A stretch of 64,000 nucleotides of DNA from Plasmodiophora brassicae (taxonomy: Eukaryota; Endomyxa; Phytomyxea; Plasmodiophorida; Plasmodiophoridae). The DNA lies in assembly GCA_039704465.1 (NCBI GenBank), contig JASFAU010000017.1:496001-560000 (forward strand). Direction: 5' to 3'. Positions 1-64,000 of this stretch are shown here, in pieces (position 1 is the first letter of the stretch; every line of letters starts with the position of its first letter). A program made the position numbers and the translations under genes. The notes under the pieces are model-generated. The model searched no databases. It worked only from the letters and a program-made list of their open reading frames with translations, and was not told the origin of the DNA.

Positions 1-1517
1 ACGGCCAGGGCCCAGGCCAGGTTGGTCAGGTCCATCTCGTTGCACGTGTCCAGGTTGCCGGCGCAGCGCTGGCCCAGGACCTGGAACAGGCGCGTGTGCC
101 GCACGCCGGCCTTGGCGAACGCCCAGGCGGTGTTGGCGACGTTCTGCGGCGTCGCCCGGTCCACGATCGGGAGCATGGCGACGGCCAGCGCGTGGAACAG
201 CGGCTCGTGGAACGCGTCGACGCGCGCGTACGCCCAGGCCATGTTGGCGATGTCCTGCGCGTTGAACTCGAACGCCTTCCGGCTGTGCGCCACGACGTCG
301 CCGATGCGCTTGAACAGGTCGTGCGCCGGGACGCGCGCCTTGGCGTACGCCAGGACGACGTTGGACAGGTCGCGCGGGCTGAACGCCTTCAGGCGCGTGA
401 CGGCGTCGCCGGCGAACTCGTTGAACAGGCCGCGCGCCTCGACGCCCATGACGGCGAACGCCCAGACCGTGTTGGCCAGCTCGTGCGGCTTGAACTCGGC
501 GTACCGGTCGGCGGCGACGTTGGCGATGGCCACGTACAGGTCGCGGTTCGCGATGCGCGCGTTCGCGAACGCCCAGGCCAGGTTGGCCAGCGCCTGCGGC
601 TTGAACTCGTTCAGCCTGGGGATGGCGACCTCGGCGATGGCCTTGAACAGGTCGTGGCGGAGGACCTGGGCGCGCGCGAACGCCCACGCCGTGTTGGACA
701 GGTTCTGCGAGTCGAACTCGCGGATCCGCGGCAGGGACAGGTCGGCGATGGCGTCGAACAGCGCCCGGTTGCCGATGTGGACCTTGGCGAACGCCCAGAG
801 CAGGTTGGCGAGGTTCTGCGGCGTGAACGCCGCCGACCGCGTCACGACGTTGTCGGCGATCGCGTCGAACAGGGCGGCGTCGACGACGTTGACCTTGGCG
901 AACGCCCAGGCCGTGATGGACAGGTCCTGGGCGTTGAACTCGTTGACGCGCGCCCTGGCGGCGTCGGCCAGCAGCGGCATCAGGTCGCGCACGTTGCATT
1001 TGGCGCAGGACGACGCCGCCATGGCCAGGTACCGCACCGGGTACGTGCGCCTGCCGGCGTCGACCTGCCCGGGGAGAACGCGCCGCACTACCTCCATTGC
1101 CTGGCGAAGGACGTCCTCGTTCTGGTTGTCGTACGCGGCCAGCGCCGACAGGATCGTCGACGCCGTCCGCATGTTGATCGCGTGGCGGTGCCGGTCGAAC
1201 CGCGACACGATCTCGCGGAGCAGGGCGTCGTGCGACGGCGAATACATCTGCTTCGTCAGCGCGTGCTTCCACAGCTGCGCCAGGTCGTCGCACGCCAGAT
1301 GCCTCGTCGCCAGGACGTGCGCCACGTCGGTCGCCCCGGAGAAGTCGCGACCCGGGTCAGCGGAGGCGGGCGCCGCGCCCGCATCGTCGGCCCAGGCGGC
1401 GGCGACGGCGGACGCCAGCGACCGCACGGCGACGCGTCTCGGGTGCGGTTGGCCGCCGGTCGGCCATCCGGCCAGGCGCCCGTGGCAGCGCCGTGCCGCC
1501 CGTCGAAGCTGCAGCAT
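1..1517 (-). CDS. Heptatricopeptide/RAP-like helical repeat protein, C-terminus beyond window
   Basis: The minus strand is open from an ATG at 1517 to the window edge. After about 180 residues there are at least nine degenerate repeats of about 37 residues (111 bp), each of the form F-x-P/A-Q-x-L-A-N-x-A-W-A-F-A followed by L-F-x-A-I-A. This is the helical repeat seen in FAST/RAP and heptatricopeptide (HPR) proteins, which bind organellar RNA. The N-terminal stretch is Arg- and Ala-rich (MLQLRRAARRCHGRL), compatible with an organelle transit peptide; that is inference. The C-terminus, where a RAP domain would sit, is outside the window. The long plus-strand frames here are antisense echoes of the repeats. 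The start could lie further upstream because the frame stays open into the repeated DNA at 1518-1795. Confidence 0.75.
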   Translation of the reverse strand, partial: MLQLRRAARRCHGRLAGWPTGGQPHPRRVAVRSLASAVAAAWADDAGAAPASADPGRDFSGATDVAHVLATRHLACDDLAQLWKHALTKQMYSPSHDALLREIVSRFDRHRHAINMRTASTILSALAAYDNQNEDVLRQAMEVVRRVLPGQVDAGRRTYPVRYLAMAASSCAKCNVRDLMPLLADAARARVNEFNAQDLSITAWAFAKVNVVDAALFDAIADNVVTRSAAFTPQNLANLLWAFAKVHIGNRALFDAIADLSLPRIREFDSQNLSNTAWAFARAQVLRHDLFKAIAEVAIPRLNEFKPQALANLAWAFANARIANRDLYVAIANVAADRYAEFKPHELANTVWAFAVMGVEARGLFNEFAGDAVTRLKAFSPRDLSNVVLAYAKARVPAHDLFKRIGDVVAHSRKAFEFNAQDIANMAWAYARVDAFHEPLFHALAVAMLPIVDRATPQNVANTAWAFAKAGVRHTRLFQVLGQRCAGNLDTCNEMDLTNLAWALA

Positions 1518-1795
1518 CGCCTGACCCGTGTGGCGCGCGGCGTGCAGCTGTACCGTGGGGCTGCCCGCGCGCAGATGTTCCGCCACAGTCGAAGCTGCAG
1601 CGGCTCTGCACACGCCTCGCACTGCCGAAGCTGCAGCCACGTCGCGCGCGACCGCCGCGTGCAGCTGTCCCGTGGAGCTGCCGCATGCAGATGTTCCGCC
1701 CCTGTCGAAGCTGCAGCACGTGATCGCCGCGAGCGACGCCGGTGCGCGCGCCTCGCACTGCTGAAGCTGCAGCCACGTCGCGCGCGACGGCCGCC
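1500..1795. repeat. Degenerate tandem repeat upstream of the HPR gene
   Basis: Two unit types alternate. One (about 60 bp, near 1540-1600 and 1659-1717) runs from GTGCAGCTGT through CAGATGTTCCGCC to GTCGAAGCTGCAGC. The other (near 1611-1660 and 1749-1795) carries CGCCTCGCACTGC, GAAGCTGCAGCCACGTCGCGCGCGAC. The period is therefore about 118-138 bp with two copies, punctuated by GAAGCTGCAG. It sits at the 5' end of the HPR gene, so it may be 5' UTR or promoter. Confidence 0.7.
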
Positions 1796-2019
1796 AAGCG
1801 GTACGCACGCGGTGCTGCTATCAAACCATCGAGGCACCCCCGAACGTATCGTAAAGGCCAGCTCTTGCATTGCCGTACCCCTGTTCTGCTGCAGGTGCTG
1901 GTCGCGTATTCCCGCGCTGTAACAAGGCACCGGTCGTCAATTTATTGTTCCGGTTGGCGGGTGTTCACGATACGGTATACGGGCTGTTGTCGTCGATCAC
2001 CGGGTGTGGAGCCGGGTGA

Positions 2020-3612
2020 TCAGTTTGTCGGCGCGGATGACGCCTTGGATGACGTCGCCGCTTGCGAAGGTGGTGCGGGCGCCACAGTACAACCCAGCGC
2101 TGTTGTGGTTGGCGAAGCGGTTGGAGTCGCAGCTGGTGCTGGCAATGCGGTCGTCGGCGTGATAGTCGTCGTCGCCGGGGTTGTTGATGGCGACGTTGCA
2201 GGCGGAACTGTACAACCGACAACTGTGGTTGTAAGCGGAGCGGCAGTTGTTGTTGGTGGGTGGACGGTACTCTGAGCGGCCGTGCTTGGGGCCACGCCGG
2301 CAGTAGTGGTGGACGGTGGCATTGCCGGCGTCGACGTTGCCTTTGCCTGGGCGCTGGTCGTTGGCGTCGCTGTGGATGTTGCCATCGCCGAGGTCGCTGC
2401 AGGCGCCGCCTTTGATGGCGCCACTGTGCAGCCCACAATTGGGGTTGTTGGAGGCGCGGTAGTTGGCGATGCTGGGGCAACAGTGCAACCAACACGGGAC
2501 GTTGCAGGTGGGGCGGGCGTTGCTTTCGGAACCGATTTGACGCTGAACGTCGTTGGAACGACTGTCGCTGAGGGCGATGTGGCGGGAGGCAATGTCGTCG
2601 CCGTCGCGGCAGTTGACGTCGGAGCCGTTGTCAGGGTCGGCGTGGTACTCGCTGTGGGCCCCCCAGCGACGATTGGCGTCGACATCGGGTTCACGTTGAG
2701 CGTCGTTGGCGCGACACGTGAAGGAGGAGCGGTCGTTGGCATCTTACGCACAGGTGTAGTCGTTGTCGATGGGGCCGCTGTTGGAGGAACGGTGCATCCC
2801 ACAACGGAGGCTGTTGGTGGGGCTATACTCGTCAACGAAACCGAATTTGCAGCAATCGTAGTTGGGGCCACAGTCGCAGCGGTTATTGATCGTGCGCTCG
2901 TTGGCATCTTTGTGGCCCCGGCTGTGGATGGCGTCGCTGCGGGCGGCACAGTACAACCGACGAGTGGAGCGGTCGTCAGCGCCGAACCAACAGGGGCGTT
3001 TGTTGGCGCGGCACTAGTTGCTGGCGACGAAGGTGTCGGTGCGGCAGTTGCCGGGGGTGCGGTTGTACGCGCCAATGAGGCAGTGGGCGCTGAAGCCACA
3101 GCATTGGTTGGCATGGTCGTCGTCGGCGTCGGCGTCCCCGCAGGCGCTGCTGTCGTCTCTGGCGCCGCTGTGCACCCCACGATCGACGTTGTTCCTGGGG
3201 CCGTACTCCATGGCGCGATCGAATTCACAGACGGCGCCGGTGCAGAGGTCGCAGCGTTGGCCGGTAGGGCACTCCTCGTCGTCACTGTCGTGGATGGTGC
3301 CGTCGTTGGCGCCGGCGGCACAGTGCACCCCAGAACGGCGGATGTGGGACGCAAGGTAGCCGGGCCCGCTGTCGACTTTACACTGCTCGTCGCGATGTCA
3401 TTCGCTGGTAGAGCGGCGGTGGTCAGCGCTAAAGTAGTGACTGGCAGGCGCAGGTTGCTCGTGGCGGTTGCTGGCACCGTTGCTGGCCCTGCAGTGCATC
3501 CGACGACAGCCGCTGACGTCGTCGTAGTATGCGGCGCGCCAGCAGCCGCCGCCGGGCGGTGCGCGCAAGCCACGAGGACGAAGGCAAGAAGAGTAACGAT
3601 TTTCGTAATCAT
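2020..3612 (-). CDS. Secreted mucin-like Thr/Pro/Ala protein with repeated VGCTV motif
   Basis: Intronless frame of 530 residues when started at MITKIVTLLAFVLVACA, which is a clean signal peptide; an in-frame Met 11 codons upstream is a weaker choice. The mature chain is almost wholly Thr, Ala, Pro and Ser, as in a densely O-glycosylated mucin. At irregular intervals of roughly 20-75 residues it is punctuated by V-x-G-C-T-V/A-x-P, about eleven times, giving one Cys per block. The regular single Cys suggests inter-chain or inter-block disulphides; that is inference. There is no TM segment or GPI-type hydrophobic tail in frame, so it is probably released or wall-associated, unless a 3' intron adds a tail. 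A Gly/Val-rich open frame on the plus strand (2282-3757) is its antisense. I recognise no family. Confidence 0.7.
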   Translation of the reverse strand: MITKIVTLLAFVLVACAHRPAAAAGAPHTTTTSAAVVGCTAGPATVPATATSNLRLPVTTLALTTAALPANDIATSSVKSTAGPATLRPTSAVLGCTVPPAPTTAPSTTVTTRSALPANAATSAPAPSVNSIAPWSTAPGTTSIVGCTAAPETTAAPAGTPTPTTTMPTNAVASAPTASLARTTAPPATAAPTPSSPATSAAPTNAPVGSALTTAPLVGCTVPPAATPSTAGATKMPTSARSITAATVAPTTIAANSVSLTSIAPPTASVVGCTVPPTAAPSTTTTPVRKMPTTAPPSRVAPTTLNVNPMSTPIVAGGPTASTTPTLTTAPTSTAATATTLPPATSPSATVVPTTFSVKSVPKATPAPPATSRVGCTVAPASPTTAPPTTPIVGCTVAPSKAAPAATSAMATSTATPTTSAQAKATSTPAMPPSTTTAGVAPSTAAQSTVHPPTTTAAPLTTTVVGCTVPPATSPSTTPATTTITPTTALPAPAATPTASPTTTALGCTVAPAPPSQAATSSKASSAPTN

Positions 3613-3743
3613 TTCCCAATACAGAATGACGCGGCATGGGCCCATGGCGGGTTGCTATCTAGAATACTGTTCTCGAAGGCAGAGGAACATGTCTCGAATG
3701 CCAGTCTCGACGGACAATCGAGAACCTATATGTTACCATGGTG

Positions 3744-4303
3744 CTATCGGCGAGTAGAACGTTGCACGACGTGTCCCTGTGCCTCGACGACCGCCGTATT
3801 CGTACGGTACCGCTTCGGAGGGACAACAACCCGAAACGGCATATCAGGCCGGGATTGGATCTTATCGATCATCGCGGAGCGGCCGAGCACGCTCTCAGCA
3901 GCGGGCATCATAGCATGCAGCACGGTTGCTGGCAGCGCCCACAGCGACGGTTCCTTCTGTCGGACGCGTTCGAGCAGCGCTAGGGCGTCGGACCCGGCGG
4001 GCAACTCGACATAGCTCGACGCGGGGGACCTCCTCAGCAATCGCCCGTCCGCGTCCGCCAGCGCATACCACACGCCCTGGTGTCGACCTACGCCAACGCA
4101 ACACCGGCGCAGGCCTCGTCGGCACGGGAACGTCAGCGCCCGGATCTGCCCACGACGCATCCGACAGGGGACGACCACCCCCACGGGCTCCGCCGCGAGC
4201 GCAGCGCACCACACCCGTCACCAGCCACCCTGTTCCGATCCGTCACCACCAGTTCACCATCGTCGTGGCTGCAGTTTCGAACATCGCCGCTCTGTTGGTG
4301 CCT
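3744..4303 (-). CDS. Hypothetical protein with a possible NHL-type beta-propeller segment
   Basis: The 3' part (3744 to about 4145) is open and ends VVQRSTRR-stop. Upstream, a segment reading GELVVTDRNR can be spliced through an 83-nt intron (donor GTGGCT at 4228, acceptor GGGCAG at 4146) to IRALTFPC, giving ELVVTDRNRIRAL. This resembles the L-x-V-x-D-x-x-N-x-R-I-R core of NHL repeats. The rest (GRHQGVWYALADADGRLL) could be a second blade. The start codon was not found and the gene may extend towards 4460. Function is unknown; the model is weak. Confidence 0.3.
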
Positions 4304-4503
4304 GGCGGCGTCACTGGCACATTCACACCGGGCAACAGGCGCGCATCGCACGTGCAGGCCGGGGGGGCACCTCCGTAGTCCGTAACACGGACGGACGAGG
4401 CCATGAAACGAAAAAAAAGCAGCGACGCCGAACATTGATTTTTCGGGGTGCGTCTGCGTCATTTTGACGGTTGCGGCGCCGGGCGGTGGGGTCGTGTGTC
4501 ATC

Positions 4504-5328
4504 ATGGGCGATGGGAGCTATTCCTTCTCGCTGACGACGTTCAGCCCGAGTGGCAAGCTCGTCCAGATCGAGTACGCGCTGGCGGCCGTCGCCGGCGGTA
4601 AGACGTCGCTGGGCATCAAAGGTCGGTGCGACGGCGGCGCGACGCTCGTCCTGGGGAGGGGTGCGCTGAACGATCTGTCCAGCGAAGAACGGCGTCGTGA
4701 TCGCGACGGAGAAGAAGCTGCCGTCTGTGCTGGTCGACGATTCGTCGGTGAAGAAGATCCAGCTGCTGACGCATAACATTGGTGTCACGTACTCGGGCAT
4801 GGGCCCCGATTTCCGATTGCTGACCCGCAAGGGTCGCAAGTCGGCCCAGAAGTACAACCTCCACTTCCTGGACGACATCCCCGTTTCACAGTTGGTGCGG
4901 GAAATCGCTACCGTCATGCAGGAGTTCACACAGCAAGGAGGCACGTTCGGATCCCCACCTACCCGCGTGCTCGCATCCTCCGTTGACATCGTGCAGGTGT
5001 CAGACCGTTCGGCGTGTCTCTGCTGGTGGCCGGGTTCGACGATGAAGGCCCGCAGCTGTACCAGGTCGACCCATCCGGGTCGTACTGGGCGTGGAAGGCG
5101 TCGGCGATCGGCAACCGGTATCAGTCGGCGAAGACGTTCCTGGAGAAGAGGTACAAGGCCGACATGGACCTCGACGAGGCCATCCACACGGCGATCCTGA
5201 CGCTGAAGGAAGGATTCGAAGGTGCCATCAGCGAGAACAACATCGAGATCGGCGTCGTCGGCGCCGACGCCAAGTTCAAACTGCTGTCGCCGCAGGAGAT
5301 CAAGGACTACCTCGACGAAGTCGAGTAA
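4504..5328 (+). CDS. PSMA2: 20S proteasome subunit alpha type 2
   Basis: Three exons (4504-4621, 4683-4944, 5004-5328) with introns of 61 and 59 nt give 234 residues, the usual length of the family. The N-terminus has the alpha-subunit signature [25 protein letters not shown] sequence (here [20 protein letters not shown]). Conserved stretches such as [26 protein letters not shown] and [11 protein letters not shown] follow. It forms part of the outer heptameric ring of the 20S core that gates substrate entry in cytosol and nucleus. The second splice joins GG-T-PFGVSLL, one residue shorter than the usual GGVRPFG; this is either real divergence or a mis-chosen donor. The gene starts close to the 5' end of the minus-strand hypothetical gene. 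Confidence 0.95.
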
Positions 5329-5617
5329 ATGTCGCCGTGCGGTATTGGAGAATCACACACTGCCGAACCATAAACGCCTCGTCCAGATGCGAATCGTTTA
5401 TGGCCTCGCTCGCCGTCTTCGGACAGCTGCTGTCGGGGGGTCAATCCTGACGTCCCTTCAGCAGTCCAGAAATAGACGATGCTGCTGCCGCTGCCGCCGC
5501 CTGTTCATCCTGGTTTGCGGCCAGGGACCGTTGAGTCACGGGCGCGAGAGGGCCAGTTCCGGGCGGTGCTTCGTGGGCAGGGTGCAGGCACGCCGCGTCG
5601 TCGGGTCAGTCGTTGCA

Positions 5618-7125
5618 ATGACTGCCAGCGATCCCGGGGCGTCCTGGGACGATGATGGTGCCGCCGCCGACCCGGCGCGGTTCCGTCGGTCCATGTGCGT
5701 GATCAGCTTCACGATGGGCGTGACGCTGTGCCTGCCCGTCCTGCCCGTCAAGATCTTCCTCATGGACCGTGCGCGCGTTCAGCCAGCGCAGATGGCCTTC
5801 GTCCTGAGCGCCGCGTACGCCCCTCGCCTGCTGAAGCCCTTGTTCGGGTACTGCTCGGATCTGGTCCCCATCTGCGGCGAGCACCGCCGACCGTACATTG
5901 TCCTCGGCATCGTGCTCAACGTCGTGTCCTGGTCGGTGCTAGCGTTGCTAGGGTACCAGTCGCCGTCCCTGGCCGCCATCGGCGTCGCGCTCTTCTTCGA
6001 GGCGTTGACCATCTGCCTTGCCGATGTCGTCGTCGACGGCGTCATTGTGGAGCGCGCGAAGCGGGAAGCGGCGCGGGCCGCCGGCGGGCTCCAGTCAACG
6101 TCGTGGATGTGCCGGTCGGCAGGGGCGGTCGTTGGTGGCCTCGTGGCCATGGTCGGCCTGGACCTGTTCGAGCACCCGCTCACCATCATCTTCGTCACGC
6201 TGAGCACGACCTCCATCGTCTCCCTCTGTAACGTCTCCACGTTGTGCGACCGCCCGGGACAGCATCGGGCGGCGGCCCGGCCATCGACGTCGAGCGGTGA
6301 CCTGTACCGGTTCTGGTCCAACGGTGTTCTGCTGCGCTCGACGCTCTTCGTCGCCATTCTGTCCTGCCACCCGTCACCGCATGACGCCTTCCTGTACTTC
6401 ATGCGCAAGAAGTTGCATTTCAGCACCGACCTCGTCGGTGGGTTAGGTTAGCCCGCTCCCCTGTTGCAACGCGTAAGGCGGCTGGCTGACATGAGCGCGC
6501 GTGCTCAGAGGTCGCCCGCCACGCAGCGTATTTCGTGACGGCGGGCGTGTTCCGCACGTGGCTTCGCCAGGTGCCGATCCGGCGACTGGTGCAGTGGAAG
6601 CTGGTGGTGCAGGGCGTGCTCGGCCTGGGCCTGCTGCTCGTCCTGTTCCGGGTCGTGTCGGGCGTGGTCCCCGACGCGCTGTTCATCTACCTCGACAGGA
6701 TCGTGTGGGCGGCGTGCTCCGAGATCGGGTTCATGCCGGTCGTGATCCTGGCGGCCCGGCTGTCGCCGGACGGGGCGGAAGGCACCGTCTACGCGACGTT
6801 CATGTCGCTGATGGCTCTCGGCGCCATCGTCAGCCAGCAGGTGTCCGGCGTGATGATGGACCTCCTCGGCGTGCGCAATGACGACTTCACGTTCCTCTGG
6901 GCCATGATCGTCATCTGCAGCGCCCTGCACTCCCTCCCGCTGCTGTTCCTGCGTCTACTCCCGGACGAGGCCGACCTGGCGCCAAGGCCCAAGTACGGAT
7001 CCGTCCAAATGGAAGCGGCGGCGCCCGGCGCCGACGTTCCTGACTCGAGCGCCGTTGCCATCGGCCGGACAACCGCGCTCGACGACGACGGTGGCCTCGA
7101 CATTCTCCTGCCCGACGATGATTGA
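5618..7125 (+). CDS. Folate/biopterin (BT1) family MFS transporter
   Basis: Two exons (5618-6437 and 6509-7125, intron 71 nt) give 478 residues with about 12 hydrophobic segments. Family hallmarks seen are YAPRLLKPLFGYCSD after the second helix, the R-R-P-Y-I loop, and D-V-V-V-D-G-V-I-V-E-R-A in the fourth to fifth helix region. The second exon carries the RRLVQWKLVVQ loop and PDALFIYLDRIV. BT1 proteins move folates, biopterin or related pteridines across plasma or organelle membranes in plants, cyanobacteria, kinetoplastids and several other protist groups. The N-terminal 25 residues are acidic and the C-terminal 50 are polar with DDD at the end, both cytosolic. The start is the ATG of MTASDPGASWDD; the frame is open further upstream. 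The substrate cannot be assigned from sequence. Confidence 0.85.
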
Positions 7126-7288
7126 TTATATCCAACGCGTCCGTTATGGTTGTTGGCGGTGTCTGTTTGGACGCGGCAGGTGTTCGCAATGTGCGAGCGC
7201 GCGTCGTCGGTTCGGGGCGTCCCGCGCCGCATTGCGTTGATCCGCTGCCTGCGCTCGCGTAGGCAGAGAGGCGCGAAGACACGCTGAG

Positions 7289-8357
7289 ATGTGTGCCGGG
7301 TTCCGGGTTCGCGTCAATGCCCAACTGCCGTGTCGACTGGCCCTGATCGCGCAGCTTGTCCTCGTGGGCGCCGTTACGCTCCGCTCCAACGACAACGTCG
7401 ACCGCGTCGTCGACACGTCCGCTGTCGCTGCCCATTCCGGGCTGCTCAGGAGCCTGCTCGCTGCCCTCGGCGAACGGGACGACCCCATTCCGCTTCCAGC
7501 AGTTGCTGACGCTGAACTGGAGCTGATCGCCGAGTTCGTCGAGGCAACATCCGTCCAAGAGGTATAACGTTCGCGTTACGCGAGTGCCGGCGGTCAGCTG
7601 ACCATGCGCCGATGACGTCCAGGTCGACGGCGCTGCCCATTGGGCCGGGGCCAGGCTCAGAGCCGCGCCTCCGGACGCCCTGCACCGCCTGCTGGCAGCA
7701 GCGGATTACCTCGCCGTCCGGTCCCTTGTGGTTGCCATCGCATCAACGGCCGGACGACGCCCCTGGAGCGATAGCCGGCTACCGGCGCACGTCTCCAGGC
7801 TCGTCATGGGCATCGCCCGGATTCGGCACGCTGCGCGCACGGAAGATCAGACGATGATCGCGAGCCACGTCCGTCGTCTCGTCGTCGTCGGAGGCGGCAA
7901 CGCGACGGCGGTCAACAGCGCGCGATGGGACGACGCCGGGAACGTTCTGTACTGGGCCGCCGAGTACGGAGAGGAACTCGTTGCCGAATTGCTGGTGGAC
8001 CTCCCGGGGGTCGATGCCAACACGCGCGCCGGCAACCTCCTGTGGACCCCTTTGCACCGGGCGGCCTTCCATGGCCATCGCGGCATTGTCGCGCTGCTGC
8101 TGAGGGTCCCCGGCGTCGACGTCAACGCTCGCGACTACTACCAGAAGACCCCCTTGCACCATGCTGCCGCGCGATGCCACGCCGCCGTCGTCGAGCTGCT
8201 GCTGAAGCGCCCCGGTATCAACGTCGGTGCACGCGACATCGCCTCGTGGACGCCTCTGCTCCTTGCCCGCTCCTCGGGTCGTTGCCACGCCACGGTCGAC
8301 CTGCTTCTTGGAGCGCTCGCAAAGACGGGCAACACAGTACAGGCGGCGGCTAGCTGA
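7289..8357 (+). CDS. SKP1/POZ-like domain plus ankyrin repeats, paralogue 1
   Basis: Exons 7289-7561 and 7623-8357 (61-nt intron, phase 0) give 335 residues. Residues 12-30 are hydrophobic (LALIAQLVLVGAV). They lead straight into V-T-L-R-S-N-D-N-x-x-R-V-V, then S-G-L-L-R-S-L-L and P-L-P-A-V, the strand-helix pattern of an SKP1 N-terminal (POZ) fold. Exon 2 opens with a segment like the SKP1 dimerisation helices (LHRLLAAADYLAVRSL). It ends with four ankyrin-type repeats from about residue 210 (LYWAAEYGEELVAELLVDLPGVDA, TPLHRAAFHGH, TPLHHAAARCH, TPLLLARSSG). Two further copies lie at 26.6-29.1 kb, with the intron at the same place. A role as an adaptor or scaffold is inference; the hydrophobic N-terminus would put it in or at a membrane, which is odd for an SKP1 fold. 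Confidence 0.75.
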
Positions 8358-8671
8358 AGGACGGACGCGCGCGCGCGCTCTGTGTGTATATTATTGCACT
8401 GCTATTGGGAACGTATGCCATGTCGTACTGCTTCTTCAGGGTGCCGCAGACACCAGAGGGCGGTGCGCTTGCGCGTGTCGTCGGCGCGGTCGTTGTGCCG
8501 GCGCTGCTCGGCCAGGAACGCCTGGAACGCCACCAGGGACACGGAACCGTCACGATGCCCGTCGCTCGGGAACGCATTGCTGGCGATTCGCCTCGATTCC
8601 ATCATCGTCAATGAGGTCCGGCTGATGCTGGCGGTGCACATCTATCTGCCCAAATGCAACAGGCCGACGTG

Positions 8672-9331
8672 TCACGGGGCGTTTAACGTTGCACCACCGG
8701 CTGTGGGACGGGCGTCCACGAAGAACGTTCTCGAGAAGGGATGGCTCGCTGCCGACGTTTCGCGATACCGAACCGAACCATCGGCCGTGTGCGTGCGGCT
8801 TCGTATAGCGACCGCCCTTGCGGAGGAGGGAGGCCGGTCCTCCACCGGCGCCGCTGAACGAAAATAGTGGCAACGCCATCGGGGCGGACCACCGGCACCA
8901 AGGCCGCCGTCGACGTCGTCCGCCGGCAGTAACGTGTCCGTTGGGTTCGTTACTGGCGCGTCAGGAGCGGGACGGGTTGGGCGTTGCCGAGTCCGCTGGG
9001 GGGCGGCCCCCGCTCTCGAGTCTGGGCGGCGTTCATTCCGTTTGTTGCTGGGCGCGCCGAGCACCAACGCCCGCGCGCCCAGCTGTTCCGCGACCTGTCT
9101 CCTCCGCAGAACGTGCTCCTCGAACGCGCGCGCCAACCGACGGCCTCGGCAGCGATGCCCGCGTCTCCGGGTCGCATTCGACCCGTGACGTCGGCGACCG
9201 TTGGCCGCATTCGAGGGCCACGTTCCGCGGAAGACGCAGATCGACTCGGGACAACAACCGCGGCAGTACTTCGTGACAAGGCAGTACCGCGTCGACGGGC
9301 GACACCCCCCGTTTATAATATTATGCATCAT
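8672..9331 (-). CDS. Weak minus-strand gene candidate, TIM-barrel isomerase-like fragment
   Basis: An open frame on the minus strand contains EEHVLRRRQVAEQLGARALVLGAPSNKR. This matches the pattern of one beta-alpha unit of xylose-isomerase-like sugar-phosphate isomerase/epimerase TIM barrels (E-H-x-R-x-x-A-x-x-L-G-A-x-x-L-V-x-G-S-P). The flanking sequence on both sides is Arg/Pro-rich and does not continue the fold. A second minus frame downstream (8402-8641) has a degenerate EF-hand-like loop (SDGHRDGSVSLVAF). Either this is a split gene whose introns I could not place or a decayed remnant. Nothing else is convincing between 8358 and 9630. Confidence 0.25.
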   Translation of the reverse strand: MMHNIINGGCRPSTRYCLVTKYCRGCCPESICVFRGTWPSNAANGRRRHGSNATRRRGHRCRGRRLARAFEEHVLRRRQVAEQLGARALVLGAPSNKRNERRPDSRAGAAPQRTRQRPTRPAPDAPVTNPTDTLLPADDVDGGLGAGGPPRWRCHYFRSAAPVEDRPPSSARAVAIRSRTHTADGSVRYRETSAASHPFSRTFFVDARPTAGGATLNAP

Positions 9332-9352
9332 CCAACGTGTGGCAGTTGAAGC

Positions 9353-9383
9353 AGTGTGCGTGTGTGTGTGTGCGTGTGTGTAC
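9353..9383. repeat. GT-rich microsatellite
   Basis: An alternating GT tract with a few GC steps, lying in the intergenic region 5' of the maspardin gene. Confidence 0.85.
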
Positions 9384-9630
9384 CTGCGTACCGTGTTATA
9401 CCCACCCGATATTCAGCAGTGCGCCTTCCCCGTTTCTGTTGACGGTCGCTTTTGGCGCGACTTGGCAGCGCTGTGCTGCGAGAGGATGGCACAACCGAGG
9501 ACAGCCGATGGACGCGAGGGGCAGTCCGGGCCCCTGATTGATTCGGCGAACGTCACTCGAACGGCCGAAGCGGAGAAGTGCGGCGGCGGCGGCGGCGCGC
9601 CGTCTCCCTCCCTCCCCGTTCGTTCGTGAC

Positions 9631-11162
9631 ATGGACCGGAGCGCCGCGTACGCCCACTTCCGTGCGTCGTACGCCAGGCAGCAGGTCGGTGCCGGGTGCC
9701 GCTGCGCCGACGCCGCGCCAGCCTGACGCCCCAACGCCCACAGGTGACGCTCGGCGCCGGCGCCCGACAATGGCGGTTCTTCGACGCCGCCGTGGCCAAA
9801 GCGCCAGGACTGGTACGCGCTGTCGTGCTTGGACGTTCAGGTCGCCCGGCGCCCCCCTGAAGGTATCCGGCAACAGGTCCCGCTGCTGTGCGTCCCGGGG
9901 ACGACCACGTCGGCGGAGGCGTTCTTCGTCGTGCGTTTCGCAGGTCGCGATCCGTTTGCCGCGTAGAGAGGCTGACGGCGTGGGCGGTTCGGGCAGGTGC
10001 ACAACGCGTTATGCGATGCCGGGTATCGCGTCCTGTCGCTGGACTACCCGGGCGCCTCGTCCGGACGGGAATGGGCGGTCAACCTGCTGGAGTTCCTCGA
10101 CTACGTCCACATCGACAAGGTCTGCCTGGGCCCCCAGCGCGCGCCTCCCCCGATGAACGCTGACGATCGCGCAGGTTCACATCTTTGGGTTGGAACTAGG
10201 CGGGCACCTGGCGCTCTGGTTCGCGTGCACGTTCCCGGAACGCGTCGCGTCGCTTATTCTCTGCCAGGCGTTCCTGTCGACGACCCCGACGCCGCTCAGA
10301 TCGACGTAACCGGCGCCGGGTCCCCCATCCCTATTGGCGTTCCGTCTGCTGATCGTTGTGCGCAGGTTCCCGTTGCTTCCCGCGTTCGTGTTGCGGCGCC
10401 ACGTGTCGAAATCGCCCCACAGCGCCGGCGCTGACGCGCGGGTCGCCGACGCCGTCGCGTTCGCCGCTGCCCTGCTCGACGCGATGCCGCGCGATGACGT
10501 CCTGTCCCGTCTGCTGCTGCGGTCGTCGCCGATCGCCCTGCCCGGCCTGGAGGAGCTGTCGTCCATCGCCATCACCAACCTTCGCGCGGCGTCTCCCAGC
10601 AGCCCGACCCAGCAGGTATTGCTGTTGCCCCGTCGAACGACGCTCACGTTGCTGACCCGCTGCTGCTGCGTCAGGAGTGTGCCGAGGTGCTGGGCGCGTT
10701 GCCGCGCTGTCGTTCGGTGGACATGGACGTCGAAGGTTGTCACCCGCGCGTTCGCCCGGCACGCAACGCAATGTGACGGTCGATCGCTCTGCGTTAGGCG
10801 ACCTGCCCATCCTGTCGTGTCCCGACGACGTCCTGCGGCACGTGCGGCAGCACCTGGACGCGTTCCCGAACACGTGCTCGACCGACGAGGGACGCGACGT
10901 TACTGCCGCCGCGGTCCCGCCGGCGGCGTCGTCGCCGTCCCTGCTGCTGTTCGACAGGAACGCCTTCACCGCCCACCCGAGGATACTCTCCGAGGACGCG
11001 GCACGCGCCGAGCAGAGGCCCGCCGTCGTCGTGCCCGTGCCTGCACCCGCCCCGGTCGTCCGGAAACGCGTCAACGACGAGCGCGAGCGCCGCAAGCAGG
11101 AGCTGTTCCGGCGGTCGACCGCGAGGTCGCACGACGCGACGCTCGAATCCGTGTTCGACTGA
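9631..11162 (+). CDS. Maspardin-like alpha/beta-hydrolase-fold protein
   Basis: Eight exons fit (9631-9684, 9744-9791, 9841-9930, 9997-10119, 10175-10305, 10366-10615, 10675-10735, 10798-11162), giving 373 residues. Introns are 49-66 nt. Matches to maspardin (SPG21/ACP33): W-x-F-F-D, then PLLCVPGTTTSAEAFF, GYRVLSLDYP, LLEFLDYVHIDKVHIFGLELGGHLALWFACTFPERVASLILCQAFL in sequence, and C-terminal VEGDLPILSCPDDVLRHVRQHL. The usual nucleophile elbow G-x-S-x-G reads G-L-E-L-G-G, so the catalytic Ser is absent. Metazoan maspardin also lacks normal hydrolase activity and acts as an endosomal adaptor. The C-terminus adds about 90 residues of low complexity ending in a basic RKRVNDERERRKQELFRR segment. 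Confidence 0.85.
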
Positions 11163-11179
11163 CCCCGTCCTGTGTTCAT

Positions 11180-12833
11180 TCACGCGGGCTCGGCCCATGG
11201 CGACGGCGGCGCCGGGTCCTGGTCGGTGGGCGGCGCCCGGAACACCCACCAGGCCGCCAGGGCGCAGGCGCCGCGTACGTAATTCAGCGTCGTCCACGTC
11301 GACGAATCGAACCCGGCCTGGTGCCCGCCGTCCAGCCTACACACGCGGCTGTCAGCGCCTGTGCAGGGCGACACACACACGAGGCGGGCGCACCGACCAC
11401 CAGTTCGGGTCGGATCGGTACCCGGCGACGACGGTCTGGCCGGCGCGGGCGCCCACGAGGTTCGCGGCGAACGCGACCAGCAACGACAGGGCGTAGAGGA
11501 TGGCGCGCACCTCGACGGCGACCTTCCGGCGTCGTCGACGGGAATCGATGGCGACGTGCGCCTGGCAGGCCAGGGCGATCGTCGTGCAGAGCGCGAACGC
11601 GACGTGGACGATGTCGGCGACGGGCGACGCCCAGGCCAGCAGCTGCCCGGTCGACGTGGCCCGGGCCTGCTCGGCCAGCACGAGGACGGCGACGCCGGCC
11701 TGGACGCCCAGGGCGAACCGCGACGCCTGCTGGCACAGGTCGCGAAGCACGTCCTCCCGTGTGGGCTCCACAGCGGGCGCCTCTGGCCGGTGGCGATCGC
11801 CGGACGCGACGGCGACGACGTCAGCGCCCTGCCTCGCCGTGTGGAACGTCCCGTCCGTCTTGCTCTCGACGTAGGCAACGGGCAGGCGGGCGAACTCGAC
11901 CGCCTGGCTGCGCCTGTAGTGCATCAGGGCGATCACCTGGTCGCCCGTCAGCGCCGACGACGACGCCGCCGCCCGGTCCACGACGACGTCGCTGCGGTCG
12001 ATCTCGATCTCCACTGCCGAGGCAACCGGTCAGCGTGTCGCGCCGAGAGCGCGCATGGCGACGTTACCATCGCCCTTCTGACGTCGTCGTCGTGGCGAGA
12101 CGGACGCTGACGATGCTGGTGGTGGCCGCACAGGGGGCGGCGGCGGCGGCGGCGGCTCCTGCTGTGCGGCAGGCGTCCCCGTTTCCGGCGCGGTCGCCAT
12201 CGTTTCATCCGTACGAGGCAACGCGCGTCGATTCGGGACCGACCGGCGCGGCAGGCCTCGACCTGGGTCGTCAGGTGCCGGTTCCGGCGGCGGCGGCGGC
12301 GACGCCAACGACGCCTTCTGCCTGCGGAACCGGCTCATGAACCCGCCGCCGGGCGGGGACCTGGGCGTCCCCGCGTCCGGCGCCGCCTGTGCCGTCGTCA
12401 TCGCGTCCGGCGGGGCGGCGACGGCGGCCGCCGCCGCCGCTTCTTGTCGGAACCGGGCCATGAACCCGGACGGAGACAACGAGCGCCTCGCCGCTGGACG
12501 CTGCTCTTCCGGCGCCTTAGCAGGCGCGTCCTGAGCAGGGTGGGCAGATGGGGCGCCGTCTGCCGGCGGCGCGCGCGACGACGGCGCCGGTTCGGGACCG
12601 GCCGCGAACCGGCCCAGCAGCCCTTTCAGGCCGGTCGGTGCGGCCAGCGATCGCAGGCGCGACGTCGGGCTGCGGGCGCGTTCGTCGGACGCGCCGGCCG
12701 ACACGTTGGGCTCAGCGGGCGGCGCGTTGTCCGGCGCCGTCTCGGCGGGCGCGTTGTCCGGTGCCGTCTCGGCGGGCGCGTTGTCCGGCGCCGTCTCGGC
12801 GGGCGCGGGCAACGATGGGCCAGCGTCCGCCAT
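11180..12833 (-). CDS. Four-TM membrane protein with long Pro/Ala-rich cytoplasmic N-terminus
   Basis: Three exons on the minus strand (12833-12068, 12013-11398, 11336-11180; introns 54 and 61 nt) keep frame and give 512 residues. The first about 260 residues are disordered. They hold three copies of APAETAPDNA, two FMARFR/FMSRFR-type basic motifs (RRSLSPSGFMARFR, SPPGGGFMSRFRR), a poly-Pro run and RRRRQKGDGDV. After VEIEIDRSDVV there are four hydrophobic segments (FALGVQAGVAVLVLAEQA; VADIVHVAFALCTTIALA; ILYALSLLVAFAANLVGA; NYVRGACALAAWWVF). The repeated F-M-x-R-F-R blocks may be short linear binding motifs. I recognise no family. It converges on maspardin with only 17 bp between stop codons. 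Confidence 0.65.
12719..12807. repeat. 30-bp in-frame tandem repeat (three copies)
   Basis: Three near-identical 30-bp units based on GCGTTGTCCGGCGCCGTCTC. On the minus strand they encode three tandem copies of APAETAPDNA in the membrane-protein N-terminus. Confidence 0.85.
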
Positions 12834-12924
12834 GTCCGTTCAGGGAATGGAGGGGTACGTACGCACCCGTCACAGGTGCGGCCGGTGCACGACCGGTGCA
12901 GATGGGGCCCTGACGAAACGTGTA

Positions 12925-13383
12925 TTACAGGATCGCGCATCTCAGCGGGCGGCATCGCGCGCCTGCACCCAGGGCGTCGTCGTCGTCGTCGTCGCTGCCG
13001 CCCGGCACGATGCGCAGGTGGTCCTCGTCATCGTCGACGACGACGTCGCCGCCGGGCACGACCTCGACCAGGCTGCCGCCGCACTCGTCCGAGAACGTCA
13101 CCGACCGGGACGATGGCGACGGCGGCCCCGACGGGCACCCTCCTCCGCGAAGGTCCAGGACCCGTTGCGGCAACGGTGACCGTTCGTCGCTCCAGCACGG
13201 GGCCGGACCCGGCGCAGCGGTCGTCGTCGGCGCCGGGGAGTACAACGGCAACCGGATCGATAACGCCGGCCTCAGACGTCGACGCGGGGCGCGATCGGAC
13301 ACAATCGCAACCTGTTGTTGTTGTTGTTGTTCCATTCGGGTTCCGTGATAGAATATGACGACCCGGAGGTTCCGTCCCAGCAC
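12925..13383 (-). CDS. Hypothetical protein with acidic C-terminus, possibly the 3' exon of the chromodomain gene
   Basis: Open frame of 152 residues. It begins after a CAA/CAG-type tract (MEQQQQQQVAIVSD) and ends with SVTFSDECGG, VVDDDEDHLRIV and a D-rich run before GARCRPLRCAIL-stop. The acidic block and codon pattern look coding. The frame begins 7 bp downstream of the stop of the chromodomain frame on the same strand. An intron removing that stop could therefore make this its C-terminal exon; I could not fix the junction. Confidence 0.45.
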   Translation of the reverse strand: MLGRNLRVVIFYHGTRMEQQQQQQVAIVSDRAPRRRLRPALSIRLPLYSPAPTTTAAPGPAPCWSDERSPLPQRVLDLRGGGCPSGPPSPSSRSVTFSDECGGSLVEVVPGGDVVVDDDEDHLRIVPGGSDDDDDDALGAGARCRPLRCAIL

Positions 13384-13389
13384 AGTGAG

Positions 13390-14064
13390 TCATGCGCTGC
13401 AAACTGTCGTCGTCGACGACGGCTGCCCCCGTACTGACGCGGACGTCGACGACCCGCCGCCGCCGCCGTGCCAACTGCGAAACGACGACGATGACGGCGG
13501 CCCGTGACGATGATTTGCGTCGGCGGGCCGTCGACGTCGTTGTCGGTGGCGGAATTCGTGCAGGAGGTCGTCGCTGATGTGGCATTCGGGTTCCCAGGAC
13601 GGGCGCCAGGGTCGGCCATCGGGCTGCGCGCCGTCCCAGTCGACCAGGTAGACGGTGCGCCAGTGCACGCGGCGGCGCTTCAGGATGGCGCGGACCTTGT
13701 AGACGTGCTGGTCGGGGCCCTCGTCGACGGCCGGCTTGAGGCAGGGCTGTCGTCCGAACGCCCGCTCCATGACGACGCTGAAACACACGGCGTGGCGAGG
13801 CGGTTCACGATCCCGGATGGCGCCAGCCGCCTGTATCGGGGCCCTGGGGCCGCGACCCATCGACGGAGGCAGTGCGTCGGAAGACGGCCCGGAGCGCCAC
13901 GCGGCTAGCAGGTCGCCCTTCAGGTCGCTGAACTCGACGCCGACCACGCCGTCGCCCCCATCGACGCCCAACGTCATCCGCAACTGCAGTCCGCCCACTG
14001 CGGCCAGCTGCAGGCGAGACAGTCCGCGCACTGCGGCCAGCTGAAGACGAGACAGTCCGCTCAC
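13390..14064 (-). CDS. Chromodomain protein
   Basis: Open frame of 224 residues. Residues about 128-180 match the chromo fold: VYKVRAILKRRRVHWRTVYLVDWDG, then WRPSWEPECHISDDLLHEFRHR. Aromatic cage positions are present (Y of VYKV, W of VDWDG, W-E-P-E). Such domains bind methylated histone tails in HP1- and Polycomb-type proteins. Preceding it are a three-fold GLSRLQLAAV repeat and a Gly/Asp segment (LGVDGGDGVVGVEFSDLKGDLLAAW). The C-terminus is basic then Ser/Gly-rich. There is no chromoshadow domain in frame. The start is uncertain because the repeats continue upstream in frame, and 3' exons may follow (see 12925-13383). Nuclear chromatin role is inferred from the domain alone. Confidence 0.75.
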   Translation of the reverse strand: MSGLSRLQLAAVRGLSRLQLAAVGGLQLRMTLGVDGGDGVVGVEFSDLKGDLLAAWRSGPSSDALPPSMGRGPRAPIQAAGAIRDREPPRHAVCFSVVMERAFGRQPCLKPAVDEGPDQHVYKVRAILKRRRVHWRTVYLVDWDGAQPDGRPWRPSWEPECHISDDLLHEFRHRQRRRRPADANHRHGPPSSSSFRSWHGGGGGSSTSASVRGQPSSTTTVCSA

Positions 14065-14086
14065 TGCGGCCAGCTCCAGTTGGCAG
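13990..14086. repeat. 33-bp tandem repeat (three copies)
   Basis: Three units carrying CACTGCGGCCAGCTG and CGAGACAGTCCGC. Read on the minus strand they encode repeated LQLAAVxGLSR at the start of the chromodomain frame. Confidence 0.8.
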
Positions 14087-14338
14087 GCCGCCCACCCGCG
14101 GTTGCAATCAGAATGAGACCGTGCCAGTGACGACGATTCGCACGGGTCGGAAATCTGCAGAGATCGGTAAGTGTTTCCGGAGTGGCAAGCGGCACTTCGG
14201 ACCGCTTGGAATTCCGCCCCCGTCCATTTTTTGGCCCCCTTGCGGCCCGGGAACCGTGCAGCCGACCAGTGCCTGAGTGGTAAATTAGCAGCGATGGCAA
14301 GAGCGCCGCGGGCATTTCGAAATCATTGGTGTTTCGTC

Positions 14339-15211
14339 ATGGGTGGCGGCAAGCTCAAATGGAAAGAGACTCCTCCCGGACCGCAGCAGGTGAAGTTGGA
14401 ACGGCTGTTTAGGAACTGTGCCGTCAAAGCGGACGCCATGCCGAACAACGTGCGGACGGCATATAAGGAGTTTGAAGTGTTTGCGCCGGATGTGTTCCGA
14501 GCGCACTTCAACAAAACGAAAGCGAAGTTGGGCTGCCACCTCAGGAAGGACAAGGGCGGTCGCAAGTTAGGGAAACGTACGTCCGTCGCTGTACTGATCA
14601 TTGCCACGTTTGCTCCATCTTTGACATACGTTATGTTTGTATGTGAAGGCCCTAAAATCGACGATTCGGATCCTTGTAGTTCCACCGGTGATGAAGATTT
14701 TGAGGATACACCCATGGAGCACGGCAGTCGCAAATCTCTTCGCCTCTCGGAGCAGAGCTCATCCGAATTCACACAAGCTGTCGAATTCAAAAACCCGCCA
14801 GTCTTTGCAACGGTTTACACGGACCCAGACACCAACAATGATCGGGTACTCGTTGTTGCAGTGATGCCCTCCGGCGCGTCCGACTTCCATTTCAAACTTT
14901 CGGACGATGCAAGTACTGCCATCATCGCCTACACCTGGCCTGAATCCGCATATAATGTCCAACTGCTGTTCAAGAAAGAACTTGCCAGTAAGACACTCGA
15001 AGCATATCATCCCAAGCTAGTCGCCATCAAGCGTGAGCTTGAACAGTTCCGTGACACTATTCAGGATCCTGTCACAGGGGCAGTGCACGTCAAGCTGCCG
15101 ATCCCTGTTCAGACCGAGGTGGCAACTTGGTCGACGCAGGCGACAGCCCGTTCAGATGGGGCCACGTTAATTCTGTGGGAATTGAAATCGTTTGATCGAG
15201 AGGGCCTATAG
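14339..15211 (+). CDS. Orphan protein with small basic N-terminal domain
   Basis: Exons 14339-14576 and 14649-15211 (72-nt intron, itself free of stops) give 266 residues. An in-frame ATG at 14294 would add 15. The N-terminal 80 residues (MGGGKLKWKE, LERLFRNCAVKADAMPNNVRTAY, FAPDVFRAHFNKTKAKLGCHL) are basic and helical and could be a DNA-binding or structural domain. The C-terminal half (about residues 130-266) has alternating strands, ending VKLPIPVQTEVATWSTQA and LILWELKSFDREGL. Its base composition is noticeably more AT-rich than its neighbours. The end resembles that of the duplicated pseudogenes at 38.9-40.1 kb (IEIPLASNVYPKAVQRHV). They may belong to one lineage-specific family, possibly mobile-element-associated; this is inference. 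Confidence 0.6.
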   Translation: MGGGKLKWKETPPGPQQVKLERLFRNCAVKADAMPNNVRTAYKEFEVFAPDVFRAHFNKTKAKLGCHLRKDKGGRKLGKRTSVAVLIIATFAPSLTYVMFVCEGPKIDDSDPCSSTGDEDFEDTPMEHGSRKSLRLSEQSSSEFTQAVEFKNPPVFATVYTDPDTNNDRVLVVAVMPSGASDFHFKLSDDASTAIIAYTWPESAYNVQLLFKKELASKTLEAYHPKLVAIKRELEQFRDTIQDPVTGAVHVKLPIPVQTEVATWSTQATARSDGATLILWELKSFDREGL

Positions 15212-16206
15212 CTACACGGTCACTCGGGAGGGCACAACCGTGGTAGTTGAGCATGAGACTTGGCTCCATTAATATAGAACCCGATTTCCTGATATCTCTC
15301 ACTTCAGCAAACTTACGTATTACTACAGGTTGATGGATATTCGCTGGTGTTCCACGTTTGTACCACTGGTTAGGAACCGCCTTGGTCATCCGCCTGCAAC
15401 GTGACCAATGGCGGATTCCCGCAACTCCCTGGAACGGACGGCCTCCAAGGAGCGCCGATCGATCGCCGACCGAAACAGGTCACCCCCTGTTGAACTTCTT
15501 CTCGGATCGGTCCCGACCGGGTCTTGACAATGCGCCATCTAATCGTGTCAGTTTGGATCTGAGCGTCTTCGCGGGTCGTTGTTGGGCACAGCACAGCGTC
15601 CTTGCAAGCCGAAGGTTAAGGTGGATGATGGCGACGCCGGTGTTCGGTTTTCGATATTCGCCCAGCACTTCTCGTGAGGGATACCTCGCAGCGGGTCGTT
15701 CGGAAGTTGGCGGGAGGCTAACGCGTCGAAGTACCGTAGTGAGCTTCGCTTGTATGACATACTGGAGACGGAAATCCGCAGAAGATTGAGTTGCCGACAC
15801 ATCACGGTCTTGATCAGACCATGTGCGCGCTCGAGCGAAGGACCTGAGATCATGTCGTGTTACCAGACCCAATTTCGCGCGAGCTCGATCGCCATCCGGA
15901 GATCTTGTCACGCTGCTTTGGTTTGTCGTTCGCGAAATTGGGTCTGGTGACACGACATGGTCCCAGGTAAGTTACTGAGGACTATCGCTACCCGGCTCTG
16001 ATCTTGGGTGGCTTGGCTATTACTTACCGAAGCGCTCCCCAAACGCGCACCGAGGGGTTGCCCCGGTCGTGGAGGGCGCAGGTGTGGCCTCCAGTGCCGT
16101 CATGTTGCTGCTGGGAGGCGCTATCGTCGTCGTACTACTTCTGAAGATCGCCCCGATCGATGCCAGGCGATCCCCGCGGTACGGTCAATCGATCGTTGGC
16201 ACTGGG
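15212..16206. other. Intergenic region with no supported gene
   Basis: Only short overlapping frames without recognisable features. A 38-bp-arm inverted repeat lies at 15842-15968. The frame of the following gene is open from 16069 and contains a hydrophobic run (MLLLGGAIVVVLLLK at 16102), but I treat it as 5' sequence. Confidence 0.5.
15842..15968. repeat. Inverted repeat, 38-bp arms with a 51-bp loop
   Basis: The left arm (15842-15879) starts ACCTGAGATCATGTCGTG and ends CAATTTCGCG. The right arm (15931-15968) is its reverse complement with a few mismatches, starting CGCGAAATTGGGTCTGG. It would fold as a long hairpin. No coding content. It could be a MITE-like element or a small-RNA hairpin. 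Confidence 0.85.
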
Positions 16207-19173
16207 ATGGAGGGCGCCGCACCGGACCGCCTCGAGGCGGTCGTCGTCATCGCCCCGCATGTCGTCATCAGGGGCAACGCGCAGAAGGAGATCTCCATCC
16301 TCGCCGAGCAGGGCTTCCTCATCACGCGACGGAAAACGTTCGCCATGTCGCCGTCGCAAACAAGGGCGATCGCCGCCGGCAACGACGCCGTCGCCACGAA
16401 GTTCGGCAGCGGACCGGTCTGCGCCCTCGTCGTCGTCAGGAACGACGCCACCAGCCCGTACAGCGCCCTGGCCGAGCTGGGCCTCGACACGCTTTACTGC
16501 ACCGACTCGTCGCTGTCGACGCTGCGCGTCAAGGTGTCGTGTGATATATGGGACGGCGCCCTAATCGTCGCGCTAACGTCGCCTGCAGGCCGCCCTGTTC
16601 CCAGGGCGTCGGCAGTTCGAGCGGACGCTGGCGGTGACGAGCGGGGCAGCCGGCCAGCAGCTGCTGGAAAGCGTGTGCCGCCAGCACGGGTTCATTGTCG
16701 TGGCGCGCCAGGAGCGCGGGTTAACCGCGAAGGACGCCGAGCGCCTGCGCGTGCACCTGTCGCTGGAGCAGAAGACGTTGTGGGTCCTCGAGAAGGACAA
16801 CGCCATTGTCGACCTGCAGCTGGCCGTCGGGGACGCAACCGTCGTCTCCGTGTCGCGAACGCTAGCGGAAGCCGATAACGCCATTCAGACGTACTGGCCG
16901 GAAGGGTTCCCGTTGCAGCGCACTCTGGGTGCGTCCGGGTCACAGCGCACTGGGCGTGCACCTCGTTGATGCCGTCATCACAGCGCTGCTGAAACCGGAC
17001 GTGACGGCCGCTGGGCACCGCGCTGCCATCCTGCAGGCGATTGTCGACGCCGGGTTCACCGTCATTGCGGAACGCTGCCTGCAGATGACGCTGGAGAAGA
17101 CGAAGGCGTTCTACGCCGAGCACGCCGGGAAGCCGTTCTACGACGGCCTCGTCGAGTTCATGTCGTCCGGCCCCATCGTACGCCACCCGTTGTACCATCC
17201 GTACGCGTCATCGGGTGAACCTCTCGTCGCAGGTGGCGCTTGCCCTTTCGAAACCGAACGCCGTCTCCGCTTGGCGCACCTTACTCGGTACGGTGTGCAT
17301 GGCGCCGGCGCCCAAGACGTCGCTGACCGTCTGGGGCAGGGCCGACGAACTCGGACACGGCGAGGCAGACGGCGCCGAATTCGATCCGGGCCCAGTTCGG
17401 GACGGACGGGAGGCGCAACGCGGCACACGGCTCCGATTCGGAGCTCAGCGCCGCCCGCGAGCTGCGCTTCTTCTTCGCCGACCTGCCGGCCGCCAGCCAT
17501 CGTCCCGTGTCGGCGCAGGAGATCGAGGCCATCCTCACTGAGAAATCCGACTTCCGCAAGCAGCAGGAGGCCAGCCTGAACCAGGTTCGGCCTGGGCGTC
17601 CCGTGGCGATCGATGCCAGGTCGCCGTCTAACGCCTCCCTGCGCAAAGGTGCTCATCAAAGGGTTGACCGCGCTGTGCCGCACGAAACCCGTCGGGCTGG
17701 CGGCCGTCAAGCAACTCGGCGAATGGCTTCGCGACAACAACCCGCTGCGTCCGGTCATCATCGAGCCGGCAGCGGGCGCCCAGAAGGAATACGCGTCGAC
17801 GCTGGAGAAGTTGCAGGAGCGGGCGCCCGGCGGCCAGATCCGGATCGTGTTCATCGTTGGCCCGCCAGGGTCGGGCAAGGGCACCCAGTGCGAGATGATG
17901 CGGTCGCAGCTTGGTACCGGGCGCGCCTGCCCCCGTTCATCGATGCTGTTCGCCTGACCAGCGGATGGCCAGGGTACTACCACATCTCGAGTGGGGACCT
18001 GCTGCGGGCGGAGGTCGCCAAGAAGACCGCGCTGGGCGCGTCGATCCAGGCGCGTATCATCGAGGGCAAGCTGGTCGACGACGACGTCATCCTGACGCTG
18101 ATCGAGAACACGATGTTGAAATCGGGCGCCAGCACGTTCATCATCGACGGGTTCCCCAGCCGCATCGACCAGGCCATCAAGTTCGAGGAGCGGATCGCCA
18201 AGTGCGACTTTGTCCTCTACCTGCAGGCCAGCGACGAGGTCGGCCCCCTGCGATCATCCGGACGGGCCGATACTGTTGACATCGCGTCGCAGGTGATCCT
18301 CAGCCGCCGTCGGGACGACCGCGTCGACGATACAGCGGAGACGCTGCGGAAACGACTGACGACGTTCCACCAGGAGGTCCTGCCCACCATCCAGCATTAC
18401 GAGCGGTTCGGGAAGGTGAAGACGGTGGACGCGTCCCGACCGACGGACGCTGTGTTCGCCGACGTGCGTCGCGCCGTCGCGCCGAACGTTCCCGGGTCGA
18501 TCGAGAAGCGGTCGACCCTGGATAGGCTGAGACAGAAATCGCCGACCGGCACCGTCTACGTCGTGTTCGTGCTGGGCGGGCCCGGCAGCGGCAAGGGCAC
18601 GCAATGCGACATGATCAAAGCACAGCTGGGTAACGCGCTGAACACCTGCGTTCCCGTCGTACTGGCTGGCCGCTCTGACAACGTGGTTAAGGCTACTTCC
18701 ACATATCGAGTGGCGACCTGTTGCGCGCCGAGATCGCTGCCAAGACGCCGCTGGGCCTGTCGATTCAGTCGCTGATCGTGGAAGGGAAGCTGGTCGACGA
18801 CGACCTGATTCTGACGCTGATCGAGACGGCGATGCTGAAGTCGGGCGCGTGCAACTTCCTGATCGACGGGTTCCCGCGACGGCTGGACCAGGCGTTCCTG
18901 TTCGAGAAGCGGATCGCGAAGTGCGACCTCGTGCTGTATTTCGATGCCCCGGATGAGGTGCTCGTGCAGCGCCTGCTGGATCGCGGCAAGTCCAGCGGGC
19001 GGTCGGATGACAACACGTCGACGATCCAGAAGCGCCTGGCGACGTTCCACCAGGAATCCGTGCCGGCCGTCCAGCATTACCAGCAGTTCGGGAAAGTCGC
19101 CAAGATCGACGCCGTGCGATCCAAGGACGCCGTGTTCACCGACGTCAAACGCGTCCTTGGCAACCTCCGCTGA
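16207..19173 (+). CDS. Axonemal-type fusion: NDK x3, DPY-30 motif, adenylate kinase x2
   Basis: Nine exons (16207-16527, 16589-16928, 16984-17177, 17233-17287, 17340-17584, 17649-17913, 17973-18238, 18293-18629, 18692-19173) keep frame through eight introns of 52-64 nt, giving 834 residues. Residues about 1-105 and 108-220 are NDK-like but lack the catalytic motif. Residues about 220-375 are a full NDK domain (QRTLALLKPD, GPTNSDTAR, IRAQFGTDGRRNAAHGSDS with the phospho-acceptor His). Next is a DPY-30-type helix pair (LIKGLTALCRTKPVGLAAVKQLGEWLRDNNP). Two adenylate kinase domains follow, each with a P-loop (GPPGSGKGTQ; GGPGSGKGTQ), SSGDLLRAE and IDGFP. Related single-domain fusions (NME5, AK7, RSP23) sit in cilia and balance ATP, ADP, GTP and AMP in the axoneme. 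A start upstream at 16102 cannot be excluded. Confidence 0.88.
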
Positions 19174-19431
19174 CCCTCTCTCCAAGGCCCGCCTGCACCC
19201 ATACACGATCTACACCACTTGCGGTTAGCATCGCGTCGCGCCTCGATGTTGCAGGAGATGCGGTTAGTACTGGTATTGGCCCCAACATCTGCATCCGTTC
19301 GGTAGTCTTGCCTACCTATCTATGTGAGCCAGTAATGCCTAACTGATGGTGGGCGCTGCCATTCATGGCATCCAGAATAGGGTGTATTTTCATTTCAACC
19401 CTGGCGTCGCTGTGGATCCTCCCGGTGTGCT

Positions 19432-20574
19432 TCACGTGTAGTTCAACCTCCACCACATCATCTTCACCCAGCTGGTGAGCTTCCTGAACGCCTCCGACAC
19501 TTCAACGTTCTTCCGCTTGTGGGGACTGGCATCGTGTTCCGCAACGGTGGCATTGTCTGGATCGCCGACGGCCTTCAAACTGGCTTCCAAAAGGGCGACA
19601 ACAACCGGCATTCTGGTGAGACCATTCCGGTACTTGCCGATGTCCAGGGCGGTCTTCCCGTCACGGGTCTTGGCAGTAGGATCGATCTCCGGCGCGTTGA
19701 GCAGCATGGCAATGATGTACTCGTCTTCAACGTTGCCGGGAAGGGCGTAGTATACGGCTCTGTGTAGTGGCGTCAGGCCGGAGTTGTCGCGTTCGTTGAC
19801 GCTGATACTGGGCGCCGCCAGCAGCGATCGCACAGCTTCAGCGTTGTGCGCGGTCACAGCCACGTGCAGAGCGGTCCATCCATCTTCCTTGTCTACCGCG
19901 TTGACGTCAATCGACGATGCGTTCAGCAAAGCGTCAATAGTGTCGACGTTTCCGAACATCGTCGCTGATAGCAATGGCGGTCGCTTCTTGTGGCACGCGT
20001 TGACGTTGATACCCGGGCCGTTCTGCACTAGCAACGTGACGATGCGAGCGTGCCCCATCTTGATGGCCAGGTACAACGGCGTCTGCCTATCCGAGTCGCG
20101 TGCGTTTACGTCGATGCCGTAGGCGTTCAGTAGACACAGCACCACATCTTCTTGCCCAGCGACGACAGCTCTATGCAGAGGCGTCATCCCTTCACTATCG
20201 CGCGCGTTGACGTCTGTTCCCGGAATGTTCACGAGCGCCTGGACAACCGGCAGCTCTCCCTCGCGGGCGGCCCAATGCAACAGGTTCCCTTTGGTAATCC
20301 AACTCGCCTCGTTGACAAAGGTTTCGTTGGCATCGCCGATGAGGATTTCGTCAATCATGAGCTCGAACGGTATCGTCTGCTTGTACGAGTCCGCCGCTTG
20401 TCCAAGACGAACGTTGCCAGATACGTGGTTGTCCAGGATGTCGTCGCTGATACTGGCTGCTGCTACTTCCTCAATTTCGTCCGAGGCGTTCACGTCCGCA
20501 GCATCGACAATGGCACTGAGGGCGACGAACACGATGAGGAGCATCTGCATGGGAATGCGAAGGTGTTTCAGCAT
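19432..20574 (-). CDS. Secretory-pathway ankyrin-repeat protein
   Basis: Intronless, 380 residues from MLKHLRIPMQMLLIVFVALSAIVDA, a convincing signal peptide. About six ankyrin repeats run from residue 95 (NLLHWAAREGELPVVQALVNIPGTDVNA, TPLHRAVVAGQEDVVLCLL, TPLYLAIKMGHARIVTLL, PPLLSATMFGN, TALHVAVTAHN, TPLHRAVYYAL). The C-terminus is basic and ends with an aromatic helix (LTSWVKMMWWRLNYT). It shares the I-x-G-T-D-V-N-A-R-D repeat style of the SKP1-like/ankyrin genes but has an acidic 55-residue region in place of the SKP1-like domain. Ankyrin repeats are normally cytosolic, so a cleaved signal peptide is unusual; it may instead be an anchor. Confidence 0.8.
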   Translation of the reverse strand: MLKHLRIPMQMLLIVFVALSAIVDAADVNASDEIEEVAAASISDDILDNHVSGNVRLGQAADSYKQTIPFELMIDEILIGDANETFVNEASWITKGNLLHWAAREGELPVVQALVNIPGTDVNARDSEGMTPLHRAVVAGQEDVVLCLLNAYGIDVNARDSDRQTPLYLAIKMGHARIVTLLVQNGPGINVNACHKKRPPLLSATMFGNVDTIDALLNASSIDVNAVDKEDGWTALHVAVTAHNAEAVRSLLAAPSISVNERDNSGLTPLHRAVYYALPGNVEDEYIIAMLLNAPEIDPTAKTRDGKTALDIGKYRNGLTRMPVVVALLEASLKAVGDPDNATVAEHDASPHKRKNVEVSEAFRKLTSWVKMMWWRLNYT

Positions 20575-21179
20575 TAGGTCTTTGCCGTCGTTAGCGTTGT
20601 CCTTGATACAGTGCACAATGAAATCTGAGCGGCTCGGCTGGGCGCGGGACGGCTCGCGGTCTGACTATTTGCGGAGTTTGCCTGCGAGTAGGTACTGGTT
20701 TGGCGGAGTTTCGGCCGATGTTGGTAAACTGCGCGACATACCCGGCGTGGTGCAACGATGCCGAGCGGTAGCGGCTCGGAGCGTGCCGACGTCTCGGGAG
20801 CACGTGATCTGCTCTCGGTGGCCGTGCGGTAATGCATATTCGCGATTCGTCCGCGATTTATCATTTGGCGGTTGGGCAATCTGACCACGACGAATCGACT
20901 CGACAGCGGACCTTCACACATTGCCACTCTGGTATCCCGCGCCCTTTCGGAGAGACGACGGAGGCACAGTGTACCTACAGGACACGTTCATCGGCAACCC
21001 GGGAGCGCTGCGAGGCTTCCTGAACGGTCGAGGTCGACAGACCACAACTGATCGACGCATGCATCGGAACCGGGAAATCGACGACGTCGCCATGTTTCCG
21101 GACGCGGTTCACGACCCCGGTGCGGCCGACGACCACCTGGTGGTCGTCAAGCACGACCGGCGCTCGGTCCGCGAATAGT

Positions 21180-21830
21180 AAACGAGGCGGACGTCCGCCA
21201 GCTCGTCGCTGATGCGGGCGATTGTACAATGGTGCGGCCGGCAGGCATGTACGCGTTCTTCCGCGGCCCTAAGCTCAGACGTATAGCATATCATGGCGGG
21301 CATTGCAAAAGCTGAACGAGCCTGATGGAGCGCAATGACGTGCCAAGCGCCTGGCGCCTGCACATCCGACGAATACGATGGTCGCGCGAGCGTCTGGAAA
21401 GGCAATCCTGGTCTGACGAGGGGCAGCCACCACCCCGGGTGCACGCGCGACGGGTCCAGGCGCTCCTCATCTACCGACCACCACCTACGAACCTTAGAGG
21501 ACTCGATGAGCCCTTAGACTCGCCCCGGAGCCGCCACCCTGCAAGACCCCAGAACAGAGGTGACAGACCGGCTCTGCCAGGTCGGGGAAAGTGAGCGTTC
21601 TGCGAGCCTCCCTACGGTCCTCGGATCCGAGAACGAGGCGCCTGCGTTAAAAGCGCGAAACCCAAATAAACTTAACTAAACTTAACTTAACCTCATCTAC
21701 CGACCATGCCGTATTGATTTGTGGAGCGAATAAACGGTCGTTGATGCTGGAAACTGGCGTATTGCGGCCGACGTGCTAGCGTCGCCCAGTCAAACACTAC
21801 GCCGCCGACCGTCGTTAGCACCCATCCAGA
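21180..21830 (-). repeat. Dispersed repeat copy 1 (inverted relative to 62.16-62.65 kb)
   Basis: Two blocks match the segment at 62160-62645 in reverse orientation and the same order. The first reads VGGVVFDWA on the minus strand and TCGCTCCACAAATCAATACG (about 21715-21830). The second is CGCTCCATCAGGCTCGTTCAG through a block encoding AAEERV and IARISDEL (about 21180-21345). Frames are broken differently in the two copies, so both look like decayed remnants of one former gene or element. The region 20575-22006 otherwise holds no supported gene; a low-complexity AAACTTAACT tract lies near 21660-21690. Confidence 0.6.
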
Positions 21831-22006
21831 ACGCCGTCGACAAGCAAAGTGACCCCTGGGACACGTGCCGATATCACCACGATTGGCAGGTGGACTGGCT
21901 GATCGAGCACCTCCTGGGCAGTGTGTACCACCAGTCGAAGAATCGGGTGTTATGATCAGGTCGAGCATGTATTATCGCCCCCAACTAGTAGTGGCATCAA
22001 CCCAGG

Positions 22007-22774
22007 CTACGCTCGTCGACGTCGATGCGAACCTGCACCCGATGGGCACTTGTGGCGCTGAAACCAGAGCTTCCTTTGGAACGTATTCTGGCAAGACAGG
22101 CATTTCAGGGCTGGACGCTGGCGGTCTCCTGCCTGTACGAAAACCAGTTCTGTACCATTAATTTGGTCCCGCGCTAAACATGAGGACACCATGTGTCGTG
22201 CGCAATTGAAGTCATCGAAGAAATGGTCCCTGCACTGCGGGCACTGGACGGAGCCATCAACTCGTCTTGACACCGGGCGCGATGATGTCGAGCGTCGACG
22301 GGACGTTGTCTGGGGGTTCGATGCTGGCAGACTCGAAAGCGGAGACTCGGAGCTGACGACGCTCATCACATTGCCACGCTCGAAATCGTGCTGGTCGCCT
22401 GCGTACGTGTCGCCTGTGCGGGGAACGGACGATCCAGGTTGGACGTCCATCGCAGCAGCATCCGCACGAGGAAAATCGACGTCATCGTACTCGTAGTTGA
22501 TGAAAGAGTCAACCTCGGCCCAGGCGTCGTCATCGGCAGCGGAAACAAGGACACCCGACTGGAACGCCAACAGAATCGCACATACTGAAATCTTCAGGGC
22601 CTGTCCAGGACGGCTTGGAATCGCGGGGACGGCGGCGCACGGGTCGGTGGCGGCACTGGGGCGCGACACCCCTGCAGCCAGAGGACGCCGGCCTTGATGG
22701 CCTCTCGATCGGCCGCCATGGTGTCCGTGTACTCGCCCCGCCTCCGTCCCCGCTCCAGTCACCGCCTTCGCCAT
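22007..22774 (-). CDS. Orphan protein with two C2HC zinc-finger-like motifs
   Basis: Open frame of 255 residues. Near residue 60 is a signal-peptide-like run (LKISVCAILLAFQSGVLVSA) followed by acidic sequence (DDDAWAEVDSFINYEYDDVDF). The true start may therefore be a short upstream exon giving a secreted protein, and the Arg/Gly-rich first 55 residues may be untranslated. The C-terminus has C-P-Q-C-x11-H-x5-C and C-L-S-C-x12-H-x-C, each a possible Zn site (VQCPQCRDHFFDDFNCARHM; LKCLSCQNTFQRKLWFQRHKC). A Ser-rich linker separates the parts. Secretion and a C2H2-like finger point in different directions; I assign no function. Confidence 0.5.
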   Translation of the reverse strand: MAKAVTGAGTEAGRVHGHHGGRSRGHQGRRPLAAGVSRPSAATDPCAAVPAIPSRPGQALKISVCAILLAFQSGVLVSAADDDAWAEVDSFINYEYDDVDFPRADAAAMDVQPGSSVPRTGDTYAGDQHDFERGNVMSVVSSESPLSSLPASNPQTTSRRRSTSSRPVSRRVDGSVQCPQCRDHFFDDFNCARHMVSSCLARDQINGTELVFVQAGDRQRPALKCLSCQNTFQRKLWFQRHKCPSGAGSHRRRRA

Positions 22775-23499
22775 CGCTTCCGGTCTTGACCCTTGTTGAA
22801 CGACGATTCTACAGACCTCCGGGCCTGCCTCGTATTGATTGACGATTCTGAAGATAGCCGACGCTCCCGTTGCGCGGCGTGGGCAGGGGGCCGCTGGCGT
22901 CGGAATTTTCTGTGGTGCCAGTACTGTTCGAAGGTCCTGCGGTGCTGGTTGCTGGATTGCAACGTCAACACGCCCTCACCCCCAAGCCTGCAGCCGCATC
23001 GCTCGTGACACAGGCGGGCACTTGATGCCCATCCGCTCTCGGCAGAGAGTGAATTCCGGTTTCGGCACGGGTTTGGTTAGGGCCGTACGTCTGCGATCAT
23101 CTGCGTGGTGGGTATGTGTTTGAAACTGTCACAGCCCCCGCCCTTTCCTGCTCTCGCGTGTATTGATAGTTGACCGCGATGTGCTGAGTGCGGGCGTCGT
23201 ATGCGTCTCCAGACCTGCACATAAACGGAGTCACTGCGATTCGCGGCGCCCTCTATCAGGCTTGTTGACTCGTGGCCAGCCGTCCGGCGCAATTGGATAC
23301 CCATCAGAGGTTTAGGGTTTGCGTTCGCCAATCGACGCTTTCGTTCAAGTGTGCCGGTCGCGGTATATCATGCACAAACGGAGGTAGGGTCCATGCAAGC
23401 TCTCGCTGGTTCATTGTCCTCGCCTACACAATTTGAATGGCGAACCTTTACGCACGCGCGCCATCGCCGTCCACGTTGCCACCCCGTTGACCATGGCAA
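22775..23499. other. Intergenic region with no supported gene
   Basis: Contains only short frames on both strands without motifs. It lies between two minus-strand genes and probably holds the promoter of the upstream gene and the 3' end of the gene beginning at 24846. Confidence 0.5.
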
Positions 23500-24846
23500 T
23501 CACTTAACGGACTCAAACTTGAAGTGGCGAGGGCGCGCGTCGCGGTTATTATGATGATGCTTGATGCGGACATCCCGTTCGCTGCGCTCAAATTCGGTTT
23601 CGAAGGGCGCCGCGCGTGGATAGCACTGTAGCTCGACGTCCAGGCAGTGGCACGACGCCACGACGTAATGGCGGTGTCGTGGAACGATGCCGAACGCGTT
23701 CCAGCTGTGTCGGCACCAGGTCTCGACTGTAATCGGCAGCAGTTGTGGAACGAAATGGTCGTTGCAGTGCCCTTCCGCACAGAGCATCGTGATCGTGAAC
23801 CGCTTCGACAGACCGGTTTCGGACAGCGGATTGCGCTGGTCCACCTGGAATGTCGGCTGACGTTCACGCATCGTGAACGTCAGTCGCGCGCCCTCTTGCG
23901 AGAACTCTGTCGTCCAGTCGGCGACTTCCTGTTCGATCTCCTCCCTGCGACCCATTTCGAGGTGCAGGCCGGCAGACAGGTCCGCGCCGACATCCGCGCC
24001 CAGGTTCCAGGAATTGTCCCGCTTCACGGTCACAGTCTTCGCCTCGTTCTGCTCGTTGCTCTCGATCTCGTTTAGGTTCGTCAAACGGCTGCCGTCGATC
24101 GTCACTCGGATGCGCGTCTGGCGCAGGGTGCCCACGCGGGCAGGCCGCACGTTGGAATCCACGACGATGTCCATGCGCAGATAGTGCAGACGCCCTTGCT
24201 GGATCAGGACCATGCTGGCACGGCTGACTTGGTGCGACACGGGCGCATGTCGCACGAACGGCGCACAGTGTGCTGGATGGTGATCACCGATTTGTTGGCG
24301 CACCTCCAGAAGGCGCTTCTCGTACCGCTCACGGTAGGACGCACGAGACCACATCGCGCCCGGGGTCGTCTCCGCCGGTTGAACGACGTCTGCGACAAAG
24401 TTTGCAGCCAAGACCTTGACCGCCTCGACAGATTCGGCGGTCTTGGACGGCGGCACCAGGAGCGCACAGTGTGTGAACAGTACATCGGGCCTGCTTGTGA
24501 CGTAGTGTTTGCGCTCCAGCACGACAACGTACGTCCCAGACCGCATGTTTGGGGCCAGAACCGTGTACCCACCAACATCCCCAGGCAGTGCACTGTCAGG
24601 GACGCGCCGCAAATGAAATTTCGCCGACCGATCGAGTTGCAACAGGAAGTAGATGGTGTCACGCAGCCGTTCCTGGTCGAAGCCGCCGTCGCCACGCGTG
24701 AATTCCACACGAACGGACCGGCAGTTAGCATCAGGGCGAACGGACCACTGCGCGTCGTGCGACACATTCTTGTTATTGCAATAGTGCAGATCGAGGCAAA
24801 CGACTTCGTCGCTGAAGGGGACGGCCTGCCTGGCCTGGTCGTGCAT
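23500..24846 (-). CDS. Large intronless orphan protein
   Basis: Single open frame of 448 residues starting MHDQARQAVPFSDEVVCLDL. It has no signal peptide or TM segment. Composition is that of a folded globular protein with many beta-type segments (LRDTIYFLLQLDRSAKFHLRRV, GTYVVVLERKHYV, RIRVTIDGSRL). Eight Cys lie mainly in the last 100 residues (MLCAEGHC, VASCHCLDVELQCYP). A charged segment (GRREEIEQEVADWTTEFSQEG) may be helical. The lack of introns in 1.3 kb is unusual for this locus and could mean retroposition or horizontal transfer. I do not recognise the family. Confidence 0.65.
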   Translation of the reverse strand: MHDQARQAVPFSDEVVCLDLHYCNNKNVSHDAQWSVRPDANCRSVRVEFTRGDGGFDQERLRDTIYFLLQLDRSAKFHLRRVPDSALPGDVGGYTVLAPNMRSGTYVVVLERKHYVTSRPDVLFTHCALLVPPSKTAESVEAVKVLAANFVADVVQPAETTPGAMWSRASYRERYEKRLLEVRQQIGDHHPAHCAPFVRHAPVSHQVSRASMVLIQQGRLHYLRMDIVVDSNVRPARVGTLRQTRIRVTIDGSRLTNLNEIESNEQNEAKTVTVKRDNSWNLGADVGADLSAGLHLEMGRREEIEQEVADWTTEFSQEGARLTFTMRERQPTFQVDQRNPLSETGLSKRFTITMLCAEGHCNDHFVPQLLPITVETWCRHSWNAFGIVPRHRHYVVASCHCLDVELQCYPRAAPFETEFERSERDVRIKHHHNNRDARPRHFKFESVK

Positions 24847-25090
24847 GCCCGGCTTTGGTCAGTGTGGACGACGGTCAGTATCGCGGGAACTCGTGCAGAA
24901 CGTCAGTAATTAAGCGAGGCGCCATACTCACTGTAGCTTGGAGCCGTTTATTTAGGCGATCGGTACCGTACAAGGGATACCCTGGCGGAGGACCGGAGAT
25001 CAAGATCGGTACGCGCGAGCAGGCGATCGCCGATGGATTAAAAGGCGCCCAAATCAACACATTGTCGGCGCACAGAAGCCGCTCTCCGCG

Positions 25091-26456
25091 ATGGCGTTCT
25101 TCATGATGCCACCCGTGTTCTACACGGGCGAGTTTTGCGGGTTCCAGTTCCACCAGATGTACTTCAGCATGACGAACTTGCGCTATCTGCCAGCGGACGC
25201 GTCCCTGAACTGGGGCGGCGGCCTGGTCTGCGCCCAGTGCCGGGACGTCGCCGGGCGCTTCTTCGGCCGCAACCTGGACGCCATGTGCTCGTCGCGCATG
25301 CACACCGCGTCGGCGCCGCACGACGATGTGAAAACGGTGCCGAAGAAGGGCAGGTGGCAGGGCGGGCCCATCTGTCGTTCGTGCCGGGAGAAGATCAAGG
25401 CGAAGCATCAGATCGACCTGGACGCGGAAGCCGAGAACGCGCCACCGGCGCCGCCCGTCACGCGTGGTGTTCCTAAGACCGCCCGGCAGATCAGCCGGTA
25501 CTCGAAGAAACTGGCCAAGCAGGCCGCCGGCGAGGCGGCGGACTCGGGCGATGACGAACACGAGGTACGTAAGCGTTCCGAAACAGAGCAGACGCTGTGT
25601 GTCTGAGCGGTCGGCGTAGACGACGCCTCCCGAAGTGCCAGTCCTGCCCGAGATGTGCGAAATCGCCCACAAGGGCGACGTCGACCCGGCGACGTATTCC
25701 GAGGTGTCGCTTGTCCTGCTGGTCGTCACCACGGTCGAACTTGACACTGTCCTGCGGTTCATTCGCCCCTATCCAGGCAAGTCGAAGCTGTTGAACGTTC
25801 GCTGCGGCGCCGACAGCATCATGGACACGTACATTCTGGGCACGTTTGGGTGCAAGGTCGTCGCCCTGGCCCAGGTCCCAGGAATGGGCAACCAGCTATC
25901 CGGCGCCATCACGGGTCGGGCCATCGACTGCTGGAAGCCGGAGGACGTGATCATGGTTGGCATCGGGTTCGGCCTATGCCCCGACAAGCACCGCATCGGC
26001 GACGTGATGGTGTGTACGACCGTTCACTACTATGGGTCGCAGCGCATCACAGACGGGTCGAAAGGTGAGTCCTGGGAGATCACCCATCGTACCAGGACGC
26101 ACGGCGCGCCGCATGGTATCCTGCAACGCTTTCAGCCGATCAACACGCGCACATGGGACTTTGCTAGGCGTCAGCCCCTGTTCGGCGGGGACTGGGTCTG
26201 CGGCGACGCTGTCGTGGACAGCAAGAACTTCGCCAAGCAATTGATCAAGACGTACCCGCAGGCGCATGGTGGCGACATGGAGGCATTCGGCGTGGGGGAA
26301 GCGGCGACGCTCAAATCCGTCAACTGGGTCGTCGTCAAAGGCATTTGCGATTTCGCGGGCCTGGCTGGCCCCAAAAGCAAGGAGCACCAGGCGCTGGCTG
26401 CCGCCGCGGCCGTCTCCCTCGTCCATCACGTGTTCCCCACGATCGACGATGACTGA
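25091..26456 (+). CDS. Phosphorylase-superfamily (nucleosidase-fold) protein with Cys-rich N-terminal domain
   Basis: Exons 25091-25564 and 25620-26456 (55-nt intron) give 436 residues. The C-terminal 260 residues have the PNP/UDP phosphorylase-like fold of MTA/SAH-nucleosidase relatives: VSLVLLVVTTVELDTVLRF, GCKVVALAQVPGMGNQLSG, VIMVGIGFGLCPDKHRIGDVMV, GDMEAFGVGEAA and VVKGICDFAG. The E of MEAFG and the D of CDFAG sit where the family places its nucleoside-binding Glu and catalytic Asp. The N-terminal 158 residues are different. They hold C-A-Q-C and C-R-S-C pairs about 45 residues apart (CAQCRDVAGRFFGRNLDAMC, ICRSCREKI), possibly one Zn site, and a basic helix. In eukaryotes such domains are often fused to regulatory modules; the N-terminal domain here is unfamiliar. 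Confidence 0.85.
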
Positions 26457-26648
26457 GGAGGACGAAGTCGCATCCCTGGATCTATTGCTGTACGATAAAG
26501 AACGCAAGCCTATGCACCAGAAACGAGCGTGCCTGTTTGACACTCGTATCGACCAGATGAAATTAAAGCCCGGACGCCTGATCATCACAAGCAGGTACTT
26601 TCTCTATTGGGGCAAGCAGACGCCCTTGCGTCCCGTTCATTTCCATCT

Positions 26649-27691
26649 TCAGAATTCCCCCGGTTCGTCCGTGTCCAAGTTCCAGGTGTTCCAGGGTACC
26701 AGCAATTCGTCAATATCGCCATGACGGGTATCGTCAGCGAAGGTACGGTTTGAGCGCTCGAGCATGTCCTTGATCTCGTCATTGTCCAGTAGATCGGCAA
26801 TATCCCAGGCGTTCATCCCGCCGGAGTCTATGGCCTTGGCCGTGAAGTCGACTAGATCACAGTTAAGGAGCAGTTGGACGACCTCGGATTGTTGAGCCAT
26901 CACGGCCGTCAGAAACGGCGTGGCAGTATAATATTCACCGTCGGGCACATTGATGTCGACCCCGGGGACGCCCAGCAGTAGTTCGACGACGGGTACATGG
27001 CCATGACAAGCCGCCCAGTGGAGCAGGTTGCTTTCATCGGACCAGGTTGCATTATTGAGAAACTCGGCACTGGCTCCGCTGACGAGATGCTCTTCAATCC
27101 GGGTGACTAGATTCTTCTGCTCATCCGTGTTGGCAAACTGGAGAAGGCGGGTAATGCAGGGGTGGTAGCGAACAACATCATGTAGAAGGTCATGGCTCAG
27201 CGTGTCGCGAATCTCATTGACATCGGCAAAAGTCATGCTCAGCATGGAAATGATCGCCTTTAGTAGCAAGTAGACATCGAGGCGATGGGCTGCGATCAGC
27301 AGGTGGTGTTGTACCGACTTGCCCTTATCTTTCAGTTCGTCCTGGGCCCATTGGACGGCTTTGCCTTCCTGGTGTTGGCACATCAGTAGTCGATCACGAT
27401 TATGAACCAGATGGGGCATACATCACCACCTGGGACGGCCTCCATGAACTCGGCGAAAAGGGCCAGTTCGTGTTGATTGAGCTCATTTACTGGAACGCAA
27501 CAATTGTCACCAAGATCACTGATCATATCGGCGACAACGCGCGAATGTGTCGTGGCAGCTTCTGTGTTGACGTCACGGTGAACGCCACACGTCGACTTAA
27601 GTGTGACCGCGTCAACCGGACCATAACGTAGGACGACCAGGATCAAGAACAACGATACGACCGCGCATCGGATGCGAGTGCCGATAGACAT
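26649..27691 (-). CDS. SKP1/POZ-like domain plus ankyrin repeats, paralogue 2
   Basis: Exons 27691-27422 and 27368-26649 (53-nt intron, phase 0) give 329 residues. The N-terminus is a signal-peptide-like helix (CAVVSLFLILVVLRYGPVDA) followed directly by V-T-L-K-S and a diverged POZ-like segment ending FAEFMEAVPGGD. Exon 2 has the SKP1-like helices (HHLLIAAHRLDVYLLLKAI) and about three ankyrin repeats (NLLHWAACHGHVPVVELLLGVPGVDI onward). Its intron lies just after the motif D-V/D-x, as in paralogues 1 and 3, so the family arose by duplication of a two-exon gene. The last residues (WNTWNLDTDEPGEF) parallel the WYSWTLSDLWKWI tail of paralogue 3. It lies tail to tail with the phosphorylase gene. 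Confidence 0.75.
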
Positions 27692-28021
27692 CTCTCCTGT
27701 GTTGACCGCTGCTGATGCTCCACCGACTCAAACAATGCGAAAGCGCCTGCGCGGCCTGTCCGGTCTTCGCAGTCCGAGAGCTATTTATAGGAACTGCCGT
27801 AATATTGTATTAGGGCACACGCCATACTGCAATGCAGACTCGGTTGGACGACACAGTGATACGGAGTAACGTATGTGCCGTCTCACCATATTAATTTGGT
27901 ATCACGAGGAATACACGCTAGAGGAAACGAGCGCGCCTGTTTGCCAGAACTGTCGAGATGTTGTCGGCCGGATACTACTGCAGCAGGTGCATTCTTTATA
28001 GACCATGGAGTCGTTAGCGGT

Positions 28022-29112
28022 TCATATCCATTTCCACAAGTCGCTCAGCGTCCAGCTGTACCAGCTCGTGATGTCCAGCCTGTGGAACCAGCCGTCCTCG
28101 TCGTCGCGATCTTGTTGCCAGGTGTGTTCCCGACGGTCCGCAAGGGTAAGGTCGACGTGTTCGAGCAGGAACTTAACCTCACGGTAGGCATTAGCATGGG
28201 CCCAATCCCAGGCCGTCCTGTCGCTGCTGTCTTTGGCGTTGATGTCAATCGTAGGCGATGCCATCAGCAACTTGACAATGTGAAGATGGCCGGAAAACGC
28301 GGCCCAGTGCAAGGGCGTCCAAAGGTCATCGTCGCGCGCGTTGACGTCGACGCCGGGGGCGCCCAGCAGGAATTCGACGACCAATTCGTCGCCATTGCGA
28401 ACCGCCCAGATTAGCAGGTTCGCAGACGCATCCCAGGTTTCGTTACTGACGATCGCGGCACTGCTGTTTCCGTTGATAAGAAGGTCTTGAATGTTATCCA
28501 CGACACGTTCCTGCGCACGGGTTCTGGCCATGTTGCGAAGGAGGACAAGGCCGAGGGCGTTCTCTGCAACAAACCGATGCACGTCAGCGGGCAGCGCGTT
28601 GCGCATTGCAATGATATCGCCCCAGGTGCGCCTGACAGACACGATCGCCACCATTAGCAAGTTGATATCGAGGTAGTCGGCCGCGATCAGCAGCCGGCAC
28701 TGTGCGTCCAGATCGGCCGCGTGTAGTCTGGCCTGGACCCACCGGACGGCGCCGACGTCCACCTGATGGTGTTTGCATTTCATCAGTAATTGACGATGAG
28801 TACTCCAACCCACCGCGAGCGTACGTCCTGCACTGCGACCGTCTTGATGAAGTCCACGAGAAGGTCCAGTTCTGGGCTAGCGACGCCATGCACTCGAACC
28901 GTGGCATGGTCGTCGAGATCGCCAGTACTGTCGTTGATCACCAGATGGCCCAGAACCGGCGAGTGCCCGACGGCGGCCGACGCGTTGACGACACGTTCGA
29001 CGCCATCACTCGAGCGCAGTATGAGCGCGACGACCAGGTCGCATCGAAGGGCGACCAAGACCAGGGGCGTCAGCGACGCCCCGCTGAAGCGAACCCGATC
29101 GCTGGTGGACAT
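28022..29112 (-). CDS. SKP1/POZ-like domain plus ankyrin repeats, paralogue 3
   Basis: Exons 29112-28825 and 28762-28022 (62-nt intron, phase 0) give 342 residues. This is the clearest copy of the SKP1-like part: ILRSSDGVERVVNASAAVGHSPVLGHLV, then VRVHGVASPELDLLVDFIKTV, then WVQARLHAADLDAQCRLLIAADYLDINLL. These mirror SKP1's L-x-S-S-D-G-x-x-F-x-V, P-L-P-N-V and L-I-L-A-A-N-Y-L-D-I-K-x-L. A helical linker (IIAMRNALPADVHRFVAEN) leads to three or four ankyrin repeats (NLLIWAVRNGDELVVEFLLGAPGVDVNA, TPLHWAAFSGHLHIVKLLM, TAWDWAHANAYREVKFLLE). The N-terminus has a hydrophobic stretch (LTPLVLVALRCDLVVALIL). In SKP1 the corresponding helices bind F-boxes; whether these do is open. Confidence 0.8.
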
Positions 29113-29468
29113 CTCCTGTTGACGGCGTGCGCCCGACCTGATTCGTCGTGCAATGCGCCAACGTGGCGGCCTAATCCGCAGGACCCATAGCGAAGGTACT
29201 TGGCAGGTGCTGGTGGCGTGGCCCTGGGACAGGCCATGGGGCCAGGAGCACTGCGATGGGCAGGCGCCCACCTGCGGGTGCCTTGCCGTTGGTTCCAGCG
29301 CGGGGGTGCATGATTCCGGTGGATCACAGTGGTCGCCGGGTATGTCGTGACGTCACGCTGGGGTCGCCGGTGGTTCCGGTGGGCGGGGCCGGCGCGGACG
29401 ACGTCATTCCAGGAATTTGCCAGAATTCGCAACGCCGTTTCCAAACCCAGCCATCCAAACCACTCGAC
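29113..29468. other. Shared upstream region of two divergent genes
   Basis: 356 bp between the starts of SKP1-like/ankyrin paralogue 3 and the His-rich gene. I see no motif that I can assign with confidence. Confidence 0.4.
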
Positions 29469-29920
29469 ATGTCGCCAATGACTGCGTTCCTCATCGCCCT
29501 GCTCTCCATTGTTGCTGTGCTGTGCCTGACGCAGGTTGCTGCCGATGACACGCGAGTCCACGTCGAGCACGGTGATGGGCACATCGACCAGTGGGATCCC
29601 GTGGCCGTACCGCCGCTCAGCCTGCATCTGACGCATGTGTCTGTAGCCGTGACGAGGAAGGCGACGACGAAGAACACTACCACGAGCATCACCACGGTAC
29701 GTCAGTCACGATGGTGACAAGATCGCCCATTGAGGTGTGTGTCAGGCCACTCTGATTCACATGGGCATCACCACGACGACCATGAGGACCACGACTATGA
29801 TGACCATGCGGACGGCGATCACGACGAGGTAAAACGTGCTTTCCTTACGCGCGACGCCGTCTGACGAGGGAACGCTCCTTATGTGTCCAGGACTACCATG
29901 GACACCACCACCATTGGTGA
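29469..29920 (+). CDS. Small secreted histidine/aspartate-rich protein
   Basis: Four exons (29469-29590, 29647-29696, 29746-29828, 29891-29920; introns 56, 49 and 62 nt) splice in frame to 94 residues. A signal peptide (MTAFLIALLSIVAVLCLTQVAA, second Met at 29478) is followed by about 65 residues dominated by His, Asp, Glu and Gly. These include EEHYHEHHHGHSDSHGHHHD, DHEDHDYDDHADGDHDE and a final HGHHHHW-stop. The splices are supported because every exon keeps the His frame, while the unspliced frame does not. Such chains bind Zn, Cu or Ni, as in zinc-transporter loops and secreted histidine-rich proteins. A role as extracellular or vacuolar metal buffer is inference. The locus is missed by open-frame scans because no exon exceeds 122 nt. 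Confidence 0.7.
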
Positions 29921-31129
29921 CAATGCTACTCAACGAATACACACACACAGCCATGTGTCGGTTCAATGTGTCGTCGCGTATCGCTGGACCGTCGTCCATC
30001 AGGGTACCAACCGCTGTACCCTGATGACGCACAGGGAGCTCGATCATGCCACCGACGGGGACGCCCCACCTGGTGGACGTATCTCGAGATCTGTGTCACC
30101 TTTATCCAGTTCGTGGTAGAACCATTGTGAGACTTAGTCCGGCATGCTGGGCGACTGGCCCACTTGCAATCATCTGCTAACAGCGTTTACCATCGCCGAC
30201 GATCGTCTACCATGGACGATTTCGCCATCGAAACTGGACTGCGTTCACGGGTACGCCTTATTGGTCATCGTCGTCACCCGCATGCTCTAAAAGCGCTCGC
30301 ACCTCCGTCTGGCCTCCGCGTCGGTCGCCTCCTGCTCGATGCGATTGCAATGCGTCGTGCTGTGGTCAACGCCACCGGGAAAAGTCGTTCGTGGTTTGAA
30401 TCCGTTCGCGTTCGGAATCACAAGTCGTATGCTTATGAAGCAGACACTGATCAGGATGTTGTGCAAGCTCATCCATGTTCACAAGTCTGTGCCTGGCGTT
30501 GCCGTCCACGGGACAAGCGCCTGGAAAGGCGCTCCTCCGTCAATTGGCGGCGCTTTCGTAATCACACTGCCGATGCCGATCAATCCAGTATCGATGTTGT
30601 CGATCCCGATACTGCATGACGTCTTCGTCAACAGAGGGCACTTCGTGCATTGCTCGGAACTGGAACGTAGGAGCGCAGGTTCGCGCGCCCCGGGATCGAC
30701 TCATGTGCAGACGGCTGCTGGATGCAGGATCACGGGTCCTGGACAGATGCAATGCCGAGCGGGCCGAACAACGCGAAGGCGCGCGACGCTGACCAAACCA
30801 GCAGAAGGAAATGGGTGCCTGGCGCGAGGTCAGGACTTCAGTCGCCTTGCGCGGAGGCAGGGTAAAACGAGATGCCGATGATGTAAGGCAGGCATTCGCG
30901 TCGATCGCCGACAATCACTGATTCAGCACTGGTTACCACCTACTGCCACGTCCCGAGGTTCTCGAATTGTTACTCAGTATTCCCGGCGTGGCGACGAATA
31001 TGGGTGTCGCCGCTACAGCGGTCGACCCGGTGACCAACGGACGGATGGCGGCTTCACATCGCAAGGTCCAAATCCAGTTACGTCGGAGAAGTTGTATTGG
31101 TATGGAGTTGATGTACCTAGTCGCCTTGG
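29921..31129. other. Region with short frames but no recognised gene
   Basis: Plus-strand frames at 30209-30619 and 30339-30881 are open. The second includes a fairly protein-like run (HKSVPGVAVHGTSAW, IGGAFVITLPMPINPVSML) but has no start, family match or clear splice context. It may be a decayed gene. Confidence 0.3.
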
Positions 31130-31615
31130 CTACCCCGTGCTGGAAAGCGGCTGATAGGTGTTGGAAACGACGACAGGCGCAGGGCGATCCATCTTCCTGG
31201 CCGATCGCCGGCGCCCTTGGACAAGCCACCCGCGGTCGTCCCGACCATTGACGCGACACGCGCAAGACGTCCCGGACGTGAAGCGCCGCCAGGTGTCGAA
31301 CGTGGCGACAAGTGGCCCGAAATGGTCCTTCAGCGTGTTGCGCGCCTGACAGAACGTGCACCTAACCAGCTGGACCAGGGTCGTCCTGTCGGCCGCATTC
31401 GGATCAGCCAGACTAGATACCTTGGCCAGGTGCCTCCAGGAGGTCGTGCAGCGGGACTTCGCGGCTGCGACGGCCCCTCCCGTCGCGGTGTCGGCGAACG
31501 CCCTGCCGAACAGGACCATGGCGACCGTGTGGGCGGCGCTCGTCACGACATGCAGGCAGACAGCGACGGCCCACGTGCAGCAGGCGCGCAGCAGTTCGAA
31601 CGCAAACGTGAGCAT
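31130..31615 (-). CDS. Hypothetical membrane-associated protein
   Basis: Open frame of 161 residues. It begins with a hydrophobic, Cys-containing segment (MLTFAFELLRACCTWAVAVCLHVVTSAAHTVAMVLF). A basic, Cys-bearing region follows (VRCTFCQARNTLKDHFGPLVATFDTWRRFTSG). It is divergent from INTS4, with 361 bp of intergenic sequence between starts that holds no other gene. The C-terminal 40 residues may be intron read-through. No family is recognised. Confidence 0.4.
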   Translation of the reverse strand: MLTFAFELLRACCTWAVAVCLHVVTSAAHTVAMVLFGRAFADTATGGAVAAAKSRCTTSWRHLAKVSSLADPNAADRTTLVQLVRCTFCQARNTLKDHFGPLVATFDTWRRFTSGTSCACRVNGRDDRGWLVQGRRRSARKMDRPAPVVVSNTYQPLSSTG

Positions 31616-31976
31616 CGCACCCGATCACCCTCGACCCGCGCACCCAGATACTAAGTCACCACCCAGACTGGGAGACACTCGGCCGCAAGTCAAGCGTTCG
31701 TTGTAACGTGCGCGGCACAGGACCACGAATCCAGGTAGACTTGCCGCACAGCTGAGGAGGCGCATGGCCCCCTCCCGGTGCGGCGCGACCTGCTTCCAGC
31801 ACTCGTCTTCCGCTTCATTCAAAGGCGAAATCGTCGAAGGTTCGCTGGCGGCGTTGCCCAAAAACGTCCCTCGAAAGTAGCCGTGGTTTGCGGGTGCATT
31901 TTTCGGGACTGCACCGCATGACGACCGACGGGGCCGCGGGCGATCGTCATTTCGGTTTTGGGTGGGTTCCAGGCGG

Positions 31977-34037
31977 ATGGGTCGCGTCAAGTCGATCCGT
32001 GCGGCGGTGGCGGGCGCGCTGCGGGACGACCCGGCAGCGTCGGCGTCGATCCGGGACGATGTTCTTGAGGCGACAGGGGATCGCCGCGACGACGGCGTCA
32101 GGGCGGCGGCGGTCGCGGCACTCGGCGTCGTCGGTGATGCACGTGATGCCGCGCGGCTCGTTCGTGCCATGAGCGATTTCCATGATGCGGTTCGTGTGGC
32201 GGCGACGCGGGCGCTTGTGCAGAACGACGCGCGTGGGATTCCACCTCCGATATCAGCGTTTGCACCGGCGATACAACTTGCGAGTGATGCCGCCTGGCAG
32301 GCCAGGCTCGCGGCTGCCGCTCTCCTTCATGCGTTGTCATGGCGGTACCCGGCACATTTTGTCGCTATTGGGACGTCTCTATCGGATTCTGCCTTTCAGC
32401 GAATGAGTGCGCTGGCATTGGACCCGGTCGAGGATGTTCGTGTACTGGCGTTTCGGCTGATGGGTGCATTCCCGCGCGGAAGCGTATCCCGTCGACTACT
32501 GCTGCAGACCTTATCGAAGGTCCCTTTGCGGGACTTGCGTGATCATCGTGGCGAGCTTCGCGTCGCGTTCAATATCGAAACCGAGGTCGAGTCTGCCACG
32601 GCTGATGACGGGCACACCGCTGGGGCCTTTGTACACGGTCTCGAGGATGAATTCAAGCGCGTTCGGCTGGCGGCGATCGACTCCATTGTCGCGCTCTGCG
32701 GTTTCGATCGCGAGTTCGCAGATAATGCTGTGGACTTCCTTGTCGATATGCTGAACGACGAAGTGAGAGCTGTTCGAGTCCGCGCGATTGCCGCTGTCAG
32801 GCGTTTAGCTTTAGCAGGCGTTGTACTGACGACGTTGCAACTGGAGACGGTCCTCGGGAATCTTGTGGAACTGTCGACAGCACGCGAAACGCTCAGTCTC
32901 ATCGCGGCTCTTCGACTGGTTGGCGTCAGCCAGTTGCAGGCTGCCCTGGTCGCCCTGTTAAAATGCGACATCGATGATGATGTACGCGCCACCCTACGTG
33001 CTGTGGCGATTCGACATCGCGAGCTGGCACAAAGTCTCGTCAAGCTATGGCAGTCTGCTAATCCCTTTGTTTTTAACTCCCGTCAAGCGATCCCAAGCCC
33101 GGCGTATTCGGCGTTTATGCTCTTCTTTCGCTGTAAGCTATCGTCCATTTATATGCGTTTGGAAACCTGATGCACATTGGCAGGCGCGCAGCCGGGAGAC
33201 CTGCCTAAGGGGTTTGTCCATCAGCTGGAACACTGCGGCGTTCATACTCCAGTCTCAAGGAACTCGTTTCGTTGGCAATGCCCACGCGAGATCAACGTAG
33301 TAGCAAGGGAGGTCCTCACGTTGTGCTCACAAAGGCGGTACAAGGCGGCAGCGGATGCCGTTGCGGAGAATCTGTGCCCGCGTCTTAGAGCAGAACAATG
33401 TCCCAGTGCTCTGTTCGACCTGTGCAACCTCTATGCGGAATGGCTTCAGTGTACCTGTGTCTGCCTGGTCAATGCCGACGATTTCGTCGCGAGTAACCTG
33501 TCGTATCGCGTCGCCAGGGCCATGGCTGACGCGTTTCTCGGGTTGACATCTGCACAACGATGCAGTATCCAACGTGCCCTAAAGACTTCCGCCATCTTAG
33601 CGCAGAACGAACAGGGCGATCGCGAAATTCCTCAATGGTGGCCCGGCGAACTTCCATCGTCAATCAAAAGAATCAAGTTCGAGATTGTTGAGCCGCGATC
33701 AGATCCAGAGAAACCAATTCGAGCCCGGCCTCATTCACCTGCCGTCGTCCATCTCACTGCCGTCCTCCATTTTCTGCCGAATTTGGAGCGCCTTCGCATT
33801 TCACTAGAATTCGTCGATGGGTCGGTTCACTTGGTTCGCCCCGCCCCGGAAGATATCGTGTTCGAGGGCCCTGGTCGTCACCGTCTTCGTTGCGTCGTTC
33901 GCGTTCCACATGATATATCTCGACGTCGGCAACAGCAAGTCGCAGAACTCGGTCTCGTTCTTGTTAACGATGACGGCCTCGCGCTGGGTCTCGATTCCTT
34001 TGGGCCACGTGTTAAACTGTATTTGCTTGGAACCTGA
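31977..34037 (+). CDS. INTS4: Integrator complex subunit 4
   Basis: Exons 31977-33132 and 33184-34037 (51-nt intron) give 669 residues. The first exon is HEAT-repeat (VRAAAVAALGVVGD, VRLAAIDSIVAL). It contains the near-diagnostic GAFVHGLEDEFKRVRLAAIDSI and FADNAVDFLVDMLNDEVRAVRVRAI, as in metazoan INTS4. The C-terminus carries P-E-D-I-V-F-E-G-P-G-R-H-R-L-R-C-V-V, matching the N-P-G-P-G-R-H-R-L of the INTS4 tail. INTS4 is the scaffold that joins the INTS9/INTS11 endonuclease into the Integrator cleavage module, which ends snRNA and attenuated mRNA transcripts in the nucleus. At 669 residues it is shorter than the human protein (about 960), mainly in the N-terminal repeats. The start is the first ATG in frame; no upstream exon was seen. 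Confidence 0.92.
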
Positions 34038-34109
34038 ATTGTCGTCGACCTCCACCGTTTCTTCATGCTGACGCGTGGTATGCCTTGCCGCCTGTAAGGG
34101 GGGACTCAC

Positions 34110-34597
34110 TTAGTCAATGGGAGGTGTATCCTTTGACATGTATACTCCAGGGACGATGTTCCATCCGGGTGGCACGAGCGGTGGCACCGCCACATTGCTG
34201 CACGTCACTGTCCTTGCTGTCCGTCGAAACCCGGAAGGCGGTCTCTCGCATAGCGCCATGTCTAGGAAGACCCCTGGAACGAACGTTGGTCGCGGATCGG
34301 ACCCCTGCCAGGCTTCGTTCTGACTGTACGTTATAGAAGCCTTCTGGGCGATCTGCTGACCTGTTTTCTGAGATCGAGGCCTCACTTGGCACGAACAAAC
34401 GAGCGCAAGACCAGCAGACTGCGGTCGCCAGCTCCTCCTACCCCAAGGGATCCATTAATCCATCCTCTCGTGCAGGTCCTACCCAGGTACCAAACACAAC
34501 TGTCGTCTCTAATACCAACATAACACATTATCGGCGGCGGCGCAGGGCGAACGCAACCCCCAATATCACACAATAGCCACTGCACCTCCCAGCACAT
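34110..34597 (-). CDS. Hypothetical protein, two-exon candidate
   Basis: The 3' frame (34110-34385) is compositionally protein-like (SITYSQNEAWQGSDPRPTFV, PPGWNIVPGVYMSKDTPPID-stop). An upstream minus frame (34382-34597, MCWEVQWLLCDIGGCV, SLLVLRSFVRAK) overlaps it and could be the 5' exon. The stop lies 72 bp after the INTS4 stop, so the two converge. The family is unknown. The WDR60 gene may start from the same interval on the opposite strand. Confidence 0.4.
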
Positions 34598-37023
34598 TTC
34601 ATCCCGTTATTTCGACCAAGGACGAAGAGCCATCTGAGGAAGACGAATACGGTTCAGATTTCGAGGTGATCTCCCGTCCTGGATGACATCGACGTTGCTG
34701 ATGCCCCACCTTGTCGAGCAGGCGTATTCCGATGACTTCGATGAGGAAGAGGAAGAACCTACCGAGCCACCCAGTGCTGTTGTCGCTGCGTCTCCTGGAA
34801 CACCACAGCCGACAATCACTCGGCCTGTGCGACGACGTACCCACGCCTTGGACGCTAGAAGCAAGGTACCAATGTCACCGCCATGTGCATAACGTAGCTG
34901 ATTGAAGGGATTTATGTAGAAAGTATTGGCGGTCGTAAAGCTTGTGGAGGAGTCCTCCGACATTTATCACGTCGAGCCGGATGCGCGCGCGATACGCCGC
35001 CTGAATACAACCACGACCGCATCGCAGTTCAACGATGACTGGATCGCATCCGCAGTCCAGACAGATGACATACATAGCGCTGAAGGTACCTCATCTTGCA
35101 GCTCTTCGCTATCCCCAGCTAAGCGCGTTTCCAGCGTCGTCGCAATGCCCTGAAGCTGGGCACGCGTCCTCGAACGTCGATTCCATTCGATTGCAGAAGG
35201 TGCGGCACGTTCCCTGTCCTATTGTGTGTATAGACGCTAACCTGGCTGCCAGTTCATTCGAGCTGCTGCGCGGCTCTGCGAGGCCGCTATTCTCCAAGGC
35301 CGAAGTATCGGCCACCTTCTAATGAAAGAGAAATCACACGCGCTGGAACTCAGCTGTCCCCCGCTCATCAACGTATGACCACGTAGTGGACGTTCCGTCG
35401 TTAATGTCGCGCTGATGTCTTCCAGGGTCGTGATGTCGTTTCCATAGACTGCTCCCCTGTGCAATCGCAGATCGTCCTTGTCGGGTATGGTCCCAGTGAA
35501 GCGAGTCGAAGCATGGCCCTCCTCTGCGTTTGGGACGTCGAGCAGCCGACCCGACCATCCGCGTACGCCGTCGTCTGTTGTCGCTGGATACGATTTTGAC
35601 TCGTATTCAGGGTTCTGTCCTGCTTTGGGACCGTCCGCCGTTGCCTACTAGCCGTACATGCTGGGTCCCTGGTTGCCATAGCCGGCCTGGAACAAGGCAG
35701 TCTGGCACTTTGGGATCTGCGGGAACCTCCCACTATGCACAAACTGGTTCGTCCGCAATACTGTGTTACTGGGCCGGTCACGAGAGACGTTATCACAGGT
35801 GAAATGCCCATCGCCCAGCGAAGAGGTATTTCTGCACCGTCAAGCAACGTTTACGACCGACGACTTCCTGGATGGGAACCATGCCAGCCCCGTCTGCTGC
35901 CTGTCGAACCTGTCGTCACCGGCGCAACGTGCAGGCACGTCGTACGCCGTTTCCGCTCTTCGTGTGGTCGCTCATGCAGATGCAGGCCAATCGGCTGTGC
36001 AGGTCGCTTCGATGGACGTGCTGGGCGCAGTCAACGTCTGGACACTGCTCGAAATCTCGGCGCCTGACGACATGGACCCGGGTCTAGCCATTGGCGGTCG
36101 CGTCAAACTTGTCCTGTAAGCCGCTTGGGAAGCCCGTTCGACATTGGTGCCTAATCTGGATAACAGGTCGCTCTTGGTTCGGGTCGCGTCGCAAAGTTCG
36201 CTGCCGTCGACGATCGAGTTCTGTCGCCGCGATCCGAACGACTACCTGCTGGCCGACGGGTGCGCTTGCATTATTCGCGGGAAACGGTTTGGCACGCCAC
36301 CGGATCCGTCGATGTACTTCCCGCCTGGTCGCACCGTCGACTACCCGTTATCGTTGTCGTCATCGCCCTTCGTCGACGGCTTGTTCCTCGCTGGGTACGC
36401 CAGCGGTATGTTGTGGTACGTGTACCCGAGACAACGACCACGTTGTGTAAGTTTACCCATCATCGTGCGCCGTGTCAGTTTATTCAACATGGCCGTCTGC
36501 GAGCCGGTCATGTCATGGCCGATGGCGAGCGCATCGGGCATCGTCCAGGTGTTGTGGTCGCCACGTTCCCCAACGCAATTCTTCGCCCTGGACCGGAACG
36601 GGGTCCTCTCGATCTGGGACCTGATGGACCCATCTGCGATTCGATTATCGCCGTCGGCATTGACGATGGCCCAGGCCCCCATGAAATGCATCCAGCTGCC
36701 CCAGGCTACCGACCACTTCTGCATCCCGTAACGTGCGCGTTCGTTTCGTCAAGCCGACTCCATTTGAGTGAGCGCTCATTGCAGCGTCCCTGCCGAAAAG
36801 GACGACACGACCGTATCCATCGTGTACAGAGTCGAACGCGGCACAGTCAAGGTGTCGGCATTACCATTGTAATCGTTTCCCCGTGTGGCCTCAACCGCTC
36901 GTCTGCTAACGCTGTTGTGCTGTGCACCCAGAGTGCCAGGTCCACGTGCGAACGCACCCGCCAGCGATGCTCTGCAATGGTTGCAGTCGTGCACATCCTG
37001 ACACAACGTCAAGCATCTATTAA
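34560..37023 (+). CDS. DYNC2I1: Dynein-2 intermediate chain, WDR60-like
   Basis: Multi-exon gene; the 5' end is not located. The N-terminus is acidic as in WDR60 (STKDEEPSEEDEYGSDFE spliced at 34666 to AYSDDFDEEEEEPTEPP). WD40 blades follow: MALLCVWDVEQPTRPSAYAVV, VAIAGLEQGSLALWDLREP, QVASMDVLGAVNVWTLLEI and ending IGGRVKLVL, the hallmark GGRVKLV of WDR60. Next come STIEFCRRDPNDYLLADG, FVDGLFLAGYASGMLW and VQVLWSPRSPTQFFALDRNGVLSIWDLMD. A last pair of exons (VPAEKDDTTVSIVYRVERGTVK and CQVHVRTHPPAML to TAA at 37021-37023) is less certain. The protein carries the retrograde IFT motor's heavy chains in cilia, which supports a flagellated organism. It converges with the arrestin gene. Confidence 0.8.
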
Positions 37024-37195
37024 ATATGTGCGGCTAGATCCGTCTTCCTCGACGTCCAGGTTAACGATCCGGGACACGACCGGGTCCCAGCCGAGCAACG
37101 GGTTCACCGCCCACTCCGCTGGTGTGCAATGTGGTACGATGACGGTGACGGGTAGCCGTGCCTGACACGCACCCATCATCAACATGAGTGTTCGC

Positions 37196-38454
37196 TCAAC
37201 CTGCGCCAAAGCGTGCCGATACCTCGATGTCACCAGATCCGCAAGGGACGGGAACGAACACCTCGATCCAGTAGCGACAGACGACAACCCTGCCGAGAGT
37301 CGTTGGAGTTAACGGTTTCCCGTCGTCATCGGTTAGGCTGAGCGGGATCCTGAGCGCGTTGTCCCCCATGCGGTCATCGCCAGCCTGGACGCCGTCGGCG
37401 ACCTGGACCCGGACGCGGTCGATGCGACAGTACCGGGCGGTGGTTCCATGCATTTGCAACGACCGGTACAGTTCGACCTTGATGTGCTCGACGTCGACCG
37501 TCGACGAATTGTTGAACTCGACGATCAGGTCCGCCGTCGTACCGCTCTGGTACGCCTTCTGGGCGAAGCGAACGCGAAGGAACACGGAACCCTATGGTCG
37601 CAACTGTTAGGCGACGACGTCGCGCCGCCGAGGATCGACAGTGCCACCTCGTTACCTTATTCAAACAGCACCACGTGCGGATCGCCGCGTTGCAATCGCG
37701 CTTGACGGTGGCGATCGAGGCCAGCGGGCGACCTTTGACAATGAGGTCGCAGGTGGCCCGAATGACAGCGTAGTCGTCATCGGGGTTGTCCGGTCGTACA
37801 ACCATTTCGGCAGTCATCGCATCTACACAGAGGAGCGCCACCGCGTCAGTCCGATGCAAACCTGCAACGTGCGACCGCTCACTGACAGGAGACGCGAGCG
37901 CGGTATTGCCCAGCGTCACTGATGTCTGGATGCGTTGGCGCCCTGTCATCCGCAAACCTGGTACTCATGTGAGACCCGATGGGACACAAACGCGACGTCG
38001 GCTTCGTACGATCCGGGGACGTTCCGCGGCAGCTCGAACTCGAACGGGAACAGGTAGTGGCCGGGCTGCAGGACGTCGTCAGCGAGGTGGATGGGAGCGC
38101 GCACGTTGAATATCTCCCGGCTATTCTCGTGATGGTGAACGGCGACACGTTTCTTATCGCCCTTGCTTCGATCCCGCGCAAGCGCCGACCAGGACGCCGA
38201 TTCTGCGCGAATTCGTCATCCGCGGTGCGCGTTCGTACGAGTACGTGACGACGACCGCATCACGTACCATGGCCGTTGATCTGCAGGTAGATGCCATCGG
38301 TGGCCAGTGGCGATACGACGTTGACAAACAGGTGGCCGCGTACGACCTGCGTGCCCGAGTACGCCGGGTCAACCGTACGCACCACCATCGCAGTCGCAGA
38401 CAGGAACGCGGGCGTCACGACCGTCGACATATGGCCACTACCGAGCGTCGTCAT
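37196..38454 (-). CDS. Arrestin-fold protein
   Basis: Several exons on the minus strand. N-lobe: YSGTQVVRGHLFVNVVSPLATDGIYLQINGHG, then RDAVVVTYSYERAPR, then IFNVRAPIHLADDVLQPGHYLFPFEFELPRNVPGSYEADVAF in successive pieces. C-lobe: FLRVRFAQKAYQSGTTADLIVEFNN, VEHIKVELYRSLQMHG, ALRIPLSLTDDD, CRYWIEVFVPVPCGSGDIEVS. The order, the L-P-x-N-V-P-x-S-Y/F-E loop and the final sheet match arrestin-domain and VPS26-type sandwiches, which act as trafficking adaptors for membrane cargo. No PPxY motif was seen. Internal introns between 37586 and 38372 were not fixed to the base. The start is MTTLGSGHMSTVV; a second Met lies 7 codons in. Confidence 0.75.
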
Positions 38455-38870
38455 TCCGTTACCACTACCAGACGAAACACAGAGAGACTGCGTCCAGTGC
38501 ACCAGATCGTCGTCGTGACAGCCGCCTTCCCCTGACCTGACTAATATCGCGTGATTAATCCCGGCCTACGTATCCGCATCACCGTCACGACAGATCATGG
38601 GCTTGTACTACCTTGCCGCGTGGCTACGGCGCCGCTCGTGCAACGCGTTACACAGGGTGAGGGCGGGGCGACTGCAGACGCCAGTCGTCGCGCGCGATTC
38701 GTTGACGGACTCCGCGTCAGGAAGACAGCTGTTTCTATTTCATCGATGCATCTGGACGACGTCCGAGGCAAAGGGACTTCATTATTGCACACTTTCGGTA
38801 TATGCTGGAAGTCCTGCCTCTGATTGTGAGCAGTGCTCACTTACTCGTACGCTCAGGGGATAATTACTTT
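38455..38870. other. Intergenic region with no supported gene
   Basis: Short frames only; it lies upstream of both the arrestin gene and the inverted duplicate that begins near 38890. Confidence 0.4.
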
Positions 38871-39452
38871 GGACGACGAGGCCGAGGAGGAGGCGGAGAC
38901 ACCTCTTGACATCCGCGGAAGCAAACGGACGCGGACTGATTCGGGGCCGACGTCATCATCACCAACGAGGAGCAGGCAAGCGGGCGCCTGCTCTTCGTAT
39001 GACAAGGAGAGTCGAGTCAGCGTCGATTGCACACTGGGCGATGTGCTCTACGACTTGCTTCCCTACGTCGATCCTGAGAACAAAACCAAGCATTACATGA
39101 TCGTGGCATGGATGTTCGTGGCCAGGTCTCGGCGGATGGCAGCTGGTTCTTGATACATCTGAAGGAACGGGCCTGCAAGGCCGCGGATCTGATCGACCCG
39201 ACGAAGAAGTCTGACGCCGCGGATTTGTTAAGTTGTCCACAGTCGCAAGCCTTGATGGGCTTCTACGCTGCCAGGGAGCGACGGACGGCGATCATTGAGA
39301 TCCCACTCGCCTCGAATGTTTATCCCAAGGCGGTTCAGCGCCATGTGCGCGGGCTCAAATACCCGGACATCGTCGTTCAGGTCACCTGGGTGTTGACTGA
39401 GCGCGCTGAAGAAGGCGAAAACGAGACGGAGCCCGTCGAGAGCGTGTACTAG
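38871..39452 (+). pseudogene. Orphan gene copy E1, frameshifted
   Basis: The frame opens ITLDDEAEEEAETPLDIRGS and runs through KESRVSVDCTLGDVLYDLLPYVDPE to KHYMIVA. It then loses frame relative to copy E2, because 16 bp present in E2 (from AAGAACGTCATGACCG) are missing. The remaining frame (DVRGQVSADGSWFLIHLKE to the end, EGENETEPVESVY-stop at 39452) is intact and extends past the homology with E2. The 16-bp gap is too short to be an intron. Family unknown; possibly related to the gene at 14339-15211. Confidence 0.6.
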
Positions 39453-40075
39453 TGGAATAGTACAGATATTCGTTACCGTTGCTGGTGTCTGTTGGTTACA
39501 GTGAAGTTCAACTGCGAGTCCAGCCGCGTCCAGGGATGACAAACTATACGCGTTTACCGCATCTTCCAGCTTCCTGGACGACGATGTCCGAGTATTTGCG
39601 CCCGTGAACATCGCGCTGAACCGCCTTCGGATAAACAGTCGAGGAGAGACGTGCGATATCAACTATCGCCGTCCGTCGCCTTTAGCAGCGTAGAAGCCCA
39701 TCAAGGCTTGCGACTGTGGACAACTTAACAAATCCGCGGCGTCAGACTTCTTCGTCGGGTCGATCAGATCCGCGGCCTTGCAGGCCCGTTCCTTCAGATG
39801 TATCAAGAACCAGCTGCCATCCGCCGAGACCTGGCCACGAACGTCCACGGTCATGACGTTCTTTGCCACGATCATGTAATGCTTGGTTTTGTTCTCAGGA
39901 TCGACGTAGGGAAGCAAGTCGTAGAGCACATCGCCCAGTGTGCAATCGACGATGACTCGATTCTCCTTGCCATACGAAGAGCAGGCCACCTGCTCGCCTG
40001 CTCCTCGTTGCTGTGCCCCGAATCAGTCCTCGTCCGTTTGCTTCCGCGGATGTCAAGAGGCGTCTCCGGATCGGG
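38890..40075. repeat. Large imperfect inverted repeat, arms about 0.5 kb
   Basis: The arm at about 38890-39410 and the arm at about 39580-40075 are reverse complements at high identity, from CTCTTGACATCCGCGGAAGC at the outer ends to CCAAGGCGGTTCAGCG / CGAAGGCGGTTCAGCG near the centre. The spacer is about 170 bp. Both arms carry the orphan gene fragments E1 and E2. Confidence 0.8.
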
Positions 40076-40204
40076 ATCCATTCCGGGTCGGGTTCTCATT
40101 TCGGACACCCTTTCGGATCGGTAACCTGGACGGTAGATCGATGGATGCATACACGTTGTCGACACCCGTTCAGCACAGGTGACTTCTCGCATAAGCTCAA
40201 ACAT
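39580..40204 (-). pseudogene. Orphan gene copy E2, inverted partner of E1
   Basis: On the minus strand the middle part is intact (SRVIVDCTLGDVLYDLL-type sequence through AKNVMTVDVRGQVSADGSW to ALMGFYAA). A small indel then converts the E1-type continuation ERRTAIIEIP into GDGRR-stop. Similarity to E1 continues beyond the stop at nucleotide level to about 39580 (TATCCGAAGGCGGTTCAGCG). At the 5' end a further frame change separates the ETPLDIRGSKRTRTDSG part (39872-40204) from the rest. It is therefore a decayed duplicate lying head-on with E1. Confidence 0.6.
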
Positions 40205-40561
40205 GCAGCGTTGCGATATACCAAGTTGCTATCGCGCTGGGTACATCCCGAATCGTATTGGCTCGCGAAACCTTAGTACCCCTCCTCACTCCGGGTGAAA
40301 TGGCATGTGCTGACGCCCCGGCACATGGCCACCAGGGCCACGCCGACCTGTGCAAGGCCATGGTTGCGCAGCGGCGCCTCTGCGATGCCGTCGGCATCTT
40401 CGACATGATCGGCGTGCATATATTCACGATGGTCGTCAGCGCCGCGTCCACGTCGTCAAGTGCTAAACAACGCGTTTGTCGCCGGCGCGTTCGCAGTTAG
40501 ATGTCCCGTCCCTCAGTGTACATATAACGTGTGTCGCGGTGGGGGCGGGAGGAGGCGCCCT
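40205..40561. other. Intergenic region with no supported gene
   Basis: Only short shadow-like frames; no motif or repeat recognised. Confidence 0.4.
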
Positions 40562-40762
40562 TCAAACGTAGTTGGGGGCCGCCTGCAGGCCGGGGGGCGG
40601 CCGTTTCGGCAGGAAGATCATGCACAGGCACGAGACCGGGAAGCAGAACAGGATGCAGCCGAGGATGCCCTTGCTGTCGGACGTCGACCGGCTGATGGCC
40701 CATCCGCCCACCACCCAGCACACGATCCAGACGGCGATCACGATCGCGATCTCCGCTACCAT
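40562..40762 (-). CDS. Small two-TM membrane protein
   Basis: Open frame of 66 residues starting MVAEIAIVIAVWIVCWVVGGWAI. A short polar turn (SRSTSDSKG) separates it from a second hydrophobic, Cys-rich segment (ILGCILFCFPVSCLCMIFL), followed by a basic Pro-rich tail (PKRPPPGLQAAPNYV). Size and topology resemble small plasma-membrane hairpin proteins, but I cannot name a family. Confidence 0.5.
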   Translation of the reverse strand: MVAEIAIVIAVWIVCWVVGGWAISRSTSDSKGILGCILFCFPVSCLCMIFLPKRPPPGLQAAPNYV

Positions 40763-41332
40763 ATTCGTCGCTCACAACGGTGCAACTCCCACGTACGCGC
40801 GCGTGTGAGGTTCAGTTCGACGGGCGCGGGCGCGCGCGTGCCCCCCGTTCCCTTATTGACCAGCGATGAGTCGTACATTCAGCGGCCGGCGGCTGCGAGG
40901 TATCTGTCAGCCTGTGCTCGTATCAGACCCGAAGTTGCAAAGCCCCTAAGGCCAGCGCATGGATGGACGGGCATGTCATGCACTGCGAGCGCAGGCGCCC
41001 GACCGCGCATACGTCTCCCGCTGTATCCATGGTCGGATTCGCCTGGCGTCAACGCGCCGTTGGCATCGGCGACGTTAGGGGAACGACCCGCGTTGCGCCG
41101 ACGCACGTCTCCAGTGCACCTGCAGAATCCTCATGCGCTTGTCGGCGTAAGAAATGGCCCCTGCCGGTGAGGGGCAAAGAGTCATCTAACAGTCGGCTTC
41201 ATTACGCACACGTTGTTCGAGGCAATAGCGCATGGTCGATTTGAAAACGGTCGCCTCTCGCGATCACCCGTGGGACGTCTCCCCCACCTGTACTGTTGAT
41301 GGTTATTCGGCACACCCGCGCGGGCCAGGGCA
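40763..41332. other. Intergenic region with no supported gene
   Basis: About 570 bp between the small membrane protein and the 3' end of the glycosyltransferase. It holds only short overlapping frames. Confidence 0.4.
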
Positions 41333-42712
41333 TCATTGGCTCGCCCATCGCCATTGGCGATCGTCGTCGAACGGTCGCTCGAGTCGGGAGACGGGGATCA
41401 CGTCGGCGATGCTCGCGTACCTGCTGCGCAGGCTGCGTCCCCAGGACCGAACGTGATGCTGTATGGCAATCGCGTTCGGGTGCCGTTGATCGTTGCCAGC
41501 CGCCGAACGGAGCAGGTCGGCACAGGCGTCCGACGAAATTGCAACGTCCGGCCTGGTTTCGTCCCTGCAAGCGGCAAGCAGATCGGGGAGGGCCCAGGCG
41601 GCAACGTTGGGGTGAAACACGCTGGATGGCAGTATCTCAATCGCGCTCCCTAACGTCTGCAGCCGGGTCAGCACGCTGGCGTCTCTCATCATCTCGTCAA
41701 TGTCCTGCTCGGGTTCCCCGCTGCTGTCCAGCATCCCGTCCATCAGCATCGGCCACAGGGCGTGTCCCGGACGCGATCCTGCACCACCACCAGCCACCAC
41801 ACGATTCATTAGCAAGCGCGCGGTGGGCCTTCGGCAACGTACCCATGACGCTCAAGCTGATCGTATTCGGTTTGTGCAGCAGCACGTTGGCGTGCAGTTC
41901 ATGCTCTAGGCCGACGAACGCATCGTACTGGTCCACGAACGCGTCGGGTATCGGTGCGACACACTCGACGTCCGGGTCCACAACCACTGTAATAGGCGCA
42001 CACACCGACGTCATCGAGCAGGTCGTGTATCGTTCCCGACTGTCGTACCGCCGCCGACGAGGAATAGGATGGCGTACCACAGGAACTGTCGTTGTGTGGG
42101 CGCCGGGAGGCGCTGGAATCGATCCGAACGGTCCGGGAATGCCGACTTGACGAACGCGTAGGCGTCCAGTCGGCTCCAGAACATGTACCGCCAGGTGGGA
42201 TTGTGGTCCACCCACGTTTTCATCCACGACGCCACCGGGAAGCGTTCACCACGACTATACAGCCTATGTCAGGAGCATCGGTCAGATCGTTGCTCCCCGT
42301 CAGGGACGGCGCCGACTACGAACTCAGCGGGAACGGCGTCCGCGTCGTCCAGGTACTGGTGGATGACTCTGGGGACCTTGACGGGCGGGTTCCTGTCAAG
42401 CTGCCCACGTAGATAGGCGGTTCGCGCATTGGCACGACACGTGGCATCAGCGCGACACTGTTGATCCGCCCAGTATGGGTCAGACGTGTGCCCGACGGGC
42501 AGGTCTGCTAACGGCATGCGAGGCGTGTACACGAACGCGATGTAGTAGCCCGTGACGAGGAGGGCGCCGGCTGCGATCGCCTTCCCGATGCTGGACCAGA
42601 CCAGCCTGGCACGACGCCGATGCTTTAGTGGCATACGCTGCAGCCCCACACATGGGGATGACGGCGACGACAGCAGGACCGACAGAATTCGGTCCTTCAC
42701 AAACGCCTTCAT
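41333..42712 (-). CDS. GT32-type (OCH1-like) glycosyltransferase, type II membrane protein
   Basis: Multi-exon minus-strand gene. The N-terminal exon has one TM segment (AIAAGALLVTGYYIAFVY) and KVPRVIHQYLDD, the I-P-x-I-I-H-Q start of GT32 enzymes. The next exon reads SWMKTWVDHNPTWRYMFWSRLDAYAFV. Then YAILFLVGG and, after an intron, VDPDVECVAPIPDAFVDQYDAFVGLEHE, where D-P-D is the metal-binding DxD motif. The C-terminal exon ends AIAIQHHVRSWGRSL, like the I-H-H-x-x-x-S-W close of the family. Such enzymes add mannose or other hexoses to glycans in the Golgi lumen. Exact splice sites near 42230, 42010 and 41820 were not fixed. It could supply glycans for the mucin-like and lectin-bearing surface proteins encoded nearby, but that is speculation. 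Confidence 0.8.
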
Positions 42713-42969
42713 CTTTGACTGAGACGGGCCTAGATGACCATCATTCGCCCATCCGCTGACAGTGCCAGAGTAACTCAGGTTTGCAGATTTCCATGTGCGT
42801 CAAAGTCGCTACCGAGCAGGGAGGACGTGGAGAGCTGTCTCGGCGGACACCGGACAGCACCCTGCGAATTGTAATGGTCAGCCGCGCGGACGTGATGACT
42901 CACCCGAGCGAGGTCGGCCTTGATGAGTCAGGCCGGCACAGGGCGCGTCGCCATTCTATTAATTACAAT

Positions 42970-43299
42970 ATGTCGGCGGCGCTGTTTACTCTGTTCCAGA
43001 ACGAGGGCGTGTCGTTCACAGCCGAGGACGATCAGAAGATCAAGGGGCTGTACCGAGCGCCTTACGCGGTCGACGGCGACGCCGAGCCGCGGCAGTTTTC
43101 GCCAACGACGTTCCACCTGTCGCATATCGTCCATCAGAAGCTTGCGCACACGTCGCCGGTCAAGACGAACCCGGTGGCGTCCCCGACACAGCACCGATTC
43201 ATCGCCCGCGTGTTGTTGCCTCCAGTGCCGCCCATCGATACCGCTCCCAAGAAGCAGTCGCGAGCGCGGATTCGCAATACGATACGGAAACTGTTCTAA
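42970..43299 (+). CDS. Small orphan basic protein
   Basis: Open frame of 109 residues, MSAALFTLFQNEGVSFTAED to KQSRARIRNTIRKLF-stop. The N-terminus is helical and mildly acidic, the C-terminus strongly basic with a Pro-rich middle (LLPPVPPIDTAPKKQ). There is no signal peptide or TM segment. The start is the first Met before the protein-like stretch; the frame is open further upstream to 42793. It is divergent from the glycosyltransferase gene. No family recognised. Confidence 0.45.
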   Translation: MSAALFTLFQNEGVSFTAEDDQKIKGLYRAPYAVDGDAEPRQFSPTTFHLSHIVHQKLAHTSPVKTNPVASPTQHRFIARVLLPPVPPIDTAPKKQSRARIRNTIRKLF

Positions 43300-43449
43300 G
43301 AGCAGCCGCAGCAAATTAAACGGTCATGAAAACCGTGCCTGTCTGGAAGGGGTTCCACGTGGGAGCGGCCTCGAGACAGTGTGGAGATATTATCGGACGG
43401 AGGCTCCGGAAAGGGGGGCGCCGCGTCGTTCGGCCTGTCACAGTCCAAC

Positions 43450-45882
43450 ATGGCGAACTCGATCTGGCGTCGCAGCAAGAGCAACAATGAGACGTCCGAG
43501 GTTCGCCACAGCGCCGTGCCCGACGTCGCCGACCCGTCGTCGCGTTCGACCGTGATGACCAGCAGCCGCTTCGAGCATTTGACGCGCGGCGGGAACAACC
43601 CCGCCCTCAAGGGATCGTTCGTCTACCGGTTCCTCGTCATCATCATTCTGTTCATGATCACTGTCACCGCCGTCCTCCTCTCGTTCCTGATGCGATCCAC
43701 GACCGCAAACGTCACGCTGGAGCTGGGCGGCGACCCGGTGATCGCTCTCGGGCCCCTCGCCGAGATCCTGCAGGAGCCCAACGATCAGCTCTCCATCGAG
43801 GGGCGCTCGGGCACGAAGGCAGTTGTGAAGATGCCGATCGCGGGACGCGATCGCCTTGTCTCCCTGGTCGGGGCAGGGGATCCCCGACTGGCGAAGATCG
43901 CGCTCCGATCCGTGAACGACCATCGCGTGTGTGCCATCGGGTGGCGCGGGCCCCAGTGCGACCAGTGTGCGACCGAGTTCGGGTTCTCGGGCGCGCATTG
44001 CAACCGGTACGAGACGATGTTCAGCGCGCCGGACCCGTTCGCCCTGGCGCCGCCGACCCGCGCCTGCGACCCGAAGAGCACCGCGATGAAGTGCGTCAAG
44101 ACGGTCGGGTACGACGGCGTGCGCGTCGTGAACGTTCCCGAGACGGTCGGGTGCGTGGTGCGCATGGATACGGGGGCGATGAGCGCGACAACGCGCACGA
44201 TCGGGCATTCGCAAGGGGTCATCGTGTTCGACCAGGGCGTCGTGGGGAAGTCGCTGCCGTTCGTCGCGCTGTACGACGGCTACGACCAGGCCGCGGGGCA
44301 GTGCACCGGCACGTTCCAGCGGTACGAATGGTGCGTCAGCGAGACACCGTGCCAGAATTGCCCGACATGCGCCTCTGGCGGTACCTGCGAACCCGCACTC
44401 GCTGGTGACGGCACCTGCCTTCAATGTACAGCGCCCCTCCCTCGTTGTTGTTGCTGTTGCGTACGCACCTGCGGCTGAGCTCGCCTGTGCAGGTCCCTCT
44501 GGACACTTCGGATCCAACTGCGCACCCTGCCCTGCCGCCTGCGTCAGCGGGTGCGACGAAGGTACGCATCGCATCGGAGTGAGGGTGCGTGACAAACACG
44601 TTGAGCGGCGACGTTTGATGAAGGGTTCGCCGGCACCGGTGCTTGCCTGTGCGACGAGAGGACCATGGGTGACAATTGCGACGCCTGCCGACCCGGGCAC
44701 TTTGGACCGACCTGCGAACCCTGCCGGTGCACCTCGAAGGTGCGCGCAACGTGCACATGCAGTGCGACAGCGGCGGCCTGGTTCGCTTACGAGTGCAATT
44801 CGACAGGGCGTGTGTAACGACGGGAAGACGGGCACGGGGACCTGCATCTGCGCCCAGGTGCGGCAGCGTACTGGGGCACGCGCGCGTACCGCGGCTGACG
44901 TGGGGTTGGGCAGAACTTCGAGGGGCCGACATGCGCGGCGTGTGCGGCCGGGTTCACGGGGCCGAACTGCGACGCGTGCCTGCCGGATCATTTCGGGCCG
45001 AACTGTGTGCCGTGCCAGTGCGGCCCGCTGGGCACGTGCCAGGTCGCACCCGACGGCACGCAGGCCCGGTGCGTCTGCAAGGATAACGTGGTCGGTGAGC
45101 GGTGCGACCAGTGCGCTAAAGGGTGGTACGGGCCGACCTGCACAGGTCGGTGCCAGTGCAGTCGCGCCAGTTTCTGCGTCGACGGTAGTATAGGCACGCG
45201 CCCCGCACCTCACGCACCGCCGGCTGACGTTGCCCGCAGGAATAACCGGGACTGGAATCTGCACGCCAACTGGATGCCCACCTGGGTTCGCGAACCCGCC
45301 CGGCTGCCGATCGTGCGCCGTCGGCTTTACAGGTGCGTGGCACGCACCGGACGCAGTGGCCACCCCGCGCGCGCACCTGACAGTTTGGGCCCAGGTCCTC
45401 GGTGCCAGAGTTGTGTGACCAACTTCTTCGGGCCGTCGTGCTTGCCGTGCCAGTGTGCGAACGGCGGCATTTGTTCGGATGGGAGGGCGGGGTCGGGTGC
45501 GTGTGCGTGCCCGAGCCAGTTCACAGGGCCGACCTGCAGCGCCTGTGCCAAGGGCTGGTACGGCCCGTCGTGCATCGGGCAGTGCCACTGCGGCCCAGAC
45601 GAGGTCTGCGACGACGGGCTGTCGGGCAAGGGGGCGTGTACGAAGGCGTCCCTGCCGGCCAAGCTGTGCTCGCCCACCTGCCAGTTGCACGGCGTCTGCG
45701 ACAACGGGGTCTGCATCGGGTGCCAGGCGGGCAGGTTCGGCAGCGAGTGCGACCGCGAATGCACACAGACGTGCATGCAATTCGGGACGTGCTCCACCGG
45801 CCCGACCGGCGACGGTTCGTGCTCTGGGTGCGCACCCGGGCGCAGCGGGGCCCAATGCGAACTCCTATCCGGGCCCATATAG
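43450..45882 (+). CDS. Type II membrane protein with laminin-type EGF repeats
   Basis: At least five exons. The first (to about 44426) gives an 80-residue cytoplasmic N-terminus, one TM segment (FLVIIILFMITVTAVLLSFLM, about residues 62-82) and an extracellular stretch of about 130 residues. Then come many CxxC-type modules: GWRGPQCDQCATEFGFSGAHC, SGHFGSNCAPCPAAC, RPGHFGPTCEPC, PDHFGPNCVPCQCG, KGWYGPTCTGRCQC, PSQFTGPTCSACAKGWYGPSC and a final CSGCAPGRSGAQCELL. The F/Y-G-P-x-C spacing is that of laminin/MEGF EGF-like repeats. Introns of about 55-70 nt interrupt the repeats. A cell-surface adhesive or receptor role is inferred. The large minus-strand open frame here is antisense. It converges on LRR-lectin gene A, 73 bp apart. 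Confidence 0.75.
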
Positions 45883-45904
45883 GGCGCAGGCTGATCATAC
45901 AATG

Positions 45905-45928
45905 CCCCCCCCCCCCCACACACACACA
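45905..45928. repeat. Poly-C followed by CA microsatellite
   Basis: Thirteen C residues followed by an ACACACACACA run, located between the convergent EGF-repeat gene and LRR-lectin gene A. Confidence 0.9.
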
Positions 45929-45955
45929 TCGATCCATGATCCGTTGTTCATTGAC

Positions 45956-48284
45956 TTACAGGGTCTGCCACTCGCTGTCCGACTGCGAGGTCATCGCGCC
46001 TTGGTTGAATTTGTCGCGCGCCTCGACGCGACGCGGACGCCTTGCGAAGGCACTGGCGCGCACCTGCGGCTGGTGTGGGACGTCCACCTCGTCGAACGGG
46101 ATTTGCATGACCGATAACGGGGGCGCTGTGGCATGCAGTGCGACAGCTTGTGTGGCGGTTGGTGGCGCTCTGAGGCTGTGACCCCAAATGACAACGACGA
46201 GCAGGCAGCAGGCGAGGATGGCGGTTAGCACGATGAACAGCACCGTCGCCGTCGTATGATCGTTCATCCAGCCAGACATGTCCTGGGATTGCGAGCTCGA
46301 CGCGGTCGGGCTGGCCGTGACCCTCGGTCGAATACGAGCAGTGTTGCCAGGTTGGGCCCCGGGCGACGAACTCGGGGACGCATTCGATGTTCTCAGCAGT
46401 GCAGGGCTTGGACGGGTCGTTGCCCGCCGTCGAGTGCTCTGCAGACCCGTCCCCGATAGAAGCGCGAATCTTCGCGTTGTCAGCGACGACGATGTCGACG
46501 CCTTGTGTTGCATCGATGGCCGGATGCGCGGCGATGTATGTGCTATGGGCAACGTCTTCGCCGACGTCGTCGTCGTCGTTCGGAATCGTTTCTTAGACGT
46601 CGAGGTTCGTTTCGTAGAGGTCGCGGTTCGTTTCGTAGAGGTCGCGGTTCGTTTCGTAGAGGTCGCGGTTCGTTTCGTAGAGGTCGACGTTCTCGGTACA
46701 GCGGTGCAGGTAACGGCAACGGAGAGCTGCTTTGATTCTGAGCAGGGGTTCGTTCCGAAGGTGGCCACGGATGCGGTTAGCAAACAGGACGTCCGGTTGA
46801 CGCAGGCTTGCGTCACGACCTTGACGCTGCTCTGGGCGTGACAGTACTGGCTAATGGCATAGACGCCGGACATCCCAGACGGCCAGCCGAACGACGCGAA
46901 GGAAACGCTGGAGATCCTGGCCGGCGCCTGGCAGTATAGCGAGAGGTACATGTTCTCATTTGCAGTACCGAACGTCGCGCTGGCGTCGTCTAAGACAAGC
47001 ACGGTTCATATAATTATACCGCTCAATGGGTGATGCCTGCGTCGTACCGGGAGCACACAGGTTGTTGTCGTACACAACGATGGGTGACGGGGGCTTCTTC
47101 GGCCAGCATACGATCTGGTCCGGTGGCGACGATGTCCTGCGGGACGGCACAGGCGCACGATGTCAACGCGGGCAGACAGAGTTTGGGCGCAATGCATTAC
47201 CGGATGTCAGTCAGCATGGATTGATTGCGAAAGATACCATAGGGGAGGCGCATCAGCATGGGACATGCATGAAACGCTCTATGCATACGAATCGTACTCA
47301 GGCACGTCGGATCAGAAAGGCGTACAGAGGGCTGACGAACAAGTGTACGAGGGACGTGCAGTGGTCGAAAAGCCCAGCCGGGATCGACGACAATGGTGGG
47401 TTGGTGTCCATGTACAACCACTGCAAGAGCGATTGGGCCTGGAAGGCGCCCGGTTCGATGGTCTGTAGTGAATTCGTCCCAATGTTTCTGTGGCAACCAA
47501 TTAGGCTGTTTGACGGCCCTGTGCGCAAGCGAACCCGGAACGGACATGTACGTGAGTTGACTTAGTGCTGCCAAGGCGGTCGACGGTATCGTCGTCAGGC
47601 GGTTAACGCCCAGGTTCCTGCATGCGGCGTTTCCGGATAAGGGACCAAACGCATCGATCGCCTCGAGAGGGCTAGCATACAAGTTTGTCAGGGACCTGCA
47701 GAAGTTAAGAAGGCCATATGGAAGCGCGGCTAGCAGGTTATTGCTCAGCACCAGCGACTGCAGATTGGTCAGGTCGGCGAATGCGGTCGGTGAGCTGGGC
47801 AGCGCCGTGATAACGTTGGCGTCCAACGTCCTATGCATGTGGACGTCAGCAAACCGAGGCTCGTCTCCTTGACGTAGGCCAACGCACAGCGAGATTAGGG
47901 CCTTCATCCCCGAGAAGGTATCATTAGCAATGCCGGACAGCTTGCAGGAGGTGATTGCCCTGGCACAGCACTATTATTCGTAGCCGGTTGGACATGTTCC
48001 GAACAGAGCGGCTGATTACACGGATGTGATCGACGACCGGGATGTCAGGTCGAACCACGCGCTCGACAATAATCCACCAACGGAGGGCTGGTTGCTGAGT
48101 GATCTGCCCTCCGATTCAGTGTGGGGACACCCCTGCACGTTTGGCGCGAGGCCTACATGACTGTGCTGCTGGAGCAGGACCCAGAGTACCAGTCGCACAG
48201 GCACCCGTTGGCCTGCTTGCAGTACGTCGCCGACACCCGCAGGGCCAGCAACGCATGGAGCAGAACGGCGATGGCCGTTTGCAT
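45956..48284 (-). CDS. LRR / SUEL-lectin receptor A
   Basis: Multi-exon gene. Exon 1 encodes a signal peptide (MQTAIAVLLHALLALRVSA) and the Cys motif YCKQANGCLCDWYSGSC. LRR exons of about 70-150 nt follow (AITSCKLSGIANDTFSGMKAL; TLDANVITALP, FADLTNLQSLVLSNNLLAALP; NRLTTIPSTALAALSQLTYM; NSLQTIEPGAFQAQSLL). Last comes one long 3' exon. It holds a galactose/rhamnose-binding SUEL-type domain (NMYLSLYCQAP, SVSFASFGWPSG, VVTQACVNRTSCLLTA, FGTNPCSESKQLSVAVTC), a Thr/Ser stalk with four STKRTAT repeats, one TM segment (TATVLFIVLTAILACCLLVVVIW) and a tail with RRPRRVEARDKFNQGAM. It would be a single-pass surface receptor for glycans. Exon edges between 47000 and 48280 were not all fixed. First of three tandem paralogues. 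Confidence 0.75.
46610..46690. repeat. 21-bp tandem repeat in receptor A stalk
   Basis: About four units of TTTCGTAGAGGTCGCGGTTCG. On the minus strand they encode the repeated STKRTAT of the stalk. Receptors B and C lack this array, so it expanded after duplication. Confidence 0.9.
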
Positions 48285-48473
48285 AAGGTTCGGGTGAGCT
48301 GATCGATCCACAGCGAAGTCCCAAACAGTGACGGACAGCATAGACGGGGGGAGACCGACAACGTACGCGAACCCCTATCCCGACCGGTGGAATCTGGCTA
48401 GACCCAAACATGCACTGCAAGTGGTCGCCCACATCAACAACTTTAACAACGCTTCGTGGACGTGCAGCGGCGA

Positions 48474-50734
48474 CTACAAGGCTTCCGGTTCACTCTCCGA
48501 CGTCGTCGACATCGTCGTCATGGCACCCTGGTTGAATTTGTCGCGCGCCTCGGCCCGACGTGGGCGCGTGCGTTGACTGGGACGCGAGGTCGTAACGTCG
48601 CTTGACCCTGTCGGTGTGGGATACTGCAAATGCTGGAACATGGCGCCCGCGGGCAGCAAGACGTGCTGACTCGGTAATGGGTCCGTACCGGTGCTGAACG
48701 GGACGACGCGTTGTGCTAACGGGGACCCGGGCGTCGCAGGGTTCCTCCAGGCGAAAGTCGAAACGACGACGACAATGCAGAGGATGCCGAGGCCGACGAC
48801 GGCTAGTACGAACACCAGGACGATCGCGTAGTCGGTTAGCCAGTGACTGACGTCGTTCGGTGACGAAGACGGATGGTCTGTTGCAGACGGACGTCGAAGG
48901 ACGATGGTCGTATGCGCTGCTGATGACGTCGTTGACCTGGGTAACCACGACCTGGGTAACGACGCCTTAGAACTGTGCCGGGCTGCCGACGTGCCGACAG
49001 GCAGATCCAGGTTCTTCCTCGGCGTCGTATTCCTGGAACTGAATGTCCTCAGCGGCGGCGACTTCCTGGAGCCAAGTGTCCTCGTCGACGACGCCTTCTT
49101 GGTCGATGTGGACACACGCCGGGTCTTCGTCGAGGGCAACTTGGCAACGGTGGTGCAGTTGATGGCGACGGAAAGTTGCTTGGTGGTACCGGGACAGGGG
49201 TCCGAGCCGAATGTGGAAGCGGACGCCGTTAGGAGACACGACGTCTTGTTGACGCAGGCTTGCCTGACAACAGACACGCTGTTGATGGAATTGCACGATC
49301 CGAGCGTGTACACGCCGGATTGTCCCGACGGGGTGCCGTAGGACGCGAAGATGATGCGGGATATGATGGCGGGCGCTTTGCAGAAGAGCGACAAGTACGC
49401 GCCATCCGCCGCGGTGCCGAAGGTTCCACTGGAATCATCTGCCCATGCAGTTTGTCAGTGAATGCCTGTAAGGTTGTTCTAGGGCTCGTTGCATAGCAGA
49501 CCGGGCGAGCAGAGATTCGTGCTGTACCCAGAGATCGATGACGGAGGTTTCATTGGCCAGCACACGAGTGGGTTGCTGGACCTGAGTGTACAAAGCCGTA
49601 AGTGGACAAGAACATGCGGGAAACTGGCGGTCAAGTTTACCAAACATCAATCTGCGTCAGTTTGATCGCGTTGCGGAAGATGCCATTCGGGAGGCGCATC
49701 AGTTTAGCATCGAGGTATAACGACCTGCACGACACCATCTCATTAGCAGCATCGTCAAAGGTAACCCAGCTGAAGCGCTGACGAACACGTATGCGAGAGA
49801 TGTGCATTGGTCTAAGAGCCCGTCAGGAATGGATGGCAGGGCCGGATTCGAGTCTAGAAATAGAGTTTGCAGGAGCGACTGGGACTGAAATGCCCCAGGC
49901 TCGATGTAGGTGATGGAGTTGGTTCCAAGGTTTCTGCACCGAACGTTGACATGGGCATTAGGATATGCTTGGACGAGCGAGTAACGGACAGCCACGTGAG
50001 TTGATTTAAATTGGCCACAGTCGTCGTGGTTATCGTCGTCAGTTTGTTGACGCCCAGGTTTCTGCATCCACTCTGTAGTTGACCCCGGAAAAGGGCACAT
50101 ATCGACTTACAGGGATTTCAGTGAGGTACACGGGGTAAACACGCCGGCAGGCAATGTCGACAGCGAATTTCCAACCAGGACGAGGGTTTGCAGGTGGGTC
50201 AAGTCGGCGAACAGCGTAGAAGCCGACAGCGTTGTTATTTGATTGCTGTGCAAATCCCTATGGATTGTAACCGGCCTTAGTCCTGTCAAAGCTCATTTTT
50301 GACATGCCGTCGTTCGATACAGGTAGGTTAGCGAACTCATTCCTGCAAACGTGCCGTTCGCAACGCCAGGCAGCTGACACGAGGTAATCGATCTGAGTAT
50401 CCGTTTAGAACAAGGTTAGTTTAGGGGGAATTGGCTGGGCATTACACAGAGGTGATCGACGACCGTGACGTTAGGTCAAACCAAGCGCTGGTCAAAATTC
50501 CAGTCCCCATTTTACCGTTGAGCGAGCTGTTTCCGGTATCAGAACGATGGATCATCCACACTGACTGACCACATACATGGATGTACTGCTGATGCATGAT
50601 CCCTGGTACCAGTCGCAAATGCACCCGTTGGCCTGCTTGCAAGTCTGCGCTAATGCGGGCGCCACCGTCAACGCGATGGAGATAACGACGGCCCCACGCA
50701 TGAGAGCGAGGCTTGAACGCAAGCGCTGTCCCAT
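48474..50734 (-). CDS. LRR / SUEL-lectin receptor B
   Basis: Same architecture as receptor A. Signal peptide (GAVVISIALTVAPALA) and TCKQANGCICDWYQGSC. Then the first LRR-like exon (TSAWFDLTSRSSITSV), further LRR exons (LHSNQITTLSASTLFADLTH, LVLVGNSLSTLPAGVF; NSITYIEPGAFQSQSLLQ, NPALPSIPDGLLDQCTSL) and one long 3' exon from about 49394. That exon has the lectin domain (YLSLFCKAPAII-type start, SYGTPSGQSGVYTLGSCNS, VVRQACVNKTSCLLTA, FGSDPCPGTTKQLSVAINC), a Ser/Thr stalk, a TM segment (AIVLVFVLAVVGLGILCIVVVV) and the tail RPRRAEARDKFNQGAMTTM. The start is MGQRL at 50734 or the later MRGAV at 50701. It begins only 190 bp upstream of receptor A. Confidence 0.75.
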
Positions 50735-51214
50735 AATCACGGACAGCATTTGGCGGCCGACAAGTTTTAACACTATAGTACCCTTTCGCCGACCCCTGGT
50801 TTAGACGACCACCGAGTCAGTATCAGTGCTTCGTCACAATATTCTGTAGACCGGACCGCCCAACTACCGGTAGGCCACGAGAGCAGCTGCTCCCGTGGCC
50901 TAGTTGGGCGGTCCAGTCTACAATTCTTTCGAGATGGGATTATATCGATCTCAGCGCCTTTCTACATAGGAGGCAACCCAGCTTTTCGGCTGCTCTGACC
51001 AGAGTGCCATAGTGACAGGCACGTCCGGCACTCTGGCTGACCAGGTCACGAGCCTCTGCCCGCCACGTCTGCAACCGATTGCTGGTTTGGGCGGATTGCA
51101 TTTACAACGGTCGAACTGCCCTGGGTAGATGATCGTGGGCGTATCCACAGGCCGACACAGACAGATCGCGGCTGACGGGGCCAGGGATCTTTACTGATGT
51201 TTTGACGACCATGA
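50735..51214. other. Intergenic region between receptors B and C
   Basis: Contains the palindrome at 50845-50922 and otherwise no supported gene. Confidence 0.5.
50845..50922. repeat. Near-perfect palindrome, 22-bp outer arms plus inner hairpin
   Basis: The outer arms TGTAGACCGGACCGCCCAAC and GTTGGGCGGTCCAGTCTACA differ at one position. An inner pair, TAGGCCACGAG and CTCCCGTGGCCTA, extends the stem around AGCAGCTGCT. It lies in the spacer between two receptor genes. Confidence 0.85.
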
Positions 51215-53508
51215 TCACGAGACGTCCGGTTCACTCTGTGATGTCGTTGACATCGTCGTCATGGCACCCTGGTTGAATTTGTCGCGAGCCTCGGTACGAC
51301 GCGGGCGCGAGCGGTGACTGGGCCGCGATGCAATAGCGTCGCTTCGGGGTATTGGCGTCGACGTAGGATACTGTAAACGCTGGTACATGGCGCCCGCGGG
51401 CAGCAAGACTTGCTGACCCGATAATGGACCCGTACCGGGGCCGAACGGGACGACGGGTAGTGCTAATGGGGAACCAGGCGTCGGAGAGTTCCTCCTCCTG
51501 ACACAAAAGGAAACGACGACGACAATGCAAAGGAAGCTGACGCCGGCGGCGGCTAATACGAACACCAGGAGAGTCGCATGATCGGTAACCCAGTGACTTA
51601 GGTCCTGCGGCGACGAAGACGGACCGTCTGTTTTCGTATGACCTTCTGACGACGTCGTCGATCTGGGTAACGACGTCATAGACCTGTTTCTGGTTGTCGA
51701 CGCGCGATAAGATGTGGACATCGCTGGTTTCTTGGTCGACAATGTCATGCCGACGCCGACAGGCAAACTGGACGCTCTCACTGTTGTCGACATCCTGGAA
51801 CTGAATGTCCTCAGCGGCGGCGACTTCCTGGAGCCAGGTGTCCTCGTTGACGACGCCTTCTTGGTCGATGTGGACACACGCCGGGTCTTCGTCGAGGGCA
51901 ACTTGGCAACGGTGGTGCAGTTGATGGCAACTGAAAGGTGCTTGGTGGTACCGGGACAGGGGTCCGAGCCGAACGTGGAAGCGGACGCCGTTAGTAGGCA
52001 CGACGTCTTGCTGGTGCAAGCCTGTCTGACAACAGACACGCTGTGGTTGGAATTGCACGATCCGAGCGTGTACACGCCGGACTGTCCCGACGGGTTGCCG
52101 AACGACGCGAACAGCACGCTGGATATGATGGCGGGCGCTTTGCAGAATAGCGACAAGTACGCGCCTTCCACTGCGGTGCCGAACGTTCCACTGGAATCAT
52201 CTGCCCGTGCAACATACCAGTCGTTGAGAATACAGCGCTCTATGGAGCTGATCGAAACTTGCCAGGGGCACACAGGTTCGTACTGTATCCGGTGATCTTT
52301 GACGGAGGTTGTTTCGGCCAGCACACAATCTGCTGTGGCGCCCTGTATGTCCTGCAGGTACGCACTCGTCAGAGTTGTGCTTTACCCAGCATTCATCACG
52401 CGTGAGCAGTGTGGGCATACGTGACATCGGTCAGCATTGTCGCGTTGCGGAAAATGCCATACGGCAGGCGCATTAGCATGGGGCAGGCGTGAATCGCCCT
52501 GTACGCATACCATTAGCAACACGTCGCCCACAAAGGGAGTCATGAGACCGCTGACGACGAACAGGTGTCCGAGCGATGTGCTGTAATCGAAGAGACCATC
52601 AGGCAGGGATGCCAGTGGCGGGTTGGTGTCCAAGAACAGCGTCTGCAGGAGGGACTGCGCCCGGAGCGCGCCAGGCTCGATGAACTGGATCGAGTTCGTT
52701 CCGAAATTTCTGCGACGGGAACTTCGCATCAGGTTGCTGGCCAGCACAGATGCCCGACGAACATGGTAATGAGCTGGCTGAGGGTCGACAGGGCGTTCGT
52801 CGGTATGGATGTCAACTGATTAATGCCGAAGTTACTGCGATATGACCACGAGTCAGCACCGTTCACGTGTGCCAATGGTCGGCTGCGGGGAATTACAAAT
52901 CCGTCAGCGACGTACACGGGGCAAACAGACGTTCTGGCAGGGAGGTGAGCGAGTTCGTGCCCATGTCCACCGATTGCAGATTGGTCAGGCTCGCGAACGC
53001 CGCAGGTGAGCCTGGCAGCGAAGTGATCACGTTACCCTCCAGCGACCTATTCACCATGATCGTCGGCATGGGGCGCACGGCTAGGTTAGGGGGTTTGGTA
53101 CAGAGTGGTTAGCGCCGACATGCCCACAAACGTGCCGTTGTCGATACCAGTTAACTGACAGTACGTAATTGACCTGACGAAGGACAACAGCAGGCCGGGT
53201 CACAGTCCCAGCAACCCGAGACGCAGGTTGGAGGTTACACATAAGTGATAGACGACCGGGACCACAGGTTGAACCAAGCGCTGGTCAACATTCCACCCGC
53301 GGATGACTGGGCGTTTAGCGAACTGACATCCGTCGTTGATGAGCCACGACGTCGGTGTGACGATGAGATGCAGGACGTACATGTAGGTGCTGCTGGTGCA
53401 TGCGGTCGGATACCAATCACAGATGCACCCGTTCGCCTGCTTGCAATACGTTGCGAATCCTGGACAAAGCAATAACGCGACGTAAAGGGCGATGAGAACC
53501 TCACCCAT
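51215..53508 (-). CDS. LRR / SUEL-lectin receptor C
   Basis: Third paralogue. Exon 1 is MGEVLIALYVALLLCPGFA plus TYCKQANGCICDWYPTAC. It splices at GTACGT to SLNAQSSAGGMLTSAWFNLW, an LRR-like segment. More LRR exons follow (VITSLPGSPAAFASLTNLQS, TNSLTSLPERLFAPCTSL; QLTSIPTNALSTLSQLITM; NSIQFIEPGALRAQSLLQ, NPPLASLPDGLFDYSTSL). The long last exon (to 51215) has the SUEL-type domain (YLSLFCKAPAIISSVLFASF, VVRQACTSKTSCLLTA, FGSDPCPGTTKHLSVAINC), a Ser/Thr stalk, a TM segment (LLVFVLAAAGVSFLCIVVVVSF) and the tail RPRRTEARDKFNQGAMTTM. It is closest to B across the lectin and tail. Part of its stalk, TM and tail is copied into the chimeric ORF at 59.8-60.4 kb. Confidence 0.75.
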
Positions 53509-53800
53509 TCTTCCTGGGACGGCGCTAGCGTGGGAGCGATGTCCGACAATGACGGTCAGCGTGTGCACCACATGTGGCCGGCACTGTGAAGCCGAGCCCC
53601 GAGGGATGACAGCGGACATGACCCGCCCACCTAACCGACCCATCCGAGTGGTCAATTGCATCGTGTGTGAACTGCGTTGGCGTTTTATATTGGTAGGTGG
53701 TGCGATGGGCCTGGGATCGCCGACTTTCGCCGTTCCGCATCCATGCCGCATCTGGAGAGGGAAACCGTCAGCGGGTCGTGCGTGTGTGTGTGTGGCAATA

Positions 53801-56800
53801 TCAGGACCGTCCAACGGTGACCCACATTCGATTGACACGCTCAGTGAACTCGGCCAGCTCCTTGGCGCGCATGGACGATGTGCCGGGCGACACGCGGACG
53901 ATCCCGAGGAAGTGGTCCAGCGTGAACTCGCTCTGGGAGCACGCGACGACGTGAGCGCGGCGCTCATCCGTCAAGCGGGCACCTTACGCTGTGCGACTGG
54001 ATCCACGCCAGCAGCTCGTTCGGCTGCAGGTAGTACGCCTTGATATAGTCGTCAACGCGTGCCCCGCCCGGGATGGGCCAGACGCCCGCGACGTCCCTGA
54101 GCCCGCGCTGCAGGTACCCAGAATCTACGAGGCGGCACCGATGAGCACACACACACACACAGAGAATACGGTGCCGTGCCTCACCCAGGGACATGGCCGC
54201 CCGCCCCTCCGTCGTGCACTTCTTCACCGAGCTGAGCGCATCGACAACCAGGTCCATCGTGATGCGCAGGCAGTTGCCGAGGAACACCTGGGAAACGGCC
54301 GCCTGGATCTCGTTCGACGACGTCATCTTCGACAGCCGCGCATGCAGCTGCTGGAACGACTTCTTGATCCTGTCGACGTACGTGTTGCACGTCTCCTTCA
54401 GCTCGGAGATGTCCCACTTGCAGGTGCCGATTAGGCCCAGGACGGGCCGCAGCGTCTCCGTCATCAGCCGGGTCGCTGCGCGCGCGTTTCGATCAGCGAA
54501 ACCGTTGGCACACACGGGCAGCAGCTGAGGGCGACGGGGGTAGTACCGAGGAACCAGTAGACGGCCTGCTCCAGGTCAGCGCAGAGGCCGGCCGTGTACG
54601 CGGCCGCATCCGGGATCTCAGCGTTCTTCGTCGTGACGTACTGGGCCGTGATCGGGACAACCCTGCAGGAAACGCGTTGTCAGACGTACGACGGCAAGCG
54701 ACGAGTTCGACGGACCACTGGTATGCTCCAGCGATGCGCTTGAGCGACTCGATGGCCAGGTACCGGACGGGCAGACCGAACAGGTCCTCGATGCCGTCGA
54801 GTTGCACGCCAGCCTGCAGCCTGGCGATCTGTGGCCCGCTGGGCGACGACGTGGTCGCTGGCTGCTGCTGCTGCTGCTGTTGCTGCGCTATGAACCGCAC
54901 CGCCCCAGCAGCGAACTTTCGTTCGCCGATGCCGGACACGATGTGGTTCAGCACCGTGCACAGCCGAGGGAACCGTTTCAGGAAGGCCCCGTACGCCGGG
55001 TGCGTCTCGAGGAAGCGCGCGTACTCGGGGCTGAACAACGAGAACACGCCGAGCAGGTACACGTGGAAAAGGTCGACCGACAGGGACGCTACGTGAGTGG
55101 CCACGCTCGGCAGGCATCGCTCCAGCTGCAGGTACCGCCCCAGCGTTTGCATCGGCAACTGGACAACGAGACGCGGTGAGCACACGACAACGACCCGGAC
55201 GATGAAGGCGAACGCCCTGACCAGTGCGGATGACGTCGTGATCCACGGGACGGCAGACGCCGGCCGGAAGACGGCACTGACAGGGGCCGTCGCCGCTGAC
55301 GGCGACGGCCCCGGCGACGACGACGCCAGACGAAGAATGTCGACGCCGTCGGCGAACTGCTGGAAGAGCCTGTCGTGATCGGGCCTGGCGGCATGGTCGG
55401 CGAGCTCCATCTGGACGGCCTCGTGTCGCAGCTCCTTGATGTCCGAGTACCAGAAGTCGGCCGCCAGCGGGACGCGTTGCCACGACTCGCTGTCGATCGC
55501 CAGGACGAGCCGCTCGACGCTCTGGGCGCGCACACCGGCGACGTCAGGGGGGTGCACACATGTCGTCGTCGTCGCCGCCTACCTGGACGTGGAACGAGGT
55601 GGCAAACTGCATGCACTTGTCGGCCAGGGCGGGGCGCAGGACGCTGGAGACGATGCCGCTGAACTGCTCGCCGACGCGCATCAGGACCTCGCTCCTCGTG
55701 CTCATCGACTCCATCTGCCGTTGCGAGTCAGCCCCCCACAATGGCCCGGGTTGGGACCAGCGACTTGACCTCGGCAATGTTGTTCTCCAGCGCGGTCGCC
55801 GTCGTCGACCGCAGCAGCTGGACGAGGCGGTGCTGGATGCGTTCCCAGAGCGCGACCCGGCCCTGGCCGAGGCCATGGGCGAACGCACGGCCGGCATCGC
55901 AGGTCGGCGGGTCCGCTGCGAATTGCTCGTCGAGGACCTGCCGCACGACAAAGTACGTGTGCATGGCGACGAGCGCGGCGTGCAGGGCGGCCTCGTAGCA
56001 GGCCGAGAACTGGGCGGGGCGCACCGACGCGCAGATGTCCAGGAACGTCAACGTCGACGTCGTCGTGTCGGCCCCGGCGACCGCTTGGCACTGGCGCTGG
56101 ACGGCGGCGTGCATGGCGGCGTCGGTCGCGTGGGCAAACGCCTCCGAGACGCGGTTCGCGAACCCCAGCTGGACCTCCATCAGGTAGAACGCCTGCGCCA
56201 TGCCCTGCAGCGCCTTCGTGTCGAGCGCGTGCGCCCCCGACGCCGTTGCCAGCAGCAGCGCGTCCAGTGACGCCTGCAGGTGGCGCTCGAACCGCGCGTA
56301 CCCGTCGGCGAACGTCTGCAGGACGGCGCTCGCCGCCTGGATGCCCTCGACGTCCCGTTTCAGCTGGTCGGCACGCGCCAGCTGCTCCAGGGCGGACGCG
56401 AACGATAGCGAGCGCATGGCGTCCTGGAGCGCGGCGTCGGCGGCGACGAGGTCCAGCAGCGCCTTGCACTTCTGTCGAACGGCCTACGGGGGACGTTCAG
56501 ACGGTCGGGGGAGGGCGCCAGCAACGCAGACGACATCGTACGTTGATCCGGATCAGCTTGCGATGCAGGGCGACGGTTCGGAACGAGTGCGTCACCAGGT
56601 TGCGCTGGGCGTTCTGGAGCACGCGCCGGGTGCCCGACACGAGCTCGACCGAGCCGGCCAGGTCGTTCTCGATCGCCTGGATGCCCTCCATGATGTTCAC
56701 TGCGAACAACAACGACCCACGTTCAATGGTCGTGCGCGCGCGCCCACGTGTCTCTCGCGAAACGGTACCGAATGCGTTGTAGTTGGCGAAGATCTGGGCG

Positions 56801-57179
56801 GACAGCTGCTGGCCGATGCCCTTCTCGAGCCGATGGTGGAACTCGAGGGCGGCGTTCAGGTCCTTCTCGGTGCAGGACGCGTCCAGCTGCCGGACGACGA
56901 ACTGGGCGCACTCGTCCTCGTCGGCCGTGTAGAACCGGCTGTCCATCTCGGCGACGATGCGCGTGTCCGTCTCGGTGCGGGGCGGGGCGTTCGGTCCCTG
57001 AGCGGATCACGGGGTCAGCACCCCCCGACGACGGTGCCGCGGCGCTGGGGGAGGCGGCCGACCCTGGACCCGACCGAGTCGACGCGGGCCGGCGCCGTCA
57101 TCGTGCCCCGCCCGTAGTCCGTCTGGGACGACTCGCCCTTGATGGACATCTGCGACGTCCATTTCTTGAAGGCGTTCAT
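53801..57179 (-). CDS. VPS50: VPS50 / syndetin, EARP tethering complex subunit
   Basis: Large multi-exon gene. N-terminus: MNAFKKWTSQ, then FYTADEDECAQFVVRQLDA, LEKGIGQQLSAQIFANYNAF and VNIMEGIQAIENDLAGSVEL, with SGTRRVLQNAQRNLV as in the VPS54-N type region. The middle is helical (TFADGYARFERHLQASLDAL, GMAQAFYLMEVQLGFANRV). The C-terminus is diagnostic: GLIGTCKWDISELKETCNTYVDRI, SSVKKCTTEGRAAMSLGEA, VWPIPGGARVDDYIKAYYLQ and LAWIQSHS. That last piece splices by a 55-nt intron to SEFTLDHFLGIVRVSPGTSS. The order matches human syndetin end to end. VPS50 with VPS51-53 forms EARP, which tethers recycling-endosome vehicles. The last CDS ends at a TGA at 53803-53801. The N-terminal 55 residues are basic and unlike metazoan forms. 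Confidence 0.9.
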
Positions 57180-57307
57180 CGCCGCGCCCGGCCGTCTGTG
57201 TGCGTGGCGCGACCCGCCTCCACAAGCACAAAGTGACGGCCGCGAACCTGCCCTGCCTATGGGATTGGAGTGACGGTCGGTTGCCACCTGCCACGCTTGT
57301 CGAACGA

Positions 57308-57532
57308 GGCCTGCCTATGGTTTCGTACGTTCGAGAGGGGCTGCTCGGTCATCTGGGACAGTTGACGAAACTCGCACACGAATACGGTGACCGGGCCATT
57401 GCAATGCGCAACGCGCTGCCCTCTGAGACGTCCAGTACCGAAATCGAGACCTGGGTAGATTTGGCCATTAGACGCATCCGGTCCTGGACATGTGTGTTCA
57501 AGCACAATGCAGCCGCGTCCCAGCAGGAGTGA
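57308..57532 (+). pseudogene. Fragment of an SKP1-like/ankyrin gene
   Basis: Plus frame containing DRAIAMRNALPSETSS. The DNA ATTGCAATGCGCAACGCGCT followed by GCC is identical to the stretch encoding IAMRNALPAD in paralogue 3 (minus strand near 28600). The sequence around it resembles the linker before the ankyrin repeats, but neither the POZ-like domain nor the repeats are present. Confidence 0.6.
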
Positions 57533-57826
57533 GTTTGAGTTTGAGTTTATTTGTGCTTCGCGCTTTTCACGCAGGCGCCTCGGTCTCGAGTCCGAGGACC
57601 GAAGGTTCAGCCAGCAGAACGCCAACATCCCCCGGCCTGGCAGTGCCGGCCCATCACCTTTGTACTGGGCTCTTCGCGCCTGGACGATAGCAGAACGGAA
57701 CGTGATTCGCTCGGACTTGTCAACTGCACGTTGTCGATTTTCTTCGCCATACCGTCTATGCCGGGATGCCGACGGCCGTTCTCAAGGCGATGGAACGCGA
57801 TGCCGCCAGAAAACACGATAGTATGC

Positions 57827-58026
57827 GCCGCCAGACATCGATCGCCGATGAAAGGGCGTCATCCACGTAGTCGCCTTCGTCTCCGACGTCATCTCCTGGC
57901 AGACGATGGATCCGATGCTCCGGCAGGCGAGCAGTGCCCGGCATATGCAGCATGTGCAGGAAAGGACACGAACCCGCGGATGTCGTGAGGCACCAGGCCA
58001 TACAGCGCGAGCAGGACTTTCATGGC
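57827..58026. repeat. Direct repeat copy 1 (about 0.2 kb)
   Basis: Matches 59438-59645 in the same orientation, from CGCCAGACATCGAT to TTCATGGCCGCG. On the minus strand both encode LYGLxPHDIRGFVSFPA and AAYAGHxSPA in different contexts. A shorter, third similar patch (VYGLVPHVRAAP, minus) lies near 58440-58490. They look like fragments of one former gene. Confidence 0.75.
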
Positions 58027-58321
58027 CGCGCAGGGAAAGCAGATCTCTATGCCTCGATCATTGCCGTGCGGCTGTGAAGCCACGTTGGATGCGTGAACGT
58101 TGACGGCGGCTCCCGTGAAGGAGCCGCTCCTGCGTGTCATCAGCTGTCCATGTCCACGATAGCGACCAAGTTCCTGATCGCGACCGGTGCCGCAAAAGTG
58201 AGGCCGAATTTAGGCCCCGACTGGACAATGCAACGCCGCGACTGGGCGACCAGTCCGCACTCTGCTGTCCGTCGACAGCGCCGCGACTGGGCGACCGCCG
58301 ACCAGATCACCAAACGATTGC

Positions 58322-59035
58322 GCCACGGTCCAGTGCAAATGTATAGCGTCAACCTACCAGCGCTTGCTCCCGTTGCCAGCGCGGCCGCGGCGGCCGTGTC
58401 GCCGCCCGTCGCTCCGGGCATCGCCGCCGGCGCCGCTCTGACGTGCGGCACCAGGCCGTACACGGCGAGCAGACCGTCAACGGCCGGGCCAGGCATCGCC
58501 TTGAGCGCGGCGGTCGTCGCTGGAAATCCGGCCGGGACAGCGCCGGTGTTATCCACGAGCGGGTCGATGGGTAAGACGTCCTGCGACAGCTGGCTGTTGA
58601 TCAGGCGTGATATGGACCGTGACTCGCTGTGGCAGTTCAATTCAACGGTCAACGAAGAGGCCAGATCCGTCGTACGACCCGACCCTACCCATGCTGCAGC
58701 GCGTTCATTATGGGCAGCAGCGCGTTCGCAATGGCTGGGGCAAACCAGGCGGGCGCGCCAGCACCCGGATACGCCTGCGCGGCGTGCTCTCCCACGACGG
58801 CATGCGTGCGTATGCTGTCGGCGATGACCTCGGCGTCGGTGACCGCAGGCGCCGCCTGGTTCGCCCGGCTCAGTCTCTTGCGCGCATGGCTGTCGGCGAC
58901 GGCGGCCTCGACGTCAGGCGGGTCAAGAGCGGCGCTGGCGGCGATGCCCGGAGCGACGGGCGGCGACACGGCCGCGCTGGCAACGGGAGCAAGCGCTGGT
59001 AGGCTGGCGCTATACATTTGCACTGGTCCGTACCG
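58322..59035. repeat. Palindromic duplicate, about 0.1-kb arms with an unrelated 0.5-kb core
   Basis: The left arm (about 58322-58440, plus) and right arm (about 58925-59035, minus) share GTCCAGTGCAAATGTATAGC and the following coding-like sequence. Each encodes, on its own strand, MYSxxLPALAPVASAA and VSPPVAPGIAA, so the two frames face each other. The left copy has one extra GCGGCCGCG-type insertion. The core has open frames on both strands without recognisable domains. Confidence 0.7.
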
Positions 59036-59090
59036 CTAGGCGTTCTATAACGCGTTACGTTCCATTTATGAAGATTTTCCATGCATCAAG

Positions 59091-59302
59091 GCATGTTTCA
59101 CACTTGTCCTGATTCTAGGACCACTTCCTCGGTATCGGAGTCGCTGTAGATGAAGTGGTCGTCGATTTCCTCGAATTCGAAGAGACCTGTGATCGCGAGG
59201 TCGGTCGCGTCGAGAACCCAAAGGAAATCGACGACCACTTCATCTACAGCGACTCCGATACCGAGGAAGTGGTCCTAGAATCAGGACAAGTGTGAAACAT
59301 GC
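59091..59302. repeat. Perfect 81-bp inverted repeat with a 50-bp loop
   Basis: Arms 59091-59171 and 59222-59302 are exact reverse complements, beginning GCATGTTTCACACTTGTCCT. Read outward on either strand each arm encodes EIDDHFIYSDSDTEEVVLES followed by GQV-stop. The hairpin is therefore a duplicated gene 3' end, the loop side reading LFEF-E on the minus strand. The lack of mismatches implies a very recent origin or gene conversion. Confidence 0.9.
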
Positions 59303-59437
59303 TCACGGCAACGTCGTCGACCGTCGCCGGCAACTGGGCCGTTTCTTGGGCCTCTACCACAGGTCCATGCTACACGCGCCAGACAGGCGATCGACTGATA
59401 CGTTGGAGCGCGATTCCGACAGTTACACGATAGGAGC

Positions 59438-59645
59438 ACCGCCAGACATCGATTGCCGATGACATCGCTTCATCCACGGCTTGCAGACGTCGTCGCCGAC
59501 GTCATCTCCTGGCAGATGATTGGGTTGGGCTATGGCAGGCGAGTAGTGCCCGGCATATGCAGCACGTGCAGGGAAGGACACGAACCCGCGGATGTCGTGT
59601 GGCGCCAAGCCATACAGCCGAGCAGGACCTTCATGGCCGCGACCA
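59438..59645. repeat. Direct repeat copy 2 (about 0.2 kb)
   Basis: Partner of 57827-58026. Shared blocks include GACGTCATCTCCTGGCAGA, GTGCCCGGCATATGCAGCA and ACGAACCCGCGGATGTCGTG. The minus frame through this copy (59423-60016) is open but joins unrelated pieces. Confidence 0.75.
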
Positions 59646-59790
59646 GCGCGCCGATCCATTATCTCAAGCAGCCAATTCGCTGCAAGTTGGCCGCCGCGCA
59701 GATCGACATCAATGGGCGCAGCGGATCGTCGCGGGCGTTTCGTCAGGACGACGTGAAGCGCGCCGCGCCATTCGGCGTACACGGCGCCCG

Positions 59791-60387
59791 TCAGCGCCGA
59801 TTCGCCGTCGACGCCGTCGCGAGCAGGGAGATGTTGGACAGGGCAGCGTCGATTTGACGCATGACACGTTGGTACATGGCCGCGGGCGACAATACTTGCT
59901 GACTGGGTAATGGACCCGTACCGGGGCTGAACGGGATGACGTGAGGTGCTAATGAGGAACCAGGACGCGGGAAGGCCATCCTCCTGGCACAAACGGAAAC
60001 GACGACGACAATGCAAAGGACGCCGGCGCCGACGGCGGCTAATACGAACAGCCTCAGAAGAGTCGCAAGATCGGTAACCCAGTGCCTTAGGTCCTGCGGT
60101 GACGAAGACAAAGCGTCTGTTACAGGAGCCGTATGACTGACGCCGTCGACATCGATGGTTCCTTGGTCGACAATCTCATGCCGACGCCGACAGGCGAACT
60201 GGATGCTCTCACCTTTGTCGACATCCTGGCAGGTGCCCTTGCACTTCGCGATCCGCTTATCGAACAGGAACACGACCTGGTCCAGCCGTCGCGGGAACCC
60301 ATCGATCAGGAAGTTGCAAGCGCCCACCTCGGCGCGCGACGTCAGTTGAAGCCGACAACCACCGCCATCGTCGGCTTCGATGGCCAC
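59791..60387 (-). pseudogene. Chimeric ORF: adenylate-kinase fragment fused to receptor TM/tail fragment
   Basis: Open frame of 198 residues with three sources. Residues about 20-50 (GACNFLIDGFPRRLDQ, DKRIAKC; plus-strand 60243-60325) are nearly identical to the second AK domain near 18845-18930. Residues about 52-75 derive from the receptor-C stalk DNA but read in a different frame (ESIQFACRRRHEIVDQ). Residues about 92-170 return to the receptor frame (QDLRHWVTDLATLL, VLCIVVVVSV, PGTGPLPSQQVLSPAAMYQR). The tail then diverges. No promoter or start logic is evident, so I call it a pseudogene mosaic, though it could encode a TM protein. Confidence 0.75.
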
Positions 60388-60531
60388 AATGCTGCCGAAA
60401 GCCGACGTCCCGAAACGCCGCAGTACCCAGTCGGCATCATACGAAGCTCTGCCCGACTGCGACAGTACAACGGAGTCTCCTGATCAGTGAACCAACCTAG
60501 GCCTGCCGCGGTGGATATATATTCAACGGCG

Positions 60532-61533
60532 TCACAACGTGACACGACCGTAAACGGGGTGATGATCGGACAGGTCTGCGTTCGTGATCGGATGCCTGGC
60601 CGTGTGCACACGAAGCGTAGTTGCGTTGGGCAGAGATGATTGCCCCCGAAGGCGCAGCGACAGGACATAATCCAAGTGTTCGTGCTTCGTGTCCCCAATG
60701 CGCGCCATGTAGGAATTCGTGTCCGGATCCATCGAGTGATCCGGCGTTGTGCGACGCTTTGTGAGCGTCATCGGGGCCGCTTGCAGCACGTGCACCATTT
60801 CGTTCCATTCCTCCGTTTCCTGGTCGCTGGCCGCCTCCGCATACCCGTTGACGTTCAAGTCGCCGGCCACGATCATCACATCCAAGCGGGCGTTCTCTTC
60901 CCGGTCGACGAACTGCCGAATCTGCCGAAGCTGATCCTGTCGTACCTCTCGAGCCGCTTCATATGCCGTATTAGAGAACGATACACACAGCGGATCGTTC
61001 GCCTGGAGGTGCGTCCCAATGATCCCCACCGATTTGCCGTCGATGCGGGTCTCGACGAAGATGATCCCCTTTGCTGCGAAACAGTCCAGCCCGCAGCACT
61101 TTTGGAATGTCAGCGATGATTCCCGAATCAGCATCGATCGTAACGCGATCATAACGCCACCATTAATCAAGAACGGGTGGCGCGCAGGCTTCACAATGTG
61201 GTCGAAGCCCATGAGCGACAGGTCGTTGGCCAAGCGATTCACCGTCGACTTGGCAAACGCCTCCTGCAGGACGTCGACCACGTCGAGTCGCGGCGATCGC
61301 ATGACTTTGGCCGAGGCGATATGTTCAACGCGGTCGACGTTGGGGACGTACATCACCCACTGGAGGGTCGATGGGAACGATTGCACGTTGTACGATACCA
61401 AGTTGACAACGCCGCGTTCGGGTGTCCGGTGACGTCCCCAGATCGCCTCGCGTGCCGGGTTCCAATGTGCCATATGAATGATCAGACAGGCCAATAGCGG
61501 GGCCCATTGGCGGAAACGGGTTGAGGAGTGCAT
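60532..61533 (-). CDS. Secreted sphingomyelinase-like phosphodiesterase (EEP fold)
   Basis: Intronless, 333 residues. The N-terminus has a signal-like segment (WAPLLACLIIHMAHW). Endonuclease/exonuclease/phosphatase motifs appear in order: NLVSYNVQS, VDVLQEAF (metal-binding Glu), GGVMIALRS, KGIIFVETRIDGKSVGIIGTHLQA (catalytic His), VMIVAGDLNVNGY (D-x-N), and HLDYVLSL to LSDHHPVYGRV (catalytic D-H). The CCGLDCF-AAKG stretch and spacing match secreted neutral sphingomyelinases, which cleave sphingomyelin to ceramide and phosphocholine. The P-loop-less fold and lack of a C-terminal TM favour a secreted digestive or defence enzyme. No intron in 1 kb is unusual here and may point to bacterial origin; that is inference. 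Confidence 0.85.
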   Translation of the reverse strand: MHSSTRFRQWAPLLACLIIHMAHWNPAREAIWGRHRTPERGVVNLVSYNVQSFPSTLQWVMYVPNVDRVEHIASAKVMRSPRLDVVDVLQEAFAKSTVNRLANDLSLMGFDHIVKPARHPFLINGGVMIALRSMLIRESSLTFQKCCGLDCFAAKGIIFVETRIDGKSVGIIGTHLQANDPLCVSFSNTAYEAAREVRQDQLRQIRQFVDREENARLDVMIVAGDLNVNGYAEAASDQETEEWNEMVHVLQAAPMTLTKRRTTPDHSMDPDTNSYMARIGDTKHEHLDYVLSLRLRGQSSLPNATTLRVHTARHPITNADLSDHHPVYGRVTL

Positions 61534-62159
61534 CGATCACCTCCCGCTCGGTACGCGACGCGCGAACGCTGACGTTGTCGACAATGCAGCCCAGCCGTGT
61601 GTCGTGGAGAGTCCTGTTGACCGCGTTGGCCGGGTCAGGTCGCAGTGCAGGGACACCGGAATTTGATTTGCCGCACTGCAAACTCCCTGGATGGGGTACT
61701 ATGACATGCAGGGCTCGGATGTCGAAAATAGCTTTTCCGTTATATGAACACATCGTCGGAGGAAGAGGTTGTGCCGAACGTTCGGCAGAGCGTCGACGAG
61801 GCATTGGCCCGCATGGGCTTGCAAACCTGGGGCGATTGAGCAATATCTGGGGCTCTTGATAAATAGAGACGCTTGCGTTTGCGATCCTCTTGCGCTGGGG
61901 CGCTTGAGGTCTATTCTGACAAACAATCTACAGAGGAAAGACGTTATCCGGTAGCAAAATGGACACCTTCCCCGTACCCTCCCCCTTATGTACGGTCGGG
62001 GGCACTGCGACCCCGTCGGCGCAATCTACGGCAAGAGAGACGTCTTTCGGGGCGTCTGCAGTTGACGAGTTCGTTCTACCTACCGATCGTGCTGTTATCG
62101 ACTTGCGTTCCAGGGTTCACTTTGCTTGTTGACGGCGTTCTAGGTCGGTGCTAACGAAG
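61534..62159. other. Intergenic region with no supported gene
   Basis: About 626 bp upstream of the sphingomyelinase-like gene. Short frames only (for example 61478-61859 plus), without motifs. Confidence 0.4.
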
Positions 62160-62645
62160 GTCGGCGGCGTCATGTTCGACTGGGCGCCGCTGGAGCCACA
62201 ATATAAACGCACAGCCTATTTGACATGGACCTGTTCGTCCGCGAAATTGCCACACTCGAGTACCGGGCCAGCAGCTTGAAACTTCCGTACTCGCCACCTC
62301 CACGTAGCGGGGCCGGCATCCAGCACCAATGACAGTCTATCCGCTCCACAGATCAATACGCATGGTCGAAAGAGGAGCGCCTGGCCCTGTAGTACTGCAG
62401 AGCGCGGTCGCCAAGCGCATGCACCCCGTGGTCGTTGCCTTGGTCAGTACAGCACGACGGTCACGCGACCATACCGTATCCGTCAGATGTGCAGATGTCA
62501 GGTGCTTGAAACGTCGTTGCGCTCCATCAGGCTCGTTCAGCTTCTGCAATGCTCATCATCATATCCTGCTCGTCCGGGCCGCGGAAGAACGCGTCTCTGC
62601 CGGACGCGACATCGTAAGATCGCCCGCATCAGCGATGAGCTGAGC
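62160..62645 (+). repeat. Dispersed repeat copy 2 (partner of 21.18-21.83 kb)
   Basis: Blocks shared with the minus strand at 21180-21830: VGGVMFDWAPLE at 62160, CCGCTCCACAGATCAATACG at 62340, and CGCTCCATCAGGCTCGTTCAGC at 62519 through RAAEERV to CATCAGCGATGAGCT at 62628. No intact frame spans them. Confidence 0.6.
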
Positions 62646-63010
62646 GCCGGCCTTGATCGGCCTCCGCCACAACAGGTTCCCGGGAGGCGACTTCTGCGAG
62701 AACCTGCTCCCGCTGCTGCCAGAGCGTGGTGTTCAGCTCGGCGCGGTGCGCCTGCAGCCGGGTGCTTCCACCACCATCGCAGGTTGATGCATATTATGGT
62801 CGCGGCGCCGTGCGCATCTGGGGTGTCGGGTGCGTCTGGGGTCTGTTGTTGTTCCTGCCGTTGGGCAAACCGTCACGAACGAACACGACGAGTTGATCAC
62901 CGACTGACGTCGGTCTCCCCAGCGACGACACCCGGCTTGGACACGACGATTGCCTGCGCTGACACCAGATTCAGGTACGGCTCGTCGCAACGTTCCCAAC
63001 GCACCAGTCT
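62629..63010 (-). CDS. Possible small gene with a coiled-coil 3' exon
   Basis: Two protein-like pieces on the minus strand. Upstream is RWERCDEPYLNLVSAQAIVV followed by SKPGVVAGETDVSR. Downstream, in a different frame after a possible intron ending GGCTGCAG, is AHRAELNTTLWQQREQVLAE followed by VASREPVVAEADQ to a TGA at 62629. The heptad-like 3' piece suggests a coiled coil. The splice between them was not fixed. Confidence 0.3.
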
Positions 63011-63158
63011 CCTCCCGTGTCGTGTCACGGTGCGCCCTGTTGTGGCGTGCCCCGCAGACGTGTCACTACTGTCCTCCGATTTGCACGCCCTAATAATGCC
63101 CTAATTGGCAGGTGCTGTGCGCCAGGCATCCACACGGCACACATGCACAGCGGCGGCG

Positions 63159-63557
63159 TCATCCGGATCTGGTTGCGTTGTATTCCTCGAGTTCTTGCCA
63201 GTAGACGGTCCAGACGCAGTTCGCGCAGTTGCAGCCGCAGCAGCTCTCCGGCGACGGCTCCTTCGGCGGGTACAACGGGCAGAACGCGCGACACGCCCGC
63301 CGCGGCTCCACCGCGTCGTCGCCGGTGCGCCGCTCGCTCAACCGACGCTCCAGGTCGGCGAACGCCTTCATCCCGGCGCTGTCCCTCGTACTGAGCCACC
63401 TGCGCCACGCTCGCCGGATCGCCATCGACGGCCACAGCGCCGCAACACAAAAATCGGTCGCGACGTCGCCCACATTCCACAGCAGCACATTTTTCAGTGC
63501 GGGAAGGTGTGCCGGGCGCGGAATCACAATCGGCAGCTGCATCCGTTGTCCCGTCAT
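63159..63557 (-). CDS. OXLD1-like protein (oxidoreductase-like Cys domain)
   Basis: Open frame of 132 residues from MTGQRMQLPIVIPRP. The C-terminal 35 residues read PPKEPSPESCCGCNCANCVW then TVYWQELEEYN. This matches the P-x-P-x-x-C-C-x-x-x-C-x-x-C-V-W-x-x-Y-x-x-E-L-x-x-Y pattern of oxidoreductase-like domain proteins (OXLD1 and fungal relatives), small mitochondrial proteins of ill-defined function. The preceding 90 residues are basic and amphipathic. Its start lies only 19 bp from that of the divergent U-box gene, so the two must share a promoter. Confidence 0.75.
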   Translation of the reverse strand: MTGQRMQLPIVIPRPAHLPALKNVLLWNVGDVATDFCVAALWPSMAIRRAWRRWLSTRDSAGMKAFADLERRLSERRTGDDAVEPRRACRAFCPLYPPKEPSPESCCGCNCANCVWTVYWQELEEYNATRSG

Positions 63558-63576
63558 TTTGGTTATTGTTCCGGGG

Positions 63577-64000
63577 ATGACGTTGCCGAAGGAACGGCTG
63601 GAGTCGTTCCTGTGCCCGATCACGTTGGAGGTGATGGTCGACCCGGTCGTGGCGGCGGACGGGCACTCGTACGAGCGCAAGGCGATCTCGAGGTGGATCC
63701 GTGGGCGGGGACGGGCGACGAGCCCGGTGACGAATCTGCCGCTGCGGTCGCGGGACCTGCGACCCAACTACGCCCTGAAGCAGGCGATACACGAGTTCAC
63801 GGCGATGCACGCCGCGCAGCACCCGCGTCCGATATTTCGTGCGAAGCGGAGGACTCGGAAACGGATTCGAGGCAAACCCAAATCCGAGACGACGTCCCAG
63901 ATCACTCTTGAACAAATGTTCGGGGAATTCTCGGAGACCCTCTTCACATCGCCACCAGGCTCGTTGCCGTCGTTTCCGAATCCGTCTCCAGTTTCCCCGC
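63577..64000 (+). CDS. U-box E3 ubiquitin ligase, C-terminus beyond window
   Basis: Open from the ATG at 63577 to the window edge. Residues 3-75 are a U-box: LPKERLESFLCPITLEVMVDPVV in sequence, ADGHSYERKAISRWI, then SPVTNLPLRSRDLRPNYALK and QAIHEF. U-boxes take the RING fold without zinc and recruit E2 enzymes. A basic linker (AKRRTRKRIRGKPKSE) and a Ser/Pro-rich region follow. Substrate-binding repeats would lie outside the window. The N-terminus is only two residues before the domain, so the start is well supported. Confidence 0.85.
   Translation, partial: MTLPKERLESFLCPITLEVMVDPVVAADGHSYERKAISRWIRGRGRATSPVTNLPLRSRDLRPNYALKQAIHEFTAMHAAQHPRPIFRAKRRTRKRIRGKPKSETTSQITLEQMFGEFSETLFTSPPGSLPSFPNPSPVSP

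What the first reader, a model, noticed from the sequence alone, without database searches (positions are those of the whole stretch)
45956..53508. Tandem array of LRR + SUEL-type lectin transmembrane receptors
Seen: three consecutive minus-strand genes share signal peptide, YCKQANGC-CDWY N-terminus, LRRs, a SUEL/galactose-lectin domain, Ser/Thr stalk, one TM segment and cytoplasmic tail. Known: both domains are common separately in surface recognition proteins. I do not know a described family that joins them in this order. The tandem copies suggest an expanding glycan-recognition system (feeding, mating or defence).
Basis: partly seen in the sequence, partly recalled or inferred. Interest (0 to 1): 0.85.

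Follow-up and report, generated by a model that had tools for sequence, protein, structure and literature searches.

The report
Clubroot parasite LRR-lectin surface proteins
Three neighbouring genes of the clubroot parasite encode membrane proteins that carry two recognition domains, apparently outside the cell, and their inner tail is shared with many unrelated membrane proteins of the same parasite, which suggests one common address or anchor.

Summary
Three intact tandem minus-strand genes (45956-53508) have nine exons each with matching intron positions and phases. Each encodes a signal-peptide-like start (by eye), Cys-rich cap, LRRs, one SUEL lectin domain, a Ser/Thr/Pro/Arg stalk, one TM helix and a tail. 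The g3 model equals an NCBI Plasmodiophora brassicae protein (19 extra N-terminal residues there), so the organism is the clubroot parasite. No in-frame Met precedes the lectin in its exon, so LRR and lectin exons very probably form one gene. Six loci have this architecture; one is interrupted. No other named organism showed LRR plus SUEL, but one of the two searches missed three known relatives, so absence is weak evidence. The bigger surprise is the tail, RRxxARDKF(N/G/D)QGAxTxxxS: it ends at least 22 proteins with unrelated ectodomains (LRR-SUEL, SUEL, LRR, double GH18, CAP, glucoamylase-like, NHL; some called by position or by eye). It is conserved as protein (codon position 1/2/3 entropy 0.15/0.14/1.04 bits in 21 tails). 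No paper in the library holds DKFNQGA. I read the genes as glycan-binding surface adhesins or receptors delivered or anchored through this shared tail. Function is inferred. New variant of a known kind.

The parts
51215..53508 (-). gene g1, LRR-SUEL type I membrane protein, 601 aa; exons 53381-53508, 53239-53322, 53102-53173, 52897-53046, 52763-52834, 52563-52709, 52421-52498, 52263-52351, 51215-52200
   Evidence: hand-made splice model (intron 8 GC-AG; P0001 joins differently there); Pfam
48474..50701 (-). gene g2, LRR-SUEL type I membrane protein, 590 aa; exons 50577-50701, 50446-50526, 50321-50392, 50111-50257, 49990-50061, 49787-49933, 49641-49724, 49502-49581, 48474-49438
   Evidence: hand-made splice model; Pfam
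45956..48284 (-). gene g3, LRR-SUEL type I membrane protein, 617 aa; exons 48157-48284, 48020-48103, 47888-47959, 47681-47830, 47546-47617, 47341-47487, 47201-47278, 47048-47136, 45956-46989
   Evidence: splice model; identical to NCBI P0002 apart from 19 further N-terminal residues there; Pfam
51917..52150 (-). SUEL lectin domain of g1
   Evidence: PF02140 65.4 bits (C17:547917-548150)
49155..49388 (-). SUEL lectin domain of g2
   Evidence: PF02140 66.1 bits
46706..46939 (-). SUEL lectin domain of g3
   Evidence: PF02140 51.8 bits
51509..51571 (-). transmembrane segment of g1 (approximate)
   Evidence: hydropathy; position read
48761..48824 (-). transmembrane segment of g2 (approximate)
   Evidence: hydropathy; position read
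46169..46270 (-). transmembrane helix of g3 (P0002 residues 533-566, approximate)
   Evidence: AlphaFold2 helix, pLDDT 85 in residues 541-560; hydropathy
51264..51283 (-). tail motif DKFNQGA of g1
48523..48542 (-). tail motif DKFNQGA of g2
45996..46015 (-). tail motif DKFNQGA of g3
46586..46686 (-). 21-bp tandem repeat (4.8 copies) coding part of the stalk of g3
59794..60123 (-). relic related to the stalk/TM/tail part of g1, frames broken, motif not seen
   Evidence: (58% identity over residues 14-123 of the 152-aa query)

Best explanation
The three genes encode type I single-pass surface proteins of Plasmodiophora brassicae: signal-peptide-like start, a CxxxNxCxCDWY cap, LRR solenoid, one SUEL lectin domain, a flexible stalk rich in Ser/Thr/Pro/Arg, a TM helix, then a tail of about 75-100 residues with no Pfam signalling domain, ending in RRxxARDKFNQGAMT. 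Shown: gene structure, domains, purifying selection on LRR and lectin, and the tail motif shared with unrelated ectodomains. Inferred: the LRR and lectin face outward and bind glycan or glycoprotein ligands (own coat, host wall or host cell), and the tail lies in the cytosol and docks a common partner (sorting adaptor or cortical anchor) that brings a set of membrane proteins to the same place. Inferred for origin: LRR exons were joined through a phase-1 intron to a ready-made lectin-stalk-TM-tail exon, because a SUEL gene on contig C8 carries those four parts in one open frame.
For: Splice models and Pfam; g3 equals NCBI P0002; no in-frame Met before the lectin in 3 of 3; dN 0.23-0.34 against dS 1.3-1.8 in LRRs, lectin dN 0.08-0.34 against dS 0.21-1.10; six LRR-SUEL loci. 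Tail: 34 DNA matches at up to 2 mismatches (14 exact, 3 with one, 17 with two) against 3 for the pattern read backwards; all 34 read, 22 are tails, 12 are not; D, K, Q, A, T invariant in the 21 aligned (the 22nd, on C19, has N for Q); TM 57-152 residues before the motif in 19 of 21 tested, the other two frames being too short to judge, the 22nd not tested; codon entropy at positions 1/2/3 0.15/0.14/1.04 bits over 21 tails and 0.08/0.08/0.97 over eight representatives of seven ectodomain classes. Ectodomains. SUEL, stalk, TM and tail in one frame on C8.
Against: No binding, expression or localisation data. g3 has NPC where g1 and g2 have DPC, and none has YGR. The lectin was modelled poorly (pLDDT under 40, four-row alignment). 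dN is about equal to dS in the TM part, and high in the stalk and outer tail (g1-g3, g2-g3), so purifying selection is shown for LRR and lectin and, more weakly, for the motif end (dN/dS 0.27-0.44) only. The two C19 members of the LRR-SUEL family lack the motif, so the tail is not essential to the family. The tail-region protein search returned only P0001 out of 6 candidates and missed P0002, so the spread of the motif beyond this genome is unknown. Four ectodomains were called LRR by eye only, two CAP by eye, and several are linked to the tail by position, not by a confirmed transcript.
Confidence: 0.55

Rival explanations
1. The tail is a signalling tail: the ectodomains are sensors, and the Ser/Thr-rich end is phosphorylated to recruit one downstream signalling protein.
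For: 3-8 Ser/Thr within 12 residues after the motif in 19 of 19 tails examined, acidic residues in 18 of 19; recognition-type ectodomains.
Against: The same tail ends likely enzymes (double GH18, glucoamylase-like) and CAP proteins, which need delivery or anchoring rather than signalling; no signalling domain in the Pfam scan of g1-g3.
Confidence: 0.2
2. The tail is a retrieval or endocytic signal that keeps these proteins in an internal (for example lysosomal or secretory-granule) membrane; the ectodomains act in a lumen, e.g. in digestion of engulfed host material.
For: Mix of likely hydrolases and lectins; a short motif 10-20 residues from the C-terminus in 21 of 21 tails.
Against: Known endocytic signals are not what is conserved: YxxPhi in 4 of 19, [DE]xxxL[LI] in 0 of 19, FxNPxY in 0 of 19.
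Confidence: 0.2
3. LRR and lectin are separate genes; the fusion is a gene-model artefact.
For: No transcript data here; splice sites were hand-picked and g1 intron 8 needs a GC donor, where NCBI model P0001 joins differently.
Against: No Met before the lectin in its exon in 3 of 3; matching phases in three tandem genes; NCBI models P0001-P0003 carry both domains.
Confidence: 0.03

Closest known systems
SUEL/rhamnose-binding lectins (RBLs) and the SUEL domain of plant beta-galactosidase (PDB 5iaz, beta-galactosidase 1; that it is a plant protein is recalled)
   Same: SUEL_Lectin Pfam domain over cut-off; best solved relative of g2 is 5iaz (6.9e-17), then an L-rhamnose-binding lectin, CSL3 and latrophilins
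   Different: Joined to LRRs and to a TM/tail; no YGR motif (FGN, YGT, FGW), g3 lacks DPC
Latrophilins / adhesion GPCR L1-L3 (SUEL domain at the N-terminus of a membrane receptor)
   Same: SUEL domain on a membrane protein (sequence matches); partners include FLRT, an LRR protein (recalled; the abstract of PMC6978801 in the listing names latrophilins and FLRTs together)
   Different: One TM here, no olfactomedin, GAIN/GPS or 7TM match; LRR in the same chain
Polycystin-1 (LRR plus lectin in one membrane protein; recalled)
   Same: LRR followed by a lectin domain in one chain
   Different: Polycystin has a C-type lectin, PKD repeats and many TM segments (recalled); none found here
Apicomplexan TRAP/MIC family (recalled): different adhesive ectodomains on one type of cytosolic tail that engages the motor
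   Same: Different ectodomains share one conserved short tail
   Different: Different motif; no conserved sub-terminal Trp (Trp after the motif in 6 of 21 tails)
Acanthamoeba SUEL proteins, about half joined to EGF domains (PMC4053784, passages read)
   Same: Protist SUEL multidomain proteins proposed as recognition receptors
   Different: EGF, not LRR; 11 proteins in that genome
Galactose-binding lectins and LRR secretome of P. brassicae (PMC4471660, passages read)
   Same: That paper reports enrichment of galactose-binding lectins in plasmodiophorids and of LRR domains in the P. brassicae secretome
   Different: The passages read do not describe the LRR-SUEL join or the tail; its secretome, like that of PMC12503489 (passages read), left out proteins with TM segments

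Membership tests
SUEL_Lectin (PF02140) | Profile score above curated cut-off 31.4 bits | tested here: met
   60.0, 60.7, 46.3 bits
SUEL_Lectin (PF02140) | YGR motif of animal RBLs (recalled) | tested here: not met
   FGN, YGT, FGW in g1, g2, g3; 5iaz has FGT
SUEL_Lectin (PF02140) | DPC motif (recalled) | tested here: inconclusive
   met in g1 and g2, NPC in g3
SUEL_Lectin (PF02140) | Binds rhamnose/galactose | not testable with these tools
   needs glycan array or calorimetry
LRR_8 / LRR_5 proteins | Profile score above cut-off | tested here: met
   LRR_8 74.7-97.4 bits, LRR_5 65.5-67.6 bits; pLDDT 74-90 in each ten-residue block from 81 to 210 of P0002
Polycystin-1 | PKD repeats, C-type lectin, multiple TM segments, PLAT (recalled) | tested here: not met
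   none in the Pfam scan at E<=1; besides the N-terminal helix one long hydrophobic helix near the C-terminus
Latrophilin | Olfactomedin, GAIN/GPS and 7TM after SUEL (recalled) | tested here: not met
   none
TRAP/MIC-type tails | Conserved sub-terminal Trp in an acidic tail (recalled) | tested here: not met
   Trp after the motif in 6 of 21 tails, position not fixed
Clathrin-adaptor signals YxxPhi, [DE]xxxL[LI], FxNPxY | One of the three motifs conserved in the tail | tested here: not met
   4, 0 and 0 of 19 tails; motifs as in the abstract of PMC2882754 (search listing)
Conserved-tail set of P. brassicae (proposed here) | DKFxQGAxT-type motif 57-152 residues after a TM helix and 10-20 residues before the C-terminus | tested here: met
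   g1, g2, g3 and C10:149814; not met by the two C19 LRR-SUEL relatives

The most novel reading that the evidence does not exclude
P. brassicae uses one cytosolic address, the ARDKFNQGA tail, to deliver or anchor a large set of its membrane-bound surface proteins; exon joining lets different ectodomains (LRR, lectin, chitinase-like, CAP, NHL, glucoamylase-like) be displayed through it, and the LRR-SUEL receptors are one product. The tail may be specific to this lineage.
Probability: 0.45. Interest if true: 0.75.

Novelty: new variant of a known kind. Interest (0 to 1): 0.6.

Why it matters
Little is known of the surface of this obligate plant parasite, and the two secretome surveys whose passages I read left out membrane-anchored proteins. 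A conserved tail gives a sequence handle for listing such proteins in any phytomyxid genome, a bait for finding the cytosolic partner, and a direct test of whether one sorting or anchoring route serves unrelated ectodomains. The LRR-SUEL join adds a combination that my searches did not find outside this species.

Tried and rejected
Separate-gene artefact: held very unlikely. A recent expansion: rejected for the LRR parts (dS 1.3-1.8). PDZ ligand: the last four residues differ between most tails. Known endocytic motifs as the conserved element: rejected. Trp-based motor tail: rejected. Structure: AlphaFold2 with four rows gave a good LRR and TM but no usable lectin, so no fold search was run. 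Rfam (gathering threshold) and tRNA scans of the window were empty. Twelve of the 34 pattern matches were dropped as not being tails; one of them, C12:589692 (ARVTFNQGAGT, beside the CAP cluster), may be a degenerate relic. Two further tail-like ends are divergent and not counted: C8:510102 lacks the DKF-QGA core, C12:591420 reads AREEFGRGAT.
Full report
What is there. The window is bases 496001-560000 of contig C17 of a 25.3 Mb, 21-contig genome. Its four best protein relatives are named Plasmodiophora brassicae, the clubroot parasite. In 45956-53508 I modelled three minus-strand genes, choosing splice sites by hand from frame and agreement between the copies: 23 of 24 introns are GT-AG, one is GC-AG. 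All three genes have nine exons, seven phase-2 introns and a final phase-1 intron at matching positions; introns are 49-69 bp. The g3 model is exactly the last 617 residues of the 636-residue NCBI protein P0002. Each protein has a hydrophobic, signal-peptide-like N-terminus (by eye), a C-rich cap (CKQANGC-CDWY), LRRs and one SUEL lectin domain, the domains above Pfam cut-offs, then a Ser/Thr/Pro/Arg stalk, one TM segment and a tail. AlphaFold2 on P0002 gave confident LRRs and TM helix, low confidence elsewhere and no usable lectin model, with only four rows.

One gene or two. No RNA data were available. The exon that holds the lectin has no in-frame Met before the lectin domain in any of the three genes, phases match across the junction, and NCBI models P0001-P0003 carry both domains. 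I treat the fusion as near certain. The exact g1 junction is less sure: my GC-AG intron keeps STNLCAP, which g2 nearly shares (STNLCSP), while P0001 joins without it.

Age and exchange. Nei-Gojobori dS between the LRR parts is 1.3-1.8 (near saturation) with dN 0.23-0.34, so these are old copies under purifying selection. In the lectin part g1 and g2 differ by dS 0.21 only, against 1.0-1.1 to g3, which points to gene conversion. In the TM part dN is about as high as dS, so constraint is shown for LRR and lectin and, more weakly, for the motif end. P0001 (PBRA_008417, another assembly) is g1-like up to residue 190 and g2-like from residue 206, with six sites like neither; it may be a recombinant allele or an assembly merger, and I cannot tell which.

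Family size. Six loci in the genome have LRR plus SUEL: the three here, one on C10 whose LRR part is interrupted by about 2 kb, and a tandem pair on C19 with a related cap. SUEL domains are common here: 47 matches, all over the cut-off, in line with the enrichment of galactose-binding lectins reported in PMC4471660 (passages read).

The tail. A search with the last 152 residues of g1 found 18 places at E <= 10, several in proteins without SUEL or LRR. A degenerate DNA pattern for DK(F/Y)NQGA gave 34 matches (14 exact, 3 with one and 17 with two mismatches) against 3 for the same pattern read backwards. I read all 34: 22 are protein ends with the motif, 12 are not, though one of the 12 (C12:589692) may be a degenerate relic. 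In the 21 aligned, D, K, Q, A and T are invariant, and R, A, F and G nearly so; the 22nd (C19:623407, AVDKFNNGART) has N for Q. A strong hydrophobic segment lies 57-152 residues before the motif in 19 of the 21; the other two open frames (C8) are too short to show it, and the 22nd was not tested. The motif ends 10-20 residues before the C-terminus in the 21. Third codon positions vary (1.04 bits over 21; 0.97 over eight representatives of seven classes) while first and second hardly do (0.15 and 0.14; 0.08 and 0.08), so the protein is conserved, not recently copied DNA.

What the tail is attached to. Of 22: four LRR-SUEL; four SUEL (Pfam shown in the same frame for one on C8; by position for two on C8 and one on C19); two double-GH18 proteins; five in a CAP cluster on C12 (Pfam CAP match upstream for three; by eye for two); one glucoamylase-like with a sub-threshold ricin-type match; one after NHL repeats, by position; five LRR without SUEL (one over the Pfam cut-off; four by eye). 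Two LRR genes on C12 have a similar cap, LCSWYGKGCSGTTM and LCTWYGKGCPGSGTTM. On C8 the lectin, stalk, TM and tail lie in one open frame, as in exon 9 here, which suggests that the LRR-SUEL genes arose when LRR exons were joined to such an exon. That last step is inference.

How it may work. Shown: domains, one TM, conserved tail motif. From established knowledge of the families: LRR and SUEL domains bind proteins and sugars outside cells. Inferred: outward display, glycan binding, and a common cytosolic partner for the tail that sorts or anchors these proteins. Against the glycan part: no YGR in any copy, NPC instead of DPC in g3; the closest solved relative is a beta-galactosidase SUEL domain. 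Against a universal rule: the two C19 LRR-SUEL proteins have a TM-like segment but no such motif.

Novelty. Four of 25 relatives have SUEL and all four are P. brassicae; three of these also carry LRR domains. In the lectin-region search 1 of 4 hits (P0001) had LRRs; the others were a Saprolegnia SUEL protein, an Avena sativa protein with beta-galactosidase-type domains and an unnamed protein. That search failed to return P0002-P0004, so its silence about other species is weak. The listings of the paper searches showed no description of an LRR-SUEL join in Plasmodiophora, and no paper of the library holds the letters DKFNQGA. In the passages read, PMC4471660 and PMC12503489 removed proteins with TM segments from their secretomes, which may explain why this set was passed over.

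Verdict. The function is untested. Interest 0.6.

Noticed in passing
window 50835-50935 (between g1 and g2): A strong palindrome (DNA fold z-score -12.4) that belongs to a dispersed repeat: 85 matches listed, counting both strands, on many contigs, sometimes in pairs about 250 bp apart (e.g. C13:993171/993423, C18:397411/397658), like ends of a small inverted-repeat element.
   Followed up: partly
L087 (C10:144500-150500), about 1959-3975: The C10 LRR-SUEL copy is interrupted in its LRR part by about 2 kb; its lectin-to-tail exon is still open. Described only.
   Followed up: partly
window 59794-60123: Relic of the stalk/TM/tail part of an LRR-SUEL gene, frames broken, about 6 kb beyond g1.
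   Followed up: partly
window 43330-45882, + strand: Convergent neighbour with laminin-type EGF domains (PF00053, in 44899-45882) and a hydrophobic stretch in the open frame at 43330-44478, perhaps a type II membrane protein.
   Followed up: no
window 53964-54575, - strand: Exon with a Syndetin C-terminal domain (PF10474, 106.9 bits): an ordinary trafficking gene upstream of g1.
   Followed up: no
C1:906211-908540 in G000: Seven SUEL matches, most spaced exactly 350 bp apart and three with equal scores (47 bits): looks like recent tandem amplification.
   Followed up: no
P0003: An LRR-SUEL protein is labelled '(mitochondrion)' in its NCBI name, probably a labelling error.
   Followed up: no
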